This document shows, piece after piece, positions 1 through 52,647 of a DNA stretch of 52,647 bases; within the stretch, counting starts at the first letter, position 1; every line of letters begins with the position of its first letter. The notes beneath the pieces are model-generated. The model ran no database searches. It had not been told where the DNA came from and was given only the letters and a program-made list of their open reading frames with translations. The DNA is taken from NCBI GenBank assembly GCA_017427065.1, contig JAFRTL010000019.1:1-52647 (forward strand), read 5' to 3'. Origin of the DNA: Bacteroidaceae bacterium (GTDB lineage: Bacteria; Bacteroidota; Bacteroidia; Bacteroidales; Bacteroidaceae). A program made the translations under genes and the position numbers.

Positions 1-203
1 GTCTTCACCATTTCACGGACAATAGGCCATAGTTCATCGGTGAGGGCATCATCGTCTTCTGGGGTAAGGTTGGTCTTTCCGCTTCGAATCATGCCCATTT
101 TCAGATGGTCTATAGACAGGTAAGGATACTTGTATTTTTCAAGCATCTGCTGGGCCAGTAGCGTTTTACCCGTATGTGATGCACCTGTTATCAGTATAAC
201 CAT
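1..203 (-). CDS. P-loop NTPase / kinase-like protein (partial)
   Basis: The first 67 codons are visible and the C-terminus lies beyond the left edge. The protein opens with a beta strand and a Walker A loop, GASHTGKT at residues 7-14, as in small-molecule or nucleotide kinases of the AAA/adenylate-kinase-like group. The following region contains YLSIDHLKMGMIR, where such kinases often place a substrate-binding Asp. The start is the ATG at 203, 30 bp after the stop of the flavodoxin-like gene on the same strand, so it is probably the last gene of the CPBP/flavodoxin operon. The substrate cannot be told from this fragment; a zeta-toxin-like or shikimate-kinase-like protein is also possible. Confidence 0.75.
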   Translation of the reverse strand, partial: MVILITGASHTGKTLLAQQMLEKYKYPYLSIDHLKMGMIRSGKTNLTPEDDDALTDELWPIVREMVK

Positions 204-233
204 AAATACCGATTTATCGACACAAAATTATAT

Positions 234-878
234 TCATTCCAGAATCATCTCAGCCATCTCTCTGCCTGCCTCGAAAGCCTTCTGCAAATCCTGTTCCCAA
301 TGTTCTTCACGCCATATACGTTTGGCTTCCTCAGAGAATCCTGCGAGTTCGAAGCGGTCGTAGTTCTTCACTTGATAAGTATTATAAGCATTGAGGTGTT
401 CTGGTTCGCCAAGGGCTGCCTCGATGCAGCGTTCCATAGAGCCATAGCCATTACTATTATTCATTTCGGGCGTTCCATTCATGGTTTCTACCAAGACCAC
501 GGGCATGCGCTTAGGAGCTGTCAGGCTGTAGTCGTTGTAGGAAAGCCACGGGAAAGCCAAGCGCTCTAGGAAGGTACGCATTTGACCTGTCACATCGCCA
601 AAGTAGATAGGAGATCCCAACACCAAACCATCAGCTTGGGCGATCTCTTCCAAGATGGGAGTCAATGCATCCTTGAACTTGCAGACGTTGGAAGCCTTTC
701 CCTTAATCTTACAAGCCATACAAGACATACAACCTTTATAGTCTAAGTCATACAAGCGTACGGTCTTAACTTCGATCTGGTCGCTCACGGACATAGCACC
801 TTCTGCGAACTTCTGCAGCATGGAGGCGGTATTGAAAGTCTTCCTCGGACCACCATCGATAATCATTATCTTCTTCAT
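234..878 (-). CDS. flavodoxin-family NAD(P)H-dependent FMN reductase-like protein
   Basis: This 214-aa cytoplasmic protein has a flavodoxin-like fold typical of NADPH-dependent FMN reductases and iron-sulfur flavoproteins. The N-terminal strand MKKIMIIDGGPRKTFNTASM carries the FMN phosphate loop, and LVLGSPIYFGDVTGQM (about 105-120) is the second FMN-binding segment. Cys50, Cys53, Cys56 and Cys66 form a compact cysteine cluster as in iron-sulfur flavoproteins, so a bound Fe-S cluster or a redox disulfide is possible. Its ATG overlaps the stop of the upstream CPBP protease gene as ATGA (875-878), indicating translational coupling. The electron acceptor is unknown. A damaged relative lies at 34437-35059. 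Confidence 0.85.
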   Translation of the reverse strand: MKKIMIIDGGPRKTFNTASMLQKFAEGAMSVSDQIEVKTVRLYDLDYKGCMSCMACKIKGKASNVCKFKDALTPILEEIAQADGLVLGSPIYFGDVTGQMRTFLERLAFPWLSYNDYSLTAPKRMPVVLVETMNGTPEMNNSNGYGSMERCIEAALGEPEHLNAYNTYQVKNYDRFELAGFSEEAKRIWREEHWEQDLQKAFEAGREMAEMILE

Positions 879-1690
879 AGTGTATCGTTTTTATTAATAT
901 TGGATTTTATAAGTTGTTTCTTTAGTATGAATATGCCTGCAATGGCTAAAACCAAACTGGCGATGATTACCTTCAAATCGGGCAGGATGATTACTGGTAT
1001 ACTCGTCATCTGCATGTCGCCTAATTGCAACCAGCAGTAAACAGCGAGGAGTGTAGCCGCAAGGTTGCTTCCTGCGTGGAGTGTCACGCTATACCAAATG
1101 TTTCGTGACCAGATGAATACCAACCCGTAGAACATGGCACTGATGAAAGCACCAGGGAAGTTGCGCACATGGAGCATTCCAAACAAGACAGCCATCACCA
1201 CGCAGACAACTATCTGTGCGCCACGACGACGGAAGGGGGAAATAGCCATTTGCCTGAAACACAGTTCTTCGAGTATAGGCGCAAGCAACACGGCATGTAC
1301 GCTTGACAAAAGATCTTCCTTCAGTTCTGCAGTGGTGTAGGTCAGCGGTTTCAGTTGTATGGTGGAAACCAGCGACGTAACGCCATATACGATATACTCC
1401 TCGGCAACAAGCCACAGAGGTGCTATCAGTAACAACCCCACAATGACAGCAATCTTAGGCAACTTCAGCGGAAATTGCTTAGCAGTGGGAAACACTTTCG
1501 GTTCGACACGATGCACGAGGAACAATGTCAGAGCAATCGCAGCTAATGTAATAAGCCAAGTCAGAAATTCGTCCCAGAAAGTCGGATTATCGCCAGAAAC
1601 AGGCAGAGCCGTTACGTAAATGACAACAAAGCCATAAACAGCCGAAAGTATCGGCATCAGAGGCTTAAAAAGACTGGCTGCTTTGTTCAT
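875..1690 (-). CDS. CPBP-family intramembrane glutamic/metal protease
   Basis: A polytopic inner-membrane protein of about 271 aa with roughly seven hydrophobic segments and the CPBP (Rce1/Abi-type) motifs: an EELCFRQ block with paired Glu and Arg, then HVRNFPGAF (His) and TLHAGSNLAATLL (His/Asn) in later helices. Family members cleave prenylated or peptide substrates in the membrane, or process bacteriocins; the substrate here is unknown. I place the start at the ATG at 1690. An upstream in-frame TTG at 1717 lies inside the -7 element of a good promoter (1715-1745) and is unlikely to be translated. The gene overlaps the downstream flavodoxin-like gene by 4 nt. Confidence 0.85.
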   Translation of the reverse strand: MNKAASLFKPLMPILSAVYGFVVIYVTALPVSGDNPTFWDEFLTWLITLAAIALTLFLVHRVEPKVFPTAKQFPLKLPKIAVIVGLLLIAPLWLVAEEYIVYGVTSLVSTIQLKPLTYTTAELKEDLLSSVHAVLLAPILEELCFRQMAISPFRRRGAQIVVCVVMAVLFGMLHVRNFPGAFISAMFYGLVFIWSRNIWYSVTLHAGSNLAATLLAVYCWLQLGDMQMTSIPVIILPDLKVIIASLVLAIAGIFILKKQLIKSNINKNDTL

Positions 1691-1714
1691 ATCGAATAAT
1701 CCACTTAATTGACG

Positions 1715-1745
1715 CAAATATACATTAATTGCTCATTAAAGCAAA
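1715..1745 (-). promoter_or_regulatory. Bacteroidetes sigma-ABfr-type promoter for the CPBP operon
   Basis: Read on the minus strand, TTTG at 1745-1742 is followed after 19 bp by TATATTTG at 1722-1715, matching the Bacteroides consensus (-33 TTTG, -7 TAnnTTTG). Transcription would start near 1708, 18 nt before the ATG at 1690. Confidence 0.75.
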
Positions 1746-1797
1746 GGGCACTTTGTAAAAATCTGCTCAAAATGTTCCGTATATACAATATTATTAT

Positions 1798-1805
1798 TAC
1801 ATTTG
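1798..1805 (+). promoter_or_regulatory. -7 element of the threonine operon promoter
   Basis: TACATTTG matches the TAnnTTTG consensus exactly. The -33 region (around 1775) is weak. A start near 1812 would put the 5' end about 23 nt upstream of the threonine-rich leader ORF and just before the left arm of the 9-bp inverted repeat at 1825-1833. Confidence 0.6.
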
Positions 1806-1834
1806 CATCCGATATTCTAATAAAACGTAGAAAA

Positions 1835-1897
1835 ATGAGAGAAACAACCCTTTTGACAACCGTCACATGCATGACCACCACAACCCTTCGGGGTTAG
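1835..1897 (+). CDS. thrL: threonine-rich leader peptide of the thr operon (putative attenuator)
   Basis: A 20-codon ORF encodes MRETTLLTTVTCMTTTTLRG, with 9 Thr codons including a run of four just before the end. It lies about 150 bp upstream of thrA on the same strand, directly after a promoter-like TACATTTG. This is the arrangement of the enterobacterial thr leader peptide, although there is no sequence relation and no Ile codon. The ORF ends inside a tight hairpin (1882-1895) and is bracketed by a perfect 9-bp inverted repeat (1825-1833 with 1911-1919). I infer that ribosome stalling on Thr codons under Thr-tRNA shortage alters RNA folding and lets transcription enter thrA. The gene symbol is by analogy. 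Confidence 0.7.
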   Translation: MRETTLLTTVTCMTTTTLRG

Positions 1898-1907
1898 GGT
1901 TAGTTTT
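1882..1907 (+). terminator. attenuator hairpin at the end of the thr leader ORF
   Basis: AACCC (1882-1886), loop TTCG, GGGTT (1891-1895) forms a 5-bp stem with a UUCG-type tetraloop, followed by T-rich DNA (TAGTTTTGTGTTT). A second GGGTT directly downstream (1897-1901) offers an alternative partner for AACCC. The stem is short, so termination strength is uncertain. A second possible stem pairs AAAAAAGC (1967-1974) with GCTTTTTT (2008-2015). Confidence 0.5.
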
Positions 1908-2014
1908 GTGTTTCTACGTGATACACCTCTTTTCAAGATTAAAATATTCAAATTTGCAAAAATGCAAAAAAAGCGCGGAAGCCCGTAAATGGACGAAGGT
2001 TGACGATGCTTTTT

Positions 2015-2042
2015 TCAATTCTCAATTTTCAATTCTCAATTT
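2015..2042 (+). repeat. heptamer array upstream of thrA, TCAATTY x4
   Basis: Four consecutive 7-bp units (TCAATTC, TCAATTT, TCAATTC, TCAATTT) end 6 nt before the thrA ATG. The reverse complement unit, AAATTGA, forms the array upstream of argD (46336-46361), so both belong to one family. The function is unknown. Confidence 0.85.
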
Positions 2043-2048
2043 AAGAAA

Positions 2049-4478
2049 ATGAAGGTAATGAAATTCGGAGGCTCCTCCGTGGGCACTCCAGACAGCATAA
2101 AGAAAGTTAAGCGTATCGTAGAGCAGGCTGGCGATGATGTTATCGTGGTGGTTTCTGCCTTAGGAGGCGTGACTGACAAACTCCTCAGCATCTCGAAAAT
2201 CGCTGCACAGGGAGATGCTTCCTATAAAGCGGCTCTGAGTGACATCTGCCTGAAGCATACGCTGATGGTGGAGCAAGTGATTCCACAAAGCAGCGCCAGA
2301 GAGCAACTGCAGATCAAGGTACAAGCCATGCTTGGAGAGTTGCAGAACATCTTCCAAGGCATCTACCTCATCAAGGACCTCTCTCCTAAAACCTCGGATA
2401 CTATCGTGAGCTATGGTGAGCGCCTTTCATCAACCATCTGTGCAGTTCTTTGTGGAGCGCAATGGTTCGACTCCCGTGAGTTCATCAAGACTGAGAAGAA
2501 GCAAGGGAAGAACTTCCTGGATACAGAACTGACCAACAAACTGATACAAGATACGTTCTCTCCCCTACCTCGTCTTTCTTTGGTGCCAGGTTTTATCTCT
2601 ACCGATAGGGATTCTGGGGAAGTGACCAACTTAGGGCGTGGAGGAAGCGACTATACGGCTGCCATCATTGCAGCGGCCCTAAATGCGGATTCTCTGGAGA
2701 TCTGGACGGATGTAGATGGATTTATGACGGCAGATCCTCGTGTGATCTCTACGGCATATACCATCAGTGAACTGACTTATACGGAGGCTACGGAGCTTTG
2801 CAACTTCGGTGCAAAGGTGGTGTATCCGCCTACTATCTACCCTGTTTGCCATAAGAACATCCCTATCTTGATCAAGAATACGTTCAATCCCGAAGGGAAA
2901 GGAACCGTGATTCGTGAAGGCTTATCAGGTTTCGAGAAAGCCATCAAGGGTATCTCCAGCATCAATGACACCAGCCTCATCAACGTGCGAGGCTTAGGTA
3001 TGGTGGGTGTGATTGGTATCAACAAGCGCATCTTCCGTGCTTTGGCAGATAATGGCATCAGCGTGTTCTTGGTATCACAGGCCTCTTCTGAGAACTCTAC
3101 CTCCATTGGTGTGAAGGATGAAGACGCTGCGAAGGCTTGTGCCGTACTGAATGAAGAATTCAGTAAGGAGATAGAAACGGGAGAATTGTTCCCCATTACC
3201 TCTGAAGAGGGATTGGCTACCGTAGCCATTGTGGGTGAGAACATGAAACATACACCAGGTATCGCTGGTAAACTTTTTGGTACGTTGGGACGAAATGGTA
3301 TCAGCGTGATTGCCTGCGCTCAAGGTGCTTCAGAAACCAACATCTCGTTTGTAGTGGAACGCCGATTGCTGCGCAAGTCGCTCAACGTTATCCACGACTC
3401 TTTCTTCCTCTCGGAGTACCAGATGCTCAACCTCTTTATCTGTGGCATTGGCACAGTGGGAGGCAGCCTTATCAAGCAAATTCACAGTCAGCGCCAGAAA
3501 CTGATGCAAGAAAATGGTTTGCAACTGAATGTGGTGGGTATTGCCAATAGTAAGAAGTGTATTCTAAACCGCGCTGGCATCGATTTAGCTGACTATCAGA
3601 ACGAACTGAACGAGAAGGGCATCGACAGTACGCCAGAAACACTACTGCAACAAGTGCTGGATATGAACATCTTCAACTCGGTATTTGTGGATTGCACGGC
3701 TAACGCACAAGTGGCCGATCTCTATAAGGACCTGTTAGAACATAATATCTCGGTAGTGGCAGCCAATAAAATCTCTGCTTCTTCAAGCTATGACAACTAT
3801 AGCCTGCTGAAACACATTGCGCATACGCGTGGGGTGAAATACCTCTTCGAAACCAACGTGGGTGCAGGTTTGCCAATAATTAACACCATCAACGACTTAA
3901 TTCATAGCGGTGACAAGATTCTGAAGATAGAGGCCGTACTTAGCGGTACGCTGAACTTCATCTTCAACGTCATCAGCGCCGATGTTCCGCTAAGCAAGGC
4001 TATCCATATGGCAAAGGAACAAGGTTATTCTGAGCCTGATCCTCGCATCGACCTTAGTGGGAAGGATGTGATTAGGAAGTTGGTGATCTTGGCACGTGAA
4101 GCAGGTTACAGACTGGAGCAAAGCGATGTGGAGAAGCATCTCTTCATCCCAGATGCCCTGTTTGAAGGAACATTGGACAACTTCTGGAAGAATGTGTCAC
4201 AATTGGATGCCGATTTTGAATCTCGTCGTCAGAAACTGACGGAAGACGGAAAGCGCTGGCGTTTCGTTGCCAAATTCGAGAACGGAAAGGCAACGGTCGG
4301 TTTACAGGAAGTTGGCATGGGACATCCGTTCTATGGTTTGGAAGGTAGCAACAACATCATCCTGCTTACCACTGAGCGCTATAAGCAGTATCCAATGATG
4401 ATCCAGGGTTATGGTGCTGGTGCGGAAGTGACAGCTGCGGGAGTCTTTGCAGATATCATGTCTATTGCAAACGTATAA
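2049..4478 (+). CDS. thrA: bifunctional aspartokinase / homoserine dehydrogenase
   Basis: An 809-aa fusion catalysing ATP-dependent phosphorylation of aspartate and NAD(P)H-dependent reduction of aspartate semialdehyde to homoserine. The aspartokinase domain starts with KFGGSSVG (residues 5-12) and includes SYGERLS and GRGGSDYTAA. ACT regulatory repeats follow at about 310-460 (GLGMVGVIGINKRIF, AIVGENMKHTPGIAGKLF). The dehydrogenase domain begins near 465 with the Rossmann motif FICGIGTVGGS and ends at the C-terminus. The length is usual for ThrA/MetL-type fusions. It is the first structural gene of the threonine operon, with thrB-like and thrC behind it, and the Thr-rich leader supports threonine control. 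The ATG at 2049 starts directly with the conserved domain. Confidence 0.97.
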   Translation: MKVMKFGGSSVGTPDSIKKVKRIVEQAGDDVIVVVSALGGVTDKLLSISKIAAQGDASYKAALSDICLKHTLMVEQVIPQSSAREQLQIKVQAMLGELQNIFQGIYLIKDLSPKTSDTIVSYGERLSSTICAVLCGAQWFDSREFIKTEKKQGKNFLDTELTNKLIQDTFSPLPRLSLVPGFISTDRDSGEVTNLGRGGSDYTAAIIAAALNADSLEIWTDVDGFMTADPRVISTAYTISELTYTEATELCNFGAKVVYPPTIYPVCHKNIPILIKNTFNPEGKGTVIREGLSGFEKAIKGISSINDTSLINVRGLGMVGVIGINKRIFRALADNGISVFLVSQASSENSTSIGVKDEDAAKACAVLNEEFSKEIETGELFPITSEEGLATVAIVGENMKHTPGIAGKLFGTLGRNGISVIACAQGASETNISFVVERRLLRKSLNVIHDSFFLSEYQMLNLFICGIGTVGGSLIKQIHSQRQKLMQENGLQLNVVGIANSKKCILNRAGIDLADYQNELNEKGIDSTPETLLQQVLDMNIFNSVFVDCTANAQVADLYKDLLEHNISVVAANKISASSSYDNYSLLKHIAHTRGVKYLFETNVGAGLPIINTINDLIHSGDKILKIEAVLSGTLNFIFNVISADVPLSKAIHMAKEQGYSEPDPRIDLSGKDVIRKLVILAREAGYRLEQSDVEKHLFIPDALFEGTLDNFWKNVSQLDADFESRRQKLTEDGKRWRFVAKFENGKATVGLQEVGMGHPFYGLEGSNNIILLTTERYKQYPMMIQGYGAGAEVTAAGVFADIMSIANV

Positions 4479-4483
4479 GGCGT

Positions 4484-5686
4484 ATGAAACATATCATTAT
4501 ATTAGGCGATGGGATGGCTGATCATCCTGTGGAGAGATTAGGAGGAAAGACACTTCTTCAATACGCACAGACTCCCTATATGGACCTATTGGCACGTATG
4601 GGACGCAACGGACGACTGCAGACGGTGCCCAAAGGCTTTCATCCTGGATCTGAAGTGGCCAATGCCTCTATCTTGGGATATGACATGACCAAGTGCTATG
4701 AAGGCAGAGGACCGCTAGAGGCAGCATCCATCGGCTATGAGATGCAACCAGATGACTTCGCCTTGCGTTGCAACATCATCACGTTGGAAGATGGCAAGAT
4801 CAAGAACCATCACGGCGGACATCTGAAAACTGAAGAAGGGGATGTGCTTATCAAATACCTCAATGAACATTTGGGAAATGAGCGCGTGAAATTCATTACG
4901 GGCATACAATATAGACATCTGTTGGTAATCAAGGGCGGAAAGAAGGGATTTGAATGCGCCCCTCCGCACGATCATCCGGGTGAAGAGTGGAAAGGTTTGC
5001 TGCCTAAAGGAAAGAACGAAACCGTTGATCTCATTACTTCATTGGTTCTGCAATCTCAAGATTTGCTGACAAAGCATCCCTTCAACATCGAACGCATGAA
5101 AGAAGGTAAAGACCCTGCCAACAGTATCTGGCCTTGGGGCGGTGGCTATCGCCCACAGATGCAGACTTTCATGGAGATGTTCCCACAGGTAAAAAGCGGT
5201 GATGTGATCTCCGCAGTGGACCTGATAAGAGGTATCGGCAAGTATGCTGGATTGCAAAACATCATCGTAGAAGGGGCTACAGGTATGGCGAATACCAACT
5301 ATGAAGGTAAGGCACAAGCAGCCTTAGAAGCGCTGAAGAAAGACGACTTCGTCTTCCTCCACGTAGAAGCGAGTGATGAAGCTGGCCATGATGGCGACTT
5401 AGACTTGAAGCTTCGCACCATAGAAAATCTGGATAGTCGCATCGTGAAACCCATCTATAAGGAGGTCAGCACTTGGCAGGAACCTGTAAGCATCGCTGTA
5501 CTGCCTGATCATCCTACACCCGTGGAAATTCGCACTCACGTGGCAGAGCCCGTACCATTCCTAATATGGTATCCAGGCATAGAGCCAGATGAAGTGAAGC
5601 AGTTTGATGAGGTTTCTGCCGTCAGTGGATGCTACGGACTACTTAGACTGAACGAATTCATTCACTGCTTCATGAAAGAGTCATAA
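4484..5686 (+). CDS. phosphoglycerate-mutase-fold protein, putative homoserine kinase
   Basis: A 400-aa member of the archaeal-type cofactor-independent phosphoglycerate mutase family (alkaline phosphatase superfamily). ILGDGMADHP at the N-terminus provides metal-binding Asp residues, PGSEVANASILGYD carries the nucleophile-type Ser, and DEAGHDGD and VLPDHPTPVEIRTH supply further metal ligands. Automatic annotation would call it phosphoglycerate mutase. It lies 5 bp after thrA and before thrC, exactly where homoserine kinase (thrB) is expected, and no GHMP-type ThrB is visible. A subgroup of this family found with threonine genes in Bacteroidetes and archaea has been proposed as homoserine kinase. 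The fold is certain, the homoserine kinase role is inferred from context. Confidence 0.85.
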   Translation: MKHIIILGDGMADHPVERLGGKTLLQYAQTPYMDLLARMGRNGRLQTVPKGFHPGSEVANASILGYDMTKCYEGRGPLEAASIGYEMQPDDFALRCNIITLEDGKIKNHHGGHLKTEEGDVLIKYLNEHLGNERVKFITGIQYRHLLVIKGGKKGFECAPPHDHPGEEWKGLLPKGKNETVDLITSLVLQSQDLLTKHPFNIERMKEGKDPANSIWPWGGGYRPQMQTFMEMFPQVKSGDVISAVDLIRGIGKYAGLQNIIVEGATGMANTNYEGKAQAALEALKKDDFVFLHVEASDEAGHDGDLDLKLRTIENLDSRIVKPIYKEVSTWQEPVSIAVLPDHPTPVEIRTHVAEPVPFLIWYPGIEPDEVKQFDEVSAVSGCYGLLRLNEFIHCFMKES

Positions 5687-5708
5687 TTTATAATTGATAA
5701 TTCATAAT
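5681..5708 (+). repeat. heptamer array upstream of thrC, TNATAAT x4
   Basis: Units TCATAAT, TTATAAT, TGATAAT, TCATAAT repeat with an exact period of 7. The array includes the TAA stop codon of the preceding gene (5684-5686) and ends 7 nt before the thrC ATG at 5716. Confidence 0.85.
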
Positions 5709-5715
5709 TAAAACA

Positions 5716-7002
5716 ATGAAATACTACAGCACCAATAGAAAAGCGCCAGAGGTGACACTGCAAGAAGCAGTGGTCAGAGGTTTGGCTCCAGATAAAGGTC
5801 TCTATATGCCTGAGCGCATCAAGAGTCTTCCACAAACATTCTTTGAGCACATGCCAGAAATGAGCTTGCAAGAGATGGCATATCAAGTAGCCGATGCTTT
5901 CTTCGGCGAAGATGTGCCTGCAGAGAAGCTCCGCCAGATAGTCTTTGATACCCTCAGTTTCGAGATTCCGTTGGTAAAGGTAACAGAGCAGATCTATTCC
6001 TTGGAGCTTTTCCATGGTCCTACCCTCGCCTTTAAGGATGTGGGTGCCCGCTTTATGGCGCGTTTGTTGGCTCACTTCAACAAGGAGAAGGTAAATGTAC
6101 TCGTAGCTACCAGTGGCGATACGGGCAGTGCTGTAGCGAATGGTTTCTTGGGGGTTGAAGGCATTCATGTCTATGTGCTCTATCCCAAAGGCAAGGTAAG
6201 TCGCTTGCAAGAAGCCCAATTCACAACTTTAGGGCAGAATATTACAGCCATTGAAGTGGAAGGCACCTTCGACGACTGTCAGGCTTTGGTGAAAAATGCC
6301 TTTATCGATGCAGAGCTTAATGCCCACATGAAGTTGACCAGTGCGAACAGTATCAATGTGGCACGTTTCATCCCACAGTCGTTTTATTACTTTTGGGCCA
6401 TTGCACAATTGATGAAATCTTCTCAATCAGATGCTGTTATCTGCGTACCTTCGGGCAACTTTGGCAACATCACGTCCGGACTTTTCGGAAAGCGCATGGG
6501 ACTGCCTGTGAAGCGTTTCATTGCAGCCAACAATCGGAATGACGTATTCTTCCGCTATTTACAGAATGGCTTTTATGATCCACATCCCACCATTGCCACC
6601 TATGCCAATGCGATGGATGTAAGCGATCCTAGCAACTTCGTACGCTTGTTTGAACTTTATGGTAGCTATGATGCCATCAAGGAAGACATCAGTGGGGCAA
6701 CTTATACGGATGAACAGATTGCTGAAACCATTCGTCAGTGTTATAAGGATAATGGCTACTTATTGGATCCTCACGGAGCTTGTGGTTACAGAGCTTTACA
6801 GGAAGGGCTACAAGATGGGGAAGTGGGCATCTTCCTTGAAACAGCACATCCTGCTAAGTTCAAGGATCGTGTAGATGCCATTCTAGGGGCTGACATTGCT
6901 ATTCCTGAAAAGCTGCAAGCCTTCATGAAGGGACAGAAGCAGACGGTACCGATGGCAAACGACTTCCATGCTTTCAAGAGTTATCTACTCAGCGAAAGCT
7001 AA
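5716..7002 (+). CDS. thrC: threonine synthase
   Basis: A 428-aa PLP enzyme converting O-phosphohomoserine to threonine, the last step of the pathway begun by the two preceding genes. HGPTLAFKDVGARF holds the PLP Schiff-base Lys107, VATSGDTGSAVANGF is the phosphate/substrate loop, and CVPSGNFGNITSG is a further PLP-binding segment. The N-terminal YYSTN...LQEAVVRGLAPDKGLYMPE is the characteristic threonine synthase lead-in. The length is normal for the bacterial/yeast class. The ATG follows a heptamer array rather than a Shine-Dalgarno site. Its TAA stop abuts the stop of the convergent thiamine pyrophosphokinase gene with no intervening base. Confidence 0.97.
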   Translation: MKYYSTNRKAPEVTLQEAVVRGLAPDKGLYMPERIKSLPQTFFEHMPEMSLQEMAYQVADAFFGEDVPAEKLRQIVFDTLSFEIPLVKVTEQIYSLELFHGPTLAFKDVGARFMARLLAHFNKEKVNVLVATSGDTGSAVANGFLGVEGIHVYVLYPKGKVSRLQEAQFTTLGQNITAIEVEGTFDDCQALVKNAFIDAELNAHMKLTSANSINVARFIPQSFYYFWAIAQLMKSSQSDAVICVPSGNFGNITSGLFGKRMGLPVKRFIAANNRNDVFFRYLQNGFYDPHPTIATYANAMDVSDPSNFVRLFELYGSYDAIKEDISGATYTDEQIAETIRQCYKDNGYLLDPHGACGYRALQEGLQDGEVGIFLETAHPAKFKDRVDAILGADIAIPEKLQAFMKGQKQTVPMANDFHAFKSYLLSES

Positions 7003-7596
7003 TCAGTAAGTCAGGAAAACCATAAAATAGCCTTTAGCGCGGATAAAGACTTTTTCGCTAACAGCCTCGTTGAGTGTGCCCTGCCACCAATTGTTGAAAT
7101 CATAAAGCGGATAACGCAATCCATCTGATTGGAAGCCTGTGGCTCCGAAATTGAAGATAGAGATGGGCTGACCTATCTCCAAGCCCTCTATGTCGGCATT
7201 GTCAAGACATGGGAGAAATACACCCTCATCCGTAAACATGCGTGCTTCTATTCCTTCTTTTAGATATTCTATGAGCAGTGAGATATTACCTAAGGTGTGG
7301 TCTTCACGTTTACCCGTAGCCCCCAAGATGTCGACCTCTTTGATACCCTGTTCCTTGAAATAGTGGACAGCTTTCGTCAAGTCGTTGTCATCTTGCTCTT
7401 CCACACGATGAAGTAATAAACGATGACGAGGGTCGAGGGAATCGCCATCGCCTACAATAGCTGCGGGCATCCCACCTCTGCTTATATACTCATTTGCAGC
7501 TCCATCACAACAAACCACCATCTCCGCCTCTTGTAAGATACGTAAAGGTACTTCGTGAGAAGGGTAAGCCCCATTTGCTAAAACAACTGCTTTCAT
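7003..7596 (-). CDS. tnr3: thiamine pyrophosphokinase
   Basis: Transfers pyrophosphate from ATP to thiamine to make TPP. The 197-aa protein has the family blocks LANGAYP at the N-terminus, VVCCDGAANEY, AIVGDGDSL, DDNDLTKAVHYF and GATGKREDHTLGNISLL, which contain the Asp residues that bind Mg and nucleotide. I use the ATG at 7596, which overlaps the stop of pnuT as ATGA, because it begins at the conserved strand; a longer reading from 7626 would run further into pnuT. As the last gene of the riboswitch-controlled operon it traps imported thiamine as TPP. The symbol follows the name used for Bacteroidetes thiamine salvage genes. Confidence 0.93.
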   Translation of the reverse strand: MKAVVLANGAYPSHEVPLRILQEAEMVVCCDGAANEYISRGGMPAAIVGDGDSLDPRHRLLLHRVEEQDDNDLTKAVHYFKEQGIKEVDILGATGKREDHTLGNISLLIEYLKEGIEARMFTDEGVFLPCLDNADIEGLEIGQPISIFNFGATGFQSDGLRYPLYDFNNWWQGTLNEAVSEKVFIRAKGYFMVFLTY

Positions 7597-8168
7597 GCCT
7601 TTTCCTCCTTCATCATTTGTTGCCACTTAAAATAGCCAAAAATGGCAATAATTACATAAAGTCCATAGAGTCCTGCTTTGAACGGAATACCTTTCTGAAC
7701 ATAGAGGATGGTACATACGGCATCTACTATTATCCAGAAGAACCACTGTTCAATGTATTTACGAGACAAAGCCCAAAGTCCCACAAAAGAAAGCGCATTG
7801 GTAAAGGCATCGAGCACAGGAACAGTGGAGTTTGTCCATGTAATAAGCACATAGTAAGTTAGCCCCCAAGCTACAAGGAAGAATACCAAGATAGGCAAAT
7901 ACAACTTCAGTGGCGTATGAGAAATCTTTAGCGGGGCCTTCTCTTTGACATTGCCTAGTTTCCACGCAATATAACCATAGACAGCAGCAAGGGTATAGTA
8001 AACTGCCATACCTGCATCACCATATAATCCGTGATTGTAATACAGATACACATCAAGCGCAGGCATGATGATGCCCACTATCCAAAGTCCGATATGGGCC
8101 TTATACTCCAACCAGATATATAGCAAACCGAGGACGGTGGTAAAAATGTCAAGCCAATCGAAAGTCAT
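7593..8168 (-). CDS. pnuT: PnuC-family transporter, predicted thiamine importer PnuT
   Basis: A 191-aa inner-membrane protein with about seven transmembrane helices and PnuC-family features: WLEYKAHIGLWIVGIIMPALDVYLYY near the N-terminus and SRKYIEQWFFWIIVDAVCTILY near the C-terminus (each given here as consecutive family landmarks at about residues 17-42 and 133-154). PnuC proteins carry out facilitated diffusion of vitamins that are then trapped by phosphorylation. The location between a TonB receptor and thiamine pyrophosphokinase, all behind a TPP riboswitch, points to thiamine rather than nicotinamide riboside. It starts 12 bp after the receptor stop and is coupled to the kinase gene by ATGA. 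Confidence 0.9.
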   Translation of the reverse strand: MTFDWLDIFTTVLGLLYIWLEYKAHIGLWIVGIIMPALDVYLYYNHGLYGDAGMAVYYTLAAVYGYIAWKLGNVKEKAPLKISHTPLKLYLPILVFFLVAWGLTYYVLITWTNSTVPVLDAFTNALSFVGLWALSRKYIEQWFFWIIVDAVCTILYVQKGIPFKAGLYGLYVIIAIFGYFKWQQMMKEEKA

Positions 8169-8180
8169 CGCATTATCGTA

Positions 8181-10412
8181 TTAAAAACTGAGGCTGATGT
8201 GTGCCAGGAAGTTTGTTCCTGCTTGCGCTGCATAGCCAGCATAATTGTAGCGTACTTTCTCACCATTGTCATAGTAGAAACCAGAACCAGCATAGCCATT
8301 GTTTTCGTACTCCTCATTGAAAAGGTTATAAACAGTGGCTCCTATTGTCATGGACTTTACGCCACGCATCTTGAACGTATAACTAAGATCCAGATTGCTT
8401 ACAAAGTAGGCATCCATCAGGTGGTCTTTCACATCCGCATTGCTCATGTATTGACGGCTTACATACTGACTTTGCAATGAAGCCTCAAGGCCTTTATAAC
8501 TATAGGCAAAGCGATTGTTGAAGATAAACGACGGAGAGAAAGCGATATGCGTATTCCCATGATTGATTACCCAAGTATCGGCCGTATTGTCCTCGTTTTC
8601 ATAGAGCGTTTCTGTAAAGTCCAGAATGCGGTTCTTGCTCAATGTGGCATTGGCATCCCAAGAGAAACCACCGAACTTCACGCCTGCAGTCAGTTCCAAT
8701 CCAGCGCGATAGCTATCAGGCACATTTGCAGCTAAAGCCTCCCCGATTTCATTGAGTTCACCTGTTAGAATCAGTTGGTCTTTGTACTTCATGTAATAAA
8801 GGTTGGCCCCTACATTAAGCCAACTGTTTGCATAATTGTATCCCAACTCCCAATCGTACAGACGTTCCGATTTCGGATGAACGTTGAACTTGCCATCCGT
8901 ATAGTTATTGCGCGTAGGCTCCTTATTGGCCAAACTGAAGGAAGCAAACAGACGATGGGATGGATTGATCTGCCAGTTTAAACCAAATTTCGGATTAAAG
9001 AAATCGAACTGCTCATCAATATCCAATGCCTGCATCGCTCCACGCCCAAACCAATCGTAATTATCATTCTCTCCCTTTATTTTATAAGTAATGTGGCGAT
9101 ATTGCAGATCTGCATAAGCATTCAGTCCTTTTGCTAAAGAAAAGTCAGCTTTTAAATAGACATTTCCATCATCTTTGGTCGCATTGTTGAAATAGTAATT
9201 CTTGTCCACATCCAGATCTCCAACATAGTTCTTCAACCACAGGATACGTCCAAAATGGTCACCATCATAGCGATTGAATCCTCCTCCAAGGGTGGCATTC
9301 ACAATACTGCCTTTATAAGTGAGGGCTAACACACCACCTCCGAAGCCGTTATCCATCGCTTTCTTGCGCACCAAGTCGCTCTTCTTAATCAGTTCATCAC
9401 CTACATAGAACGGTTCCAAGCCATATTCCGTCAAAGTACGTTTGCGCTTGTATTCTTGATAGTAACCATCGCCTTTGGTGTAGTGGAGAGCAGCATTGAG
9501 GTTCCATTGTCCACTGAAATCATGATTGAAGAGCAACTGGAAGTTCTTTTGTACGTAGTTGTCTGTCTGGTCCTCATAATAGTGATCCTTGCCTTGTTCA
9601 TCTGTATACATATAGCCACAGGAGTTGTAAGAACGGCCATATTGTGCCCATTCGTCTTTTGAAGCATAGTTCCAAGCGTGATAAGTCTGTTCCTTACCTC
9701 CGAAAGCAATCAGTTTCACACTGGTGCCATCGCCATACCAACCACCTTGCAGATAATACGAGTTCAATGCCACACTGGCGCGATCTATGTAGCCATCGGT
9801 ATTGATGTTAGAAAGGCGGGCATCGAACGCCCAATGATTATGCAATAGTCCTGTACCTATGTGAAGTGTTTCCTTATGTGTTCCATAAGATCCTGCTGAT
9901 GCATCTAAGCGTACATAAGGCTTCATATTCAGTTCTCCTGTCTGCATATTCACACTGGCACCGAAGGCTCCAGCACCATTGGTACTGGTTCCTACACCAC
10001 GTTGCACCTGCATGTCTTTCAAAGAAGAGGCAAAATCACCAATATTCACCCAAAAGACCTGATGACTCTCTGCATCATTCATCGGAATACCATTGGCAGT
10101 AATATTGATACGTGAAGCATCCGTACCTCTCACTCTCAATGAAGTATACCCGATGCCCGTTCCTGCATCGCTAGTAGTGATGACGCTGGGCGTCATGGAG
10201 AGCAAGTAAGGGATATCTTGTCCATAGTTACGTTTCTGGATTTCTTGCTTGGTGATGGTGGTGAAAGCCACAGGAGTGGTCTTTGTGGCACGAGTTGCTA
10301 TCACTTCTACCTCATCCAATTGTTTTACCAACAGACTATCATCTTGATGTGTCTGCGCACATACGCTGATAGTGGCTAATACGAAAGCCACGCACATTGC
10401 ACTTTTCTTCAT
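8181..10412 (-). CDS. TonB-dependent outer-membrane receptor, predicted thiamine receptor
   Basis: A 743-aa outer-membrane receptor. It has a cleavable signal peptide (MKKSAMCVAFVLATISVCAQ), a TonB-box-like segment LDEVEVIATRATKTTPVAFT, a plug domain at about 50-155 (TPSVITTSDAGTGIGYTSLRVRG as its landmark region), and a long beta-barrel ending in the terminal aromatic residue Phe (HISLSF). It has no N-terminal carboxypeptidase-like domain and no SusD partner next to it, which separates it from polysaccharide-uptake SusC proteins. A TPP riboswitch lies in its leader, and pnuT and thiamine pyrophosphokinase follow, so thiamine or a precursor is the likely cargo, energised by TonB. Confidence 0.93.
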   Translation of the reverse strand: MKKSAMCVAFVLATISVCAQTHQDDSLLVKQLDEVEVIATRATKTTPVAFTTITKQEIQKRNYGQDIPYLLSMTPSVITTSDAGTGIGYTSLRVRGTDASRINITANGIPMNDAESHQVFWVNIGDFASSLKDMQVQRGVGTSTNGAGAFGASVNMQTGELNMKPYVRLDASAGSYGTHKETLHIGTGLLHNHWAFDARLSNINTDGYIDRASVALNSYYLQGGWYGDGTSVKLIAFGGKEQTYHAWNYASKDEWAQYGRSYNSCGYMYTDEQGKDHYYEDQTDNYVQKNFQLLFNHDFSGQWNLNAALHYTKGDGYYQEYKRKRTLTEYGLEPFYVGDELIKKSDLVRKKAMDNGFGGGVLALTYKGSIVNATLGGGFNRYDGDHFGRILWLKNYVGDLDVDKNYYFNNATKDDGNVYLKADFSLAKGLNAYADLQYRHITYKIKGENDNYDWFGRGAMQALDIDEQFDFFNPKFGLNWQINPSHRLFASFSLANKEPTRNNYTDGKFNVHPKSERLYDWELGYNYANSWLNVGANLYYMKYKDQLILTGELNEIGEALAANVPDSYRAGLELTAGVKFGGFSWDANATLSKNRILDFTETLYENEDNTADTWVINHGNTHIAFSPSFIFNNRFAYSYKGLEASLQSQYVSRQYMSNADVKDHLMDAYFVSNLDLSYTFKMRGVKSMTIGATVYNLFNEEYENNGYAGSGFYYDNGEKVRYNYAGYAAQAGTNFLAHISLSF

Positions 10413-10435
10413 TGCAATCTCATTTTAGATTAAAC

Positions 10436-10455
10436 AGAAAAGGGGTTACTTTTCT
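10436..10455 (-). terminator. possible expression-platform hairpin of the TPP riboswitch
   Basis: On the minus strand, AGAAAAG (10455-10449), loop TAACCC, CTTTTCT (10442-10436) forms a 7-bp A/U-rich stem directly after the aptamer, followed by a short GTTT. ACCCCT (10446-10441), in its loop and right arm, is complementary to AGGGGT at the aptamer 5' end (10530-10525), suggesting a competing antiterminator pairing. Confidence 0.4.
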
Positions 10456-10532
10456 TCTCTATCCCTACGCCAGCATTATCTGGATCAGGTCAATGGGTAT
10501 GATCTCAGCCCGTCATATTAGGGCACCCCTAT
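10455..10532 (-). ncRNA. TPP riboswitch (THI element)
   Basis: The minus strand carries the conserved aptamer blocks in order: AGGGGTGCCC (10530-10521), GGGCTGAGATCATACCC (P3/P2 side, 10513-10497), GACCTGATC and CTGGCGTAGGGA with GATAATG between. These match the THI-box consensus (CTGAGA, ACCC, CCTGATC, GATAATGC, GCGTAGGGA). It lies in the leader of the thiamine receptor operon, about 43 nt upstream of the start codon, and should reduce expression when TPP is plentiful. Outer boundaries are approximate. Confidence 0.95.
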
Positions 10533-10546
10533 TATGAAATCGAGGG

Positions 10547-10577
10547 CGAAGATACTGCATTAAGGCGAATTTTGCAA
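10547..10577 (-). promoter_or_regulatory. promoter of the thiamine operon
   Basis: On the minus strand, TTG at 10577-10575 and TATCTTCG at 10554-10547 are separated by 20 bp, close to the Bacteroidetes consensus with one change in the -7 box. The predicted start (about 10541) lies just upstream of the riboswitch. Confidence 0.6.
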
Positions 10578-10606
10578 GTTTCTACAAAAAATTGCAAAAA
10601 AACTTC

Positions 10607-10614
10607 TATTTTTG
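10607..10614 (+). promoter_or_regulatory. -7 element upstream of the lipoprotein pair
   Basis: TATTTTTG matches TAnnTTTG and lies 56 bp before the ATG at 10670. No convincing -33 TTG at the usual spacing was found. Confidence 0.45.
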
Positions 10615-10669
10615 ATGCAAGGTTTTTGAGATTCTGCATTTAATTAGAAAAACCAAAAAGTTGATACTT

Positions 10670-11884
10670 ATGAAAACTGACTTTCTTCTATTATCTCTGC
10701 TTATTGCGCTGACCTTTTTTGGATGCAGCAGTAATGATGATCCTACATCTAATGTGGAGGAGCAGACAAAGATGATTATAGCTACACGTGGGAATGGGAG
10801 TCTGGATTTGGAATTCAGTTTCGACGATGGGGTCTTAGTGGTGACAAATGCCAATATTCCTTCTCTCAGTGTATTCAATGAACAGATAGACGGGCATGCG
10901 TGGAGGATGCTTTCGCAAGGATTCATTCTCGCAGATGGAAGCATCAGAGATAACAATAAAGGCAATATGACGGAATACTTCGTTTTGCTCAATCAGCGCA
11001 GATTAGCCATTCTATCTAATCCTAGTTTCGGTATTGCACAGCAAGTTAATTATGGTGATTTCGTTGAATATAACGAAAAAACTGGTTTCATCGGCCTATT
11101 CAACGTGATGAAGCTTTCTCCAGATTATAAACAGATGATAACCATAGCCGAGACTTATTGGTATCCAGATCCAAGCGGAAAGGCCGTGAAGGGCTATTCC
11201 ATAGCGATATATGAGCGACTCTCTGATAATGAGAAAGCACAAGTAATCGCCAGATATAGAGTAGATATGAATCAGTTAGTAGCAGAGCCTATCTTTGAGC
11301 CTTCTAATGGAAAAGATATCTTTGGAGCCAATATTTCTGATTTAAGTTACGACTACATGGATCCAGGATTTGCCATCAGGGTCAACGGATTGAAGCAAAT
11401 CTCCGAGAGTGTGTTCAATAAGTACATCAAGGGCTATGGATGGAAATATGAGTCTGCCCATCAGATTGAGCCAAATGGCAAGGTAAATCCTAAGGAATAT
11501 GAGTTCATACAAGGCTTGGAGGAAAAGAAGCATTACTATTTCGGAAAAGATAAATACCAAGTATTCTCTACCAGTTATTGGCATGACAATACTCCTTGGT
11601 TCTATGAGGAAAAGTATGTTTATCATGAAAACACCAATACCTTCTTTGAGATAAACGACGGACAGGAGGTAGCAGGAAAACGAATCATCTGCTTTGGAAA
11701 TGAGATGAAATCATTCTATATCATCGAAATGAATCATCAGAATCATTTTAGCAGCAACAGCCATGATTTCCGCTTCAATCTCGTGAAATATACCCGAATG
11801 ACTGACAAAGAACTGAAGGAAATACGTGAAAAGCACCATACCAACTACTGGGATTTAGATTGGAATGCAGCTGCGAACAAATAA
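10670..11884 (+). CDS. lipoprotein of unknown function with two related domains
   Basis: A 404-aa predicted lipoprotein with signal peptide MKTDFLLLSLLIALTFFGC, lipidated at the Cys of FFGC, followed by SSNDD typical of Bacteroidetes surface or periplasmic lipoproteins. The first half (FSFDDGVLVVTNANIPSLSV...GHAWRMLSQGF) and second half (FAIRVNGLKQISESVFNKYI, then GYGWKYESAHQI) look like two copies of one domain: a short beta segment, a [FY]N..I...[AG][WY] helix, and a charged loop. The next gene holds a single copy. I chose the ATG at 10670 rather than an in-frame TTG at 10661, since it begins the signal peptide. The function is unknown; the pair is probably co-transcribed, with 34 bp between them. 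Confidence 0.8.
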   Translation: MKTDFLLLSLLIALTFFGCSSNDDPTSNVEEQTKMIIATRGNGSLDLEFSFDDGVLVVTNANIPSLSVFNEQIDGHAWRMLSQGFILADGSIRDNNKGNMTEYFVLLNQRRLAILSNPSFGIAQQVNYGDFVEYNEKTGFIGLFNVMKLSPDYKQMITIAETYWYPDPSGKAVKGYSIAIYERLSDNEKAQVIARYRVDMNQLVAEPIFEPSNGKDIFGANISDLSYDYMDPGFAIRVNGLKQISESVFNKYIKGYGWKYESAHQIEPNGKVNPKEYEFIQGLEEKKHYYFGKDKYQVFSTSYWHDNTPWFYEEKYVYHENTNTFFEINDGQEVAGKRIICFGNEMKSFYIIEMNHQNHFSSNSHDFRFNLVKYTRMTDKELKEIREKHHTNYWDLDWNAAANK

Positions 11885-11918
11885 CTAATTAATGTGTAAA
11901 TGATAACTACTTACAGCT

Positions 11919-12518
11919 ATGAAAACGATGAAGCTATTACTATCCCTATTCGCTCTGCTGGCCATTACTGCTTGCAGCAGTGATGATGAGCCTACTATTG
12001 TGGAGCCTCACGATCCTGCATTCACGTTCCGCTTTTCTGACAATGGGACGTTGACAGTAAATGGAGCAACACCGATACTCAACGAAGAGTTTAACACGAT
12101 TGTGGATAACCATGCATGGCGTATCGTGTCTTGGAACATGATAAAACAGAACGGGAATATAGGAGTTATAGACTCTAAAGAGGTCGGTTTCCAAGAAACG
12201 GTCTTCTACTTCGACAAGGGAGTGGGTACCCTACTTCGTGATTGCGATGGAGAGCTATCTCATGATGTTTTCGGCATAAAATATAGAGAAGAAACAGGTG
12301 AGATTACCACTCCAAGCGGCTGTTTCGGCCAAGAGGTGGTGTTCCGTATCTTAAAGATGACCCCTGAAGGTGAACGCCTTCTGACGATTCTTCCTTCACG
12401 TAATTTAATAGGTTATGGAGAGGGCCATTTACTCTATTCCTATGTCATCTTACAGCGTCTTTCCGACAAAGAGCTACAAGACCTACTCGAAAAACACGGT
12501 TTACAAATCGTCGATTAA
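11919..12518 (+). CDS. lipoprotein of unknown function, paralogue of the preceding gene
   Basis: A 199-aa lipoprotein with signal peptide MKTMKLLLSLFALLAITAC and SSDDEP after the lipidated Cys. Its body (FRFSDNGTLTVNGATPILNE, then NTIVDNHAWRIVSWNMIKQN) resembles the N-terminal domain of the preceding lipoprotein (FSFDDGVLVVTNANIPSLSV and GHAWRMLSQGFILADG), and both share the closing pattern YERLSD / LQRLSDKEL. It therefore looks like a single-domain copy produced by local duplication. No catalytic motif is visible. Translation could start at 11919 or at the second Met codon, 11928; both give a good signal peptide. Confidence 0.8.
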   Translation: MKTMKLLLSLFALLAITACSSDDEPTIVEPHDPAFTFRFSDNGTLTVNGATPILNEEFNTIVDNHAWRIVSWNMIKQNGNIGVIDSKEVGFQETVFYFDKGVGTLLRDCDGELSHDVFGIKYREETGEITTPSGCFGQEVVFRILKMTPEGERLLTILPSRNLIGYGEGHLLYSYVILQRLSDKELQDLLEKHGLQIVD

Positions 12519-12551
12519 CAGAAACACAAGTTAATTACCATATCTCTTGTG

Positions 12552-12596
12552 AAGGCTCGGAAGGAAGTGGGGAAAACCCGCTGGATTCCGGGCCTT
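12552..12596. other. strongly base-paired 45-nt element of unknown identity
   Basis: Positions 12552-12562 (AAGGCTCGGAA) pair with 12586-12596 (TTCCGGGCCTT) as 11 bp with one G-U pair. Inside, GGA faces GGA as a symmetric purine internal loop, then AGTGGG (12566-12571) pairs with CCCGCT (12577-12582), with loop GAAAA. It is visibly more GC-rich than the surroundings, lies between the lipoprotein stop (12518) and the mscS promoter (12630-12660), and lacks the T-tract of an intrinsic terminator. It could be a small RNA, a processed RNA element or a palindromic repeat. Confidence 0.6.
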
Positions 12597-12629
12597 GCGC
12601 TATCGTTTGTTAAATCTGCTAAACAACTA

Positions 12630-12660
12630 TTGGCAAGAAGACTGAAAAACACTATCTTTG
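12630..12660 (+). promoter_or_regulatory. promoter of the MscS channel gene
   Basis: TTG at 12630-12632 and TATCTTTG at 12653-12660 are separated by 20 bp, a close match to the Bacteroidetes consensus. A start near 12667 gives a leader of about 20 nt to the ATG at 12687. Confidence 0.75.
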
Positions 12661-12686
12661 CACCCGCAAATGATTATTTACAAACT

Positions 12687-13598
12687 ATGACATCATTACT
12701 TATCGCTATACAACAAGCTGGGGATGTGGCTGGAGCCATGACGAAAGCAGCCGCCTCTGCTGCTGCAGATGCAGCTAAAGAATCGGTCAATTGGAACGAT
12801 CTTATTCCACAACTAATAGAATGGTGCGTAAATCTAGCAGGAAATCTGCTCAGCGCCATCATCATCTATGTGGTGGGACGCTTCTTCATTGGCCTCATCA
12901 AAAGAGCAGTTAGTGCTTTCTTGGAGCGCAGAAAGGTAGAAGAGACTGTCAAGACTTTCGTGAAGAGTCTGGTAAGCATCTCTCTCACCGTGCTCCTTAT
13001 CATCGCGATTATCAGTCGCTTAGGCATTGAGACCACCTCAGTAGCTGCCCTCTTGGCATCGGCAGGTGTGGCCATTGGTATGGCATTTAGTGGGAACCTG
13101 CAGAACTTTGCTGGTGGTGTGATCTTACTTTTACTGCGTCCTTTCAAAGTGGGCGATTTCATTGTGACACAAGGGGTTGAGGGTTATGTAAAAGAGATTC
13201 AGATATTCCATACCGTACTGACTACCTATGATAATCGTACCATTTATGTGGCCAATGGTCCTCTGAGTAGCGGTGTGATTACCAATATGAGCCAACAAGT
13301 GAACCGTCGCGTCGATTGGACAGTCTCTATGGAATATGGGGCCGACTTTGATAAAGTGAAGGCATTGATACTGGAGATCATCGATAAGGAGCCCTTGATT
13401 CTGAAAGATCCAGCACCTTTTGTGGCACTGAAAGAATTGAGCAGCAGCTCTGTAGATCTCATCGTGAGGGTATGGGTAAGAAGTGCCGACTATTGGGATG
13501 TGTACTTCGAACTTAGACGCGAAGTCTATGAAGCCTTCAACAAGGAGGGCATCCGCTTCCCATTCCCACAGGTCACTGTGCATCAAGCAGAAAACTAA
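12687..13598 (+). CDS. mscS: MscS-family small-conductance mechanosensitive channel
   Basis: A 303-aa inner-membrane channel that opens under membrane tension to release solutes during hypo-osmotic shock. Three hydrophobic segments precede the cytoplasmic beta domain. The pore helix GVAIGMAFSGNLQNFAGG and RPFKVGDFI is the MscS signature, followed by VEGYVKEIQIFHTVLTTYDN. The open frame extends to a GTG at 12549, but a good promoter lies within that extension (12630-12660), so the ATG at 12687 is the likely start. The N-terminal Ala-rich stretch before the first helix is unusual but short. It is transcribed alone, with a 7-bp repeat array starting at its stop codon. Confidence 0.93.
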   Translation: MTSLLIAIQQAGDVAGAMTKAAASAAADAAKESVNWNDLIPQLIEWCVNLAGNLLSAIIIYVVGRFFIGLIKRAVSAFLERRKVEETVKTFVKSLVSISLTVLLIIAIISRLGIETTSVAALLASAGVAIGMAFSGNLQNFAGGVILLLLRPFKVGDFIVTQGVEGYVKEIQIFHTVLTTYDNRTIYVANGPLSSGVITNMSQQVNRRVDWTVSMEYGADFDKVKALILEIIDKEPLILKDPAPFVALKELSSSSVDLIVRVWVRSADYWDVYFELRREVYEAFNKEGIRFPFPQVTVHQAEN

Positions 13599-13620
13599 CT
13601 GTACACTGTACATCTGTACA
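13599..13620 (+). repeat. heptamer array abutting the mscS stop, CTGTACA x3
   Basis: CTGTACA at 13599-13605 and 13606-13612, then one extra T, then CTGTACA at 13614-13620. It begins at the base after the TAA stop of mscS (13596-13598). The same stop-codon-abutting placement is seen for arrays at thrC, argG, argD and the MFS gene. Confidence 0.8.
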
Positions 13621-13654
13621 CTTTGCAAGATTATGCGATTTCTTCCGATTTTCT

Positions 13655-13668
13655 TGCATAAATATGCA
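13655..13668. promoter_or_regulatory. ArgR-box-like palindrome TGCATAAATATGCA
   Basis: A perfect 6-2-6 palindrome (TGCATA, AA, TATGCA), identical as reverse complement to the site at 42860-42873 upstream of argR. It lies about 230 bp upstream of the lipoprotein gene at 13889 and 42 bp before a 22-bp tandem repeat array, so its role here is unclear. Confidence 0.45.
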
Positions 13669-13696
13669 TTGTTATCAGTATAGTCCTTATATTCTC

Positions 13697-13784
13697 TACA
13701 CGTAGTAATTTTTATTTTCTAGTTAGGAAATAATTTTTTTCTAGTGAGGGAGTAAAAATTCCATAGTTAAGGCCTTCAGAAAAG
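13697..13784 (+). repeat. 22-bp tandem repeat array, locus A (about 4 degenerate units)
   Basis: Units of exactly 22 bp start at 13697, 13719, 13741 and 13763. The best unit (13741-13762) starts CTAGTGAGGGAGTAAAAA; its neighbours start CTAGTTAGGAAATAAT and ATAGTTAAGG. The same unit occurs at 32859-32902 and, inverted, at 52408-52473. Confidence 0.85.
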
Positions 13785-13834
13785 CTCCTTTTTCATTTTC
13801 CTCCGAAAAATGTATATTTATGCGATGACTTTTC

Positions 13835-13865
13835 TTGCAGATGTAAGAATATAAGATTACATTTG
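13835..13865 (+). promoter_or_regulatory. promoter of the 13889 lipoprotein gene
   Basis: TTG at 13835-13837 and TACATTTG at 13858-13865, spacing 20 bp. The predicted start near 13872 favours the ATG at 13889 over the one at 13877. Confidence 0.7.
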
Positions 13866-13888
13866 CAAAATCACCAATGACTAAGATT

Positions 13889-14830
13889 ATGAAAAAGACG
13901 TTATTACTGGTATTCACTTTAGCGTTTTTCTTTGCATGTAGTGAAGAAAATGCTCCCGCAATAGAACGGAATAATACTCCTGAAGTGAAGGAAGATCCAG
14001 AAACACAAGAGCAACAGCCAAATGGTGTTTTTAATGACCCTATAAATGATTACGAAGATGATGACATGGGGTATGGAGGACCTTACTACAATCCGGATTA
14101 CGACTATGACGGAGCTATTGAATCATTGAAAGTCAGTGAAACTGTGGGTACCATCAATGAACCCTACTCTTTTGCACCCATCATCGATTCAGATACTTGG
14201 CTTATCCCTAACACTGATACCAGAATAGCTGCTTGTCAAGTTCCAGAGGATATATTGAAGAACCTTACTACAGAGGCATTAGTGACCACTTGCCTTCGCT
14301 TCCCCTTCGGATTTAGCTATACGGCCTACGATAATCTGAAGGCAGGAATGCAGCGCTTTATCGATGAGTTCAATGGTTATCAAGAACTTAAAAAGCGTCC
14401 CGATGCTGTCTATGAGTTGCTTAAGAAAATGAGGTCCATTAATCCAGATGAGATTGCTCAAGAATATCGTGAAAACAAACATCATAATGCTATCTATGAA
14501 GCAGACCTCAGTGTATTTGCGCCTTCATACATAGACATTGTTTTAGCGACCAACTACTTCCCTGAAATCTTCGAAGGCAAGGCATTGGAAGTGCTTTATG
14601 AGTTGGCAAAATGGCAACACCACCAATCTGAGGCGAATAGAGACATCTATGGCGTGAGAACAGAGATAGTGATGCTTGGTGCCCAAATCAGACTTCATCA
14701 GGGAGACCTCAATGAGAAAAACACAGAGATTCTTCAGAATTTTCTGAAAGACGGGTATTATCATATGAAGGAGAATGGAGTTTATATGGACTTCTCCAAG
14801 AAAATTTGGCAACTGATTCGTATTGAATAA
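13889..14830 (+). CDS. lipoprotein of unknown function with acidic linker
   Basis: A 313-aa predicted lipoprotein. The signal peptide MKKTLLLVFTLAFFFAC ends at a lipidated Cys and is followed by SEEN. Residues about 25-75 form a disordered-looking, acidic, Asn/Pro/Tyr-rich linker (EVKEDPETQEQQPNG, DYEDDDMGYGGPYY). The rest is a mostly helical domain with LTTEALVTTCLRFPFGF, TAYDNLKAGMQRFIDEFNGY and repeated helix pairs, resembling an alpha-solenoid. No catalytic motif is recognisable. It has its own promoter and a strong terminator behind it, so it is probably monocistronic. I do not recognise a family beyond Bacteroidales hypothetical lipoproteins. Confidence 0.8.
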   Translation: MKKTLLLVFTLAFFFACSEENAPAIERNNTPEVKEDPETQEQQPNGVFNDPINDYEDDDMGYGGPYYNPDYDYDGAIESLKVSETVGTINEPYSFAPIIDSDTWLIPNTDTRIAACQVPEDILKNLTTEALVTTCLRFPFGFSYTAYDNLKAGMQRFIDEFNGYQELKKRPDAVYELLKKMRSINPDEIAQEYRENKHHNAIYEADLSVFAPSYIDIVLATNYFPEIFEGKALEVLYELAKWQHHQSEANRDIYGVRTEIVMLGAQIRLHQGDLNEKNTEILQNFLKDGYYHMKENGVYMDFSKKIWQLIRIE

Positions 14831-14867
14831 CTATTATAACATATCAAACAATACATATCTCATCCTA

Positions 14868-14891
14868 TCCCTCTCCTAATTAGGGGAGGGA
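14868..14891 (+). terminator. intrinsic terminator after the lipoprotein gene
   Basis: TCCCTCTCC pairs with GGGGAGGGA across TAATTA (stem of about 10 bp with one G-U), followed by TTTTCTATTTCTTC. It lies 38 bp after the stop at 14830. Confidence 0.85.
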
Positions 14892-14911
14892 TTTTCTATT
14901 TCTTCGGCTTT

Positions 14912-14945
14912 TTTGCATGATATTCCCTTTTTTTTCCTATTTTTG
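14912..14945 (+). promoter_or_regulatory. promoter of the metF-holB-ricT-gldH operon
   Basis: TTTG at 14912-14915 and TATTTTTG at 14938-14945, with 22 bp between, slightly longer than usual. The leader to the metF ATG at 15007 is about 55 nt. Confidence 0.55.
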
Positions 14946-15006
14946 CTGAATTTAAGGGAAGTAGTGGCTACTGTTTCCCACAACTAAACAATACAAAAAG
15001 AATGAA

Positions 15007-15960
15007 ATGAGCGTCATAGAACAAATAAATAAACGTGAGCATACGGCTTTCTCCATCGAGTTACTGCCTCCTTTGAAAGGCAAGGGCATTGACCATCTGT
15101 ATGCTGACATAGAACAACTTCTGGAGTTCGATCCTAGTTTCGTGAACATCACTACACATAGCAGTGAATGGGTATATAAGGAACTGGAAGGTGGACTTTT
15201 CCAGCGTCAGCGACTGCGTAGAAGACCAGGAACGGTGGCAGTTGCTGCAGCTATCCATAATAAGTATAAACTGACGGTAGTGCCTCACATTCTGTGTAGT
15301 GGATTCACACGCGAAAGTACGGAATATGAGTTGCTTGATCTTCAGTTCCTAGGCATTTACGATCTTCTGGTGCTTCGTGGTGATAAGGCTAAAGATCAGA
15401 AGACTTTCGAGCCCGAAGCTGATGGAAATGCCCATGCTATCGATCTTCAAAGACAGATAAACGACTTCAATCAAGGCATCTTCGTGGATGGCAGTGAGAT
15501 GATAAAGACCAAGACACCTTTCCACTATGGCGTGGCTTGTTATCCTGAGAAACATGAGGAGGCACCCAACATGGAGACCGATCTTTATTGGCTTAAGCAA
15601 AAGCAGGATGCGGGAGCGGAATATGCAGTGACACAGTTGTTTTATGACAACGAGAAGTACTTCAGCTTTGTGAAACGAGCACGTGAAGCGGGCATCACCA
15701 TGCCAATTATCCCGGGATTGAAGCCATTCAAAAAGCTCAGTCAGCTGAGTGTGATTCCAAAGACGTTCAAAGTGGATCTTCCGCAAGCGTTGGCAAGTGA
15801 AGCACTGAAGCTGAAGACGGATGAGGAGGCCAAGGCCCTGGGTATAGAATGGTGCGTGAATCAGTGTAAGGAACTGATAAAGAATGGAGTGCCTTGCTTG
15901 CATTTTTATACCATCGGAGCAACAGATAGTGTGAAGGCAATAGCTAAACAAATATATTAA
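15007..15960 (+). CDS. metF: 5,10-methylenetetrahydrofolate reductase
   Basis: A 317-aa flavoprotein reducing 5,10-methylene-THF to 5-methyl-THF for methionine synthesis. The TIM-barrel landmarks are FSIELLPPLKGKGIDHLY (Glu/folate region), FVNITTHSSEW, VPHILCSGFTRESTE, DLLVLRGD and the C-terminal HFYTIGATDSV. AVTQLFYDNEKYFSF and IPGLKPF are further conserved blocks. The length is typical. An ATG AAA TGA triplet series lies immediately before the start (15002-15010), overlapping the metF ATG; it may be chance. holB follows 6 bp later. Confidence 0.95.
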   Translation: MSVIEQINKREHTAFSIELLPPLKGKGIDHLYADIEQLLEFDPSFVNITTHSSEWVYKELEGGLFQRQRLRRRPGTVAVAAAIHNKYKLTVVPHILCSGFTRESTEYELLDLQFLGIYDLLVLRGDKAKDQKTFEPEADGNAHAIDLQRQINDFNQGIFVDGSEMIKTKTPFHYGVACYPEKHEEAPNMETDLYWLKQKQDAGAEYAVTQLFYDNEKYFSFVKRAREAGITMPIIPGLKPFKKLSQLSVIPKTFKVDLPQALASEALKLKTDEEAKALGIEWCVNQCKELIKNGVPCLHFYTIGATDSVKAIAKQIY

Positions 15961-15966
15961 CAGAGC

Positions 15967-17097
15967 GTGTTTGGTTTTAAGGATGTCATAGGACAAGAGG
16001 CGTTGAAGGAAAAGCTGCGCAGAGAAGTGGATGAGGGACATATCCCCCATGCACAATTGTTTTGCGGTCCTTCAGGTGTTGGAAAGTTGGCCTTAGCCTT
16101 GGCATACGCACGCTACCTTTGTTGCACCAATCGCTCGGATGGAGAAGCCTGTGGACACTGTCAGAGTTGTAAGCAATGGGACCAACTGATGCATCCCGAT
16201 GTACACTTCATGTTCCCTATTGTAAGCAGCGAAAAGAAAAAGAAAACCATCTGCGCTGATTATCTGACGGAATGGCGAGAATTATTGATCAACAGCCCTT
16301 ACTTCAGTTATAGTCAATGGTTGGAAGCGATTGATGCAGAGAATAGTCAGGCACTCATCTATGGCAAAGAGAGTGATGAAATCACCAAGACATTGAGTCT
16401 GAAACCCGTTCAAGGCGATTTCAAGATCACCATCATTTGGCTCCCTGAAAAGATGAATGAGACTTGTGCCAACAAGATGTTGAAACTCTTGGAAGAACCG
16501 CCAGAGCGCACCATCTTCTTGCTTTGCAGCGAAGAGCCAGAAAGAATGTTGTCAACGATACTCAGTCGTGCACAGCGCATCAATTTGCCGAGATTAACTG
16601 AAATTGAAATTGCAAAGGCGCTGCAAAACAAATATGGCATAGAGCCACGCGACAGTGAAAATTTGGCACATTTGGCCAATGGAAGTTTCGTGAAAGCATT
16701 GGATCAAATCCATCTCAACGAAGACAATGACCGCTATTTGGAACTGTTCATCAGTTTGATGCGCTTGGCTTATGCCCGTCGTATTCGTGAGATGAAAGCA
16801 TGGAGCGAAGAGGTGGCTTCTTTAGGAAGAGAGAAGCAAAAAGAACTGCTGACTTACTGTCAGCGCATGATACGTGAGAGTTTCATGGCCAATTTCCATC
16901 AGAAACAAATGAGCTACATGAACTTGGAGGAACAGAACTTCACCAGTCGTTTCGCTCCGTTTGTAAACGAGGGGAACGCAATGGGTATCATGCAAGAACT
17001 CAGTGAGGCTCAGATACATATAGAGCAAAATGTCAATGCCAAGATGGTATTTTTCGACTTGGCATTGAAAATGATTGTTCTGCTAATAAAGAAATAG
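15967..17097 (+). CDS. holB: DNA polymerase III clamp-loader subunit delta prime
   Basis: A 376-aa AAA+ clamp-loader subunit. It starts with GTG at 15967 (MFGFKDVIGQEALKEKL), a common start for this gene. The Walker A region CGPSGVGKLALALAYA has Leu where Ser/Thr normally follows the Lys, and a zinc-binding cysteine module CCTNRSDGEACGHCQSC follows at about 53-69. IIWLPEKMNETCANKMLKLL and EEPPERTIFLLCSEEPERM cover the Walker B/sensor 1 equivalents, and TILSRAQRI is the SRC-like motif. It lies 6 bp after metF and 29 bp before the ricT-like gene, so it is likely co-transcribed. Confidence 0.92.
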   Translation: MFGFKDVIGQEALKEKLRREVDEGHIPHAQLFCGPSGVGKLALALAYARYLCCTNRSDGEACGHCQSCKQWDQLMHPDVHFMFPIVSSEKKKKTICADYLTEWRELLINSPYFSYSQWLEAIDAENSQALIYGKESDEITKTLSLKPVQGDFKITIIWLPEKMNETCANKMLKLLEEPPERTIFLLCSEEPERMLSTILSRAQRINLPRLTEIEIAKALQNKYGIEPRDSENLAHLANGSFVKALDQIHLNEDNDRYLELFISLMRLAYARRIREMKAWSEEVASLGREKQKELLTYCQRMIRESFMANFHQKQMSYMNLEEQNFTSRFAPFVNEGNAMGIMQELSEAQIHIEQNVNAKMVFFDLALKMIVLLIKK

Positions 17098-17126
17098 ATT
17101 ACGTGACATTTAGATATTAATATAGT

Positions 17127-18458
17127 ATGACAACTACTTTTGAACAAAATAACGCTTGTGGGTCTCTTTGCTGCAAAGGATGCGGAAGAAGTGACAAACA
17201 ACTGAATACCTTCGATTGGCTAGCTGATATTCCCGGAAATGCGGATGAGACTGAATATGTGGAGGTTCAGTTCAAGAATACCCGCAAAGGCTATTACCGC
17301 AATTCCAACAAGATTCCTTTGGAAAAGGGAGATATCGTCGCCGTGGAAGCGAGTCCCGGACATGATATTGGAGAGGTGACACTGACGGGTAGATTGGTAT
17401 TACTGCAAATGAAAAAAGCCAATCTGCGTTCAGAAGCCGACATTAAGCGCATCTATCGCAAAGCGAAACCTGTGGATATGGAGAAATATGCCGAAGCCAA
17501 GAAGCGGGAGCATAGCACCATGATAGAAAGCCGTCAGATTGCTGCAAGTTTGGATTTGCAAATGAAGATTGGTGATGTGGAGTATCAAGGCGATGGTGGA
17601 AAAGCCATCTTCTACTATATCGCTGATGAACGCGTGGATTTCAGACAACTTATCAAGGTTCTAGCAGATGTTTTCCGTGTACGCATCGAGATGAAGCAAA
17701 TCGGTGCTCGACAGGAAGCAGGTCGTATTGGAGGTATTGGCCCTTGTGGACGCGAACTTTGCTGTGCTGCATGGATGACTAGTTTCATTTCAGTTTCTAC
17801 CAATGCTGCGCGTTTCCAAGATATTTCACTGAATCCTCAGAAATTGGCTGGTCTCTGTGCAAAATTGAAGTGCTGTCTTAATTATGAGATAGATAGTTAC
17901 GTAGAAGCTCAGAAGCGTCTTCCTTCCCGGGAAATAGAATTGGAAACTCAAGAAGGCATCTTCTATTTCTTCAAAGCAGACATTCTAGCAAATACCATCA
18001 CCTATAGTTCTGACAAGAAAATACCAGCCAATTTGGTGACGATCAGTGGTAAACGTGCTTTTGAGATCATCGGGATGAACAGACGTGGACAGAAACCCGA
18101 TTCTTTAGCAGCTGATGGCGCACAAGGAAACAACTCACGTTCAACGGATTTATTGGAACAAGACAGTCTTACACGTTTCGATCGTGCGAAAAAAGACAAG
18201 AAAAAGAAAAAGAAGAAAAACCAGCAAAACAACGGGAATGGTGCCGCAATGAATAATCGTTCCAATGAAAGTGAGAAGCCTGTTCCTATGGAGAATAAGC
18301 CTCAGAAGGAAAACAAGAATGCATCTCAAAGGGAACAAAGTAAACCTCAACAAAAAGGAGGAAACAATCAGCATCATCGGAAGCCACAGGAGGCCCGAAG
18401 AGGACAGCAACAGCCGAAGCAACCTTCTGAGAGACAAAATAATCAAGGTCAGAGATGA
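17127..18458 (+). CDS. ricT: PSP1-domain protein, RicT/YaaT-like
   Basis: A 443-aa protein with the PSP1 domain found in RicT (YaaT), a subunit of the Fe-S Ric complex that in Bacillus promotes mRNA processing with RNase Y. The N-terminal CCKGCG cysteines and later ones in GGIGPCGRELCCAAW and LAGLCAKLKCCLNYE could bind an Fe-S cluster. The C-terminal 100 or so residues form a low-complexity tail rich in Lys, Asn, Gln and Glu, including DKKKKKKKNQQNNGNG. That tail resembles an RNA-binding disordered region and is absent from Bacillus RicT. The stop overlaps the gldH ATG (ATGA at 18455-18458). The role in Bacteroidetes is inferred. Confidence 0.88.
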   Translation: MTTTFEQNNACGSLCCKGCGRSDKQLNTFDWLADIPGNADETEYVEVQFKNTRKGYYRNSNKIPLEKGDIVAVEASPGHDIGEVTLTGRLVLLQMKKANLRSEADIKRIYRKAKPVDMEKYAEAKKREHSTMIESRQIAASLDLQMKIGDVEYQGDGGKAIFYYIADERVDFRQLIKVLADVFRVRIEMKQIGARQEAGRIGGIGPCGRELCCAAWMTSFISVSTNAARFQDISLNPQKLAGLCAKLKCCLNYEIDSYVEAQKRLPSREIELETQEGIFYFFKADILANTITYSSDKKIPANLVTISGKRAFEIIGMNRRGQKPDSLAADGAQGNNSRSTDLLEQDSLTRFDRAKKDKKKKKKKNQQNNGNGAAMNNRSNESEKPVPMENKPQKENKNASQREQSKPQQKGGNNQHHRKPQEARRGQQQPKQPSERQNNQGQR

Positions 18459-18955
18459 AGTGTTGTCGTGAAGGGCATAAATGTAGACATCTAATACTAA
18501 TTAGCACATTGCTTGCTTTGTGCTTAACTATCCTTATGTCTTGTGATCCTTTGGTGGCTTATCATCATTATGAGCCTTTAACGGATTCACAATGGAAAGA
18601 TGTCGATACGCTTACCTTTACTCCTCAACTTCTTGATTCAGAGGTTACTTATCAAGTGGATTTAGAAATACGGATGCTGCATTCCTATCCTTATCAAGAC
18701 ATCAATATAGGATATCGGTACCTTTCACCAGCGAAGGAAATCCTTCAAACAGGTTCTTGCCAATTAAATCTCACTGATACTTATGCTGACAAAAATGGAA
18801 GTGGGATAGCAGGATTATATGCCTATCCTATTGTATTGAAAAAGCTGTACGTGGGAAAAGCTGGAGATTATACGATACAAGTTTTTCAAGAGCAAAAAGA
18901 CAGCGTGCTTAAAGGGATACAAGACTTGGGAATCAAACTAAGTAGTATTCATTGA
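18455..18955 (+). CDS. gldH: gliding-motility-type lipoprotein GldH
   Basis: A 166-aa lipoprotein of the GldH family. After a hydrophobic segment (HLILISTLLALCLTILMSC) comes the mature part DPLVAYHHYEPLTDSQW, with family blocks VDLEIRMLHSYPYQDINIGY and KAGDYTIQVFQEQ. GldH is needed for gliding in Flavobacterium; non-gliding Bacteroidales keep it without a known role. It overlaps ricT by 4 nt, and its stop overlaps the stop region of convergent rodA by 7 nt (18949-18955). There is no room for an intergenic terminator between the two operons. Confidence 0.9.
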   Translation: MKCCREGHKCRHLILISTLLALCLTILMSCDPLVAYHHYEPLTDSQWKDVDTLTFTPQLLDSEVTYQVDLEIRMLHSYPYQDINIGYRYLSPAKEILQTGSCQLNLTDTYADKNGSGIAGLYAYPIVLKKLYVGKAGDYTIQVFQEQKDSVLKGIQDLGIKLSSIH

Positions 18956-20409
18956 TTAGCATGACGTTTTCTGCTAGCATCTATTCTAATGAAAATAAAC
19001 AACAAGATTGTGAATCCCCAAAGCGAGGAGCCTCCATAACTAAAGAAAGGTAAAGGAATGCCAATAACGGGTGTCAATCCCGTCACCATACCTATATTAA
19101 TAAAGAGGTGGAAAAGGAAAATACTCGCAACCGAATAGCCATATACTCGTCCAAAAGTTGAAACCTGACGCTCTGCTACATGAATCAAACGCAAGATTAA
19201 GAAAAGGAATAACAGCAACACCCCTGCAGCTCCTATAAAACCTTGCTCTTCTCCGATGGTACAGAAAATGAAATCGGTATCTTGTTCGGGCACATACTTC
19301 AGTTTCGTTTGTGTGCCATTAAGGAATCCTTTACCTGTCAATCCTCCAGAGCCAATAGCAATCATGGATTGGTTGACATTATATCCTGTACCTCTGGCAT
19401 CTTCTTCCATACCTAATGTCACCTTGATACGCGTACGTTGGTAATCTTTCAATACATCATTGAAGAAATAGTCGCTAGAATAGAGAAAGGCCACGGAACC
19501 AAGTGTGAATAATCCTATAAGGAAATAAGTCAACTTGTTTGCCATCAGTGAAACAATAACCAGATAACCCACAGTCAATACACATAGTCCAATTTCTGCC
19601 CAAATCAAATCGAAAGGAATAATAAATCTAGACGCCAAATAAGCTACAAATAATCCTATCACAGTGACAACAATGATATTACGTGTATGTATCCATTTTC
19701 GTGTATAGTTCCACACTAATCCTGCGGAAAAAAGTAAAATGGCAAGAAGTACCACAAACTTTCCTATAGAAGCCGTAACGTTTTCTAAAGGAACATCGCC
19801 AAATTTAATACCCACGATGAAATAGAAGACTGCACAAACCAAGCTATAAAGAACTACCCCTGGCATACCCTCTCTATACAAAACAAGTAAGAAAGCCGAA
19901 TAGACTAAAGCAGAGCCTGTCTCCTTTTGGAGCACAATGAGTATCATAGGTACCAAGACAATTGCTGCCACTAAAGAGGCATTCTTCCAATTATTCAACA
20001 CAAAGTTGTATGTCCCCATAAATCGTGCTAAACAAAGCGCCGTAGCAAATTTAGCAAACTCTGCTGGTTGTAAACTCACTGGACCAAAGACTAACCAAGA
20101 ACGAGAGCCTTTCGTATCTGGTGCAACAAAGATGGTAACTATCAAAAAAATGAGCAATAGTGCATAAATTGGATAAGAAAAGATTTCATAAAGGTCATCA
20201 TCGAGCATCATAATAACGAATGCCAAGCCAAATGAGCACAATATCCAAACTAACTGTTTTCCTGCTCTTGAAGTGAAACTTAAAAAATCGGTATCTCCGA
20301 AATTATAACTTGCACCACAAACGCTCATCCATCCTAAAACCAGCAAGATCAGATATATCGCAATAGACACCCAATCCATCGTTTTCCATATGCTATCTCT
20401 TTCTTTCAA
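18949..20409 (-). CDS. rodA: RodA, SEDS peptidoglycan polymerase
   Basis: A 486-aa multi-spanning inner-membrane glycosyltransferase that polymerises peptidoglycan with PBP2 during elongation. SEDS landmarks include GSRSWLVFGPVSLQPAEFAK, IAIGSGGLTGKGFLNGTQTK and VIGIPLPFFSYGGSSL. It is longer than E. coli RodA because of an extra central region, common in Bacteroidetes. The start is TTG at 20409, giving MKERDSIWKTMDWVS; the DSIWKT.DW segment seems family-typical, and the next Met lies inside it. It is the last gene of the mre operon, 14 bp after mrdA. Confidence 0.93.
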   Translation of the reverse strand: MKERDSIWKTMDWVSIAIYLILLVLGWMSVCGASYNFGDTDFLSFTSRAGKQLVWILCSFGLAFVIMMLDDDLYEIFSYPIYALLLIFLIVTIFVAPDTKGSRSWLVFGPVSLQPAEFAKFATALCLARFMGTYNFVLNNWKNASLVAAIVLVPMILIVLQKETGSALVYSAFLLVLYREGMPGVVLYSLVCAVFYFIVGIKFGDVPLENVTASIGKFVVLLAILLFSAGLVWNYTRKWIHTRNIIVVTVIGLFVAYLASRFIIPFDLIWAEIGLCVLTVGYLVIVSLMANKLTYFLIGLFTLGSVAFLYSSDYFFNDVLKDYQRTRIKVTLGMEEDARGTGYNVNQSMIAIGSGGLTGKGFLNGTQTKLKYVPEQDTDFIFCTIGEEQGFIGAAGVLLLFLFLILRLIHVAERQVSTFGRVYGYSVASIFLFHLFINIGMVTGLTPVIGIPLPFFSYGGSSLWGFTILLFIFIRIDASRKRHANQ

Positions 20410-20423
20410 GCAAAGCCCTCCTT

Positions 20424-22280
20424 TTACCTTACTTCATCCCCATAATATATGGTTTGATTAGATATCCTCTCTGCCAAAGCCTCATTACTAGGCGACAATT
20501 CTCCATGAAGATACATATCCATCATGATGCCTCCGATAGGGACACCAAAAGTAGCACCAAAACCACCATTCTCCACATATACAGCTATAGCGATTTCTGG
20601 ATCATTCATAGGAGCGAAGCCCATAAACGCGGAATGGTCTTTACCACGATTTTGGGCTGTTCCCGTCTTTCCACAAACTTCCACACCTGGTAAAATACCA
20701 TTCAGAGAACGACACGTACCTCCAAGTACTGCCATTCTCATACCTTGTACCACATCGTCATAATGCCTACGTTCTATGTTTGTCTGCCGTGGTGTCACAT
20801 AAATGCTATCCAAAGGTGTATCCTCTATTTCTCTTACCACATGAGGCGTGTAGAAATAACCTCTATTGGCAATGGTAGCTCCCAAATTTGCAATCTGTAG
20901 AGGAGTGGCAAGAATTTCGCCCTGTCCTATGGCTATACTGATAATACTCAAGCCGTTCCATCTAGTTCCTAAGGCACTTGTATAATAATCAGAATTAGGA
21001 ATAAAACCTCTTTGCTCACCTGGAAGATCCGTTCCAAGTTTATATCCAAAGCCCTGATCTACCATATGATTCTTCCATGCTGTCAATGCTTCTTGGGGAT
21101 TCTGGTATTTATCATTACCAAGCATTCTATATAGTCCCCAACAGAAGTAACCGTTGCAAGAAGTTGCCAAAGCTGGAATAAGTGACAAAGGAGAACCGTG
21201 TCCATGACATCCTACACGTAAACCTCCAAACACAAAGCCATGATAACAAGGATAGAGAGTCGTTTCTGGATCAATAACCTCTTCTTCTAAGAAAGTCAGT
21301 GCTTGCGCCGTTTTAAAGGTAGATCCGGGTGGATAAGTACCCATAATGGCACGATTAAGTAAAGGCTTTCTATTATCTTTTGAAAGTTCCAAATGGTTTT
21401 GACCACGCATGCGTCCATTAAGAAGTTTAGGATCAAACGATGGAGCAGAAACCATGCATAAGACTTCTCCTGTTTTTGGTTCTATAGCCACAATTGCCCC
21501 AATCTTTCCCTGCATAAGTCGTTCGCCTAGCATCTGCAGTTTCATGTCGATACTTAGTGTCAGATTCTTTCCAGGAACAGCTGGAGTATCCAACTCTCCA
21601 TCAAGATAATGCCCTTGTATTCTACCATGTGCATCACGTAAGAGAATTTCTACACCTTTTACACCACGAAGATACTTCTCATATGACTTTTCGATGCCTT
21701 GTTTGCCAATCAAATCACCACGAACATAGTAGTCATCGTCTTCCAACTCCTTAGGAGAGACCTCTGCCACATTGCCTAACAGATGAGCAGCAGAACTGAA
21801 ATTGTATTTTCGTACCGATCTACGTTGAATAGAAAAACCAGGAAACTTGAAGAGCTTCTCTTGAAACACTCCTGTTTCTTCCTGAGATAATTGAGTCATG
21901 AATACTTGCTGAGTGTACCTAGAATAACCAAGGTTTTTCTTTCTATCCTTGATGTCATCCATACGTCTCAGGAACTGATCCTTACTAATATTCAATGCAG
22001 TGCAAAAATCCAATGTATCAAGTTGGGTAATTTCATTAGGAATAAAAGTGATGTCGTATGAAGGCTCATCAAATACGACAAGTTCCCCACTCCTATCGTA
22101 TATTGCACCTCTAGCTGGATACTGCAGACTATGAAGAAACGCATTACTGTCTGCCTTATCTATATATTCTTCTGTCATAAGTTGAAGTACGGAAAGACGA
22201 GCAATGAAAACTGCAACTATCAACACTGCAGATGCGATAATCACATACTTACGCTTTTCATACTCCACATGCTGTTTCAT
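20424..22280 (-). CDS. mrdA: penicillin-binding protein 2
   Basis: A 618-aa class B PBP, the transpeptidase partner of RodA. An N-terminal membrane anchor (YVIIASAVLIVAVFIARLSV) is followed by the dimerisation/pedestal domain and the transpeptidase domain with STFK (about 320-323, catalytic Ser), SCN and KTGTAQ motifs. I place the start at the ATG at 22280 (MKQHVEYEKRK) rather than the in-frame TTG at 22289 that overlaps the mreD stop. The gene order mreB-mreC-mreD-mrdA-rodA matches the classic elongasome operon. Confidence 0.94.
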   Translation of the reverse strand: MKQHVEYEKRKYVIIASAVLIVAVFIARLSVLQLMTEEYIDKADSNAFLHSLQYPARGAIYDRSGELVVFDEPSYDITFIPNEITQLDTLDFCTALNISKDQFLRRMDDIKDRKKNLGYSRYTQQVFMTQLSQEETGVFQEKLFKFPGFSIQRRSVRKYNFSSAAHLLGNVAEVSPKELEDDDYYVRGDLIGKQGIEKSYEKYLRGVKGVEILLRDAHGRIQGHYLDGELDTPAVPGKNLTLSIDMKLQMLGERLMQGKIGAIVAIEPKTGEVLCMVSAPSFDPKLLNGRMRGQNHLELSKDNRKPLLNRAIMGTYPPGSTFKTAQALTFLEEEVIDPETTLYPCYHGFVFGGLRVGCHGHGSPLSLIPALATSCNGYFCWGLYRMLGNDKYQNPQEALTAWKNHMVDQGFGYKLGTDLPGEQRGFIPNSDYYTSALGTRWNGLSIISIAIGQGEILATPLQIANLGATIANRGYFYTPHVVREIEDTPLDSIYVTPRQTNIERRHYDDVVQGMRMAVLGGTCRSLNGILPGVEVCGKTGTAQNRGKDHSAFMGFAPMNDPEIAIAVYVENGGFGATFGVPIGGIMMDMYLHGELSPSNEALAERISNQTIYYGDEVR

Positions 22281-22285
22281 GACAA

Positions 22286-22783
22286 TCAATCCACTAATTT
22301 ATCTACAGCCCAAATCAAACTGACGGTCAGTAGGATACAAACAATGATTCTAAGCAATATTTGCAAAATATCTACATAAGTAAAATACTCTAACAAAAGT
22401 AAACTAGAATGATGTACACATACACACCAAGTGACATATTTCAGAAATGACCAATTGCCAATCTGCCTTCTTTCGGGGACTAATTCTTCTTCTACATCAC
22501 GAGGTGCATACATTTTCAGGAAATATGGTTGACAAAATGCTAGTAGTACAGTAGCAGTTGCATTCAAGCCTAAAGTATTAGTGAAGACATCAATAGTCAA
22601 ACCTAAAATAAAACCCATCAACATCACCACATTACGTGGTACTTTGATTGGCATCTTCAAGATGAAATAGATATATATGAGAGGGGTTCCATATCCAAAA
22701 ATATAAAAGTGGTTGAATATCAGTACCTGTAGGAGTACCAACACAACAAACCATCCCATTCTTTTCAATATGGTATATATCAT
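22286..22783 (-). CDS. mreD: rod-shape-determining protein MreD
   Basis: A 165-aa inner-membrane protein with about five transmembrane helices, linking MreC to the elongasome. The sequence is poorly conserved as usual for MreD; identification rests on size, hydrophobic profile, the PLIYIYFILKMPIKVPRNV and FTNTLGLNATATVLLAF segments, and its place between mreC and mrdA. The ATG overlaps the mreC stop as ATGA (22780-22783). Confidence 0.88.
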   Translation of the reverse strand: MIYTILKRMGWFVVLVLLQVLIFNHFYIFGYGTPLIYIYFILKMPIKVPRNVVMLMGFILGLTIDVFTNTLGLNATATVLLAFCQPYFLKMYAPRDVEEELVPERRQIGNWSFLKYVTWCVCVHHSSLLLLEYFTYVDILQILLRIIVCILLTVSLIWAVDKLVD

Positions 22784-23625
22784 TGTTCCCTTTTATCCTC
22801 CGTATTGTTTTCCAAATTATTACGTTCTTCTTTTTTAGAAGCAGCAATCACTGTTACATTCCTCAAAGCTCCAAAGTTAGAAGCCAACTTTACCTTAAGT
22901 AGAAAAGAAAGACCATCGTTAGAGTCCGTAATGTCATCCACTGTTCCCACCATAAGCCCCTCTGGAAAGACCGTAGAAAAACCACTCGTAATGATAGTAT
23001 CTCCCAGTGTAAACTCTGCATGCCTAGGAAGATCTTTAAGATAGGCAATTTGAGAATCATCTCCTTCCCAGTGAAGATAGCCGAAATAGTCAGTACCCTT
23101 TATCTTGCAGCTTAAATTCATCTGGCTATTAAGCAAAGAAATAACCAAAGAGTAGTGATCAGACACTTTATAGACTATTCCGACCACTCCCTGAGCATCC
23201 AACACACCCATATCTGCCTCAATGCCCGATGAACGACCTCTATTTAGAGTAATGAAATTATCTAGCTTATGCAGCGTGTTATTAATGACCCTTGCACCTA
23301 TTGTCGTAAATACATCATCACTTGAAGGAATATGGTAAAGGGAGTCTGCTATCAAATCCTTATATTTACTCTCTGCATAGATAGTCCTACGCTCTAGTTC
23401 CATATTCCTTCGAAGCAAGTCCTCATTGATTTGTTTCAAACCCAGATACTCACTAGTTATTCTCTCGACTTCATACAAAGTCCCTACCACTCCATTAGCA
23501 GAGGTTAATAGGACACTTTGCTGATACCTGTTGTATCTGAACAAGAGCAACATACTGGCAACTTCCAAAATAATGAAAAAGAACCAGTAATGATACCTTA
23601 TCAGAAACGCCAGTAACCTACGCAT
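22780..23625 (-). CDS. mreC: rod-shape-determining protein MreC
   Basis: A 281-aa periplasmic protein with one N-terminal membrane anchor (YHYWFFFIILEVASMLLLF), a coiled-coil segment at about 55-90 and the beta-rich MreC core: GARVINNTLHKLDNFITLNR, GVLDAQGVVGIVYKV and GDTIITSGFSTVFPEGLMVG. It organises PBP2/RodA in the periplasm. Its ATG shares one base with the mreB stop (TAATG), and its own stop overlaps mreD. Confidence 0.93.
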   Translation of the reverse strand: MRRLLAFLIRYHYWFFFIILEVASMLLLFRYNRYQQSVLLTSANGVVGTLYEVERITSEYLGLKQINEDLLRRNMELERRTIYAESKYKDLIADSLYHIPSSDDVFTTIGARVINNTLHKLDNFITLNRGRSSGIEADMGVLDAQGVVGIVYKVSDHYSLVISLLNSQMNLSCKIKGTDYFGYLHWEGDDSQIAYLKDLPRHAEFTLGDTIITSGFSTVFPEGLMVGTVDDITDSNDGLSFLLKVKLASNFGALRNVTVIAASKKEERNNLENNTEDKREQ

Positions 23626-24644
23626 TACCTCATCAAGAAGGAGAAACGATCAGCATTTTTCAATGCTACACCAGTTCCCTTAGCCACGCAAAGCAAAGGT
23701 TCTTCTGCTACATGGAAAGGAATGTTAATTTTATCGCTCAAGCGTTTATCCAAGCCGCGCAACAATGCACCACCACCCGACAAATAGATTCCGTTGTGTA
23801 CAATATCAGCATACAGCTCAGGAGGAGTATCTTCGAGAGCGTTCAGAATAGCCGTCTCTATTCTCACGATGCTTTTATCCAAACAATGTGCTATTTCCTG
23901 ATAATTAACAGAAACCTCCATTGGGAGAGCAGTTATACGATTAGGACCATGTACTATATATTCTTCTGGAGCATCTTCTCCCAAATCAGCGATAGCGGCA
24001 CCAACATTTATTTTGATACGTTCAGCCATACGTTCACTGACACGCACATTGTGTTGACGTCCCATATATTCTTGAATATCTTCATTAAAATCATCTCCTG
24101 CTACTTTTATGGAGTTGTTCTTCACGATACCACCTAATGAAATAACAGCAATTTCAGTAGTACCACCACCTATATCAACCACCATATTTCCTTCAGGAGC
24201 CTCTACGTCAAGACCTATACCTATAGCGGCAGCCATAGGTTCATATATTAAGAAAACGTCACGGCCACCAGCATGCTCCGCAGAGTCACGCACAGCACGC
24301 AGTTCTACCTCAGTGCTTCCACTAGGTACACCTATCACCATGCGGAGTGATGGAGCAAAAATACTGTGATGTCCCACCATCTTAATCAAGCCTCTAATCA
24401 TTTGCTCACAGGCATTGAAATCAGCAATAACACCATCTTTCAGTGGGCGAATGGTACGAATATTCCCATGTTCTTTACCCTGCATGGCTTTAGCCTTCTC
24501 ACCCACAGCCATCATTTTATCTGTGCGACGATCTAAAGCTACCATCGAAGGTTGATTCACTACTATTTTTCCGTCTCTTATGATGATGGTATTGGCTGTA
24601 CCCAAATCCATCGCTATATCTTGTTGAAAAGAAAAAAGTCCCAT
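23625..24644 (-). CDS. mreB: MreB, actin-like cell-shape protein
   Basis: A 339-aa bacterial actin that guides elongasome movement beneath the membrane. Nucleotide-binding motifs are all present: MDLGTANTIIIRDGK (phosphate 1), MVVDIGGGTTEIAVISLGG (phosphate 2) and GIYLSGGGALLRGLDKRL (adenosine). FEEP-type membrane-facing hydrophobics at the N-terminus (MGLFSF) are also seen. It starts 12 bp after purH and is translationally coupled to mreC. Confidence 0.97.
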   Translation of the reverse strand: MGLFSFQQDIAMDLGTANTIIIRDGKIVVNQPSMVALDRRTDKMMAVGEKAKAMQGKEHGNIRTIRPLKDGVIADFNACEQMIRGLIKMVGHHSIFAPSLRMVIGVPSGSTEVELRAVRDSAEHAGGRDVFLIYEPMAAAIGIGLDVEAPEGNMVVDIGGGTTEIAVISLGGIVKNNSIKVAGDDFNEDIQEYMGRQHNVRVSERMAERIKINVGAAIADLGEDAPEEYIVHGPNRITALPMEVSVNYQEIAHCLDKSIVRIETAILNALEDTPPELYADIVHNGIYLSGGGALLRGLDKRLSDKINIPFHVAEEPLLCVAKGTGVALKNADRFSFLMR

Positions 24645-24656
24645 AACAGATTGTTT

Positions 24657-26183
24657 TTAATGTTTAAAGTGTCTAAATCCAGTGGTTACCATACTGAGTC
24701 CATGTTCATTGGCGCAATCCACGCTTTCTTTGTCACGAATACTACCTCCAGGCTGAATCACTGCTGTGATACCTTCCTTTGCAGCCAATTCCACACAATC
24801 AGGGAATGGAAAGAATGCATCACTAGCCATCACAGCACCATTTAGGTCAAAGCCAAAACCTTTAGCTTTCTCAATGGCTTGTTTCAATGCATCCACACGA
24901 CTCGTCTGTCCCACCCCACTTGCCAAAAGTTGCTTATTCTTAGCCAACACAATAGCATTCGATTTACTCTGTTTCACAATCTTATTAGCAAAGAGCATAT
25001 CTTCCACTTCAGAATCCGTTGGCTGTTTATCAGTAACAGGAGTGAGGTCTTCAGGAGATTCCTGTTTCAAATCACGATCCTGTACCAATACACCATTCAG
25101 CATTGAGCGGAACTGCACCTTTGGCATCTCTAGTGGTTTACGTACCAAAATAATGCGATTTTTCTTCTGATCTAATATCTCAAGAGCATCCACATCATAG
25201 TCGGGGGCTATGATTACTTCAAAGAAAATCTTGTTAATTTCCTCAGCTGCTGCCCTGTCTATCACGGCATTGGTAACCAACACCCCTCCAAAAGCAGATA
25301 CAGGATCGCCTGCAAGAGCATCTTTCCAAGCTTCAAGTACTGTAGGACGAGAAGCCAGACCACAAGCATTGTTGTGTTTCAGAATTGCAAATGTCAACTC
25401 ATCTTCATATTCGTCTATCAACTCTACTGCAGCAGTAATATCCTGCAGGTTATTATAGCTGATTTCCTTTCCATGAATCTGGTCGAACATCGCATCCAAA
25501 TCTCCAAAGAAATAACCCTTTTGATGAGGGTTCTCACCATAACGCAAAACTTTACGCTGACTTACTGCACAACGGAAGGCGCTAATTTCATCTCCATCAA
25601 AATAATTGAAGATGGCAGAATCATAGTTGGAACTTACTCCGAAAGCCTCCTTTGCCAGCCATCGACGTTCAGCTAATGTTGTACATGCACCATGTTCCAT
25701 CAGCATGTCAAGTAAAGGTTGGTATTGTTGTTTACTGGCTACGATAGCTACATCCTTAAAATTCTTTGCAGCAGCACGAATCAAACTGATGCCACCTATA
25801 TCAATTTTTTCAATGATATCTGATTCAGAAGCCCCACTTCTCACCGTTTCCTCAAAAGGATAGAGATCTACAATGACTAAGTCGATCTCAGGAATTTCAT
25901 ATTTCTGCATCTGCTCTTGGTCTTGTTCAACATCACGACGAGCCAAGATTCCACCAAACACCTTTGGATGCAACGTCTTCACCCTACCTCCTAAAATACT
26001 AGGATAAGTCGTCAAATCTTCCACAGCCTGACAAGGACACCCCAAACTCTCAATAAACTGTCGGGTACCACCAGTAGAGAGGAAACTCACACCTTCTTCG
26101 TGCAACTTATTTATAATCTCATCCAGTCCATCTTTGTGATAAACCGATATCAATGCAGTCTTAATCCGCTTTGTTTCCGACAT
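24657..26183 (-). CDS. purH: bifunctional AICAR transformylase / IMP cyclohydrolase
   Basis: A 508-aa enzyme catalysing the last two steps of IMP synthesis. The N-terminal MGS-like cyclohydrolase domain covers about 1-195 (ALISVYHKDGLDEII, STGGTRQFIESLG, GGRVKTLHPKVFGGILARR), and the transformylase domain follows (LRYGENPHQKGYFFGD, LKHNNACGLA, DAFFPFPDCVELAAKEG, IQPGGSIRDKESV). It leads the cell-shape operon, 12 bp before mreB, coupling purine synthesis to the mre genes by co-transcription; the arrangement is familiar in Bacteroidales. Confidence 0.96.
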   Translation of the reverse strand: MSETKRIKTALISVYHKDGLDEIINKLHEEGVSFLSTGGTRQFIESLGCPCQAVEDLTTYPSILGGRVKTLHPKVFGGILARRDVEQDQEQMQKYEIPEIDLVIVDLYPFEETVRSGASESDIIEKIDIGGISLIRAAAKNFKDVAIVASKQQYQPLLDMLMEHGACTTLAERRWLAKEAFGVSSNYDSAIFNYFDGDEISAFRCAVSQRKVLRYGENPHQKGYFFGDLDAMFDQIHGKEISYNNLQDITAAVELIDEYEDELTFAILKHNNACGLASRPTVLEAWKDALAGDPVSAFGGVLVTNAVIDRAAAEEINKIFFEVIIAPDYDVDALEILDQKKNRIILVRKPLEMPKVQFRSMLNGVLVQDRDLKQESPEDLTPVTDKQPTDSEVEDMLFANKIVKQSKSNAIVLAKNKQLLASGVGQTSRVDALKQAIEKAKGFGFDLNGAVMASDAFFPFPDCVELAAKEGITAVIQPGGSIRDKESVDCANEHGLSMVTTGFRHFKH

Positions 26184-26233
26184 GATAGTTCTATGTTTTT
26201 ATGTTTAAAGCAATTTTTATATACAATCTCCTG

Positions 26234-26241
26234 CAAAAATA
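26234..26241 (-). promoter_or_regulatory. -7 element of the purH-mre operon promoter
   Basis: On the minus strand TATTTTTG (26241-26234) matches TAnnTTTG; no clear -33 TTG was seen. The leader to the ATG at 26183 would be about 45 nt. Confidence 0.5.
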
Positions 26242-26322
26242 CGCATTTTTCAGGACATTCTTCACTTTTATGTTATTTTTCCCCTTATTATTTTTATGAT
26301 TATTAATTTTTAACAAAGAAAA

Positions 26323-26348
26323 AAAGGTCTCCGATAAAGGAGACCTTT
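26323..26348 (-). terminator. intrinsic terminator after the M13 peptidase operon
   Basis: AAAGGTCTCC pairs perfectly with GGAGACCTTT (10 bp, 6-nt loop). On the minus strand the stem is followed by TTTTTCTTTG. It lies 37 bp past the peptidase stop at 26385. Confidence 0.92.
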
Positions 26349-26384
26349 CATTATTGTTAATTGATGACTATTAATAACTGAAAG

Positions 26385-28415
26385 TTACCAAACGTTCACG
26401 CGCTTTTCCTTCTCAATATACATCGGATCGCTAGGCTGAATATTGAAAGCCTCGTACCAAGCATCAATCTGTGGCAGAGCACCATCTACGCGCCATTTAC
26501 CCAGTGCATGGGAGTCGCTCTTCGTGCGGTTGCGAATCTCAGCCTCAGTGATGTTCTGACCCCATACTGTTGCATATGCCAAGAAGAAACGCTGCTCTGG
26601 GGTATACCCATCCTTATCAGGCAGAGGGTTGTCCTTTGTAGCATTCTTAAATGCTTGGAAAGCCACCTTCAAGCCACCATGGTCGGCAATATTTTCACCT
26701 TGAGTTAAACTACCATTACCGAACACGCCAGGAGTCACCTCAATGGCAGAGAAGAAGTCCACCATTACCTGTGCACGCTTCTTGAACTCATCGGCATCTG
26801 CTTCGGTCCACCAGTCTTTCAGGTTACCATCCTTGTCGTACTGACGACCCTGATCATCAAATCCGTGAGTCATTTCATGACCAATCACCACACCGATAGC
26901 ACCATAGTTAAAGGCATCATCTGCCTCCATGTCGAAGAATGGGTACTGAAGGATACCTGCAGGGAAGCAGATTTCATTGGTTGTTGGGTTATAATATGCA
27001 TTTACAGTCTGAGGAGTCATACCCCACTCGTCTCTATCCACTGGTTTACCAAACTGGCTCATACGATAGGCAGAACTCCAACGGCTTACGCGCTTCATAT
27101 TCTCCCAGTAAGAATCATTGTTGATTTCCAGTTCACTATAATCTCTCCACTTATCAGGATAGCCGATCTTCACGTAGAAGGTAGAGAGCTTATCAAGAGC
27201 CTTAGCCTTAGTCTCATCACTCATCCATTCCAAACCACGGATGCGCTCACCAAGAGCCTCCTGCAAATTGGCTACCAGCGTCTTCATACGCTCCTTAGCC
27301 TCTGCTGGGAAATACTTCTCAACATACATCTGGCCTACGCCCTCACCCAGTGCAGAACCTACAACACCTACGGCACGACGCCAACGAGGCTGCTGCTCAG
27401 CAGTACCACGCATCACACGACTGTTGAAGTCGAAGTTCTCTTCCACGATAGCATCGCTCAGCGTACCTGCAGCTGCATCGATGAGCTTCCACTGCAAGTA
27501 AAGTTTCTGCTTGGCAGCAGGCAAGGTATTAATGATATCGGCAGCTTCCTTCAGAGAGTTAGGCTGACCAACGATAATCTCCTTCACGCCATTCAGACCT
27601 ACTTCACTGAGGTAAGTGTCCCACTCGAAGGTAGGGTATTGCTTTTTCAGATCGTCCAAGCTGATTTTGTTATAATTTGCTTCTGGATCACGCATCTCTA
27701 CGCGAGAGCGGAATGCCTTTGCCAAACGAGTCTCCACATCCATCACGATGTCACGAGTCTGTTCAGCTTTAGTCTGGTCGAAACCACAGAGCATCAGCAA
27801 CTTCACCACATGGCTCTTGAAGGCCTCACGGATACGTACAGTAGCCTCGTCATCCTCCAGATAATAGTCACGCTGGCCCATACTCAGACCACCCTGTCCC
27901 ATCTGTACAGCATTCACTTTACTATCCTTATCATCAGCACTCACACCCAGTCCGAAATAGGTACGAACACCAATTTGAGAAAGCTGTGCCAACTTCTTAT
28001 ACAATGACTTACGATCAGTGTAGTTGTTGATGTCTTCCAAGTCGGCCTTGATAGGCCCATAGCCTTCGTTGTTCAGCTTCACGCTATCCATCACTACATT
28101 ATAGAGAGTGCCTATCTTCTGAGCGACAGAACCTGCAGGATTCTCCTGAGCTGCCAGTTCCTCAACGATACCACGGATACGTACATTGTTATCTTCGGCC
28201 AGTTTGTCGAAAGAACCAAAGCGAGAATAAGCGGCAGGCAGAGGGTTGTTCTTCTGCCAACCACCAGTTGCATACTGGTAAAAATCGGTTCCAGGAGTCA
28301 CCGATGTGTCAAAGTTCTCTAAGTGCAAACCAGAGGTCAACTGCTGTCCTCCGTTGTCACAACTTGCTACCATCATACAGAGGGCTGCAAGTGGCAAAAA
28401 TGTTTTCATTTTCAT
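26385..28415 (-). CDS. pepO: M13-family zinc metallopeptidase (PepO/neprilysin-like), lipoprotein
   Basis: A 676-aa zinc endopeptidase with a lipoprotein signal (MKMKTFLPLAALCMMVASC), so it acts on peptides in the periplasm or at the cell surface. VIGHEMTHGFDDQGRQ contains the HExxH zinc motif at 513-517, and GENIADHGGL at 573-582 supplies the third ligand Glu574 and catalytic Asp. NAYYNPTTNEICFPAGIL is the substrate-binding NAYY motif, and the protein ends in VNVW, close to the M13 C-terminal Trp. It lies 21 bp after the ABC-F gene and is followed by a strong terminator, so it is the last gene of that operon. Confidence 0.95.
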   Translation of the reverse strand: MKMKTFLPLAALCMMVASCDNGGQQLTSGLHLENFDTSVTPGTDFYQYATGGWQKNNPLPAAYSRFGSFDKLAEDNNVRIRGIVEELAAQENPAGSVAQKIGTLYNVVMDSVKLNNEGYGPIKADLEDINNYTDRKSLYKKLAQLSQIGVRTYFGLGVSADDKDSKVNAVQMGQGGLSMGQRDYYLEDDEATVRIREAFKSHVVKLLMLCGFDQTKAEQTRDIVMDVETRLAKAFRSRVEMRDPEANYNKISLDDLKKQYPTFEWDTYLSEVGLNGVKEIIVGQPNSLKEAADIINTLPAAKQKLYLQWKLIDAAAGTLSDAIVEENFDFNSRVMRGTAEQQPRWRRAVGVVGSALGEGVGQMYVEKYFPAEAKERMKTLVANLQEALGERIRGLEWMSDETKAKALDKLSTFYVKIGYPDKWRDYSELEINNDSYWENMKRVSRWSSAYRMSQFGKPVDRDEWGMTPQTVNAYYNPTTNEICFPAGILQYPFFDMEADDAFNYGAIGVVIGHEMTHGFDDQGRQYDKDGNLKDWWTEADADEFKKRAQVMVDFFSAIEVTPGVFGNGSLTQGENIADHGGLKVAFQAFKNATKDNPLPDKDGYTPEQRFFLAYATVWGQNITEAEIRNRTKSDSHALGKWRVDGALPQIDAWYEAFNIQPSDPMYIEKEKRVNVW

Positions 28416-28436
28416 TTTACTTTATAATATTAAGTT

Positions 28437-30383
28437 TCACTGTCTTATGTTTTCCAGCTCTTCAGAGGCGCGTTCCCAATCCTCCACTATTTCATCAAGC
28501 TTATGCTTCAGTTTCCCATGTTTCTCGTAGAGACTCATGTCACTGGCGCCGTCAGGAGTTGCCATCTGAGCTTCCAGAATGGAAATGGCAGCCTCCAATT
28601 CTGTGATACTCTGTTCACAGTCGGATACCAACTTTTCCAGCCTCTTCACTTTCTTGTTATATTTCTTTTGTTCTTCGTAAGTGAGGGCTCCTTCTGACTT
28701 TTGCTTGTCGATTACAACAGATTCTTCCACAGGTTTAGCAAATAAAGCATCCAGTCGTTCAAACGGTGCTGTCTGAGCTGCCTTACTTTGAAGGAAATCG
28801 TAGATACCGCCCAAATGTACCTTTACCTTCCCCCCACCGAACTCATAGACTTTAGTTACCAGTCCGTCCAAGAAGTCACGATCATGACTTACCACGATCA
28901 CTGTGCCATCGAAATCTTTGATAGCATCCTTCAGCACATCCTTAGAACGCATGTCCAGATGGTTCGTAGGTTCATCTAATATAAGGAAGTTCACAGGTTC
29001 CAGAAGCAGTTTTATCATAGCCAGACGGGAACGCTCGCCACCACTTAATACCTTAACCTTTTTCTCTGAGGCTTCACCTCCGAACATGAAAGCTCCAAGA
29101 ATATCACGAATCTTCAAGCGAATATCACCCACAGCGGCATGGTCAATAGTGTCGAACACCGTGAGGTTTTCATTCAGAAGCTGAGCCTGATTCTGAGCAA
29201 AATAGCCTATCTTCACGTTATGCCCCAGCGTGAGTTTACCCGTATAATCGTGAATTTGCTGCATGATGCACTTTACCAGCGTGGTCTTACCTTCACCATT
29301 CTTTCCTACAAAGGCCACCTTTTCTCCACGATTAATGGTAAGGTTCACGTCGTGAAATACCACATGGTCTCCATATGCCTTAGCAACATCTTCACAAATC
29401 ACGGGATAGCTGCCACTTCGGTCACTGCAAGTGAACTTTAAGCGTAGGCGTGAGTTATCCACTTCGTCTATCTCTATAGGCACCACCTTCTCCAACTGCT
29501 TGATACGGCTCTGCACCTGCACAGCTTTAGTGGCCTTATAGCGGAAACGCTCTATGAAGTCGGTAGTATCCTGAATCATCTTCTGCTGATTCTCATAGGC
29601 ACGAAGCTGCTGCTCACGACGCTCTTCACGCAACTTCATAAAGGCATCATAGCCCACTTTGTAGTCATAGAGTTTTCCCACGGAGAGTTCCATGGTGCGG
29701 GTACATACGTTGTTCAAGAAAGCTCTATCATGGCTAACCAACATCACAGCCCCACTGCTCTGTTCCAAAAAAGATTCCAACCACTGGATACTTTCAATGT
29801 CCAAATGGTTAGTAGGCTCATCCAGAAGAAGCACATCTGGTTTCTGAAGCAAGAGCTTAGCCAGCTCTATGCGCATACGCCAACCTCCGGAAAACTCGCT
29901 CGTAGGGCGATCAAAATCACTACGCAGGAATCCCAGTCCCATCAGTGTGCGTTCCAGTTCTGCCTCATAGCCAGCGCCAGCCACCATCTGCAGATGTTCC
30001 TGCAGGTGGGTGCACTGGTCTATTAGTTTTTGATAGGCTTTGCTCTCATAGTCGGTACGCTCAGCCAGTTCCATGTTCATCCGCTCCACCTCTGCCTGCA
30101 TCTGTCTGATACCTTCGAAAGCCAGCTCACTCTCCTCACGCACAGTTCGTTCATCTGTCAGTTTCATCACTTGTGGCAGATAACCTACAGTGCAGTCTTT
30201 AGGTTTTGAGACAGTCCCAGAGGTAGGGTTCTGCAATCCTGCCAGTATCTTCAGCATGGTGCTCTTGCCAGCGCCGTTCTTACCAACTAAGGCAATGCGG
30301 TCACGCTTATTAATCACAAAGCTCACGTCGCTGAAAAGCGGAGTACTATTGAACTCTACCTTAAGGCAGTCTGCGGAAATCAT
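28437..30383 (-). CDS. ABC-F family ATP-binding protein
   Basis: A 648-aa soluble protein with two ABC ATPase domains and no membrane segments, as in ribosome-acting ABC-F factors. Domain 1 has GKNGAGKST and SGGWRMRIELAKLL; domain 2 has GKNGEGKTT and SGGERSRLAMIKLL; each is followed by LLDEPTNHLD or LILDEPTNHLD. A charged linker near 240-310 includes the RFRYKATKAVQVQSRIKQL segment typical of the P-site tRNA interaction motif, and the last 120 residues form a C-terminal coiled coil as in Uup. It may act in translation stress or DNA transposition control (Uup-like); antibiotic resistance is not indicated by the sequence. The start lies 16 bp after the ABM lipoprotein stop. Confidence 0.93.
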   Translation of the reverse strand: MISADCLKVEFNSTPLFSDVSFVINKRDRIALVGKNGAGKSTMLKILAGLQNPTSGTVSKPKDCTVGYLPQVMKLTDERTVREESELAFEGIRQMQAEVERMNMELAERTDYESKAYQKLIDQCTHLQEHLQMVAGAGYEAELERTLMGLGFLRSDFDRPTSEFSGGWRMRIELAKLLLQKPDVLLLDEPTNHLDIESIQWLESFLEQSSGAVMLVSHDRAFLNNVCTRTMELSVGKLYDYKVGYDAFMKLREERREQQLRAYENQQKMIQDTTDFIERFRYKATKAVQVQSRIKQLEKVVPIEIDEVDNSRLRLKFTCSDRSGSYPVICEDVAKAYGDHVVFHDVNLTINRGEKVAFVGKNGEGKTTLVKCIMQQIHDYTGKLTLGHNVKIGYFAQNQAQLLNENLTVFDTIDHAAVGDIRLKIRDILGAFMFGGEASEKKVKVLSGGERSRLAMIKLLLEPVNFLILDEPTNHLDMRSKDVLKDAIKDFDGTVIVVSHDRDFLDGLVTKVYEFGGGKVKVHLGGIYDFLQSKAAQTAPFERLDALFAKPVEESVVIDKQKSEGALTYEEQKKYNKKVKRLEKLVSDCEQSITELEAAISILEAQMATPDGASDMSLYEKHGKLKHKLDEIVEDWERASEELENIRQ

Positions 30384-30399
30384 GTATTACTATTTTGTA

Positions 30400-31095
30400 T
30401 TACTCTGCCATACGATCGGCTGTAGAAGAAGCCGTCATATCCTTGATTTTGGCCTGAGTCTCGATAAAGTGAGGCAGCTCTTTATGATGGTCTGAAGCAG
30501 CCTGGTCTTTCCAAACCTCCAGCAACAGCAGTGTGTCGTCCTTTGTCAAACTCTTATAGTAGTCGTAGATCACACAACCTTCTTCCTTGTTAGACTCCTC
30601 AATAGCCCATTGCACGGCGTCAATGTAGGCATCACGCTGAGCAGTAGTCTTAACGATGTTCAGACGGAAAGGCTTGGCAGGATCCAAAGTCACTTCCTTA
30701 GGCTGATTGATCTGCTTGATATCCAGTTTACCTAATGCCTGAATCTGAGGTACCAAGGTAGTAAAATGAGAAGAAGCCATGTGCTTGTCTAAAGAAGCCT
30801 GGTCTTTCCAAGTCTCGAAAATCAGCATAGTGCCAGGACGAGATACACTCTCCAAGATATCATAACCTATCACACCCTCATCGTTCAGAGAAGCAGCAAC
30901 CAATTGCTTACCCAGTTCTACAACCTGATCGTGGTTCTCAGGGCTCACGGTGAGGTCACAGTTCATACGGATAAAAGCCAACTCCTCAGCAGGAGCTACG
31001 GTTTCAACATTTTCAGTTTGCTGAGTCTTATTGCCTCCACAGGCAGTAAGAGCGGCAGCTACAACGGCCACCATCATCCATAATGTCTTTTTCAT
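30400..31095 (-). CDS. lipoprotein with two antibiotic-biosynthesis-monooxygenase (ABM) domains
   Basis: A 231-aa lipoprotein (MKKTLWMMVAVVAAALTAC, then GGNKTQQ). Two ABM/YgiN-like ferredoxin-fold repeats follow. The first runs at about 40-130 (VIGYDILESVSRPGTMLIFE, TWKDQASLDKHMASSHF). The second runs at about 140-225 (GCVIYDYYKSLTKDDTLLLL, EVWKDQAASDHHKELPHF). Such domains can act as small monooxygenases or quinone-binding proteins; a periplasmic or surface location is unusual for the family. The reaction is unknown. It has a good promoter (31140-31170) and leads the ABC-F/M13 operon. Confidence 0.88.
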   Translation of the reverse strand: MKKTLWMMVAVVAAALTACGGNKTQQTENVETVAPAEELAFIRMNCDLTVSPENHDQVVELGKQLVAASLNDEGVIGYDILESVSRPGTMLIFETWKDQASLDKHMASSHFTTLVPQIQALGKLDIKQINQPKEVTLDPAKPFRLNIVKTTAQRDAYIDAVQWAIEESNKEEGCVIYDYYKSLTKDDTLLLLEVWKDQAASDHHKELPHFIETQAKIKDMTASSTADRMAE

Positions 31096-31139
31096 AATCT
31101 TTTTACCTTTTGTTGTATAAATATTAAAAAATCAAGGTG

Positions 31140-31170
31140 CAAAATTAGTGGTTTTCTGAAAGATATGCAA
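31140..31170 (-). promoter_or_regulatory. promoter of the ABM/ABC-F/pepO operon
   Basis: On the minus strand TTG (31170-31168) and TAATTTTG (31147-31140) are separated by 20 bp, a full consensus match. The start near 31133 gives a 38-nt leader. Confidence 0.75.
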
Positions 31171-31185
31171 AAAAAGGCAAAAAAA

Positions 31186-32553
31186 CTATGCCATTACGAG
31201 CCAAGAAAGCAATAAAAGCAATTGAAGAATCCAGAAAGTGATGCCCAATGCAAAGGTAATCTGATTGTCACGCTGGTAATTCTTCTCAAACCACGCACGA
31301 CTCTCCCACCGATGCGACAGCCACGAAAGGGTGCGTCCGTTCTTGCCCAATGCAGCCATTGGCAGTAAGTAAAGCAAACCAAAAGGACTGAGCCCTACGA
31401 GCAACAATAGCAGAACTACCGAAAGAAAATAGAGGGACCATTTGTTTTTAAGAGTGTGGCATACAGCATAGAACTGAGGGAAGAGGCTAGCTATCCAATC
31501 CCACCCCTCTATTCCCTTTGGAAGCTGAGAATCAGTTACAGTGCGTTTTAGCACCTCACCAGCAGGGATTTCTCTACCATAAAGATATTCAGCATTTTGC
31601 GCAGTCAATTGAGGGTGCAAACTCATATAATGACTGGCAAAAGCCTTATAGTCTTTGTTCTCTTTCAGAGGATAAATCTCAAAAGTTCCATCATCTTTCT
31701 GGTAAAACAATGTTTCTACCTTCGGATCCTTGAAGAGGCGTGGAAACCACATGCCATAGCGTTCTGTCACCATCTGCTGAAAGTTCTCGTAGTCATCATA
31801 GTCGGCCACCCAGAAAATCACCTTTCCTAGATAACCATTCTGCACACATTGATTAAACTCCCAAAGGAAGTTATCCGTCATGTTGATGCGTTGCAAGATG
31901 ACAGGCGCCTTACGTTGCAGCTCTATTACCAGGTCCTTCCACCCCTCTCCTACATAGATGCGCTTAGCGCCCTGAGGCGGCATCAACTCATCGGGTTTTC
32001 CAATCGCATAAGGATGGAAAAGATCCTTCAAGGCCACCATCAGTTTCTTCTCGCTATCCTTGTATTTCTCATCATCTTTGAAACTACGTAAGAAGAGGAT
32101 GAAATACTGCAGGTACTGAACATGCTCTTCACTATAGAATGATTGCCTACCCAACCACTTGTGTATCATCTGATAAACTGGTACCAACAGCAGTACTACC
32201 ATCGAAAGCGACAGCAAGATGTCGCGTATCTGAGGATAGAGTCCTGCCTGCCTGCTATCAAGTACCCCTTCTAGTAAGATATCGTAAATCATATAGCCAA
32301 TGAGCGCATAGAGAATCATGTCACCAATGGTTCTGGAACGCATAGCCCACTTGTAGTTTTTAGAGTGCGATGCCACAAATTTCAGGGGCAAAGTGATAAG
32401 CCAGAACAATATCAGATAGAAGGGCACCCGTATGAGTCCCCCAAAGAAAGCCCCTGCAAAATCCCCGAAGAATCTGGAGATCGGGCTCTGTAACGCATCG
32501 AACACCTTATCGGCAATCTGCTGCTGAGTTTCTGTCAGTTCCTGCCAAAGCAT
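31186..32553 (-). CDS. membrane protein of unknown function (paralogue 1)
   Basis: A 455-aa membrane protein. Three hydrophobic segments lie in the first 150 residues (FYLILFWLITLPLKFVA, MILYALIGYMIYDILLE, LSMVVLLLVPVYQMIHKW). A soluble middle domain of about 190 residues follows, starting with YFILFLRSFKDDE and containing AIGKPDELMPPQGAKRIYVG, KAPVILQRINMTDNFLWEF and KVIFWVADYDDYENF. The C-terminus has two or three more segments. The middle domain has an alternating strand/helix pattern and a TDNFLWEF motif, which recalls TIR-like or other Rossmann-type domains; this is inference. The ATG at 32553 follows the 62-aa gene's stop by 3 nt; an in-frame GTG lies just before it. Its paralogue is at 32906-34246. 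Confidence 0.8.
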   Translation of the reverse strand: MLWQELTETQQQIADKVFDALQSPISRFFGDFAGAFFGGLIRVPFYLILFWLITLPLKFVASHSKNYKWAMRSRTIGDMILYALIGYMIYDILLEGVLDSRQAGLYPQIRDILLSLSMVVLLLVPVYQMIHKWLGRQSFYSEEHVQYLQYFILFLRSFKDDEKYKDSEKKLMVALKDLFHPYAIGKPDELMPPQGAKRIYVGEGWKDLVIELQRKAPVILQRINMTDNFLWEFNQCVQNGYLGKVIFWVADYDDYENFQQMVTERYGMWFPRLFKDPKVETLFYQKDDGTFEIYPLKENKDYKAFASHYMSLHPQLTAQNAEYLYGREIPAGEVLKRTVTDSQLPKGIEGWDWIASLFPQFYAVCHTLKNKWSLYFLSVVLLLLLVGLSPFGLLYLLPMAALGKNGRTLSWLSHRWESRAWFEKNYQRDNQITFALGITFWILQLLLLLSWLVMA

Positions 32554-32556
32554 CAC

Positions 32557-32745
32557 TTAGTCCTGGTATTTAGTGAACTGGTATTTCTTCCTAAGTTGCT
32601 CCTTTACCTCTGGGGTCTGTGACGTGAAGAACCCCTTCCATCCTGGGCAATAGTTGATATGCCAGCGCCAAAACCTACCTAGCAAAGACTTCGGATCCTT
32701 GTCATACTGTGCTCTGATTTTGCAGTTCTTACATACATGTGCCAT
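32557..32745 (-). CDS. small C2HC protein of unknown function
   Basis: A 62-aa basic protein with Cys5, Cys8, His29 and Cys33 (HVCKNCK, RWHINYCPGWK), spacing that could bind one zinc ion. There is no signal peptide or membrane segment. It has its own consensus promoter 33 bp upstream and is followed after 3 nt by the first of two membrane paralogues, so it is probably co-expressed with it. I do not recognise the family. Confidence 0.75.
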   Translation of the reverse strand: MAHVCKNCKIRAQYDKDPKSLLGRFWRWHINYCPGWKGFFTSQTPEVKEQLRKKYQFTKYQD

Positions 32746-32777
32746 AATTTCGTTGTTTCAATTTTTTATATTCCACA

Positions 32778-32808
32778 CAAAGATAATACTAAGTAAATGA
32801 AAGCCCAA
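32778..32808 (-). promoter_or_regulatory. promoter of the C2HC/membrane-protein operon
   Basis: On the minus strand TTG (32808-32806), 20 bp, TATCTTTG (32785-32778). The leader to the ATG at 32745 is about 26 nt. Confidence 0.75.
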
Positions 32809-32858
32809 AAATGGGGGATGCGAAATGACTTAACTTTTCATCATAAAATATGACTTTC

Positions 32859-32902
32859 CTAGTGAGGGAGTAAAAAATCCCTAGTTAGGGAGATAAAATT
32901 TC
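32859..32902 (+). repeat. 22-bp tandem repeat array, locus B (2 units)
   Basis: Units 32859-32880 and 32881-32902 start CTAGTGAGGGAGTAAAAA and CTAGTTAGGGAGATAAAA. The first differs by one base from the best unit at locus A. The array sits between the promoter of the 62-aa gene and the stop of membrane paralogue 2, next to a palindrome TCATAAAATATGA (32841-32853). Confidence 0.87.
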
Positions 32903-32905
32903 ATA

Positions 32906-34246
32906 TCACATTCCAATCCAGAACAAGAAAGTCAATATTTGAGCCACCCAAAATGTGATTCCTAATATCAATACTATCTTGTTATTTTTTCGATAACATG
33001 TCTCAAACCAATCACTACTTTCCCATCGATGTGAAAGCCAAGAGAGTTCACGGCCATTCCTTCCCAATAATATCATCGGACAGAGATAAAGCAGACCTAA
33101 TAGATTGAGGTCAATAAACATCAATAAGAGAATCACAGATATGAGATAAAGCCACCACTTTTTCTTTGTAGAATGACACACCACATAAAATTGTGGAAAT
33201 AAGAAAGCCATCCAGTCCCATTTACAGATACCCTCTGGTAATTGTGGATCTGGTTTTGAGGCTTTCAGTATGCTCCAAACAGATAGGTCGCGTCCATAGA
33301 AATATTCTTGATGCTTTTCTTTCAGCTCTGGATGGTCTTTAAGGTATTCTTCAGTCAGTCGCTTATATTTGGCTTTTGTCCTCAAGGGATAGATACGGAA
33401 CCCTTCCTCTCCATTTCTATAGAAAAGCAATTCGGTATTCTTCTCTTCAAATAATCTGGGGAACCATAGTCCATAACGTTTTGCCACCATTTCTTGAAAC
33501 TCGTCATAGTCATCAAAGTCTGTCACCCAAAAAATCACCTTATCAAGATACCCATGCTGCACACACTGGTCGAATTCCCAAAGGAAATTGTCTGTCATGT
33601 TAATGCGTTGTAGAATCACAGGTGCCCTGCGTTGTAAGCTAATTACCACCCCCTTCCATCCGTCACCCACATAGATACGCTTAGCTCCACGTGGAGGGAT
33701 CAACTCGTTGGGTCTACCTATAGCATATGGATTGAAGAGCTTTTTCAGACTTCTCATCAGTTTCTCTTCACTCTTCGCCCATTTATCGTCGTCTTTGAAA
33801 CTGCGAAGAAAAAGAATAAAATATTTCAGATAGCTCTCATGCTCTTCAGAATAAAACCTCTGACGGCCGATGTATTTATGCATAATCTGATAGAGGGGCA
33901 CCAACAATAGTACAGCAATAGAAAACGAGAGCAGCACATCTTCCATGTAGTCCCATGGATCAGCCTGTTGACTGTCAAACACATCATTCAGTAAGATCTC
34001 ATAAATCAAGAAGCATATCATGAGAAAGAGTATTGTGTCGCTTATGGAGCGTAGGCGCATGGCCTGCTTGTAACCCTTGACACGGGTAGCCATGATTTTG
34101 AGTGGCCAAGAGAGAATCCAGTAAAGCACTATGAAGAGAGGAACCATGACGAAACCATTCAACCATGCCGAGGCAAAGGTTTTAAAGAAATCGCTGACGC
34201 GATTATCCAGAATGGACTCCCCAAATCCTAAAACTTCCTGTATCAT
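32906..34246 (-). CDS. membrane protein of unknown function (paralogue 2)
   Basis: A 446-aa close relative of the 31186-32553 protein with the same layout: about three N-terminal transmembrane segments, a soluble middle domain, and hydrophobic segments at the C-terminus. The middle domain is strikingly conserved between the two (YFILFLRSFKDDD, AIGRPNELIPPRGAKRIYVG, RAPVILQRINMTDNFLWEF, KVIFWVTDFDDYDEF, RYGLWFPRLF), whereas the C-terminal third is less so. Conserved charged residues in these blocks suggest a working active or ligand site on the cytoplasmic side. It has its own promoter (34354-34384), so the two copies are separately controlled. Confidence 0.8.
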   Translation of the reverse strand: MIQEVLGFGESILDNRVSDFFKTFASAWLNGFVMVPLFIVLYWILSWPLKIMATRVKGYKQAMRLRSISDTILFLMICFLIYEILLNDVFDSQQADPWDYMEDVLLSFSIAVLLLVPLYQIMHKYIGRQRFYSEEHESYLKYFILFLRSFKDDDKWAKSEEKLMRSLKKLFNPYAIGRPNELIPPRGAKRIYVGDGWKGVVISLQRRAPVILQRINMTDNFLWEFDQCVQHGYLDKVIFWVTDFDDYDEFQEMVAKRYGLWFPRLFEEKNTELLFYRNGEEGFRIYPLRTKAKYKRLTEEYLKDHPELKEKHQEYFYGRDLSVWSILKASKPDPQLPEGICKWDWMAFLFPQFYVVCHSTKKKWWLYLISVILLLMFIDLNLLGLLYLCPMILLGRNGRELSWLSHRWESSDWFETCYRKNNKIVLILGITFWVAQILTFLFWIGM

Positions 34247-34353
34247 CGTTATTTAGTTTTCAGTCTTGGTATTATGTAAAAATATACTTTAGACGCAGTT
34301 CCTCTTTTTCTTTGGAGACTGTTCTATAATAGTATTGTTTTCTATTATAATTG

Positions 34354-34384
34354 CAAAGATAGTGCAAGGTGAATGAAAAGACAA
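34354..34384 (-). promoter_or_regulatory. promoter of membrane paralogue 2
   Basis: On the minus strand TTG (34384-34382), 20 bp, TATCTTTG (34361-34354). The predicted start near 34347 falls in an 8-bp inverted repeat, TATAATAG (34325-34332) with CTATTATA (34342-34349). Confidence 0.75.
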
Positions 34385-34393
34385 ATTTATTTG

Positions 34394-34401
34394 TATTTTT
34401 G
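34394..34401 (+). promoter_or_regulatory. -7 element upstream of the flavodoxin-like pseudogene
   Basis: TATTTTTG matches TAnnTTTG, 36 bp before the ATG at 34437. It overlaps the divergent promoter region of membrane paralogue 2. No -33 box was seen at standard spacing. Confidence 0.5.
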
Positions 34402-34436
34402 TAGTGTGTTAAGATTATGACAAGGAGAAAAGTCTT

Positions 34437-35059
34437 ATGAAGGTATTAATGATTAACGGAAGTGCACGTCGTAAAGGGAATACATACCTTGCTCTTTGCG
34501 AGATTGCCAAGACGTTGGAGTTACAAGGTGTAGAAAGTGAGATAATACAGACTGGCACAAAAGCAGTTCGCGGCTGTATTGCATGCAACCAGTGTAAAAT
34601 GAAACAGCTTAACAGCTGTGTGTTTAATGATGACATCTGTAACATAGTGGTGGAGAAATTGGCAAATGCCGATGCCCTGATTGTTGGCTCTCCTACTTAT
34701 TACGGCCAGCCAATGGCACAGTCTTATCACTCATCCAACGTGTATTCTACTCAAATCCGATGGGAGCGCAGAACAAACCAGCTGCCGCTGTTGCCATTTG
34801 CCGCCGTGGAGGAAGTACCGCAGTCTTTCAGACACTAAACATGCCTTTCCAGATGATGAACATGCCCGTCGTTACATCACAATATTGGAACGTAGTTTAC
34901 GGTCGCGAAGAGGGTCAGGCTTTACTCGACACTGAAGGCATGCAAACCATGCGCACATTAGCCAATAACATGGCGTGGCTTCTGAAAAAAATACATGCTA
35001 ACGGTAAGCCTGACTATCCAGAACGCGAGGAATGGCAGCCAATGCATTTTATCAGATAA
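34437..35059 (+). pseudogene. flavodoxin-family NAD(P)H-dependent oxidoreductase, frameshifted
   Basis: The N-terminal part reads MKVLMINGSARRKGNTYLAL, CIACNQCK and LIVGSPTYYGQP, as in NADPH-dependent FMN reductases. After the Pro codon near 34712 the frame continues as a short unrelated tail ending at 34838, while the neighbouring frame carries the expected continuation GTVLSLIQRVFYSNPMGAQN, AICRRGGSTAVFQ, YWNVVYGREEGQA, and a stop at 35059. The sequence CCAATGGC at 34710-34717 is consistent with loss of one A (CCA AAT GGC would encode P-N-G). The rest of the second frame looks intact, so this is a recent mutation or a sequencing error. If repaired, the product would be about 207 aa. Confidence 0.88.
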
Positions 35060-35129
35060 TGTGTCTTTGCAAAAAATCTTTGCTTAAGAATTGAAACAAT
35101 AATAATGTGACCCTTCAAGAAAAAGGATG

Positions 35130-36329
35130 CTATTGACAATCATCAGCTTTTATTTCCCTATTTACCATAGCAGCTACACAAGAGTCTGACCAGACATTTT
35201 CTGCAGTCTCCACCATGTCGATAATGGTGTAAATAGGTAGGATGATGCCCAAGACGGTAATAGGGGCACCAATGCCCGACATAAGAGAAAGAGTAAGAAA
35301 GTAGCATCCCATTGGGACTCCGGCATTGCCAATAGCAGAAACCACAGAGATAAGTATCCAAACAAGGATGGTGGGTAGAGTTATGGATATTCCACCATGT
35401 TGCATCACGAAAAGAGAAGTGACAAGGATGAAGGCAGCACAACCATTCATATTGATAGTGGTACAAAGGGGTAACACGAAACGAGCAACCTGACGACGGA
35501 GTCCTAGACGCCCTTCTGCCGTTTCCATAGTGACGGGAAGAGTTGCAGCACTGCTCTTGGTAAACAATGCCATAAGCACTGCTGGCATCATCTTGCTCAA
35601 TGTGCGCAAAGGGTTGATACCTCGTGCAAGAAGAAATAGAGGTAACACCACAAAGAACTGGAGGAGATTGCCACCAAGAATCACCAGCACATAACGCCCA
35701 ATAGAATCTGCTACTATACCTGCAGAGAGTTGAGCAGATAGTTGGGCAGAGAAAGCTACAATACCTAAAGGCAATGTCCAAATAAGTCCACGAATAAGCA
35801 GGAACAGCAATTCCTGAAGTCCCAATAGTCCTTTTACAAGAACCGCCTTATTCTCAGATTCTGGTAATTTGGATAATCCAATACCAATAGCAAAAGCCAA
35901 CAAAAGCAGAGACAGCACATTACCTTCAAGGAAGGGACGAACGATATTATTGGGGATGACTGAAAGAAGATGATCGGTATAGGACAATTCTTGAGCTACA
36001 GGTGTATCAGAAGGCAATGCGATACTCTCCAACGTAAGATTACCCGGAGCAATGAGGACATAGAGCACAGCTCCCACACCTGCTGCAGCAAAAGTCGTAA
36101 GCAAGGTATAAACTAATGTAGTCCCAAAGATTTTTCCAGACCCTTTAGAGCCAAAAGTAGCAAAAGTACTGATGACTGCCAACACGATGGTTGGTACTGC
36201 CAATAATTGGAATAATCGGGTATAGACTTGGGCTATAAACGTCATCAACTGGTCAAGCCACCCTACACCAAGCAGTCCCAACACTGCACCCACGAGGAGC
36301 GCCATTATCCATAAGAGCGTATTCTTCAT
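35130..36329 (-). CDS. dicarboxylate/amino acid:cation symporter
   Basis: A 399-aa DAACS-family (GltP/SstT-like) sodium- or proton-coupled symporter with about eight membrane segments. Landmarks are YTRLFQLLAVPTIVLAVIST, the re-entrant loop FTKSSAATLPVTMETAE, and LPLCTTINMNGCAAFILVTS with a later GNAGVPMG. It imports acidic or neutral amino acids or C4 dicarboxylates; the substrate cannot be fixed by sight. Its ATG overlaps the stop of the DMT transporter gene (ATGA, 36326-36329), so the two are coupled. Confidence 0.9.
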   Translation of the reverse strand: MKNTLLWIMALLVGAVLGLLGVGWLDQLMTFIAQVYTRLFQLLAVPTIVLAVISTFATFGSKGSGKIFGTTLVYTLLTTFAAAGVGAVLYVLIAPGNLTLESIALPSDTPVAQELSYTDHLLSVIPNNIVRPFLEGNVLSLLLLAFAIGIGLSKLPESENKAVLVKGLLGLQELLFLLIRGLIWTLPLGIVAFSAQLSAQLSAGIVADSIGRYVLVILGGNLLQFFVVLPLFLLARGINPLRTLSKMMPAVLMALFTKSSAATLPVTMETAEGRLGLRRQVARFVLPLCTTINMNGCAAFILVTSLFVMQHGGISITLPTILVWILISVVSAIGNAGVPMGCYFLTLSLMSGIGAPITVLGIILPIYTIIDMVETAENVWSDSCVAAMVNREIKADDCQ

Positions 36330-37228
36330 AAGTCAGTCTGTTTTATGTTCTTATATTCTATTCCTTTATTGGCCCAATAGACTCCTGCTAAAATAAGGAA
36401 ACAGCCTAGGAAGGCTATGGAAGTCACAGGCTCATTAAGGAAAAGGGCAGAGGCGATCATGGTGGTGATAGGATTGAGGTAGATATAATTAGATGCAGCA
36501 ATAGTACCTATCTTCTGTAAAGCCACATTCCATAGGTAAAAACAGGCAAAAGAGGCAATGAAGCCCAAGAAGGCCAGGTTCATCCACACCACTGGATCAC
36601 GAAAACCCTCCAAAGGAAATTTCCATGAAGAAACCAGGAACACAGGAATCATGGTAAGGAGTCCATAGAAGAATAGTTTGCGTGTGATGAAAATAATACT
36701 ATATCGACCTGTGACACGCTTGATAAGCAAACTATATATGGACCAACTAAAGGCGGCTGCTAATGCCAGGAAATCACCCAACGGATTGAGGTGAAGAATG
36801 AAACTTCCGTTATATATTACCAAAGCCACCCCCACCAATGCTATCACAGATCCCCATATCAGTTGTGGGGTAGCGCGCAAATTTCTCAACACTAGGATGC
36901 TGATGAAAGTGGTAATAAGAGGATTGGAACAAAGGATGAACGACACATTATTGACGTATGTGATACCCACTGCAGTGTTCTCTGCAAGGAAATAGAGCGA
37001 ACCACCCGTTATACCAAGCACCATCATGAGCAGTTCATCCCTCCAACCATCAGCAAAAAGCTTACGAGGAGAGATGAACCATATACAGACATAAGCAATG
37101 ATAAAGCGCAGCTGAAATATCTCATGAGGGGTTAGGCCGTGCAAGAGTAACACCTTAGAGTTGATGAATGTCACACCCCAGATGCCCACAATCACAATGG
37201 CCAAAATATGATAAAATAGGTTATTCAC
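36326..37228 (-). CDS. DMT-superfamily (EamA) transporter
   Basis: A 300-aa inner-membrane protein with ten predicted helices in two EamA repeats. The first repeat contains FRLRFIIAYV-like sequence (FQLRFIIAYVCIWFISP) and FLAENTAVGITYVNNVSFIL; the second contains AAFSWSIYSLLIKRV and ALQKIGTIAASNYIYLNPI. EamA proteins usually export metabolites or amino acids. It is coupled to the downstream symporter gene. The gap to the upstream gene is 49 bp, so it may continue the rhamnose-region transcript. Confidence 0.9.
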   Translation of the reverse strand: MNNLFYHILAIVIVGIWGVTFINSKVLLLHGLTPHEIFQLRFIIAYVCIWFISPRKLFADGWRDELLMMVLGITGGSLYFLAENTAVGITYVNNVSFILCSNPLITTFISILVLRNLRATPQLIWGSVIALVGVALVIYNGSFILHLNPLGDFLALAAAFSWSIYSLLIKRVTGRYSIIFITRKLFFYGLLTMIPVFLVSSWKFPLEGFRDPVVWMNLAFLGFIASFACFYLWNVALQKIGTIAASNYIYLNPITTMIASALFLNEPVTSIAFLGCFLILAGVYWANKGIEYKNIKQTDL

Positions 37229-37277
37229 GAATCACCAAGAGTCAAAAAGAATGTTCTATCCTTCACAATACATATTT

Positions 37278-38117
37278 TTATTTAAACAGGTTGGCAGCTA
37301 CCTCGGCCAGATTCTCAGCACCTGAGCGCTTTGGGAAAGCTTTCTGGATGGCTGCAGCCAACTGCTCTGGAGAGGTGGCTTTGGCACGCAAGGCTTTCAC
37401 TTTCTTCAGATATTTGAGGTGATTCTTTACATCCTTAGCAGTGCAAAGGCCAGACCCATGATGGGTGATGAAGGTCTTCACGCCACTCTTTAGTACCAAT
37501 TCATCGTTGGTAATAGCAGCATCGAGCGCAGCTGCATTCTGAGCCTCACGAACAGTAAGATGACCAGCAGATGGCTCTGAGTGCAACAGAGCTACCTGAC
37601 CGCCAACTACGATAGTCGCAGAAGTGAGAAAACCTGAGGGACCCTTATCGAAACGGAAGGTAATACCATCCCATGTCTTAGTGGCACCATTAGGTACAGC
37701 TTCGGCAGTTGTTGTCCAGAAGTCGATGTCGTACATATTGTCCCCATAGCGATTCTTATAGTTCTGCACCATATTCCCCATGCCCTTCATGGTCTCTTTC
37801 AGAGGCTCAGGAATGAAGTTATTCTGAGAGAAACTACCACCCACATCGTAACCAGTTATAGTTGCTATCACGGGTTTATTCAACTTCTGCATATACTCCT
37901 CATACTTAGCGCCATAAGGCTTAGTGAGAGGCGTCTCAAGTGCAATAAGAGAGGTAGGCCCCTCAATCACGAAACTATGATCGCCAGGACCACCGTCATG
38001 GTTGTAGATGTGGAGCTTGAAGCCCTTGAACTGCTGCACGGTGAATGTGCCATCGGCCTGTGCATTCACCACCATGGCACATACCAATGCCATGAGAAAC
38101 AAAAAGGTTTTCTTCAT
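37278..38117 (-). CDS. secreted metallo-beta-lactamase-fold-like protein lacking the metal motif
   Basis: A 279-aa protein with a signal peptide (MKKTFLFLMALVCAMVVNA). The N-terminal half follows the metallo-beta-lactamase layout: DHSFVIEGPTSLIALETPLT corresponds to the first sandwich strands, and KPVIATITGYDVGGSF takes the position of the HxHxDH loop but without the His residues. Later GQVALLHSEPSAGH and KTFITHHGSGLCT resemble the remaining strands. I infer a catalytically altered or inactive MBL-like protein; confidence in the fold is moderate. It starts 32 bp after the rhaD stop and may be the last gene of the rhamnose operon. Confidence 0.6.
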   Translation of the reverse strand: MKKTFLFLMALVCAMVVNAQADGTFTVQQFKGFKLHIYNHDGGPGDHSFVIEGPTSLIALETPLTKPYGAKYEEYMQKLNKPVIATITGYDVGGSFSQNNFIPEPLKETMKGMGNMVQNYKNRYGDNMYDIDFWTTTAEAVPNGATKTWDGITFRFDKGPSGFLTSATIVVGGQVALLHSEPSAGHLTVREAQNAAALDAAITNDELVLKSGVKTFITHHGSGLCTAKDVKNHLKYLKKVKALRAKATSPEQLAAAIQKAFPKRSGAENLAEVAANLFK

Positions 38118-38149
38118 AATGATACTTTGTTAATTGAAAAATAATAAAT

Positions 38150-38959
38150 TTATTTAGGCAAGTTGAATGCCACACTCATCTCCTTCATCTGTTCGTCACT
38201 CATGCCATCGGGTTCGAAGCCCATGCACTTGGCTTTCAAATAGATATCAGCACTCTTCACCAATACATCTATCTGATCAAAGGCATCCATCACATCGAGT
38301 CCCTTGGCAAAGACGCCATGCTTTTCCCACAGCACCACGTCGTAGTCTTCCAACTCATGCATGGTAGCAGTCGCCAACGCCTCAGATCCAGGAAGTTCGT
38401 AAGGCACTACACCCAATCCCAACGGACAGAAGGCCTTGGTTTCTGGAATCATGCTCCAAAGGAGGCGGGTAAGCACATCTTTCTGCAAGAACTTCTTGGT
38501 ATGGCTCATAGCTACCAACTCTATTGGATGTGTATGCACGGTGGCATTATAAGGAGAGCCCTGCTCCAACATGCGGTTGTGCACAGCCAAATGTGAAGGA
38601 AGCTCACTAGTAGGTTGCACAGGCTCATCGGCGATGATGACGTAAGAGGCACAATCGTCCAATATGCGGATGATGGAACCATTCTGCATAGGCCAACGTG
38701 CCAAATCTCGCATGCGCTTGCCCGTGCCCTTGCAATAGAAATATGCTCCCTTGAGATAAGGGAGGGTAATGCCTATCTGTTTCACATCACTAATAGCTGG
38801 AAGTGCCTTGATTTCATCATCAACAAATTTAGTGATGTTCACGGTGATGTTTCCACCGTTTCGTTCTGCCCATCCTTTTTGCCAAAGATAGCCTGCCACT
38901 TCGGCCACTTTCTCTACCTCGGCTTTAAGGCTGGGATGATTATCTAATACAGATTTCAT
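38150..38959 (-). CDS. rhaD: rhamnulose-1-phosphate aldolase
   Basis: A 269-aa class II zinc aldolase splitting L-rhamnulose-1-phosphate into dihydroxyacetone phosphate and L-lactaldehyde. VHTHPIE gives zinc ligands His142 and His144, SELPSHLAVH carries the catalytic-type Glu119, and VLWEKHGVFAKG holds the third His. RNGGNITVN near 33-41 is the phosphate-binding segment. The length agrees with E. coli RhaD. It lies 9 bp after rhaT in the rhamnose operon. Confidence 0.95.
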   Translation of the reverse strand: MKSVLDNHPSLKAEVEKVAEVAGYLWQKGWAERNGGNITVNITKFVDDEIKALPAISDVKQIGITLPYLKGAYFYCKGTGKRMRDLARWPMQNGSIIRILDDCASYVIIADEPVQPTSELPSHLAVHNRMLEQGSPYNATVHTHPIELVAMSHTKKFLQKDVLTRLLWSMIPETKAFCPLGLGVVPYELPGSEALATATMHELEDYDVVLWEKHGVFAKGLDVMDAFDQIDVLVKSADIYLKAKCMGFEPDGMSDEQMKEMSVAFNLPK

Positions 38960-38968
38960 AATGCTCTA

Positions 38969-40006
38969 TTATTTTAAAAGTTCAGGTACGAAGGTGGAGA
39001 TGATGAGCACGATAATGCCAATCACCAACACTGTGATAGTCTTCTTGGAGCAGCCCTTCCACTCCTTGAGGATAATACCCCACACATTGCTGAATACCAC
39101 GTTTAGTGCCATGAGTATGCAGAAAGCGAAAGTGGTGAGTGTAGGACTCTCCGTGAGAAAACCCTTACCCAAACTCAGTCCGAAGAACTGACTATACCAC
39201 AGCAAACCTGCCAAAGCACAGAAGAGGATATTGTTTCCCCAAAGACTGCCTTTGCCATAGTCGCCCCAAGTGTTGTTCTTGCTATTCTGATAGAAGCAAT
39301 ACACGGCATTGGTGCAGAAACCTCCGATAGTCACTAATAAGGTAGCAGGCAGGGTACTGTACATCGGATTGGTAAGCTCGCCAAAGTTGATGCCCTTACC
39401 AAACTCCAATCCCACATTGAAGCAACCACTCATGAAACCAGCCAATAAAGCGATGAGGATGCCCTTAGGGAAGTTGAAGTCCTTCACTGCCTTCTTCTTC
39501 TCCTCCTCACTAAGGCTCTGGGCCTTCATGTTACCAGCAATGCCGATGATGGCAATACCTATGAGGGTAACCACCACACCGATGATGACAGCAGCTGTAA
39601 GGCTCTCCAGAGGCTTTTGCTCTGGGAAGAAGATATTCAACAACACTGGCCCCATGATGGTACCCAAGCCTGCACAAGTGCCAAGGGCAATGCTCTGTCC
39701 CAGTGCCACACCCAGATAGCGCATGGAAAGCCCGAAGGTAAGACCACCTACACCCCACAGCACGCCAAAGAACACCGTCATCCATACGTTGAATGATGGG
39801 GCTGTAGAAAAAAGTTCCATGAGGCTATGCCCTGCAGGTACAGCCAACAATGCACCAAGGAATGGGAAGATAAGCCAGGCAAACACACCCTGAACAATCC
39901 AGTAACTTTCCCAACTCCACTCCTTAATTTTATTGATAGGCACGTAGCTGCTACTCTGGCAGAACGCGCCTATCGCTATGATTAATAGTCCAATGATGAT
40001 GCTCAT
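38969..40006 (-). CDS. rhaT: L-rhamnose:proton symporter
   Basis: A 345-aa inner-membrane transporter with ten predicted helices and the RhaT pattern: IIAIGAFCQSSSYVPINKIK and EWSWESYWIVQGVFAWLIFP at the N-terminus, GLSMRYLGVALGQSIALG in the third region, SGCFNVGLEFGKGI in the middle and LWYSQFFGLSLGKG late. It imports rhamnose across the inner membrane. It begins 1 bp after the rhaA stop and precedes rhaD. Confidence 0.95.
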   Translation of the reverse strand: MSIIIGLLIIAIGAFCQSSSYVPINKIKEWSWESYWIVQGVFAWLIFPFLGALLAVPAGHSLMELFSTAPSFNVWMTVFFGVLWGVGGLTFGLSMRYLGVALGQSIALGTCAGLGTIMGPVLLNIFFPEQKPLESLTAAVIIGVVVTLIGIAIIGIAGNMKAQSLSEEEKKKAVKDFNFPKGILIALLAGFMSGCFNVGLEFGKGINFGELTNPMYSTLPATLLVTIGGFCTNAVYCFYQNSKNNTWGDYGKGSLWGNNILFCALAGLLWYSQFFGLSLGKGFLTESPTLTTFAFCILMALNVVFSNVWGIILKEWKGCSKKTITVLVIGIIVLIISTFVPELLK

Positions 40007-40007
40007 T

Positions 40008-41261
40008 TCAGATGCGCTTAGAGGTTACATCCTTCTCGTATTGCTGTACTTCAGGAATGAAGGTTTCACCCACGGGCACGTTGTTCTTCAGGTTGAAGTA
40101 GTCATAAACCGCACCAAATGGAAGTGACTTCGCTTCTTCCAACAAAGCTAAACGCTCGAAGTTCTGACCGTTGTCTTCATACTCACGCAATTTAGCCAAT
40201 GGCTCCAATAATGCCTGAAGCAAGCACTTCTGTGTAGCACGAACACCCACGATATAAGCACCGATACGATTAATGCTGGCATCGAAATAGTCGAGACCAA
40301 TGTGTGCACGATTCAGTGCATCTGCGCGAATCAACTCCTTAAAGAGGTCGAGCGTCTGATCGTTCATAATGGTTACATGATCTGAATCCCAACGTACTGG
40401 ACGACTCACGTGAAGCATCAGTTCTGGTACGAAAAGAAGCAGTGAAGCCACCATATCGCTCACGTTCTCCGTCTGCTCATAGTGACCAGTATCCAAGGTG
40501 TACATCAACTTACGGGTAGCACAGTAACCTGCCACAAAGTCGTGTGAACCGACAGTATAGCTTTCCAATCCGATGCCGAACAACTTGGCTTCCAGACAAG
40601 CCTTCATGTGTGGAAGGTTCTCTGCCAAAATCTCATCCAATGAAGCGGCAAAGATCTCACGATAACGCTTACGTTCCACAGTAAGGTCCTTGCTTCCATC
40701 ATGTACCCAGATATTCATAATGCTAGGATCTCCCTGAGCCTCACCCATAGCATTGGCAATACGACGACAACGCTTTGTGTGCTCAATCCAGAACTCACGG
40801 ATAGCCTTATCTGGATTAGAAAGCGTCAGATCTCCACTCTTAGGATGTGAGAAACTAGTACTATTGAAATCCAGCTTCAGTCCGTTAGCCTTTGCCCACT
40901 CTATCCAACCTTGGAAATGTTTAATCTCCACTTGGTCACGATCCACAAACATACCACCAAACTCTCCATAGGTCTCATGAAGATTCAGGCGATAGGTTCC
41001 TGCAAGAAGCGACTTCACCTTCAGAACATCCTGACGCAGTTCATCGATATTACGTGCCTTACCAGGGTAGTTACCTGTCGTCTGGATACCACCTGAGGCA
41101 GCTGCTCCGCTCTCAAAGCCCACTACATCATCGGCCTGCCAACAGTGCAAGGAAATAGGGGTCTGTTCCAACAGACTTACAGCCTTATCTGTATCCACAC
41201 CTATAGCGGCATAACGTTCTTTTGCAATCTCATACGCTTTCTTAATCTGTTCTTCTTTCAT
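40008..41261 (-). CDS. rhaA: L-rhamnose isomerase
   Basis: A 417-aa metal-dependent TIM-barrel isomerase interconverting L-rhamnose and L-rhamnulose. Recognisable blocks are PISLHCWQADDVVGFE near the N-terminus, GLKLDFNSTSFSHPK, NIWVHDGSKD, ESYTVGSHDFVAGYC, TLDTGHYEQTE and RPVRWDSDHV, carrying the metal-binding Glu, Asp and His residues. The length matches the family. It follows rhaB after 61 bp and is almost fused to rhaT. Confidence 0.97.
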   Translation of the reverse strand: MKEEQIKKAYEIAKERYAAIGVDTDKAVSLLEQTPISLHCWQADDVVGFESGAAASGGIQTTGNYPGKARNIDELRQDVLKVKSLLAGTYRLNLHETYGEFGGMFVDRDQVEIKHFQGWIEWAKANGLKLDFNSTSFSHPKSGDLTLSNPDKAIREFWIEHTKRCRRIANAMGEAQGDPSIMNIWVHDGSKDLTVERKRYREIFAASLDEILAENLPHMKACLEAKLFGIGLESYTVGSHDFVAGYCATRKLMYTLDTGHYEQTENVSDMVASLLLFVPELMLHVSRPVRWDSDHVTIMNDQTLDLFKELIRADALNRAHIGLDYFDASINRIGAYIVGVRATQKCLLQALLEPLAKLREYEDNGQNFERLALLEEAKSLPFGAVYDYFNLKNNVPVGETFIPEVQQYEKDVTSKRI

Positions 41262-41322
41262 GATAATTAATTTTTAAGTTAAACTTTTTTTGTCTGGCAG
41301 ATTGATCGTGTTTAAGTAGGCT

Positions 41323-42777
41323 TTATTTCAATCTTTCCAGCACAACATTCCAACTCTCAGTAAACTGTGGATTGTAAGTACTGAGTGGAATGCTGTCGTG
41401 TATCATCCGACGCATAGACTTCACATCCTTTGCCATTCCTGCAGCAATGGCTTGGACCATAACATTTCCTATGGCAGTAGCCTCCACGGGGCCAGCTATT
41501 ACAGGAATACCGATGGCATTGGCGGTCCACTGATTGAGCATTTCGTTACGACTGCCTCCTCCGATGATGTGAAGACACTCGAAACGGGTATTGGTAAGTG
41601 TACGCAACTTATCAAGCACCTGACGATAACGCAATGCCAAACTCTCATAGATGCAACGCACTACCTGTCCGCGGGTTTCAGGGATCTTCTCTCCATGCTG
41701 ACGACAATACTCCTTAATGGCTTCTTCCATATCGGCAGGATTTGCGAACATCGGATCATCAGGGTTGATAATGCTGCGGAACGGTTCTGCTTCGCGAGCC
41801 TCAGCATTGATGACATCGTATGGAGCATCTCCCCACTTCAAACGACAACGTTCCAAGAGCCACATGCCACAGATGTTCTTAAGCACACGAATAGTACGCT
41901 CCACACCTCCCTCATTGGTAAAGTTGAGAGCTTCAGCATCGGCATTGATGATGGGTTGTGGACTCTCCACACCCATCAGGCTCCAAGTGCCACTGCTCAA
42001 GTAAGCGAAATCCTTCAAGGTCGCAGGAACAGCCGCCACAGCAGAAGCCGTATCATGTCCTGCAACGGCCACTACAGGGATAGGCCCCAAACCTGTCAGT
42101 TCCTGTACTTCCTTTGTGAGTTTTCCGATAGTCTGTCCCGGATAAACAAACTTTCCAAAGTTCCGTTCCTCAAGCCCCACAGCCATCAGCAGTTCTATTT
42201 CGAGCCTACGAGTACGAGCATTAATCAGTTGAGAAGTACTCGCTATCGTATATTCACATACCTTTTCACCAGTAAGCAGATAACTCAGAGCATCGGGTAT
42301 AAAGAGAATCTTATCCACCATCTCCAAAGCACTGTCGTACTTCCTGCGAAGGACATCTATCTGGAAGAGCGTGTTAAAGTTCATCACCTGAATGCCCGTC
42401 AAATTATACACTCGGCTACGAGGAACCTTGGCAAAGAAGGTACGAGGAGCATTCTCAGTCTGTGGATCACGGTATGAATAAGGCAGGCGCAGGAAATGGC
42501 CATCCCGAGCAAGCATAGCGAAATCGCATCCCCAAGTATCGATACCGATAGATACAATCTCAGTATCTTTACGTTGAGCAGCAATTTTCAAGCCTTCCAA
42601 AATGTTTCGATAAAGCTCGTAAATATCCCAGTAATAGTGCCCTCTAGCCTGAATCAGATGATTAGGGAAGCGGTTCAGTACTTCCTGCTCCATCCCTTTT
42701 TCAGTGAAAGTAGCAAGGAGGGTACGACCACTGGTTGCCCCCAAATCGACAGCAAAAAAACTCTTTTTCATATTCAT
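41323..42777 (-). CDS. rhaB: rhamnulokinase
   Basis: A 484-aa FGGY-family kinase phosphorylating L-rhamnulose with ATP. FFAVDLGATSGRTLL is the first ATP/phosphate loop; SIGIDTWGCDFAML is the typical sugar-binding region; AVAGHDTASAVAAVP and YLSSGTWSLMG follow; LHIIGGGSRNEMLNQWTA is the adenosine loop. The start at 42777 (MNMKKS) or 42771 both fit. It leads the rhamnose operon. No AraC-type regulator or TonB/SusC uptake pair is adjacent in the window. Confidence 0.96.
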   Translation of the reverse strand: MNMKKSFFAVDLGATSGRTLLATFTEKGMEQEVLNRFPNHLIQARGHYYWDIYELYRNILEGLKIAAQRKDTEIVSIGIDTWGCDFAMLARDGHFLRLPYSYRDPQTENAPRTFFAKVPRSRVYNLTGIQVMNFNTLFQIDVLRRKYDSALEMVDKILFIPDALSYLLTGEKVCEYTIASTSQLINARTRRLEIELLMAVGLEERNFGKFVYPGQTIGKLTKEVQELTGLGPIPVVAVAGHDTASAVAAVPATLKDFAYLSSGTWSLMGVESPQPIINADAEALNFTNEGGVERTIRVLKNICGMWLLERCRLKWGDAPYDVINAEAREAEPFRSIINPDDPMFANPADMEEAIKEYCRQHGEKIPETRGQVVRCIYESLALRYRQVLDKLRTLTNTRFECLHIIGGGSRNEMLNQWTANAIGIPVIAGPVEATAIGNVMVQAIAAGMAKDVKSMRRMIHDSIPLSTYNPQFTESWNVVLERLK

Positions 42778-42793
42778 CTTACTAATTTGTGCC

Positions 42794-42801
42794 CAAAAAT
42801 A
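42794..42801 (-). promoter_or_regulatory. -7 element of the rhamnose operon promoter
   Basis: On the minus strand TATTTTTG (42801-42794) fits TAnnTTTG, 17 bp before the rhaB ATG at 42777. No TTG at the -33 position was found, which fits an activator-dependent promoter. Confidence 0.45.
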
Positions 42802-42859
42802 ATAAAAATATAAGAAAATAGAAAACTATAGGAAACAGAAAAAATGAAGAAAAGTATTT

Positions 42860-42873
42860 TGCATATTTATGCA
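42860..42873. promoter_or_regulatory. ArgR-box-like palindrome 1 upstream of argR
   Basis: TGCATATTTATGCA, a perfect 6-2-6 palindrome resembling the ARG-box (TGAATwwwwATTCA type). It lies about 55 bp upstream of the argR -33 box and about 80 bp from rhaB. Confidence 0.6.
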
Positions 42874-42927
42874 TTTATACTACACATATCCTCTTTTGTT
42901 GATTTTTCAGCAAAATTTCGGCAAAAA

Positions 42928-42960
42928 TTGCATATTATTTCAAAAATTGTTGTATTTTTG
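42928..42960 (+). promoter_or_regulatory. argR promoter with overlapping ArgR-box-like site 2
   Basis: TTG (42928-42930) and TATTTTTG (42953-42960) are 22 bp apart. TGCATATTATTTCA (42929-42942), an imperfect ARG-box-like site, overlaps the -33 element, as expected for autorepression. Confidence 0.6.
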
Positions 42961-42970
42961 CCTCGTTTTT

Positions 42971-42984
42971 GGAATAAATATGCA
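42971..42984. promoter_or_regulatory. ArgR-box-like site 3, between argR promoter and start
   Basis: GGAATAAATATGCA is the inverted form of TGCATATTTATTCC, differing from site 1 in two bases of one arm. It lies just downstream of the predicted transcription start and 3 nt before the argR ATG. Confidence 0.55.
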
Positions 42985-42987
42985 ATT

Positions 42988-43461
42988 ATGAAGAAAAAAA
43001 CTAGTAGGTTAGATACCATTAAAATGCTAGTCTCCAGTCAGGAGATAGGCTCTCAAGAAGAGTTGCTGAACGCCCTGTGGAAGGAAGGATTCAACCTTAC
43101 GCAAGCCACCCTCTCACGCGACCTGAAGCAACTCAAAGTCGCAAAGGCCACAAATTCGTCGGGTAAATATGTCTATGTACTGCCTAATGATATCATGTAC
43201 CACCGACAGACAAGTGAAAAGAAAGTAGGCAAGATGATGATGCACTCAGGATTCATCTCCCTGACGTTCTCGAAGAACTTAGCGGTAATACGTACACGCC
43301 CCGGTTATGCCAGCAGTATAGCCTATGATATCGACAATGAGAACTACCCAGGTATTTTGGGAACCATTGCCGGTGACGACACTATCTTACTAATAATGGC
43401 CGAAGATGAAACCAGAACCAGTATCCGATCTTTCTTGAAAAGAGTGATTCCGGATGCCTAA
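42988..43461 (+). CDS. argR: arginine repressor
   Basis: A 157-aa regulator. The N-terminal winged helix has FNLTQATLSRDLKQLKVAKA (helix-turn-helix with the conserved Ser-Arg at about 43-44), and the C-terminal hexamerisation/arginine-binding domain has PGYASSIAYDIDNENYPGIL and GTIAGDDTILLIM. The open frame runs upstream to 42844 but those codons cross the promoter and operator-like sites, so the ATG at 42988 is the true start. It heads the arginine gene cluster and is likely autoregulated. GNAT follows 27 bp later. Confidence 0.96.
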   Translation: MKKKTSRLDTIKMLVSSQEIGSQEELLNALWKEGFNLTQATLSRDLKQLKVAKATNSSGKYVYVLPNDIMYHRQTSEKKVGKMMMHSGFISLTFSKNLAVIRTRPGYASSIAYDIDNENYPGILGTIAGDDTILLIMAEDETRTSIRSFLKRVIPDA

Positions 43462-43488
43462 TATATAGACTTTAACTAACAACAACAA

Positions 43489-44046
43489 ATGGAAGAAAGA
43501 AAAATCGACGTCATGGTGGCCGATGCCAGCCATGAGGTGTATGTAGATACCATACTCAAGACTATCAGTGATGCGGCAAAGGTACGTGGAACAGGTATTG
43601 CTGAACGTACCCATGAGTATGTGGCAACAAAGATAAAGGAAGGAAAAGCCGTCATCGCGCTTTGTGGAGATGAATTCGTGGGGTTCTCTTATATCGAAAG
43701 TTGGGGCAACAAGCAGTTTGTGGCTACTTCTGGTCTCATCGTACATCCTAACTACCGTGGTTTAGGGGTTTCCAAACGTATCAAGGCGGCCACATTCCGT
43801 TTGGCCCGATTGCGTTGGCCTTGGGCAAAGATCTTCAGTCTCACCAGTGGCGGTGCTGTGATGAAGATGAATACAGAGTTAGGTTACGTACCTGTGCCTT
43901 TTGTAGAGTTGACAGATGATGATGCTTTCTGGAAAGGGTGTGAGGGTTGCGTAAACCATCATATCCTGATGGAGAAGGAGCGTAAGTTCTGCATCTGCAC
44001 AGCGATGCTCTATGACCCTGCCAAACATCCAGAAGACAGACTTTAA
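43489..44046 (+). CDS. GNAT-family acyltransferase in the arginine cluster
   Basis: A 185-aa acetyl/acyl-CoA transferase. The acyl-CoA-binding motif A is SGLIVHPNYRGLGVSKRI, with Ser replacing the last Gly of the usual R/QxxGxG/A. IFSLTSGGAVMKMNTELGYV is motif B, where the protein resembles the GNAT domain of N-acetylglutamate synthases (LTT...W.E.GF). It lies between argR and argG, so a role in the first step of arginine synthesis is likely. Since some Bacteroidetes make N-succinylated intermediates, it could be an N-succinyl- or N-acetylglutamate synthase; this is an inference from context. Three Cys residues near the C-terminus (GCEGCVNHH, FCICTAM) are unusual. Confidence 0.85.
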   Translation: MEERKIDVMVADASHEVYVDTILKTISDAAKVRGTGIAERTHEYVATKIKEGKAVIALCGDEFVGFSYIESWGNKQFVATSGLIVHPNYRGLGVSKRIKAATFRLARLRWPWAKIFSLTSGGAVMKMNTELGYVPVPFVELTDDDAFWKGCEGCVNHHILMEKERKFCICTAMLYDPAKHPEDRL

Positions 44047-44080
44047 ACATTGAACATTAAACATTAAACATTGAACATTA
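44046..44080 (+). repeat. heptamer array upstream of argG, AACATTR x5
   Basis: Units AACATTG, AACATTA, AACATTA, AACATTG, AACATTA have an exact 7-bp period, beginning at the last base of the GNAT stop codon (44044-44046). The unit is a rotation of the reverse complement of the TTAATGT array before proC (47599-47633). Confidence 0.88.
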
Positions 44081-44095
44081 ACTTTCGGGGCAGCG

Positions 44096-44115
44096 AGTGC
44101 AGAGCCAAGCTTGCT
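44096..44115. repeat. short element shared with the argD-proC gap
   Basis: AGTGCA, GAGC and CAAGCTTGCT occur in this order here and, with longer gaps, at 47570-47598. Both copies are next to a heptamer array in the arginine/proline operon. The piece looks like part of a REP-like intergenic element. The remaining DNA to the argG start (44116-44172) shows nothing else recognisable. Confidence 0.45.
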
Positions 44116-44172
44116 AGAGCTATGCCAAGTTGTGACGAAATTGATGCGAAGCATAATATTAAATCAAAAGAT

Positions 44173-45372
44173 ATGGGAAAGAAGAAAGTAGTCGTAGCTT
44201 TCAGTGGTGGATTGGATACCTCGTTTACAGTGATGTACCTTGCCAAAGAAAAAGGTTACGAAGTATATGCTGCCAGTGCCAATACTGGTGGTTTCAGTGA
44301 AGAACAACTGAAGAAGAATGAAGAGAATGCCTATAAATTGGGCGCTGTAAAATATGTCACCCTCGACGTGACGCGTGAGTATTATGAGAAGAGTCTGAAG
44401 TACATGATCTATGGCAATGTCCTGCGTAATGGCACCTACCCTATTTCCGTAAGTTCCGAACGCATTTTCCAGGCTCTGGCCATCGCACGCTATGCCAATG
44501 AGATTGGAGCCGATGCCATTGCACATGGTTCCACGGGAGCAGGCAACGACCAAGTGCGCTTCGACATGACGTTCTTGGTATTGGCTCCTGGAAAGGAAAT
44601 AATCACCTTGACACGCGACATGGCCTTAAGTCGTCAGGAAGAGATTGACTACTTGAATAAGAATGGCTTCCCAGCCGATTTTGCCAAGTTGAAGTATTCT
44701 TACAATGTAGGACTCTGGGGTACTTCCATCTGTGGTGGTGAGATTCTGGATTCTGCACAGGGACTACCTGAAAGTGCTTACCTGAAGCATGCCACCAAGA
44801 CAGGGTCAGAGCAACTGCGTCTGACATTCAAGGAGGGTGAATTGAAGGCCGTGAACGATGTGGAGTACGACGATCCGATCAAGGCCATCCAGAAAGTGGA
44901 AGAGATAGGTGCTGCCTATGCCATCGGACGCGACATGCACGTGGGTGATACCATCATCGGCATCAAGGGACGTGTTGGCTTCGAGGCTGCGGCTCCTATG
45001 CTTATCATCGGTGCCCACCGCTTCTTAGAGAAATATACCCTGAGTAAGTGGCAACAGTATTGGAAAGACCAGGTGGCCAATTGGTATGGCATGTTCCTGC
45101 ATGAGAGTGAGTATCTGGAGCCAGTGATGCGCGACATCGAGGCCATGCTTACCAGTTCTCAGCGCAATGTGAATGGAACAGCTATTCTGGAACTTCGTCC
45201 GCTTTCATTCTCTACCGTAGGTGTGGAAAGTGAAGACGACCTCGTGAAGAATAAGTTCGGTGAATATGGAGAGATGCAGAAGGGTTGGACAGCTGAAGAT
45301 GCCAAGGGCTTCATTAAGGTGACTTCCACTGCCCTGCGTGCCTACTACGCTAACCACAAGGAGGAACTATGA
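44173..45372 (+). CDS. argG: argininosuccinate synthase
   Basis: A 399-aa enzyme joining citrulline and aspartate with ATP. KKVVVAFSGGLDTSFTVMYL holds the PP-loop SGGLDTS, and YAASANTGGFSE, AHGSTGAGNDQVRFD and SYNVGLWGTSICG are further conserved blocks. I start at the ATG at 44173, since the open frame upstream (to 44071) translates a repeat array and intergenic element and is not conserved in character. The stop overlaps the argC ATG (ATGA at 45369-45372). Confidence 0.95.
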   Translation: MGKKKVVVAFSGGLDTSFTVMYLAKEKGYEVYAASANTGGFSEEQLKKNEENAYKLGAVKYVTLDVTREYYEKSLKYMIYGNVLRNGTYPISVSSERIFQALAIARYANEIGADAIAHGSTGAGNDQVRFDMTFLVLAPGKEIITLTRDMALSRQEEIDYLNKNGFPADFAKLKYSYNVGLWGTSICGGEILDSAQGLPESAYLKHATKTGSEQLRLTFKEGELKAVNDVEYDDPIKAIQKVEEIGAAYAIGRDMHVGDTIIGIKGRVGFEAAAPMLIIGAHRFLEKYTLSKWQQYWKDQVANWYGMFLHESEYLEPVMRDIEAMLTSSQRNVNGTAILELRPLSFSTVGVESEDDLVKNKFGEYGEMQKGWTAEDAKGFIKVTSTALRAYYANHKEEL

Positions 45373-46337
45373 TAAGAGTTGGAATCATAGGAGGAGCAGG
45401 CTATACAGCTGGCGAACTGATCAGATTGTTGATCAACCATCCCGATGTGGAGATTGTGTTCATAAACAGTACCAGTAATGCTGGGAACCTCATTGCTGAT
45501 GTGCATGAAGGACTCTATGGAGAGACCGACCTTCATTTTACGGACCAATTACCCTTGGATCAAATCGACGTGCTTTTCTTCTGCACCGCACATGGGGATA
45601 CCAAGAAATTCATCGAAAGTCATGAGATTCCTCAAGCACTGAAAATCATCGACCTCTCCCAAGACTATCGTCTGAAAGCAGAGGGGAACGACTTTGTTTA
45701 CGGACTTCCAGAACTGAACAGACGCGCCACTTGCAGTGCCATGCATGTGGCCAATCCCGGATGCTTCGCCACCTGCATACAGTTGGGCTTACTTCCATTG
45801 GCTAAACAGCAGTTGCTCCAAGGTACCATATCCGTGAATGCCATCACAGGCAGTACAGGTGCAGGTGTGAAACCTAGTGCCACTAGCCATTTCAGTTGGC
45901 GCGACAATAACCTGAGTGTGTATAAGGTGTTCCAGCATCAGCATCTGCATGAGATACGCCAATCGCTGTGTCAGCTCCAACCCGATTTCAGTGCCGACAT
46001 TGATTTCATACCTTATCGTGGAAGTTTCCCTCGTGGCATCTTCACTACGTTGGTAGTAAGAAATAAGTTGGCCATCGATGAATTGATACATCTGTATACA
46101 GATTATTACAAGAACGATTCGTTCACGCATATCATCGAGCGCAACATCGACCTCAAGCAGGTGGTGAACACCAACAAGTGTCTGTTGCATTTGGAGAAGT
46201 ATGACGACAAACTGGTGATTGTCTCTTGCATAGATAATCTGCTTAAAGGGGCCAGTGGTACTGCCGTACACAACATGAATCTCATGTTCGGACTTGAAGA
46301 AACCGTGGGCCTGAAGTTGAAGCCAAGTGCATTCTAA
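45369..46337 (+). CDS. argC: N-acetyl(succinyl)-gamma-glutamyl-phosphate reductase
   Basis: A 322-aa NADPH-dependent reductase of arginine synthesis. VGIIGGAGYTAGELIRLL is the Rossmann loop, VANPGCFATCIQLGLLPL carries the catalytic Cys, and GSTGAGVKPSATSHFSW and HQHLHEI (with the conserved His) follow. In Bacteroidetes the acyl group may be succinyl rather than acetyl; the sequence alone cannot decide. It is coupled to argG, and its stop is included in the heptamer array before argD. Confidence 0.95.
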   Translation: MIRVGIIGGAGYTAGELIRLLINHPDVEIVFINSTSNAGNLIADVHEGLYGETDLHFTDQLPLDQIDVLFFCTAHGDTKKFIESHEIPQALKIIDLSQDYRLKAEGNDFVYGLPELNRRATCSAMHVANPGCFATCIQLGLLPLAKQQLLQGTISVNAITGSTGAGVKPSATSHFSWRDNNLSVYKVFQHQHLHEIRQSLCQLQPDFSADIDFIPYRGSFPRGIFTTLVVRNKLAIDELIHLYTDYYKNDSFTHIIERNIDLKQVVNTNKCLLHLEKYDDKLVIVSCIDNLLKGASGTAVHNMNLMFGLEETVGLKLKPSAF

Positions 46338-46361
46338 ATTGAAAATTGAGGATTGAGAATT
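46336..46361 (+). repeat. heptamer array upstream of argD, AAATTGA type
   Basis: Units AAATTGA, AAATTGA, GGATTGA, then GAATT lead directly into the argD ATG at 46362. The array starts within the argC stop codon (46335-46337) and is the reverse complement of the thrA-upstream unit TCAATTT. Confidence 0.8.
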
Positions 46362-47486
46362 ATGAAACTATTCGACGTTTATCCATTATTTGATATCAAC
46401 ATTGTCAAGGGCAAAGGGTGCCACGTATGGGACGATGAAGGTACGGAGTACTTAGACCTTTATGGCGGTCATGCCGTGATTTCCATCGGGCACTGCCATC
46501 CACACTATGTGGAGATGATGACCAAGCAACTGAACACGTTGGGATTCTATTCCAACTCCGTGATCAACAAATTGCAACAGCAAGTTGCCACGCGTTTGGG
46601 GAAGATTTCCGGGTACGAGGACTATACCCTCTTCCTCATCAACAGTGGTGCTGAAGCCAATGAGAATGCCTTGAAACTGGCCTCGTTCCACAATGGGCGT
46701 ACTCGTGTGCTTTCTGCACAGAAAGCGTTCCATGGTCGTACGTCCTTAGCGGTAGAAGTGACCAACAATCCGAAGATCATCGCTCCGATCAACGATGGCG
46801 GACATGTGACCTACTTGCCTTTGAACGACCTTCCTGCTTGGGAAGAGGAACTGGCTAAAGGCGATGTGTGTGCGGTAATCCTGGAGTGCATTCAGGGTGT
46901 TGGAGGCATCAAGATGGTAACCAAAGAATTTGCACAGGGCTTGTCCCGTGCTTGTAAGAAATACGGTACCGTCCTTATCTGTGATGAGATTCAATGCGGT
47001 TACGGCCGAAGTGGAAAGTTCTTTGCTCATCAATGGCTCGATATCGAGCCCGACCTTATCACCGTAGCCAAAGGTATCGGCAACGGATTCCCCATGGCAG
47101 GATTGCTTATCAGTCCGATGTTTACCCCTGTCTATGGCCAGTTAGGTACCACCTTCGGAGGCAATCACCTGGCATGTACAGCAGCATTGGCAGTGATGGA
47201 TGTGATGGAGCAGGAAAATTTGGTGGAGAATGCCCACAAGGTAGGTACATTCTTACTGGAAGAACTGAAAAAACTGAAAGGCATCAAGGAAGTGCGTGGA
47301 CGTGGCTTGATGATCGGCATGGAGTTCGAGGAACCCATCAAGGAACTGCGACTGAAGTTGCTTAAGGAACACCATGTATTCACGGGCGTCAGTGGCACCA
47401 ACGTCATTCGTCTGCTTCCTCCACTTTGCTTGAGTATGGAAGAGGCCAAGGAATTTCTGGTACGTTTCCAACGTGTCATCAGCTAA
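46362..47486 (+). CDS. argD: acyl-ornithine aminotransferase
   Basis: A 374-aa class III PLP aminotransferase converting N-acyl-glutamate semialdehyde to N-acyl-ornithine. FLINSGAEANENALKLA binds the PLP phosphate, LICDEIQCGYGRSGKFFAHQ carries the PLP-ring Asp, and LITVAKGIGNGFPMAGLL holds the Schiff-base Lys; GTTFGGNHLACTAALAV follows. The ATG at 46362 begins the conserved MKLFDVYPLFDINI. The length is normal. The gap to proC is 153 bp and contains hairpins and a heptamer array. Confidence 0.95.
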   Translation: MKLFDVYPLFDINIVKGKGCHVWDDEGTEYLDLYGGHAVISIGHCHPHYVEMMTKQLNTLGFYSNSVINKLQQQVATRLGKISGYEDYTLFLINSGAEANENALKLASFHNGRTRVLSAQKAFHGRTSLAVEVTNNPKIIAPINDGGHVTYLPLNDLPAWEEELAKGDVCAVILECIQGVGGIKMVTKEFAQGLSRACKKYGTVLICDEIQCGYGRSGKFFAHQWLDIEPDLITVAKGIGNGFPMAGLLISPMFTPVYGQLGTTFGGNHLACTAALAVMDVMEQENLVENAHKVGTFLLEELKKLKGIKEVRGRGLMIGMEFEEPIKELRLKLLKEHHVFTGVSGTNVIRLLPPLCLSMEEAKEFLVRFQRVIS

Positions 47487-47540
47487 TCTCTATGTGTATA
47501 TTTTTGAAATAAATTGAAATGAAATGCAAGCCGAAAGCAG

Positions 47541-47598
47541 CTTTATTCACAGGAGCAGCCTGTAAATAAAGTGCAAACAGAGAGCAATCAAGCTTGCT
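47541..47598. other. double-hairpin intergenic element between argD and proC
   Basis: CTTTATT (47541-47547) and ACAGG (47549-47553) pair with CCTGT (47559-47563) and AATAAAG (47565-47571) around loop AGCAG, giving 12 bp with one mismatch. AGCAA then pairs with TTGCT in AGCAATCAAGCTTGCT (47583-47598). There is no T-tract, so it is not a standard terminator; RNA processing or a REP-like repeat is possible. Confidence 0.55.
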
Positions 47599-47633
47599 TT
47601 AATGTTTCATGTTTAATTTTTAATGTTTAATGT
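47599..47633 (+). repeat. heptamer array upstream of proC, TTAATGT x5
   Basis: Units TTAATGT, TTCATGT, TTAATTT, TTAATGT, TTAATGT with an exact 7-bp period, ending 6 nt before the proC ATG at 47640. It is an inverted copy of the argG-upstream array type. Confidence 0.88.
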
Positions 47634-47639
47634 AGTAAA

Positions 47640-48413
47640 ATGAAAATAGCAATTATCGGTGTAGGAAATATGGGTGGGGCAGTCTGCGAAGGACTGTTCA
47701 ACAAGGGCATGAACGCCACCTACCAAATCACGGTATCCGACAAATCCGTGGAGAAACTCGAACAACTGAAATGCCAGTACCCCACACTGGAAATCACCAC
47801 CGACAACCGTCAGGCTGCTGCTGATGCAGGGATGGTGATCGTGGCCGTGAAACCATGGTTGGTAAAGCCCGTGGTAGAAGAACTGCAAATGAACGAAAAC
47901 CAGATTTATGTGTCCATCGCTGCAGGCGTGGACTTTGCACAACTTGAGAGTTACACGGGTCTGAAAGCACAACCCATGTACCGTGTGATTCCCAATACTG
48001 CTATCAGCGATCAGCAGAGCATGACACTGATCTGCAAATGCCATACCACAGCGGAACAAGACGCGCTGATCAACGAACTGTTCGGTTGTATGGGACGTAT
48101 CCTGTTTATTCCAGAAAGTAAGATGGCTGCAGGTACCGCCATTTCCTCTTGTGGCATCGCCTATGCGCTGAAGTACATTCAGGCCAGCATACAGGCAGGT
48201 ATCGAACTGGGACTTACGGCTAAGGAATCCCGTGACCTTACCGTCCAGACACTTATCGGTGCCACCACCTTACTGAATGCCCATGGGGAGCACCCCTGCG
48301 TGGAGATTGAGAAAGTCTGCACCCCTGGAGGCATCACCATCAAGGGCATCAACAGTTTGGAACACGATGGCTTCACCTCTGCTGTTATCAAGGCGATGAA
48401 AGCCAGTATGTAA
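47640..48413 (+). CDS. proC: pyrroline-5-carboxylate reductase
   Basis: A 257-aa NAD(P)H-dependent enzyme making proline. IAIIGVGNMGGAVCEGL is the Rossmann loop; VIVAVKPWLV and YRVIPNTA follow; the C-terminal signature TPGGITIKGINSLEHDGF is complete. It ends the arginine cluster, tying proline synthesis to it; ornithine- or glutamate-derived pyrroline carboxylate is its substrate. A 13-bp perfect terminator stem begins within its stop codon. Confidence 0.96.
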   Translation: MKIAIIGVGNMGGAVCEGLFNKGMNATYQITVSDKSVEKLEQLKCQYPTLEITTDNRQAAADAGMVIVAVKPWLVKPVVEELQMNENQIYVSIAAGVDFAQLESYTGLKAQPMYRVIPNTAISDQQSMTLICKCHTTAEQDALINELFGCMGRILFIPESKMAAGTAISSCGIAYALKYIQASIQAGIELGLTAKESRDLTVQTLIGATTLLNAHGEHPCVEIEKVCTPGGITIKGINSLEHDGFTSAVIKAMKASM

Positions 48414-48449
48414 AAAGAAAGGCGAGCCATAAGGCCCGCCTTTCTTTTT
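48412..48449. terminator. bidirectional intrinsic terminator between proC and the thioredoxin-like gene
   Basis: AAAAAGAAAGGCG (48412-48424) pairs perfectly with CGCCTTTCTTTTT (48437-48449), with an inner GCC/GGC pairing. T-tracts on both strands let it serve the convergent genes proC (+) and the gene ending at 48465 (-). Confidence 0.95.
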
Positions 48450-48464
48450 CTATGTAACGTCTGA

Positions 48465-49007
48465 TTACTTTCCAAACACGCTGTCCATATAAGTGTAGAA
48501 TTCAGGATCTTCTCCCATCACGATTTTCACGATCTTACCATTTTCATCCAGCAAGATCTTCCAAGGATAGCCCTGTACCTCATAGGCCTTGGCCACATCA
48601 CCATCGCCAGCAGGATTATACACATGCAGCCAAGGAATCTGATGCTTCTCCACACCTGCGCGCCATTTGTCCTCACTCTCACGACAGTCGATGCTCAGGA
48701 ACTCCACCTTGTCCTTGTACTTCTCATAGGTGTTCTTCATCTCAGGGAGTCCGCGGATGCACCAGATACACCAACTGCCCCAAAAGTCCAGCAATGTATA
48801 TTTGCCCTTGCCGTAAAGTGAAGACAACTTGAAGTCGTTGCCCTGCAGATCCTTCAATGTAAAATCGGGAGCCTGAACGCCCTCCTTTATCTCTTCTTGC
48901 ATCACATCGATGCCCTTCACTTGGTTTTCACCACCTTCGTTCACTGTAGCCTTGGCGCCGAAAGATATCAGCGCTGCACCAGCCAATACGAGTAAAAATT
49001 TCTTCAT
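48465..49007 (-). CDS. periplasmic TlpA/ResA-like thioredoxin-fold protein
   Basis: A 180-aa secreted protein with signal peptide (MKKFLLVLAGAALISFGAKA) and an AhpC/TSA-thioredoxin fold: APDFTLKDLQGNDFKLSSLY, then LLDFWGSWCIWCIRGLPEMK with the redox pair Cys80-Cys83 (CIWC), and IPWLHVYNPAGDG, YPWKILLDENGKIV. It probably reduces periplasmic disulfides or acts in peroxide handling. It is transcribed alone, with a -7-like TACCTTCG at 49046-49039 on the minus strand. Confidence 0.92.
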   Translation of the reverse strand: MKKFLLVLAGAALISFGAKATVNEGGENQVKGIDVMQEEIKEGVQAPDFTLKDLQGNDFKLSSLYGKGKYTLLDFWGSWCIWCIRGLPEMKNTYEKYKDKVEFLSIDCRESEDKWRAGVEKHQIPWLHVYNPAGDGDVAKAYEVQGYPWKILLDENGKIVKIVMGEDPEFYTYMDSVFGK

Positions 49008-49115
49008 ATCTGTATCCGTTAATTTGTTATATGCGCTGCGAAGGTAGGAAGAATTATCGAGAACAGAAAATCGAACCTCGAGAATTAAGAAGATTTATGA
49101 ATCACAGCGAATCCG

Positions 49116-49136
49116 TAATTGTCAATTGTTTAGTGT
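49116..49136 (-). repeat. short heptamer array abutting the MFS stop codon
   Basis: TAATTGT, CAATTGT, TTAGTGT repeat at period 7. The last unit contains the stop codon of the MFS gene (49130-49132 on the minus strand), and the array runs downstream of it. It is degenerate but has the same placement as the other arrays. Confidence 0.5.
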
Positions 49137-50305
49137 AACCGTCGCAGTTCATAGAATCGTCGGGTAGCTACGAAGAACAGCGCCACACCCATACCATTCA
49201 CCACGCTCACCGTCCAGAACGCTGCCGAATAACCCAGCAACTCCGCCACCACACCACCAACAAGGATACCCAGTCCCATGCCCGCATCCCAAGCGATGAG
49301 GATACTGCTGTTGGCCGTGCCACGCTCATTGTGGTGCGCCACACTCACAAACATGTTCAGGAAGGCAGGATACATGTGGCCGTTGCCCAAGCCTATCAGA
49401 ATAGCAGAACCAAAATACCCCACCATGTTCGGACATGCCACGAAGAGCGTATAGCCTATGAACGACAGTACCATGCCACCTGCGGCGTTGTGCGTCAGTT
49501 TACCCTCACGGAGCGACTTCGCCCCTTGCAGACGCGACACAAACAGACCGATGGAAAGCAGCATGAAGTAAGTGCCCGTACCACTGGTAATGCCCATCAC
49601 CTCCTTGCCATAGATGGCCAGATAGTTGCTCAGCACACCAAAACAGAACGCAAACAGCAGAATGTTGATTGCCATCAGCCACGAGCGTGTGAGGAAGAAA
49701 CGGTCCAATGAGAGCTTCTCCTTGTTCTTCACGATCTCCTTCGTAGGCACTTCCACCGTCTGATCCACCCACAAGCCGATACCCGCCACCGCCAGCGCCA
49801 ACCAGAACAGCAGCGTGAAGTTGCCCGTTTCATGGTAGATATACAGTCCCACCGTAGGCGCCAGCGCCATGGAGAGGTTGTTGCTCAGTCCGTAGTACCC
49901 GATGCCCTCACTGCGCCTCGAGGCAGGCAACACATCAATCGCCACCGTACTGTTGGCCACCGTCAATGCTCCAAAGGGCATGCCATGCAGGGTGCGCACG
50001 ATGGCAAACAGGAGCAGCGTACTTGCTGCCAGATAGCCTGCGAAGAAGGCAAAGAAAAAAAAGAAACATACCATCAGCACCCGCTTGCGGTCAAAACTGT
50101 CCACCACGAAGCCACTAAACGGACGGATGATCAATGCTGCGATGGTATAGCCCGACAGCACGATACCTATCACATCCTTCGTGGCCCCAAACCGTTCGCT
50201 GAGGTAAAGCGGCAGCAGCGGAGTAAGCAGGTAGAAGGCGAAGAACAATGCGAAGTTCGCCACCATCACCTTGATGTAGTTCCTATTCCACAGCCGCTCC
50301 ATCAT
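49130..50305 (-). CDS. MFS transporter
   Basis: A 391-aa inner-membrane protein with twelve predicted helices of the major facilitator superfamily. The loop between helices 2 and 3 is GFVVDSFDRKRVLMVC, the MFS motif A (G...D..GRR type), and RTLHGMPFGALTVANSTVAI covers helices 4-5. It resembles drug/sugar efflux MFS members; the substrate is unknown. It starts 3 bp after the GH35-type glycosidase stop, so transport may be connected to glycan use. Confidence 0.9.
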   Translation of the reverse strand: MMERLWNRNYIKVMVANFALFFAFYLLTPLLPLYLSERFGATKDVIGIVLSGYTIAALIIRPFSGFVVDSFDRKRVLMVCFFFFFAFFAGYLAASTLLLFAIVRTLHGMPFGALTVANSTVAIDVLPASRRSEGIGYYGLSNNLSMALAPTVGLYIYHETGNFTLLFWLALAVAGIGLWVDQTVEVPTKEIVKNKEKLSLDRFFLTRSWLMAINILLFAFCFGVLSNYLAIYGKEVMGITSGTGTYFMLLSIGLFVSRLQGAKSLREGKLTHNAAGGMVLSFIGYTLFVACPNMVGYFGSAILIGLGNGHMYPAFLNMFVSVAHHNERGTANSSILIAWDAGMGLGILVGGVVAELLGYSAAFWTVSVVNGMGVALFFVATRRFYELRRLH

Positions 50306-50308
50306 GCC

Positions 50309-52054
50309 TTAGTATTCGTACATTTTCACACGGAACGCACCCACCTTGCCCACAGGGATAGAACCACCTACCCCGGCGTAAGCCACCTCGTCACCGTTGA
50401 TGCGATGGGCGTAGAGTTTCCCGTTGGCATCGAAGCGCAACTCATCCACCGAGAGGAACGCAGCTGCCTGTGCCTTGCTCTTGCTGCCCTTTCCGAAGCT
50501 GATGGAAGCACCGCCCAATCCGCCAGCCACGATGAAGTCGCCTTCACCCACCTGGATGATCAGTGCCCCCGACGTGTCCATATTCACCGTCGTCTCGTTG
50601 TTGGTACCGGCACCGAACATCGCCTCTGCGGCCTCCGTACTGAATCGACGCATCGTAATCTGATAGCCGCCCATCTCCACGCTGTCGGTATCACGACCAG
50701 TGGTCAGATACAAGCCACTGCACTTATCGGTACCCACATACTCCGTCAGGTAAGGCATCAGCGCCTCCAGCATCTGGTAAGCCTCTCCATAGAACCATGG
50801 GTTATAGTTGGGAGAGTCCGTCAATCCACCACCATCGATGCCGAAAGGTGCATAGCATAGTGCGCCATACTTGCCAATGGTGTAGAACGCTCTCGAAGCA
50901 CCATCAATGTTGCTTGTCGTCTCAGGGATAAACAGCGGATTGCCACTCAGCGTATAATCCTCCAGGATCGTGTCGAAGATCTGCACGGCATAGATATCAG
51001 GGGCGATGAAGTCGATGCTTGGTGCGCCAGCCCTCCAGATGTCTATCAGGTGTGCTTCAGGACCACCGCTCGGATAGATGCCAGGCTGCGTCTGTGCAGG
51101 GGCTTTCATCCACGCATTCACATACATCGGCAATGCCAGTTCCGCCTTACCTGCCTTGGTCACTTGCTCCACGAAAGTGGCATAGTTCCACGCATTGAAG
51201 ATCTCCTCCGTGAGGTAGTTGTACGACGTATGCCAATCGGTATCATTCACCAACTTACCCACGCCGAACACCTCTTCCCATGTGCCCTTCTCCTTGTTGC
51301 CATTGGCATTCCAAGCCTCCAGAATGGCAGGATGCAGTGTCTTCTTGTTGGCCTTCAGGTAACTGATTAACTGCTGTGGCACCTGACTGCTAAATGCCCT
51401 GTTGGCCAGTTCGTTGAAGTCGCGCATGGCATCGTTAGGCAGTCCTTGGAACGTCGCTCTCATGTTCACCGTGCCAATCTCGTTCTCTATCTGCATCATG
51501 ATCACCGTATGGTCGCGGTCCACTTCCTTGATGTGTCGCATCAGGTGTGCGAAGGCGTTGGCATCCGCCTTAGCGGTCTCGGTACCCAGAGTAGAAAGCG
51601 TGATGGTCTCACTGCCGCCCTTCAGTTTGGTGCGTGGGAAGCGCTTGGTATCCTTCTTCACCCAAGCAGGTGTATAGGTGCTTTCACCGTTCTTCCAACT
51701 GCCGAACCACAGCACCACCAACTTCAGGTTCTCTTTCCGTGCTCCACTGATCATATTGTCGATGATGGTGTAATCGAACTGCCCCTCCACAGGTTCCAGC
51801 AGTTCCCATGTCACAGGTGCTATCACCGTGTTCATGTGCAGAGCCGCCATGCGTTTCCACACATCCGCCATATATTCCACGCTACCCGTAGTACTGTTGT
51901 GTAACTCGCCACTCAGTGCGATGAACGGTTTTCCATCCACCAGCAACTGCGTACGTCCGTCACGCGTCTTATTTAATCTTGGCAACTCCTGTGCCATCAG
52001 GCAGGCGCACATCAGCAGTGCCAGTCCTGCAAGTAATAAATTTTTCGTTTGCAT
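50309..52054 (-). CDS. GH35-type beta-galactosidase-like glycosidase, secreted
   Basis: A 581-aa secreted hydrolase. A signal peptide or lipoprotein-like leader (MQTKNLLLAGLALLMCACLM) precedes a TIM-barrel glycosidase of clan A, as in GH35/DUF5597 proteins. KPFIALSGELHNSTTGSVEY and MNTVIAPVTWELLEPVEGQF are typical GH35 blocks; QIENEIG holds the acid/base Glu192 and PLFIPETTSN the likely nucleophile Glu378. The C-terminal 150 or so residues form a beta-rich domain. It likely removes beta-galactosyl or related residues from plant or host glycans. It heads a two-gene operon with the MFS transporter. Confidence 0.88.
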   Translation of the reverse strand: MQTKNLLLAGLALLMCACLMAQELPRLNKTRDGRTQLLVDGKPFIALSGELHNSTTGSVEYMADVWKRMAALHMNTVIAPVTWELLEPVEGQFDYTIIDNMISGARKENLKLVVLWFGSWKNGESTYTPAWVKKDTKRFPRTKLKGGSETITLSTLGTETAKADANAFAHLMRHIKEVDRDHTVIMMQIENEIGTVNMRATFQGLPNDAMRDFNELANRAFSSQVPQQLISYLKANKKTLHPAILEAWNANGNKEKGTWEEVFGVGKLVNDTDWHTSYNYLTEEIFNAWNYATFVEQVTKAGKAELALPMYVNAWMKAPAQTQPGIYPSGGPEAHLIDIWRAGAPSIDFIAPDIYAVQIFDTILEDYTLSGNPLFIPETTSNIDGASRAFYTIGKYGALCYAPFGIDGGGLTDSPNYNPWFYGEAYQMLEALMPYLTEYVGTDKCSGLYLTTGRDTDSVEMGGYQITMRRFSTEAAEAMFGAGTNNETTVNMDTSGALIIQVGEGDFIVAGGLGGASISFGKGSKSKAQAAAFLSVDELRFDANGKLYAHRINGDEVAYAGVGGSIPVGKVGAFRVKMYEY

Positions 52055-52078
52055 ATTAGTTCAACTTATTTTGTACTG

Positions 52079-52086
52079 CAAAGTTA
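52079..52086 (-). promoter_or_regulatory. -7 element of the GH35/MFS operon promoter
   Basis: On the minus strand TAACTTTG (52086-52079) fits TAnnTTTG, 25 bp before the ATG at 52054. No -33 TTG at the usual distance. Confidence 0.5.
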
Positions 52087-52376
52087 CTATTTTTCTGTAA
52101 AAAATACTATCCTTTCGAATAAACACTGGTTAAGACGGATTCATCAAGGTTCTTTGACTTCCCCGTCTATATTATATAATTTACAACTTCGGAGAGGGGT
52201 TTGTCAAGACCCTAGTAAAACTTTAACATTTGTTTACATTTGAACATATAGTAATCATGCACTTTTTCATTTTGCATTGTTGAAGATTTTTGGGAGTTTT
52301 AGAGAGAAGTTTTGACATAAAGGCTTCTTTTATCCTATTCTTCGAAAAAAAGCCATAGCCTATCGTTATGCGTGAG

Positions 52377-52390
52377 TGCATAAATATTCA
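52377..52390. promoter_or_regulatory. ArgR-box-like site TGCATAAATATTCA
   Basis: It differs from the argR-upstream palindrome in one arm base and matches the E. coli ATTCA half-site. A weaker half-site, TGCATAAAA, lies at 52407-52415, inside the repeat array. The target gene is not in the window. Confidence 0.45.
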
Positions 52391-52407
52391 GATATGCAAA
52401 GAAGATT

Positions 52408-52473
52408 GCATAAAACTCTTTCGTAAGGGAATTCGGTCTCCCTCACGAGGGAATTTTTACGCCCTCACGAGGG
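52408..52473 (-). repeat. 22-bp tandem repeat array, locus C (3 units, inverted)
   Basis: Minus-strand units of exactly 22 bp occupy 52473-52452, 52451-52430 and 52429-52408. The first two begin CCCTCGTGAGGGCGTAAAAA and CCCTCGTGAGGGAGACCG; the third (CCCTTACGAAAGAG) is diverged. After rotation by two bases the first matches locus A and B units closely (CTCGTGAGGGCGTAAAAA against CTAGTGAGGGAGTAAAAA). Confidence 0.87.
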
Positions 52474-52520
52474 AGGTCAAATTTCAGCGCAAGGATCGTA
52501 AGACTCCCTACCCTTGTTTC

Positions 52521-52534
52521 TGCATAAATATACA
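52521..52534. promoter_or_regulatory. ArgR-box-like site TGCATAAATATACA
   Basis: One full TGCATA arm and a diverged second arm. It lies 48 bp from locus C of the 22-bp repeats, on the side corresponding to that of the palindrome at locus A. Confidence 0.35.
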
Positions 52535-52647
52535 GTTTGAGGGACCTAAATTTCATTTATTTCATTTCAGTTATTTTTAAAATTTAGTATACGCTTACTT
52601 ATATAACCCTCTACCTATGAATAGAATTTACTATATATATTTATATA

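Follow-up and report, generated by a model that had tools for sequence, protein, structure and literature searches.

The window (the whole 52,647-nucleotide stretch analyzed here, from a Bacteroidaceae bacterium) carries a thrA-apgM-thrC operon, and between a promoter box and thrA lies a leader with a short Thr-rich open reading frame (ORF) and several paired elements, designated P0, P1, H1, and H2. These features, all on the + strand, are as follows.

1798..1805, +, promoter box TACATTTG (TAnnTTTG), which we take to be the Bacteroidota-type -7 promoter; read from the sequence
1825..1833, +, P0 5' strand of a 9-bp inverted repeat, ACGTAGAAA; possible alternative H2 partner
1835..1897, +, putative leader peptide ORF MRETTLLTTVTCMTTTTLRG with its stop, 20 codons, nine of them Thr; read from the sequence
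1842..1850, +, P1 5' strand AAACAACCC, within the leader ORF; pairs with 1897-1906 in the predicted fold
1882..1895, +, H1 hairpin AACCC-TTCG-GGGTT, overlapping the stop codon (1895-1897)
1897..1906, +, P1 3' strand GGGTTAGTTT, directly after the leader stop; from the fold and a pairing permutation
1908..1926, +, H2 hairpin GTGTTTC-TACGT-GATACAC with a conserved loop; from covariation and loop conservation
1911..1919, +, P0 3' strand TTTCTACGT, within H2; read from the sequence
1967..2015, +, downstream hairpin with A-run and U-run arms (-16.9 kcal/mol, z -2.4); candidate intrinsic terminator of the window's lineage
2049..4478, +, thrA, bifunctional aspartate kinase/homoserine dehydrogenase I (NCBIfam NF006959, 1033.9 bits)
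4484..5686, +, apgM-type gene ('thrB'), proposed homoserine kinase (NCBIfam TIGR02535, 549.2 bits; NF003242, 560.8 bits)
5716..7002, +, thrC, threonine synthase (NCBIfam TIGR00260, 297.2 bits)

The initial annotation had described the 20-codon ORF with nine Thr codons between a TAnnTTTG box and thrA, and a UUCG-loop hairpin at 1882-1895 within which the ORF ends; both were found where it had placed them. It had further read a downstream GGGTT, the second copy of this sequence (1897-1901), as an alternative hairpin partner, and had emphasized the perfect 9-bp repeat at 1825-1833 and 1911-1919. Both sequences are present, and a simple terminator scan does flag 1882-1901, but in the minimum-energy fold the GGGTT copy belongs to the P1 3' strand, paired to bases 1846-1850 of the ORF, and the repeat is unformed and proved to be a lineage feature and not a family-wide one. 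H2, the most conserved part of the leader, was missing from that description.

A conserved leader family

A covariance model detected the leader family at E<=1e-5 in 95 of the 399 genomes sampled from the window's family, spanning 11 genera (counted from the result rows), and 289 of the 399 were without a match at E<=0.1. A first regular-expression search for leader cores had given no match, and literature searches found no description of this conserved thr leader family. From the 142 model matches, L194 and the second L195 match were left out as partial or secondary; L195 is spurious and was excluded from every count. The degenerate L190 and L193 were excluded from the frame and P1 counts, and L186 from the P1 counts as well. 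A script picked the leader starts, a few of which are probably incorrect (e.g., L126, L124, and L010).

An ATG-initiated ORF runs into H1 in 116 of 118 unique matches, the window included, and the next gene is thrA or apgM in 116 of 117 leaders, the exception being L174, where another ORF follows. The promoter box claimed for the window gained support across the family: 110 of 114 members have TAnnTTTG in the 75 nt preceding the leader ATG, versus none of 115 control windows, which were 75 nt long and taken 150-225 nt after H2, hence partly coding. A comparison of related genomes for a conserved Thr-rich ORF and compensatory stem changes had been proposed as the check on the locus; it was run, and both were found.

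Beyond the family, 8 of 393 genomes at the order level and 7 of 395 at the phylum level matched at E<=0.01, four in each case being members of the same family; these searches used stricter filters, so that weak matches may be lost. The seven extra-family matches were read, and a fitting gene was present only for L197 (aspartokinase) and L201 (hisG). When the L197 element was sought in relatives, 16 of 39 matched at E<=0.5, with 7e-4 for G671 itself and only 0.048 for the next best. Among 81 loci (80 named ThrA loci plus the window), the exact H2 motif is absent from 51; L006 and L018 lack it yet are model members, so that 32 of the 81 are members.

Codon content of the leader peptide

The short putative leader ORF is enriched in codons for operon products, and this holds for 97 thrA leaders and 17 apgM-first leaders. 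In the 12 codons before the core of the 97 thrA leaders, Thr codons make up 22.7, 5.8, and 2.7% in frames 0, 1, and 2 (frame 0 being the ORF), and Met codons 14.1, 0.4, and 0.9%. Thr and Met enrichment is thus limited to the ORF frame. The Met reading of the peptide had been overlooked in the initial annotation.

Peptides before thrA contain 25% Thr, 18% Met, and 1.9% Ile. Met is present in 96 of 99 peptides before thrA versus none of 17 before apgM, and Ile is higher before apgM, at 10.5%. The absence of Ile codons noted earlier is true of the window peptide, but as a general trait it does not hold, since Ile codons appear in leaders before Thr-only genes. By genus, thrA-first leaders have Met in eight genera and apgM-first leaders lack it in four, one genus having both; G391 carries both kinds in a single genome. 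A full thrA is found in 15 of the 16 apgM-first genomes, in G391 with its own leader and in the other 14 without one by the model. thrA feeds both Thr and Met, and apgM belongs to the Thr branch only. Judged from these leaders, the codons presumed to be sensed exchange along with operon gene content.

Pairing in the leader RNA

The window leader folds at -52.3 kcal/mol (z -2.78). P1, formed by the first ORF codons and the bases after the stop, is supported by compensatory changes: members' own pairing is at -11.23 kcal/mol versus -9.12 when partners are permuted, and none of 10000 permutations is as low (n=114). In 6 of 114 members, three being apgM-first, P1 does not reach -5 kcal/mol, and MAFFT with RNAalifold did not recover it. 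The CCC/GGG stem of H1 is kept in all 98 sequences of alignment A3, and H1 therefore gives no covariation; one exchange of G-C for A-U occurs, in L190.

Compensatory changes likewise support H2, the most conserved part of the leader. Its stem is 84.4% paired over 98 sequences, with two-sided changes in four of seven pairs; 30 two-sided cells fall in the structure versus 11.7 in shuffles, none of 500 shuffles reaching this value. One pair (columns 44-54) fails to form in 53 of the 98. The loop is URCGY, and CTRCGYG is present in 97 of 98 sequences; the loop is kept in stem variants such as CGUCUC-UACGC-GAGACG (L176) and GCGUUCC-UACGC-GGAACGC (L186).

A P0-type match of at least 7 nt occurs in 26% of members versus 3% of shuffles; most of these members belong to the window's genus. 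The P0 3' strand lies inside H2, so P0 and H2 are mutually exclusive; the window's minimum-energy fold contains P1, H1, and H2 together and leaves the 9-bp repeat unformed. A clean two-state switch is therefore unsupported, since the one exclusive partner, P0, is not family-wide. Predicted H2 formation (n=95) is 0.53 in the free leader, 0.55 with a ribosome stalled mid-Thr, and 0.70 once it has reached the stop. Stalling at the first Thr also yields 0.68, and the folding model is weak. In apgM-first leaders the prediction is nearly unchanged, 0.45 free versus 0.49 at the stop.

H2 outside the thr leaders

In one genus of another order, 18 of 23 hisG loci have a UUUC-URCGY-GAAA hairpin after the His leader peptide, and H2 was found in none of 25 ilvD upstreams. 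H2 was rejected as a genome-wide site: the pattern TTTCTACGYGAAA occurs 37 times, in 32 of 148 genomes of the class, and the reversed pattern gave more than 37 within half the rows. Of 30 such loci, 27 lie inside stop-to-stop frames of at least 120 codons; the remaining three are L237, which is a thrA leader, L245, which lies at a contig end, and L251.

E. coli thrS carries a mimic of the Thr anticodon. The same reading of the H2 loop was dropped: 11 of 98 sequences have C at the base needed to complete CGU, and a loop of 7 nt would present ACG or GCG in its place.

Canonical terminators

A canonical terminator was recognized in 27 of 115 thr leaders, in a scan that never counted H2 itself, versus 34 of 46 hisG upstreams in the same scan and 3 shuffled thr leaders. 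The hisG positive controls were the 46 upstreams with a readable start, out of 50 upstreams from 52 genomes. A stricter scan found 8 of 115 thr leaders and 15 of 46 hisG upstreams, and was judged too insensitive to use because only those 15 controls were found. In the window, the segment flagged by the simple scan (1882-1901, the H1 region with its alternative partner) is followed by AGTTTTG, and the close relative L088 has, at roughly the position of the window's 1967-2015 hairpin, one that differs in sequence.

Among the Type I members (46 of 116), H2 is followed at positions 3-7 by a U-run, with 52-87% T per position. In the H3 members (70 of 116), H2 and H3 adjoin without a linker in 69 of 70, and the sequence continues with A rather than U (91% A at the first position). 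The classical thr-attenuator layout proposed for the locus thus stands as to a thr leader-peptide element, but the canonical terminator is recognized in just 27 of 115 leaders and the repeat it stressed is confined to a lineage.

Comparison with known systems

The leader peptide of the gammaproteobacterial thr operon contains Thr and Ile codons, and in E. coli the thrABC leader thrL has a short Thr-rich ORF with hairpins around its stop codon. The family described here shares with thrL the Thr-rich short ORF before a fused aspartokinase-homoserine dehydrogenase gene and the hairpins at the stop; it differs in that the peptide is unrelated, Met replaces Ile before thrA, and a canonical terminator is found in a minority of members. 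The Rfam threonine leader did not match the window leader or four relatives. At gathering thresholds the whole window yielded TPP only; at E up to 5, the window leader gave one chance miRNA match and the four relatives seven sRNA, miRNA, or antisense matches far below gathering scores.

HK022 put RNA, a phage element of tandem hairpins that acts on RNA polymerase, resembles the H2-H3 arrangement in its two adjacent stem-loops with conserved loop bases, but has no leader peptide. The ilvD branched-chain leader of the window's own genome (L385) follows the same logic as the thr leader, with MNKLTSLNLVDLIIVRLVVVEL and a stop and then hairpins; it has a textbook antiterminator GTGAGAAAGG and a terminator CCTTTCTC...GGGAAGGCTTTTT (read by eye), and lacks H2. 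Ribosome-coupled attenuation is therefore plausible in this organism. The his leaders of Bacteroidota likewise place a short ORF, rich in codons for the cognate amino acid, ahead of the first gene; unlike the thr leaders, they have a terminator-like hairpin and U-tract in 34 of 46 upstreams, and one sampled genus showed a hairpin resembling H2. For Flavobacterium psychrophilum, one study describes a structured element in the 5' region ahead of hisG, and hints of leader peptides at amino-acid operons (PMC9723704).

Discussion

The ORF with its frame-specific codon bias, the promoter box, the covariation of P1 and H2, and the exchange of codons with operon content, as they emerge from comparative sequence analysis, point to a cis-acting attenuator of thrA-apgM-thrC that is coupled to the ribosome, senses Thr and Met, and has a non-canonical output hairpin, and we regard this reading as likely. 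Ribosome stalling, the sign of regulation, and the mode of action of H2 we infer. Transcription would start just after TACATTTG, and the leader ORF would be translated as RNA polymerase makes the downstream hairpins. The Thr and Met codons would gauge charged tRNA-Thr and tRNA-Met, reporting on the two end products fed by thrA, and ribosome position would set which of P1, H1, and H2 (plus P0 in the window's genus) folds. With ample Thr and Met, the ribosome would reach the stop inside H1 and cover H1 and the P1 3' strand, leaving H2 free; free H2, with H3 or a U-run, would lower transcription into thrA. When Thr or Met is scarce, a stalled ribosome would shift the balance and thrA would be expressed.

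A fully classical attenuator, ending in an ordinary AU-rich intrinsic terminator (H2 or H3 with a U-run, or the window's 1882-1901 or 1967-2015) that is poorly recognized, deserves serious weight, though we would not expect it to hold. The U-run of the Type I members, the 27 leaders passing the scan versus 3 shuffled, the flagged segment before AGTTTTG, and the -16.9 kcal/mol hairpin with its U-run arm and counterpart in L088 fit it, but hisG upstreams reach 34 of 46 in the identical scan, the 70 H3 members continue with A, H2 alone amounts to just -3.8 kcal/mol in the window and went uncounted in the scan, and terminators have no need of a loop conserved in 97 of 98 sequences. That the loop is kept despite the stem changes of L176 and L186 would instead suit a recognition hairpin: H2, or H2 with H3, would be read by a trans-acting factor or by RNA polymerase (pausing, antitermination, or Rho-linked termination), and the leader ribosome would merely open or close it. 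The abutting H2 and H3 and the similar hairpin at 18 of 23 hisG loci agree with this explanation, which we hold to be possible but somewhat doubtful, as there is no known factor, the genome-wide pattern search shows no enrichment of the exact hairpin, and the ilvD upstreams lack it.

The strong conservation of the stem-loops might also suggest a small-molecule- or tRNA-sensing RNA (riboswitch or T-box) with an accidental resemblance to an ORF, a very unlikely account given the frame-specific codon bias, the swap between Met and no Met, and the missing model match for the window leader and four relatives. Still harder to credit is a secreted or stable micropeptide as the product, with incidental RNA stems. 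Its conserved tail, MT[LP]RG, would favor that account but tracks the H1 bases: in some members R is replaced, for instance by W (L041/L129), Q (L167), or L (L169), with the H1 stem kept, and the remaining residues vary except for Thr/Met and the P1 codons.

Within the attenuator reading, we tentatively propose that, among leader-peptide attenuators of Bacteroidota, H2 (UUUC-URCGY-GAAA, with its stem variants) serves as a portable output module in place of the U-tract terminator. Its conserved loop would be read by RNA polymerase or some factor, and it may have been attached to Thr+Met (thrA), Thr(+Ile) (apgM-thrC), and His (hisG) peptides, the sensing codons being rewritten as operon content changes.

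The apgM-type gene has a studied counterpart in BT2402 (TIGR02535) of Bacteroides thetaiotaomicron. Without added threonine, BT2402 is reported to be important for growth in minimal medium, and it gave no growth to an E. coli thrB mutant (PMC7311316). Since the leader stands directly before this gene in four genera, the uncertain homoserine kinase candidate is tied to Thr control. If the attenuator reading is true, the Bacteroidaceae, major gut bacteria, would gain a described thr attenuator, apparently one that senses two end products, Thr and Met. The shift of sensed amino acids with operon content would amount to a natural experiment, and a conserved hairpin without an obvious terminator poses the testable question of how such leaders stop RNA polymerase.

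The leader and its genes in the window

The promoter box, leader ORF, stop-codon hairpin and inverted repeat of the initial annotation were each found at their coordinates in the window sequence, and the genes that follow, thrA, an apgM-type gene and thrC, are those of the threonine branch.

Features read in the window (forward strand) and genes downstream of the leader
1798-1805: promoter box TACATTTG
1825-1833/1911-1919: 9-bp inverted repeat (P0)
1835-1897: leader ORF, peptide MRETTLLTTVTCMTTTTLRG then stop
1882-1895: hairpin H1
downstream: thrA (NF006959)
downstream: apgM-type gene, "proposed homoserine kinase" (TIGR02535)
downstream: thrC (TIGR00260)

The promoter box recurs in 110 of 114 leader members, versus none of 115 control windows. 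Meaningful Rfam matches were absent for the window leader and for the leaders of four relatives. The sole Rfam match in the window is a TPP riboswitch (RF00059, 10445-10540, reverse strand, 60 bits).

Distribution of the element

Among 81 ThrA loci (80 named loci plus the window), 30 carry the motif T.TCTACG.G within 700 nt upstream, and a covariance model adds L006 and L018, giving 32/81. A model of the leader core built from 38 sequences (R1) matched 110 of 399 genomes of the window's family at E<=0.1, and 95/399 in 11 of 30 genera (row count) at E<=1e-5; 140 matches were collected, of which 118 are unique. A broader model (R2) matched 8/393 genomes order-wide and 7/395 phylum-wide at E<=0.01, the same four strong family members appearing in both sets. 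Because the remaining matches are weak, the full element looks like a trait of the window's family. In genus g45 the weak matches, with E values of about 0.005-0.014, may be genuine members; the one inspected, L193, has the ORF, H1 and thrA, and no clear H2 (the hairpin at 1908-1926 in the window). At L174 (G300) a different ORF, perhaps an inserted mobile gene, stands behind the thr leader where thrA is expected.

Leader codons and downstream genes

The Thr-rich ORF upstream of thrA proved to be conserved across this leader family. Over the 12 codons that precede the core in 97 thrA leaders, Thr makes up 22.7% in the ORF frame versus 5.8 and 2.7% in the other frames, and Met 14.1% versus 0.4 and 0.9%; all four Thr codons occur. 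Since the enrichment is limited to the ORF frame, selection seems to act on the amino acids of the leader rather than on its bases.

The next gene is of the apgM type instead of thrA in 17 unique members, with thrC behind it in the two loci inspected further (L191 and L192, one genome). Over the last 14 codons these apgM-first leaders have 40% Thr, 10.5% Ile and no Met, versus 25% Thr, 1.9% Ile and 18% Met in thrA leaders. Met-containing peptides number 96/99 for thrA leaders and 0/17 for apgM-first leaders, and one of the three Met-less thrA leaders, L190, was misframed in this count, its TTG-started ORF containing Met. Fisher's test gives 1e-17, a figure overstated because the sequences are related and their kinship is ignored. 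The genus pattern is a safer guide, with eight genera thrA-first and Met-containing (g1, 31/32; g18; g19; g24; g25; g29, 29/29; g40; g41) and four apgM-first and Met-less (g28, 3; g29, 1; g36, 12; g42, 1), one genus standing on both sides. Of 16 genomes with an apgM-first leader, 15 have a full thrA, which was not found in G311; in G391 thrA has its own Met-containing leader besides the apgM-first one, and in the other 14 it lacks a model match (the best other score, E 0.65, does not lie at the gene start). thrA supplies Thr and Met, and apgM-thrC supplies Thr only; the codons of a leader correspond to the amino acids supplied by the genes downstream of it.

Conserved pairings

Covarying stems were likewise found. 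In P1, early ORF codons pair with bases immediately 3' of the stop codon. The mean energy of own pairs is -11.23 kcal/mol, versus -9.12 (sd 0.205) when partners are swapped between members (n=114; 0/10000 permutations as low). P1 is not universal, being weaker than -5 kcal/mol in 6/114 (L143, L150, L168, L175, L176 and L177).

Examples of P1 (early ORF codons x bases 3' of the stop)
L159: TTGTACG x CGTACAA
L090: AACTATCC x GGATAGTT
L165: ACAACTGC x GCAGTTGT
window: AAACAACCC x GGGTTAGTTT

H1, ACCCYTNGGGGT, reaches into the stop codon. Across 98 sequences the CCC/GGG of its stem is invariant, and its outer A-U is replaced by G-C in one member, L190. In the H2 stem 84.4% of cells are paired and four of seven pairs have two-sided changes; the loop matches CTRCGYG in 97/98. 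The whole structure has 30 two-sided cells versus 11.7 in shuffles (0/500 as high), five pairs with two-sided changes versus 2.6 (9/500) and 12 further pair types versus 10.0 (47/500), and slid versions score lower. A further stem, H3, lies behind H2 in 70/116 members, abutting it without a linker in 69, and is diverse in sequence (GCTTAC/GTAAGC, GTCTGC/GCAGAC, GCCAG/CTGGC, GTTTGC/GCAAAC). The 46 members without H3 have a U-run at positions 3-7 past H2 (52-87% T), in a scripted sorting that misplaced a few members, such as L158, L176 and L140. A recurring UUUUUCAGCAGUUUUU-like stretch occupies the place of H3 in L096-L107 and other H3-less members.

H2-like hairpins at other genes

The exact H2 pattern has no genome-wide enrichment, and two distant weak model matches precede fitting genes. 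At L197 (G671), before an aspartokinase gene, the peptide MKKIDKIINKNTKSRTMHKSKMTPFGVK is followed by H1 and H2 (GCATCCC-TACGT-AGGATGC). This peptide is Lys-rich and the element is perhaps a Lys/Thr/Met leader, but the stretch is very A-rich, and a comparable score was absent among the relatives searched with the model. At L201, before hisG, the peptide MNGFNTYHLHLHHHHHVVIR accompanies H2 ATGTTTC-TACGC-GAAATAT. In its genus, g251, 18 of 23 hisG loci carry the hairpin TTTCTRCGYGAAA immediately behind the stop codon of the His leader; L361, L362 and L364 retain the stem with an altered loop, and L348 and L353 lack the hairpin. No U-run was seen immediately behind it in the stretches inspected; some loci (L351, L360) have one further downstream. 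A C-rich stretch often follows the hairpin in L201, L297 and L343-L366. H2 is taken as the output part because the same hairpin accompanies another sensing peptide; its likeness in thr and His leaders may reflect common descent or convergence.

Probable attenuation and the proposed action of H2

The layout had been likened to classical attenuation. A simple terminator scan does flag 1882-1901 (forward strand) in the window, where AACCC has a later GGGTT as alternative partner, followed by AGTTTTG, but another scan recognises a hairpin with U-tract in just 27/115 thr leaders (3 shuffled), versus 34/46 hisG upstreams (0 shuffled). A second candidate terminator in the window, at 1967-2015, is a hairpin (-16.9 kcal/mol) that has a U-run in one arm; the relative L088 has a different hairpin at roughly that position. 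At ilvD of the window's genome, MNKLTSLNLVDLIIVRLVVVEL is followed by an antiterminator and a terminator, a layout that fits textbook attenuation. The peptide (L385, G000:C4) is a branched-chain leader peptide, with similar ones in L383, L384 and L386. Among the 46 Bacteroidota hisG upstreams that could be read (L263-L312; 50/52 obtained), 41 contain a short ORF with three or more His codons (ATG, GTG and TTG starts permitted).

P1, H1 and H2 form together in the predicted fold of the free window RNA. The 9-bp repeat, which would compete with H2 in the window, is present there, but its pairing is unformed in this fold and largely confined to the window's genus. For thrA leaders, predicted H2 formation is 0.53 free, 0.55 with a mid-Thr stall, 0.68 with a first-Thr stall and 0.70 when the ribosome occupies the stop codon; for apgM-first leaders the values are 0.45, 0.39, 0.49 and 0.49, a small change. 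In thrA leaders a ribosome at the stop codon would block H1 and P1, leaving more H2, and the modelling gives no more than a slight preference for an OFF role of H2. That P1 and H2 are not mutually exclusive slightly lowers our confidence in attenuation; even so, the element is probably a cis-acting, ribosome-coupled attenuator of the thr operon.

Relation to described leaders

A search of mostly open-access literature, PMC4833913 included, turned up no published account of a thr leader from Bacteroidota, in agreement with the initial annotation. Bacteroides thetaiotaomicron 5' UTRs contain sORFs resembling leader peptides (PMC7366714, with neither "threonine" nor "thrA" in the main text), hisG and pheA elements occur in F. 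psychrophilum (PMC9723704, section 19), and BT2402 is covered in PMC7311316. PMC2965389 states that leader peptides had until then been shown in Proteobacteria and Actinobacteria only and adds new Firmicutes ones; "Bacteroid" does not occur in the main text of PMC8632094. The conserved leader is real, and through it expression of the thr operon is very probably tied to translation of Thr and Met codons; its proposed output hairpin is possibly novel.
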